Positions 1 to 6,742 of a DNA stretch of 6,742 bases are shown here, in pieces. Each line of letters opens with the position of its first letter. Within the stretch, counting starts at the first letter, position 1. Source of the DNA: Anaerolineae bacterium (lineage in GTDB: Bacteria; Chloroflexota; Anaerolineae; JAFGEY01); assembly GCA_016929205.1 (NCBI GenBank), contig JAFGJF010000652.1, positions 1 through 6,742 of the forward strand, given 5' to 3'. The notes below the pieces were generated by a model that saw only the letters and a list, made by a program, of their open reading frames with translations, was not told where the DNA came from and searched no databases. Both the position numbers and the translations under genes were made by a program.

Positions 1-38
1 CCTATGACAAAAACGCGATGGTGATTTGATGTAGACAC
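1..38 (-). CDS. Start of an unidentified gene (5' fragment, 12 codons)
   Basis: On the minus strand a GTG codon at 38-36 opens a frame that stays open to the window edge and reads M-S-T-S-N-H-H-R-V-F-V-I-(G). It is preceded by GGAGG (positions 50-46) with a 7-nt spacer, the second-best ribosome binding site in the window, and it is co-directional with the upstream operon. That combination, rather than length, supports a real gene start. The hydrophobic beta-strand-like R-V-F-V-I-G is how several families begin. Examples are type I phosphodiesterase/alkaline-phosphatase-like proteins (V-I-G-L-D-G) and Rossmann-fold NAD-dependent sugar dehydrogenases (V-I-G-x-G). Both occur in polysaccharide loci, and 12 residues cannot separate them, so no function is assigned. 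Confidence 0.5.
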   Translation of the reverse strand, partial: MSTSNHHRVFVI

Positions 39-45
39 AATGATT

Positions 46-50
46 CCTCC
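46..50 (-). promoter_or_regulatory. Ribosome binding site of the downstream partial gene
   Basis: The plus-strand CCTCC reads GGAGG on the minus strand and lies 7 nt before the GTG at 38-36. It matches the anti-Shine-Dalgarno and is the main evidence that a gene starts at the window edge. Confidence 0.55.
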
Positions 51-94
51 AGATGATTGCCAATAGTTTAAAATGTATATTTATGTTCTTAATT

Positions 95-135
95 GTGACG
101 ATATAACACATCGTGACACTGTTCTATATCGTCAC
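95..135. repeat. 11-bp perfect inverted repeat at the end of the flippase gene
   Basis: GTGACGATATA at 95-105 is the exact reverse complement of TATATCGTCAC at 125-135, with a 19-nt loop. The right arm contains the flippase stop codon (134-132). As RNA it would form a stem-loop right at the 3' end of the operon's last visible gene. No run of U follows on either strand, so it is not a canonical intrinsic terminator. It could stabilise the mRNA 3' end, cause weak termination, or act at DNA level as a palindromic operator. The rest of the gap (39-94) is AT-rich and probably contains the promoter or leader of the next gene, but I could not place convincing -35/-10 boxes. Confidence 0.5.
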
Positions 136-1709
136 CCACCCATTCGCCGCGCCTGTCGTTGAAAAATGGCCAAACCCCGCCGCAGAATCTGCAGTACCAC
201 ATTGACCTCTTGACGTGAAAACGTCCCGACTGCAAATAATACGATCAGATAAATTGCGCTTCCCACTAGAAACAATGGCAGCATAGACCAGGCTCGCAGC
301 AGCCACAAAATCAGCGCCATTGCAGCCCCAGCGACGGCAGGCTTGAGCAAAAGCTGGAAATGAACGGGATACGACCGAGACTTCGCGGGCGCTTCCGTTT
401 GCACCTTACGTACCAGGTAAAGATACAGCACACCGAAAAAAAAGAGTTCTGTGAAAATAGTCGTCACCGCAGCCCCGACGAAACTGTACACCGGCAGAAC
501 AAACAGATTGACAACAACGTTAAAGACCGATGACAAAGCCACGGCTACTGAACGCTCAGGTTGGTACCCACTCGCCGTCAAGGCAGTCGCCAACGTATTG
601 TTGACAAAGCGCAGCGTCGTGACCGTAGCCAGCATTCTGAAAACGGGAGCCGAAAACGCAAACTCGGCGCCATACAGCATATTCACCAATGGATCGGCCA
701 GCCCCACACACAATACAGACAAGGGAATGCCCACCACAACCTGATATTTGATCGCGCCATTGATATAGGTGATGATGCGTTCTGCCTGCGACTCGAACTC
801 TCGCGCCATCAACGGCATCAAAGCATTATTGATTGTTCGCGCAAAGACGTTAAAACGATAAAAAATCCCGGTGGCAGCTTCATAAAGTCCCGACGCAACA
901 GTACCATGATAAGATGTCAACATAACGACGTCAATGCGTAAATAAATCGGTCCCAGCGCCATATTGACCGCATAAGGCGTTGTGAGTCGCAGCAACTCGC
1001 GAGTAGAGATGCCGGCAGATGGTCCAGAGACAAGCCGTCCGGGTCGCAACGAGCGGCCGATCAATCTGCGATAGAGCGGCATGGCAACCAAGAGTCCGGC
1101 CAAACGCGATGGCACATAGACCACAAACACCCACATAAATGGCAAACGGAAAAACAGGACGATGGCACCAACGATCAGAAAAGTCAATTCCTGCACAATC
1201 ATGACGATGGATACCATCTCCATCCGCTCAAAACCATTAAAAACCCCACAAGCGATCTGTGCCATACCATCGAAAACCAACGCCACGCCAGCAAGTGCAA
1301 CAGCGATACAGGTCGAAGAAGGGCGTCCCAGCAAAACTGCCGTGATCGCCATCAGGGGAATGGTCGCTACCCCGGCAACGAGCACGATCGTCATCGCCTT
1401 TTCGGCATAATGATGCGCCTGATCGCGATGCGTAGCCACTTCTCGAATGATTGCTGCAGGCAGCCCCAGAGTAGCAAGAAAAGTAAACATGAGGCTCAAG
1501 CTCAGCACAAAAGCAAATTCCCCGACTTTTTGAGGGCCAAATAGGCGGCCCACAATGATTGTGATCAACAACTTGGATACCGTCGTCGAAGCCAAGGCAA
1601 CGATTTGCGCCACAACGTTCTTGCCAACACGAGCAACCGTGTGGTGCGTTTGCTCTAGCATTGGCTCGCTGTTTGGTTGATCCGCCGGCCAATGTGGTTG
1701 TTCACCCAT
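132..1709 (-). CDS. Wzx-like oligosaccharide flippase (MOP superfamily)
   Basis: This is a polytopic membrane protein of 525 aa, the usual length for Wzx/MATE-like polysaccharide transporters. It is expected to flip undecaprenyl-linked oligosaccharide units from the cytoplasmic to the outer face of the membrane. The hydrophobic pattern allows 12 to 14 helices, beginning near residues 30-54 and ending near 475-495. Family hallmarks include an N-terminal helix followed by G-R-L-F-G-P at 54-59 and a mid-protein segment with R258 and D260 followed by G-L-Y-E-A-A. There is also L-Y-G-A-E-F at 345-350. The start chosen is the ATG at 1709-1707, which overlaps the acyltransferase stop by 8 nt and has AAAGAG (1722-1717) 7 nt upstream. 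A GTG at 1736 extends the frame by nine codons but lacks a ribosome site, and an ATG at 1661 is also possible. The overlap suggests translational coupling. The family is confident; the substrate cannot be read from sequence. Confidence 0.9.
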   Translation of the reverse strand: MGEQPHWPADQPNSEPMLEQTHHTVARVGKNVVAQIVALASTTVSKLLITIIVGRLFGPQKVGEFAFVLSLSLMFTFLATLGLPAAIIREVATHRDQAHHYAEKAMTIVLVAGVATIPLMAITAVLLGRPSSTCIAVALAGVALVFDGMAQIACGVFNGFERMEMVSIVMIVQELTFLIVGAIVLFFRLPFMWVFVVYVPSRLAGLLVAMPLYRRLIGRSLRPGRLVSGPSAGISTRELLRLTTPYAVNMALGPIYLRIDVVMLTSYHGTVASGLYEAATGIFYRFNVFARTINNALMPLMAREFESQAERIITYINGAIKYQVVVGIPLSVLCVGLADPLVNMLYGAEFAFSAPVFRMLATVTTLRFVNNTLATALTASGYQPERSVAVALSSVFNVVVNLFVLPVYSFVGAAVTTIFTELFFFGVLYLYLVRKVQTEAPAKSRSYPVHFQLLLKPAVAGAAMALILWLLRAWSMLPLFLVGSAIYLIVLFAVGTFSRQEVNVVLQILRRGLAIFQRQARRMGG

Positions 1710-2796
1710 CAGTCGACTCTTTGCTTTCAGGCACACCCATACGCAACAGCAAATCCGGACGCCGAAGATCGCGCCACAAAGCCGGGTATGCCAACAATCT
1801 CTGTTCGAGGCGGCTCATATAGTGTTGCAGATCCTGGGCAATGTCCGCCGCCAATGTTCCTTCGCTTGTCCACTCCATAGGTTCGATCAAAACACACTGA
1901 CCACGTCCAGTTTTCGACGGTGTCAAACCAGCATCCTGTGCCGGAACCCCAGACTTGCCTCGGACTGCCCCGCTCGCTGGAATAGCAGTAAACACACTGA
2001 CCCCCAACCGTTTGGCCGTTTGGATGCCACTGACGTCCAAATAAACGGTGCGACTCAGAAACTGCACCGGCACCAGGCCAGGAAAACAATCCTGATCGCG
2101 AACGAAATATTGATCTGGCAGCAGGTAAACAATATCCATCCCGCTTTCATTGTCTACCAAGACCCTGGACAGCTCAGTCTGCGATGCCTGGCTCGGGTCA
2201 ATGGCGATCATTCTGATCCGTTCATTCAAACGTTGCACCCTCGGCCAGTAAAACTTGTTGTACCATCGGCTGGTTTGCGGAGGTGGGGCCTGACTGCCGC
2301 CATATCCTACCAACCAGGTTGGATAGCCTCGCGCTGCTAACGCGGCTGCAACTGCATAGCCATACACACCATAATGAGCCCCCAGCAGCAAAACTGGCCT
2401 GCTCTGCTTTTTCAATTCGTCCAGATAGTGCAAGCCCTCAACCTGTACTAGATGGACCATATGCTCGTCGCGTAACGAGGGCAGAAAATGAAGGATGAGC
2501 GCATTCCAACTGGACATGACGAGTTGCGCGTGCACCATCTCTTCAAGATCCCGACGACGATCGTCGCCCTGGTCAAACAAGCCCCGCAAATGATTCCGCA
2601 CGCGACGTACCGATCCTCGGTTGCTCTTGTGCAAAACCATGCCCGCCAACCAGCTCATTTGGCGAATGGCCTTGACTCGTACTGCGGGCGGAAGAATGTT
2701 CAGTCCGGTCGACAACGCCAGAGCAGCCAGGTATTCGATATCCCCCGGAACCATCAACGGAGGGGTACGCACACTTGATAGGGCCTGATCTCTCAC
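1702..2796 (-). CDS. LpxL/HtrB-family acyltransferase with altered active-site motif
   Basis: The protein (364 aa from the chosen start) resembles the LpxL/HtrB lysophospholipid/lipid A acyltransferase family. Matches are an N-terminal helical segment, E-G-L-H-Y-L at 120-125, the strand V-L-L-L-G-A-H-Y-G at 135-143, and L-L-P-D-Q at 225-229. There is also V-P-V-Q-F-L at 242-247 and a C-terminal Y-P-A-L-W near 337-341. In active members the His (here H141) is followed five residues later by Asp/Glu (H-x4-D/E); here that residue is G146. Activity is therefore doubtful, or a different residue is used. No clear N-terminal membrane anchor is seen. The start is GTG 2796-2794, because AAGGAGG sits 7 nt upstream. 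The in-frame ATG at 2853 would add 19 residues but has only weak ribosome-site sequence. By context it may acylate or bind the glycan or its lipid carrier; that is inference. Confidence 0.78.
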   Translation of the reverse strand: MRDQALSSVRTPPLMVPGDIEYLAALALSTGLNILPPAVRVKAIRQMSWLAGMVLHKSNRGSVRRVRNHLRGLFDQGDDRRRDLEEMVHAQLVMSSWNALILHFLPSLRDEHMVHLVQVEGLHYLDELKKQSRPVLLLGAHYGVYGYAVAAALAARGYPTWLVGYGGSQAPPPQTSRWYNKFYWPRVQRLNERIRMIAIDPSQASQTELSRVLVDNESGMDIVYLLPDQYFVRDQDCFPGLVPVQFLSRTVYLDVSGIQTAKRLGVSVFTAIPASGAVRGKSGVPAQDAGLTPSKTGRGQCVLIEPMEWTSEGTLAADIAQDLQHYMSRLEQRLLAYPALWRDLRRPDLLLRMGVPESKESTDG

Positions 2797-2803
2797 AACC
2801 TGG

Positions 2804-2810
2804 CCTCCTT
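2804..2810 (-). promoter_or_regulatory. Strong Shine-Dalgarno that decides the acyltransferase start
   Basis: The minus strand reads AAGGAGG here, a full anti-Shine-Dalgarno match, 7 nt before GTG 2796-2794. It is the strongest ribosome site in the window and lies inside the longer frame that starts at ATG 2853, so it favours the shorter protein. Confidence 0.7.
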
Positions 2811-2887
2811 GCGCAATGTCTTTTGCATCGTCACCCCAATTTGAAATCGCCATTTGCAGCCAACTCTATACACACCGTGTTGGCACC

Positions 2888-4699
2888 TTATGAACGACGG
2901 ACTTTGCCAAACCAACTCAGGCGCTTCCACTTGCGACGGATTGTTCGCAACGTGTCCATCCTGAAAATCGTGCGGAGACTTGGCTTTTGGTCGAGGTTTG
3001 TCTGTGGGCTGGTATCGTCCCCCGGCATCCGCCTCGTTGTCTGGCGTCGAGTCCGTCGTACGTCAGCCAGGTAAGCATTGTAAACCAAACCGCGACGCTT
3101 CATCTTGACCTTTGTCAGCACAACACCTAACACAGTCGCACCAACCCTTTGGATGATCTCACACGCCTCCAAGGCAGCTTGCTGAGAAGTGCGCTTTGCT
3201 TCGACCGTCAAGATTACCCCATCCACTTTGGTCGCCAGAACTGCAGCATCGGTTACGGCCAACACGGGCGGTGCATCCAGAATAACCAAATCTGCATTCC
3301 GCGCGATCTCGGCCAAAACCAGTTCCATCTGTTTCGAGTTCAAACGCTCTGAAGGATTGTCAGAGGCAGAACCGCTGGTGATCAGATACAGATTATCAAC
3401 AGGTGTGCTCAACATAGCCCCATACACGTCTCGCACATCGCCGGACAAGAGATCTGTCAATCCTGAGCACGCAACTGTGTCCTCTAAAGCCAGCTTTTGC
3501 TGACTGGCGAGATCGACACCGAGCAAATGATGCAATTTGGGAGAATAGAGATCCGTATCAACCAAGACCACCTGCAGCCCCGCACGGGCGCACAAAACGC
3601 CCAGTTCAGCAACCACGGTTGTGCCACCCGTTTTGGGTTCTACAGCGGCGACCAGTAACGTCTTTAGCGATTGGTCACCGGCAACAAACCGAATGTTGGT
3701 GCGCAGCACACGATACGCTTCTGAAACAAAAGAGCGTGGAGCCACTGATGTGACCAGGCCAGACACACCAATCGCACCAGGCTTGTTGCTTGCCCTTTTG
3801 CGGTGCCTCCTCATTGCAGCATATTCTGGGTGTCGCAGCTTGGGAATCGTGCCCAAGGCCGGCAAGGACAGGGCACGTTCCACGTCATCACCTGTTTCAA
3901 AAGAATCGTCCAGGTACTCGACCAAAAACGTCAACCCTACGCCGAACACGAAACCGGCAAAAGCTCCCAAAAATGTATAAATGGGTATATTGGGCCGGAT
4001 CGGCGTCGTCGGTGTAATGGCAGGCTCGATCACCGTGACATCCAGCAATTGGGCCTGGACGAGCCGGATATTCAAGAATGTCTCCAACAAGCTGACATAG
4101 GTGAGCTGTTGATTCGTTAGATTTGTCTCGATGAGATTGGCCTCGTCCTCCGTCAACAGACCGGACGACATACGCGCCTTTTGCAGGTCCGACTGTGTCT
4201 TTTCGAGTAACTCTTTCAAGATCGTCATCTGCGACACCACGTCCCGCTCCAGAGCGACGATGCTCTGCAATTGCTGCTCCGTATTGTGCGAAGAAACGAA
4301 TGTGAAGACGATCTCGTTTGCAATATCGCTGGCCTGCTGCGCATTTGTATATTGTACGGTCAATTCGAGCAACTGCGTTCCAGGGATCAACTCGGTGCCC
4401 AGCATATCCGCAACGTCATCCGGTGCCAGATCCAAACTTAGATTGGCGATCACGATCTCTAGCAGCGGTCTGGCTTTGAGCAATTCGCTATACGTCATCG
4501 CCAGATCTTCACCCGTGGCAATAGAAGTCTGGTTCAAAGGCGCATTTTGAGATGGGTTGACCATCATCAGCACCCTGGCCTCGTAGATCGATTTCATATT
4601 CCGGCTCGCCACAAAAACAAGGACGGCAACCACCACCGTGCCCGCAACCACCAGCCATAGTCGTTTCCAGATAATGTCGAGGATTTCTCCCAATTCCAT
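2888..4699 (-). CDS. Wzz-type polysaccharide co-polymerase fused to a degenerate BY-kinase domain
   Basis: This 603-aa membrane protein belongs to the chain-length determinant/tyrosine autokinase class that controls polysaccharide polymerisation and export. The Wzz half has M-E-L-G-E-I-L-D-I-I-W at the N terminus, a first membrane helix at about 14-31 and an extracytoplasmic helical region with coiled coil around 140-220. A Pro-rich stretch (227-239) precedes the second helix (about 240-261). The cytoplasmic half carries S-E-A-Y-R-V-L-R-T-N-I (326-336), so the oligomerisation motif E-x2-R-x2-R is intact (E327, R330, R333). Walker A' V-L-V-D-T-D-L is at 378-384 and Walker B V-I-L-D-A-P-P at 472-478. 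Walker A reads P-K-T-G-G-T-T (355-361) where P-G-E-G-K-S/T-T is expected, so the catalytic Lys position is G359. Only Y540 and Y543 stand where a Tyr cluster is usual, followed by an Arg/Lys-rich tail (548-603). The start is the ATG at 4699; the upstream GTG at 4741 adds 14 residues derived from a duplication. Confidence 0.88.
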   Translation of the reverse strand: MELGEILDIIWKRLWLVVAGTVVVAVLVFVASRNMKSIYEARVLMMVNPSQNAPLNQTSIATGEDLAMTYSELLKARPLLEIVIANLSLDLAPDDVADMLGTELIPGTQLLELTVQYTNAQQASDIANEIVFTFVSSHNTEQQLQSIVALERDVVSQMTILKELLEKTQSDLQKARMSSGLLTEDEANLIETNLTNQQLTYVSLLETFLNIRLVQAQLLDVTVIEPAITPTTPIRPNIPIYTFLGAFAGFVFGVGLTFLVEYLDDSFETGDDVERALSLPALGTIPKLRHPEYAAMRRHRKRASNKPGAIGVSGLVTSVAPRSFVSEAYRVLRTNIRFVAGDQSLKTLLVAAVEPKTGGTTVVAELGVLCARAGLQVVLVDTDLYSPKLHHLLGVDLASQQKLALEDTVACSGLTDLLSGDVRDVYGAMLSTPVDNLYLITSGSASDNPSERLNSKQMELVLAEIARNADLVILDAPPVLAVTDAAVLATKVDGVILTVEAKRTSQQAALEACEIIQRVGATVLGVVLTKVKMKRRGLVYNAYLADVRRTRRQTTRRMPGDDTSPQTNLDQKPSLRTIFRMDTLRTIRRKWKRLSWFGKVRRS

Positions 4700-4721
4700 A
4701 CAACACTCGTTTCTCTGTCTT

Positions 4722-4761
4722 TCCTGCGGAGCGACGATCACTCCTGCGGAGCGACAATCAC
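4722..4761. repeat. 20-bp tandem duplication spanning the membrane-fusion protein stop codon
   Basis: Positions 4722-4741 and 4742-4761 are consecutive 20-bp copies differing at one base (G at 4736, A at 4756). On the minus strand, copy 4761-4742 encodes the C-terminal V-I-V-A-P-Q-(E) of the membrane-fusion protein. Because 20 is not a multiple of three, the next copy is read two bases out of phase and at once supplies the TGA stop (4740-4738). The second copy in turn encodes V-I-V-A-P-Q in the frame of the co-polymerase gene, just ahead of its ATG. The single mismatch argues against a simple assembly artefact. Confidence 0.9.
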
Positions 4762-6288
4762 TTGCCCTTCCTCAAGCCCTTCGACGATCTCGATCCGATC
4801 ATCGCCTCTCACTCCAATTTTGATATCCACACGGCGTTGCTGTTCGCCCTCCTGAACCATCACAAACTGACGATCCTGAAAGGACCGGATAGCTTGCGGC
4901 GGCAGCCATAGCACGTCATCCTTTTCCTGCAACACGATCGTGACCCGAGCCAGCGTACCAATAGTGAGATCGTCATACCCTTGACCGTCGTCCTCCAGGC
5001 TAATCCGCACGGAACTGGAAGACCCTGTCGAACCGTCCGCACTACCACAGGTACCGTACGGGTAGGGCAGACAGCGGATCGTGCTAGACCAGGTCCGTCC
5101 CGGATGCGTATCCAGCGTCACCGTCGCCTTTTGTCCCTCATAGAGCGCTTGCACTTGCTTATCGGTAAGATCGGCGCTCACCTCGAGTGTCGACGGATCG
5201 GCAACCACGATTCCGCCCCGGAACGCTTCGATCAAACGACCTGCATACAAAGATAGCGAAACTATTTCACCATCTATTGTCGCCAAAATCCGGCCATCGC
5301 TCACAGACTGCTGTAGACGCTCCAGTGCCAGCTCGGCCTGATCCACATCATTGATCAACACCGAATCAACACCCTTTTCGAGGTCTTCTTCCAACCAGTC
5401 CAATTCTTGTTGCGCACGCTTTATCTCCAGAGCCAGCAGAGGGTCCACTCCCTTTTGCAACTGAGCCAGTTCGGCCTCCGCCTGCTTGACTGCAATTTCC
5501 TGGATCTTGATATCATGCTGGTAGACCGCTTCATCGGCAACGGCCTGATCATACTGTGCCTGGGCCGCCTCCAGGACCCACTCTGCTTGCTGCACTTCAC
5601 GCGCTGCCGCGTCACGCACTTCTTGCGGTTCCCAGGGACGATCGAGCGCTTCCTTGTAGGCAATTTCTGCTCGTTGTACCATATCCTGCGCCTGTGCCAC
5701 TTGCACGCCTGCGCTGGCAATCGTAGCATCATACGTAGCCTGCAACGCCAGTGTTCGCGCCAGTTGCTCCCGCGCCAGGATAAGCAGCGTCTCGTTCTGC
5801 TCGATCTGATACGCATTCGTATCCTCTGCGAGCATTGATCTCGTTTTGGCGACCTCCAGATTCAGCCTGGACGCCACGATTTCGCGTGCAAGAGCATCTT
5901 CAGCATCGGACAAACGTAGTTGTGCCGAATTCAGTGCCACCTCGGCTTGTGCGATCTGATTCAGCAAATCATCCATCTCGAGCTCGGCCAATAGATCGCC
6001 CTGCTTGATGCGATCACCGGGCTCGACGTACACCTGCCTCACATAACCCGAGCTTTTAAAATACAGAGTCACCCCTTCGACTGGAGAAACTCGGCCAGCA
6101 AACTGCTGTAATCTGACCACCTTGCCTCTCTGCACCATAAAAGTAGAATCCGCCAGTATAGGAGAAGCCGCAGGAACCGTCGCCGTCGATGGCGGTTCAG
6201 TTCCTTGACACCCCACGACAAACACAAGCACACATATGCCTACAAGCAGCCGATACAAGTTGACTGCACATTGTCGAAACAACATCAT
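4738..6288 (-). CDS. HlyD/MacA-like membrane-fusion lipoprotein (periplasmic-adaptor type)
   Basis: This 516-aa secreted adaptor has a hydrophobic signal segment (about 11-26) ending in the lipobox V-V-G-C, with C27 as the likely lipidated residue. A Thr/Pro/Ser linker follows. The first half of a lipoyl-like domain is at about 64-104 (V-Y-V-E-P-G-D-R-I-K-Q-G-D-L-L). A long Ala/Gln/Glu-rich coiled coil at about 105-330 is followed by the second lipoyl half (332-365), a beta-barrel region (366-455) and a membrane-proximal domain ending G-L-E-E-G-Q-V-I-V-A-P-Q-E. Such proteins normally link an inner-membrane ABC or RND pump to the outside. Here no permease or ATPase is adjacent and the next gene is the co-polymerase, suggesting a role in glycan export or envelope bridging. 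The coiled coil repeats a K-G-V-D segment (279-282 and 305-308). The barrel carries a Ser/Gly-rich insert (415-426) beside C406 and C414. The start has GGTGGGA 6 nt upstream; an adjacent second ATG is equally possible. Confidence 0.9.
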   Translation of the reverse strand: MMLFRQCAVNLYRLLVGICVLVFVVGCQGTEPPSTATVPAASPILADSTFMVQRGKVVRLQQFAGRVSPVEGVTLYFKSSGYVRQVYVEPGDRIKQGDLLAELEMDDLLNQIAQAEVALNSAQLRLSDAEDALAREIVASRLNLEVAKTRSMLAEDTNAYQIEQNETLLILAREQLARTLALQATYDATIASAGVQVAQAQDMVQRAEIAYKEALDRPWEPQEVRDAAAREVQQAEWVLEAAQAQYDQAVADEAVYQHDIKIQEIAVKQAEAELAQLQKGVDPLLALEIKRAQQELDWLEEDLEKGVDSVLINDVDQAELALERLQQSVSDGRILATIDGEIVSLSLYAGRLIEAFRGGIVVADPSTLEVSADLTDKQVQALYEGQKATVTLDTHPGRTWSSTIRCLPYPYGTCGSADGSTGSSSSVRISLEDDGQGYDDLTIGTLARVTIVLQEKDDVLWLPPQAIRSFQDRQFVMVQEGEQQRRVDIKIGVRGDDRIEIVEGLEEGQVIVAPQE

Positions 6289-6291
6289 ATC

Positions 6292-6742
6292 TTATCCCAC
6301 CATGCCTTCTGGCGCGGTTACCTCTTTTTGCGCCACTCCGTTTTCGGCAGTTTTGTCACAAAGACACTTGTTCCTACATTCTGAGAGAATGATTTGCCCT
6401 TTCATCACCGCTCTCATTGAAGCAAGGATCTCTCCTGCTCGCATATTCTTGCTCAGGAATCCATCGGCACCATGTCTAATTGCCTCGTAGAGATGCTCAT
6501 CTTGATCGTAAACTGTGAGCATAATGATCTTGACCTCGGGCAGTTCGCGCTTGATGGCACTAATAGCCTGCAATCCGTCGCTGTAAGGCATCTCCATATC
6601 CATCAAGATCAGATCGGGTATCAACTCGATCGCCTCAGCCAGTGCCACAATCCCGTCCCCGGCCTCTCCAACGACCTCAATGTCTGCCTCGCATTCGATC
6701 GCCTTTCGAACTCCTTGTCTGAAAAGTGTGTGATCATCGGCC
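6292..6742 (-). CDS. Receiver-only response regulator, NarL/FixJ-like (5' end missing)
   Basis: The frame is open to the window edge and gives 149 residues plus the stop, so probably only a handful of N-terminal residues are missing. It begins A-D-D-H-T-L-F-R-Q-G-V, the acidic pocket typical of NarL-type receivers. The phosphoacceptor Asp lies in L-I-L-M-D-M-E-M-P (visible residue 48), the conserved Thr in I-M-L-T-V (76) and the Lys in F-L-S-K-N (98), so phosphorylation should be possible. After the receiver come only about 31 residues, including C-x3-C-x-C, and then TAA. The LuxR-type helix-turn-helix that gives NarL proteins about 210 to 220 residues is absent, and other frames in the tail do not encode it. 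The gene ends 3 nt before the membrane-fusion protein, implying co-transcription. It probably acts by protein contact rather than DNA binding; its sensor kinase is not in view. Confidence 0.88.
   Translation of the reverse strand, partial: ADDHTLFRQGVRKAIECEADIEVVGEAGDGIVALAEAIELIPDLILMDMEMPYSDGLQAISAIKRELPEVKIIMLTVYDQDEHLYEAIRHGADGFLSKNMRAGEILASMRAVMKGQIILSECRNKCLCDKTAENGVAQKEVTAPEGMVG
6295..6301 (-). promoter_or_regulatory. Ribosome binding site of the membrane-fusion protein gene
   Basis: The minus strand reads GGTGGGA inside the last codons of the response regulator, 6 nt before ATG 6288-6286. It is an imperfect but usable Shine-Dalgarno, and its position suggests translational coupling to the upstream gene. 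Confidence 0.45.

What the first reader, a model, noticed from the sequence alone, without database searches (positions are those of the whole stretch)
3610..3640. BY-kinase domain with its Walker A lysine replaced by glycine
Seen: the nucleotide-binding loop of the co-polymerase reads P-K-T-G-G-T-T (residues 355-361). Known: BY-kinases use P-G-E-G-K-S/T-T and need the Lys to bind ATP phosphates. Walker A', Walker B and the E-x2-R-x2-R oligomerisation motif are kept, so the fold and ring assembly seem to be under selection while catalysis is probably lost or altered. K356, two residues ahead of the Gly pair, might stand in like the signature Lys of deviant Walker A proteins. Inference: a pseudokinase scaffold, or an ATPase with rewired chemistry.
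Basis: partly seen in the sequence, partly recalled or inferred. Interest (0 to 1): 0.7.

Follow-up and report, generated by a model that had tools for sequence, protein, structure and literature searches.

The report
Sugar co-polymerase with dead kinase domain
A bacterial protein that helps build long surface sugar chains has lost both the lysine that powers its attached tyrosine kinase and the tyrosines that kinase would tag, so it most likely works as a scaffold without phosphorylation, a kind of protein already known from other bacteria.

Summary
The 603-aa polysaccharide co-polymerase (window 2888-4699, minus) reads P355-K-T-G-G-T-T where relatives read P-x-x-G-K-S/T; the Lys is Gly (codon GGC). 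Of 304 aligned rows, 302 keep the Lys. The exceptions are the window protein and P0017 from another contig. They are sisters (100/99; 99/99 on the co-polymerase half alone), nested among canonical kinases. Both also lack the C-terminal tyrosine run that 211 of 212 Lys-bearing rows keep. Their broken conserved sites lie mostly in P-loop, Walker A' and PPNPSELL segments, and the kinase half has diverged faster than the co-polymerase half (ranks 1 and 2 of 56). The ring motif, Walker B and predicted kinase fold remain. Best reading: a catalytically dead BY pseudokinase fused to a working PCP-2a co-polymerase. K356 is not a replacement lysine: 13 Lys-bearing rows have it too. Fused and stand-alone BY pseudokinases are already described (PssP2, HfsB, EcpK), so this is a new member of a known kind.

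The parts
2888..4699 (-). PCP-2a polysaccharide co-polymerase fused to a BY pseudokinase domain, 603 aa from ATG (a GTG at 4741 would give 617 aa)
   Evidence: Pfam Wzz, GNVR, CbiA, AAA_31; NCBIfam TIGR01007 137.4 bits, cut-off 108.05; six relatives printed begin at the same place (MEL or VEL)
3911..4699 (-). membrane/periplasmic co-polymerase half (residues 1-263)
   Evidence: Wzz and GNVR matches; model helices 14-33 and 238-263, read by eye as transmembrane, no predictor run; residues 1-250 diverge 0.272 from the clade consensus, canonical median 0.249
3701..3721 (-). E-x2-R-x2-R ring motif E327 R330 R333, retained
   Evidence: E-R-R in 300 of 304 rows
3617..3637 (-). degenerate Walker A P355-K-T-G-G-T-T361, Lys359 replaced by Gly
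   Evidence: 302 of 304 rows have Lys
3539..3559 (-). degenerate Walker A' D381-T-D-L-Y385-S-P387, Arg replaced by Tyr
   Evidence: Arg in 297 of 304 rows
3341..3373 (-). degenerate GPxPPNPSELL segment, reads GSASDNPSERL (residues 443-453)
   Evidence: P446S, P447D, L452R
3266..3283 (-). Walker B ILDAPP (residues 473-478), retained
2891..3097 (-). C-terminal tail (residues 535-603) without the tyrosine run: two lone Tyr (Y540, Y543) and basic stretches; 70 residues by the cut, against 30 in P0017 and 34 in P0005
   Evidence: helices 538-554 and 583-598 in the model at block pLDDT 54-70
4738..6288 (-). HlyD/RND-type adaptor, upstream gene of the cluster
   Evidence: 49% identical to its counterpart in L001
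1702..2853 (-). LpxL-like acyltransferase, downstream gene of the cluster
   Evidence: 23.8 bits, just above the cut-off of 22.3; 56% identical to its counterpart in L001
132..1736 (-). Wzx-type flippase
   Evidence: Polysacc_synt 112 bits; same place in L001 but only 20% identical

Best explanation
A PCP-2a co-polymerase of a Wzx-dependent polysaccharide pathway, most likely from a Chloroflexota bacterium, whose fused BY-kinase domain has become a pseudokinase. Shown by sequence: loss of the Walker A Lys, the A' Arg and the tyrosine run; the Lys and tyrosine losses shared with one sister lineage; near-normal divergence of the co-polymerase half; retained ring motif, Walker B and predicted fold. 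Inferred: it cannot autophosphorylate; the cytoplasmic ring, if it forms, is held by the E-x2-R-x2-R contacts without the tyrosine tail; polymer length is controlled without a phosphorylation cycle. Nucleotide may still bind in the window protein (the CapB K55M mutant still holds ADP-Mg), less likely in P0017, which also lost D383 and G358.
Against: No biochemistry. Only two sequences in the clade, and P0017 is known here only as a predicted protein. No genome is held for the window, so an active BY-kinase or phosphatase elsewhere cannot be excluded. In E. coli, kinase-null mutations of Wzc drastically reduce capsule (PMC11986026, passages), so a dead kinase need not mean a working co-polymerase. 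The number of broken sites in P0017 (6) is not unusual: four other clade rows (P0040, P0050, P0124, P0127) also break 6, and P0127 shares D342G and a change at P447. The Lys-bearing sister-group member P0007 ranks third in the divergence ratio at 1.28, so faster kinase evolution is not confined to the Lys-less pair and may have begun before the loss. Faster evolution could also be early decay.
Confidence: 0.75

Rival explanations
1. Non-catalytic subunit of a mixed ring: it co-assembles through E-x2-R-x2-R with an active BY-kinase encoded elsewhere in the genome and tunes it.
For: Ring motif kept. The related genome G001 has a second BY-kinase-like match (45%, residues 328-545 of the query). 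Such a role was proposed for the inactive CapB1 (PMC3795738, passages).
Against: It is the only co-polymerase in the window and sits where L001 has its canonical one. The EcpK authors suggest that BY pseudokinases of polysaccharide pathways do not depend on active BY-kinases (PMC12004946, section 10).
Confidence: 0.12
2. A decaying gene: the kinase was lost first and the protein is on its way out.
For: The kinase half diverges fast in both sisters; tail lengths differ strongly.
Against: Both proteins read through (603 and 534 aa) at 62% aligned identity. About 0.049 stops per amino-acid-changing base change are expected without selection; over roughly 250 changes on the window's end branch (0.46 per column times 546 columns; my rough product) that is about a dozen. 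Co-polymerase residues 1-250 diverge near the median (0.272 and 0.260 against 0.249). Ring motif and Walker B kept in both.
Confidence: 0.08
3. An ATPase or kinase with rewired chemistry, in which K356 or another residue replaces the Walker Lys.
For: G358, T360, D381, D383 and D475 are kept in the window; K356 is kept in both sisters.
Against: K356 occurs together with K359 in 13 rows; it is not at the deviant-Walker register (with recalled MinD numbering); P0017 lost G358 and D383; the tyrosine run is gone.
Confidence: 0.04
4. Assembly or sequencing artefact.
For: Single contig, single member sequence.
Against: Three-base codon difference, ten other conserved sites changed, sister protein from another contig with the same double loss.
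Confidence: 0.01

Closest known systems
Canonical PCP-2a / BY-kinase: Wzc (E. coli), CapAB (S. aureus)
   Same: Wzz, GNVR and P-loop domains in the same order, predicted fold, E-x2-R-x2-R, Walker B
   Different: Walker A Lys, A' Arg and the tyrosine run are absent here; CapAB is split in two proteins
PssP2 of Rhizobium leguminosarum (fused co-polymerase without kinase motifs)
   Same: Single chain with Wzz, GNVR and AAA domains, judged not to be a kinase, without Y-cluster; involved in EPS chain length (PMC4182512, title, start of abstract and passages)
   Different: PssP2 is reported to lack Walker A, A' and B; here Walker B and both Asp of A' remain. Kinship beyond the common family not tested
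EcpK (Myxococcus xanthus) and HfsB (Caulobacter crescentus)
   Same: BY pseudokinases without catalytic residues and without the Tyr-rich tail (PMC12004946)
   Different: They are stand-alone partners of a kinase-less co-polymerase; here the domain is fused. EcpK also lacks several elements of the fold
Fused BY pseudokinase co-polymerases credited to Cuthbertson et al. (e.g. SMc01795)
   Same: Co-polymerase and BY pseudokinase in one polypeptide (PMC12004946 discussion; the cited work not read)
   Different: The four examples named there are proteobacterial (from their species names); here the loss is nested in a clade of Lys-bearing, mostly Chloroflexota-labelled proteins

Membership tests
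PCP-2a co-polymerase | Wzz and GNVR domains and a fused C-terminal P-loop domain in one chain | tested here: met
PCP-2a co-polymerase | Encoded with Wzx/Wzy-pathway genes | tested here: inconclusive
   Wzx-type flippase in the window and in L001; no Wzy among the five window proteins scanned
Active BY-kinase | Walker A with Lys (G-K-S/T) | tested here: not met
Active BY-kinase | Walker A' DxDxR | tested here: not met
   D381 and D383 present, Arg is Tyr385
Active BY-kinase | Walker B and E-x2-R-x2-R | tested here: met
Active BY-kinase | C-terminal tyrosine cluster | tested here: not met
   two lone Tyr, no run
BY pseudokinase (EcpK/HfsB/PssP2 kind) | BY-kinase fold without residues needed for catalysis and without the Tyr tail | tested here: met
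   (fold from a predicted model)
BY pseudokinase (EcpK/HfsB/PssP2 kind) | No autophosphorylation, yet needed for polysaccharide synthesis | not testable with these tools
   needs bench work

The most novel reading that the evidence does not exclude
A natural and independent switch from a phosphorylation-cycled to a phosphorylation-free co-polymerase, caught half-way: Lys and tyrosine run lost together once, ring motif and Walker B still kept, inside a clade whose other members look like active kinases. It would be a side-by-side natural experiment on whether the octamer must cycle by phosphorylation.
Probability: 0.4. Interest if true: 0.6.

Novelty: new member of a known kind. Interest (0 to 1): 0.4.

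Why it matters
The current model holds that polysaccharide co-polymerases must cycle between phosphorylated and unphosphorylated states. A clade in which one branch has dropped both the kinase lysine and its tyrosine substrates, while the co-polymerase half diverges at about the usual pace, offers a matched pair to test whether that cycle is needed. It also warns annotators: the protein passes NCBI's cut-off for 'polysaccharide biosynthesis tyrosine autokinase' (137 bits against 108), though it very probably is not one.

Tried and rejected
K356 as substitute lysine: rejected, since 13 rows with K359 have K356 too. Long-branch attraction of two fast kinase domains: made unlikely, as the pair holds on the co-polymerase half alone, with end branches 0.31 and 0.22 against a median of 0.2. 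A wider clade of pseudokinases: three protein searches, each scoring about 8000 candidates and listing the best 120 of 1324, 815 and 956 hits, gave only P0017 beside the window; hits below the listed ones were not seen. Sixty further matches from the list all keep the Lys.

The C-terminal helix of the model (538-554) as a parallel to EcpK's tail helix: left open. Its block pLDDT is 65-70, and the canonical control P0021 gives a shorter helix there (510-516, block pLDDT about 54). A dN/dS test was not made: the DNA of P0017 is not held and L001 is too distant.

Motif enrichment (8 of 11 window changes and 5 of 6 P0017 changes within 21 of 75 sites) used segments chosen after seeing the changes, so its p-values are descriptive only.

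Literature: searches. 'Polysaccharide co-polymerase' with 'tyrosine kinase' and 'Chloroflexi' gave one paper, on metal resistance in a pit lake (listing only). PMC8285477 was seen in passages only. Cuthbertson et al. and the 2008 CapB structure paper were not read.

Full report
What is there. The minus-strand gene 2888-4699 (603 aa; a GTG at 4741 is possible) matches Pfam Wzz, GNVR, CbiA and AAA_31 and NCBIfam TIGR01007 at 137 bits, above its cut-off of 108: a PCP-2a co-polymerase with a fused BY-kinase-like domain. It lies between a HlyD/RND-type adaptor (4738-6288) and an LpxL-like acyltransferase (1702-2853), followed by a Wzx-type flippase (132-1736); a response-regulator gene is cut by the upstream edge. 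The contig L001, titled Chloroflexi bacterium, has the same order, with 49, 57 and 56% identity for adaptor, co-polymerase and acyltransferase but only 20% for the flippase. The source of the window is not told; named relatives are mostly labelled Chloroflexota, Chloroflexi or Anaerolineae, one partial protein (P0128) Candidatus Eisenbacteria.

The observation. Codons 355-361 read P-K-T-G-G-T-T; G359 is GGC. Alignment with solved CapB and Wzc chains puts it on the catalytic lysine. Lys is present in 118 of 120 distinct proteins of the first set, 213 of 215 rows of the second and 302 of 304 of the largest (214 proteins and 90 loci). The exceptions are the window protein (Gly) and P0017 (Thr). 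The rows were found by similarity to these two, so this is a local frequency, not one for all BY-kinases. In a class-wide sample of 396 genomes, 374 had some match; among the matches listed, only those in G001 (61%) and G216 (48%) were above 40% identity (a capped list).

It is a clade, not one mutation. The window protein and P0017 are sisters with 100/99 support in the full tree (64 rows), with the P-loop, A', PPNP and tail columns removed (63 rows), and with 99/99 on the co-polymerase half only (61 rows). Next to them stand P0004, P0007 and P0008 (98/95), all with Lys. One loss is the simplest account; the different letters (G and T) do not exclude two. The tool's warning about the long distant row P0051 applies.

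A second, linked loss. Of 212 Lys-bearing rows with a tail, 211 have at least two consecutive C-terminal tyrosines; the exception, P0039, looks out of frame. Neither Lys-less protein has such a run; each has two lone tyrosines in a Y-x-A-Y context. The ATP-site lysine and the run of phospho-acceptors have gone together.

Where the changes fall. Of 75 sites at least 95% conserved in 61 canonical rows, the window breaks 11: T351A, S352A, K359G, N365E, R385Y, F393L, P446S, P447D and L452R in the kinase half, D117Y and Y208F outside. P0017 breaks 6, all in the kinase half: D342G, G358D, K359T, D383N, P447N, N448D. The median of 54 canonical clade rows is 1. In the leave-one-out count of the same call (75 to 80 sites per row) three fragments break 7 to 12 through gaps, the distant rows P0051, P0056 and L012 break 12, 8 and 8, and four clade rows (P0040, P0050, P0124, P0127) break 6 like P0017. 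So the window's count is the highest of any gap-free clade row, while P0017 stands out by where its changes lie (P-loop Lys and Gly, A' Asp), not by how many; P0127 shares two of those places (D342G, P447F). Divergence from the clade consensus is near the median in the co-polymerase half (0.272 and 0.260, median 0.249) and raised in the kinase half (0.374 and 0.405, median 0.233). The ratio ranks 2 and 1 of 56; third is P0007 (1.28), a Lys-bearing member of the neighbouring group, so the acceleration may have begun before the loss. E327, R330, R333, D381, D475 and P478 are kept in both.

Mechanism. I conclude that the domain is a pseudokinase (loss of catalysis inferred from the motifs) that still serves as the cytoplasmic ring of a working co-polymerase (inferred from intact frames, near-normal divergence of the other half, and the conserved cluster). 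How assembly is released without phosphorylation is unknown; binding and unbinding cycles have been proposed for EcpK and HfsB (PMC12004946, section 10). Against this stands E. coli, where kinase-null Wzc drastically reduces capsule (PMC11986026, passages).

Known kinds. Stand-alone BY pseudokinases (EcpK, HfsB) and fused ones (PssP2; others cited in PMC12004946) are in print. This is therefore a new member of a known kind. What it adds is the nested origin in a clade of Lys-bearing, probably active kinases and the paired loss of lysine and tyrosines.

Noticed in passing
window 132-6288 and L001: Adaptor, co-polymerase and acyltransferase are conserved between the window and L001 (49-57%), while the flippase in the same place is only 20% identical, as if it had been exchanged.
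   Followed up: partly
window 1702-2853: A lipid A acyltransferase-like (LpxL-type) gene sits in a polysaccharide cluster here and in the Chloroflexi contig L001; its role there is unclear.
   Followed up: no
window 4738-4741: The adaptor's stop codon overlaps a GTG that could start the co-polymerase 14 codons upstream of the family's usual start.
   Followed up: no
window 2888-4699: The protein passes the NCBIfam 'tyrosine autokinase' cut-off despite lacking catalytic residues, so automatic annotation will mislabel it; the same holds for P0017 (139 bits).
   Followed up: yes
protein P0039: A Lys-bearing relative of 478 aa whose tail appears to be out of frame after the kinase core.
   Followed up: no
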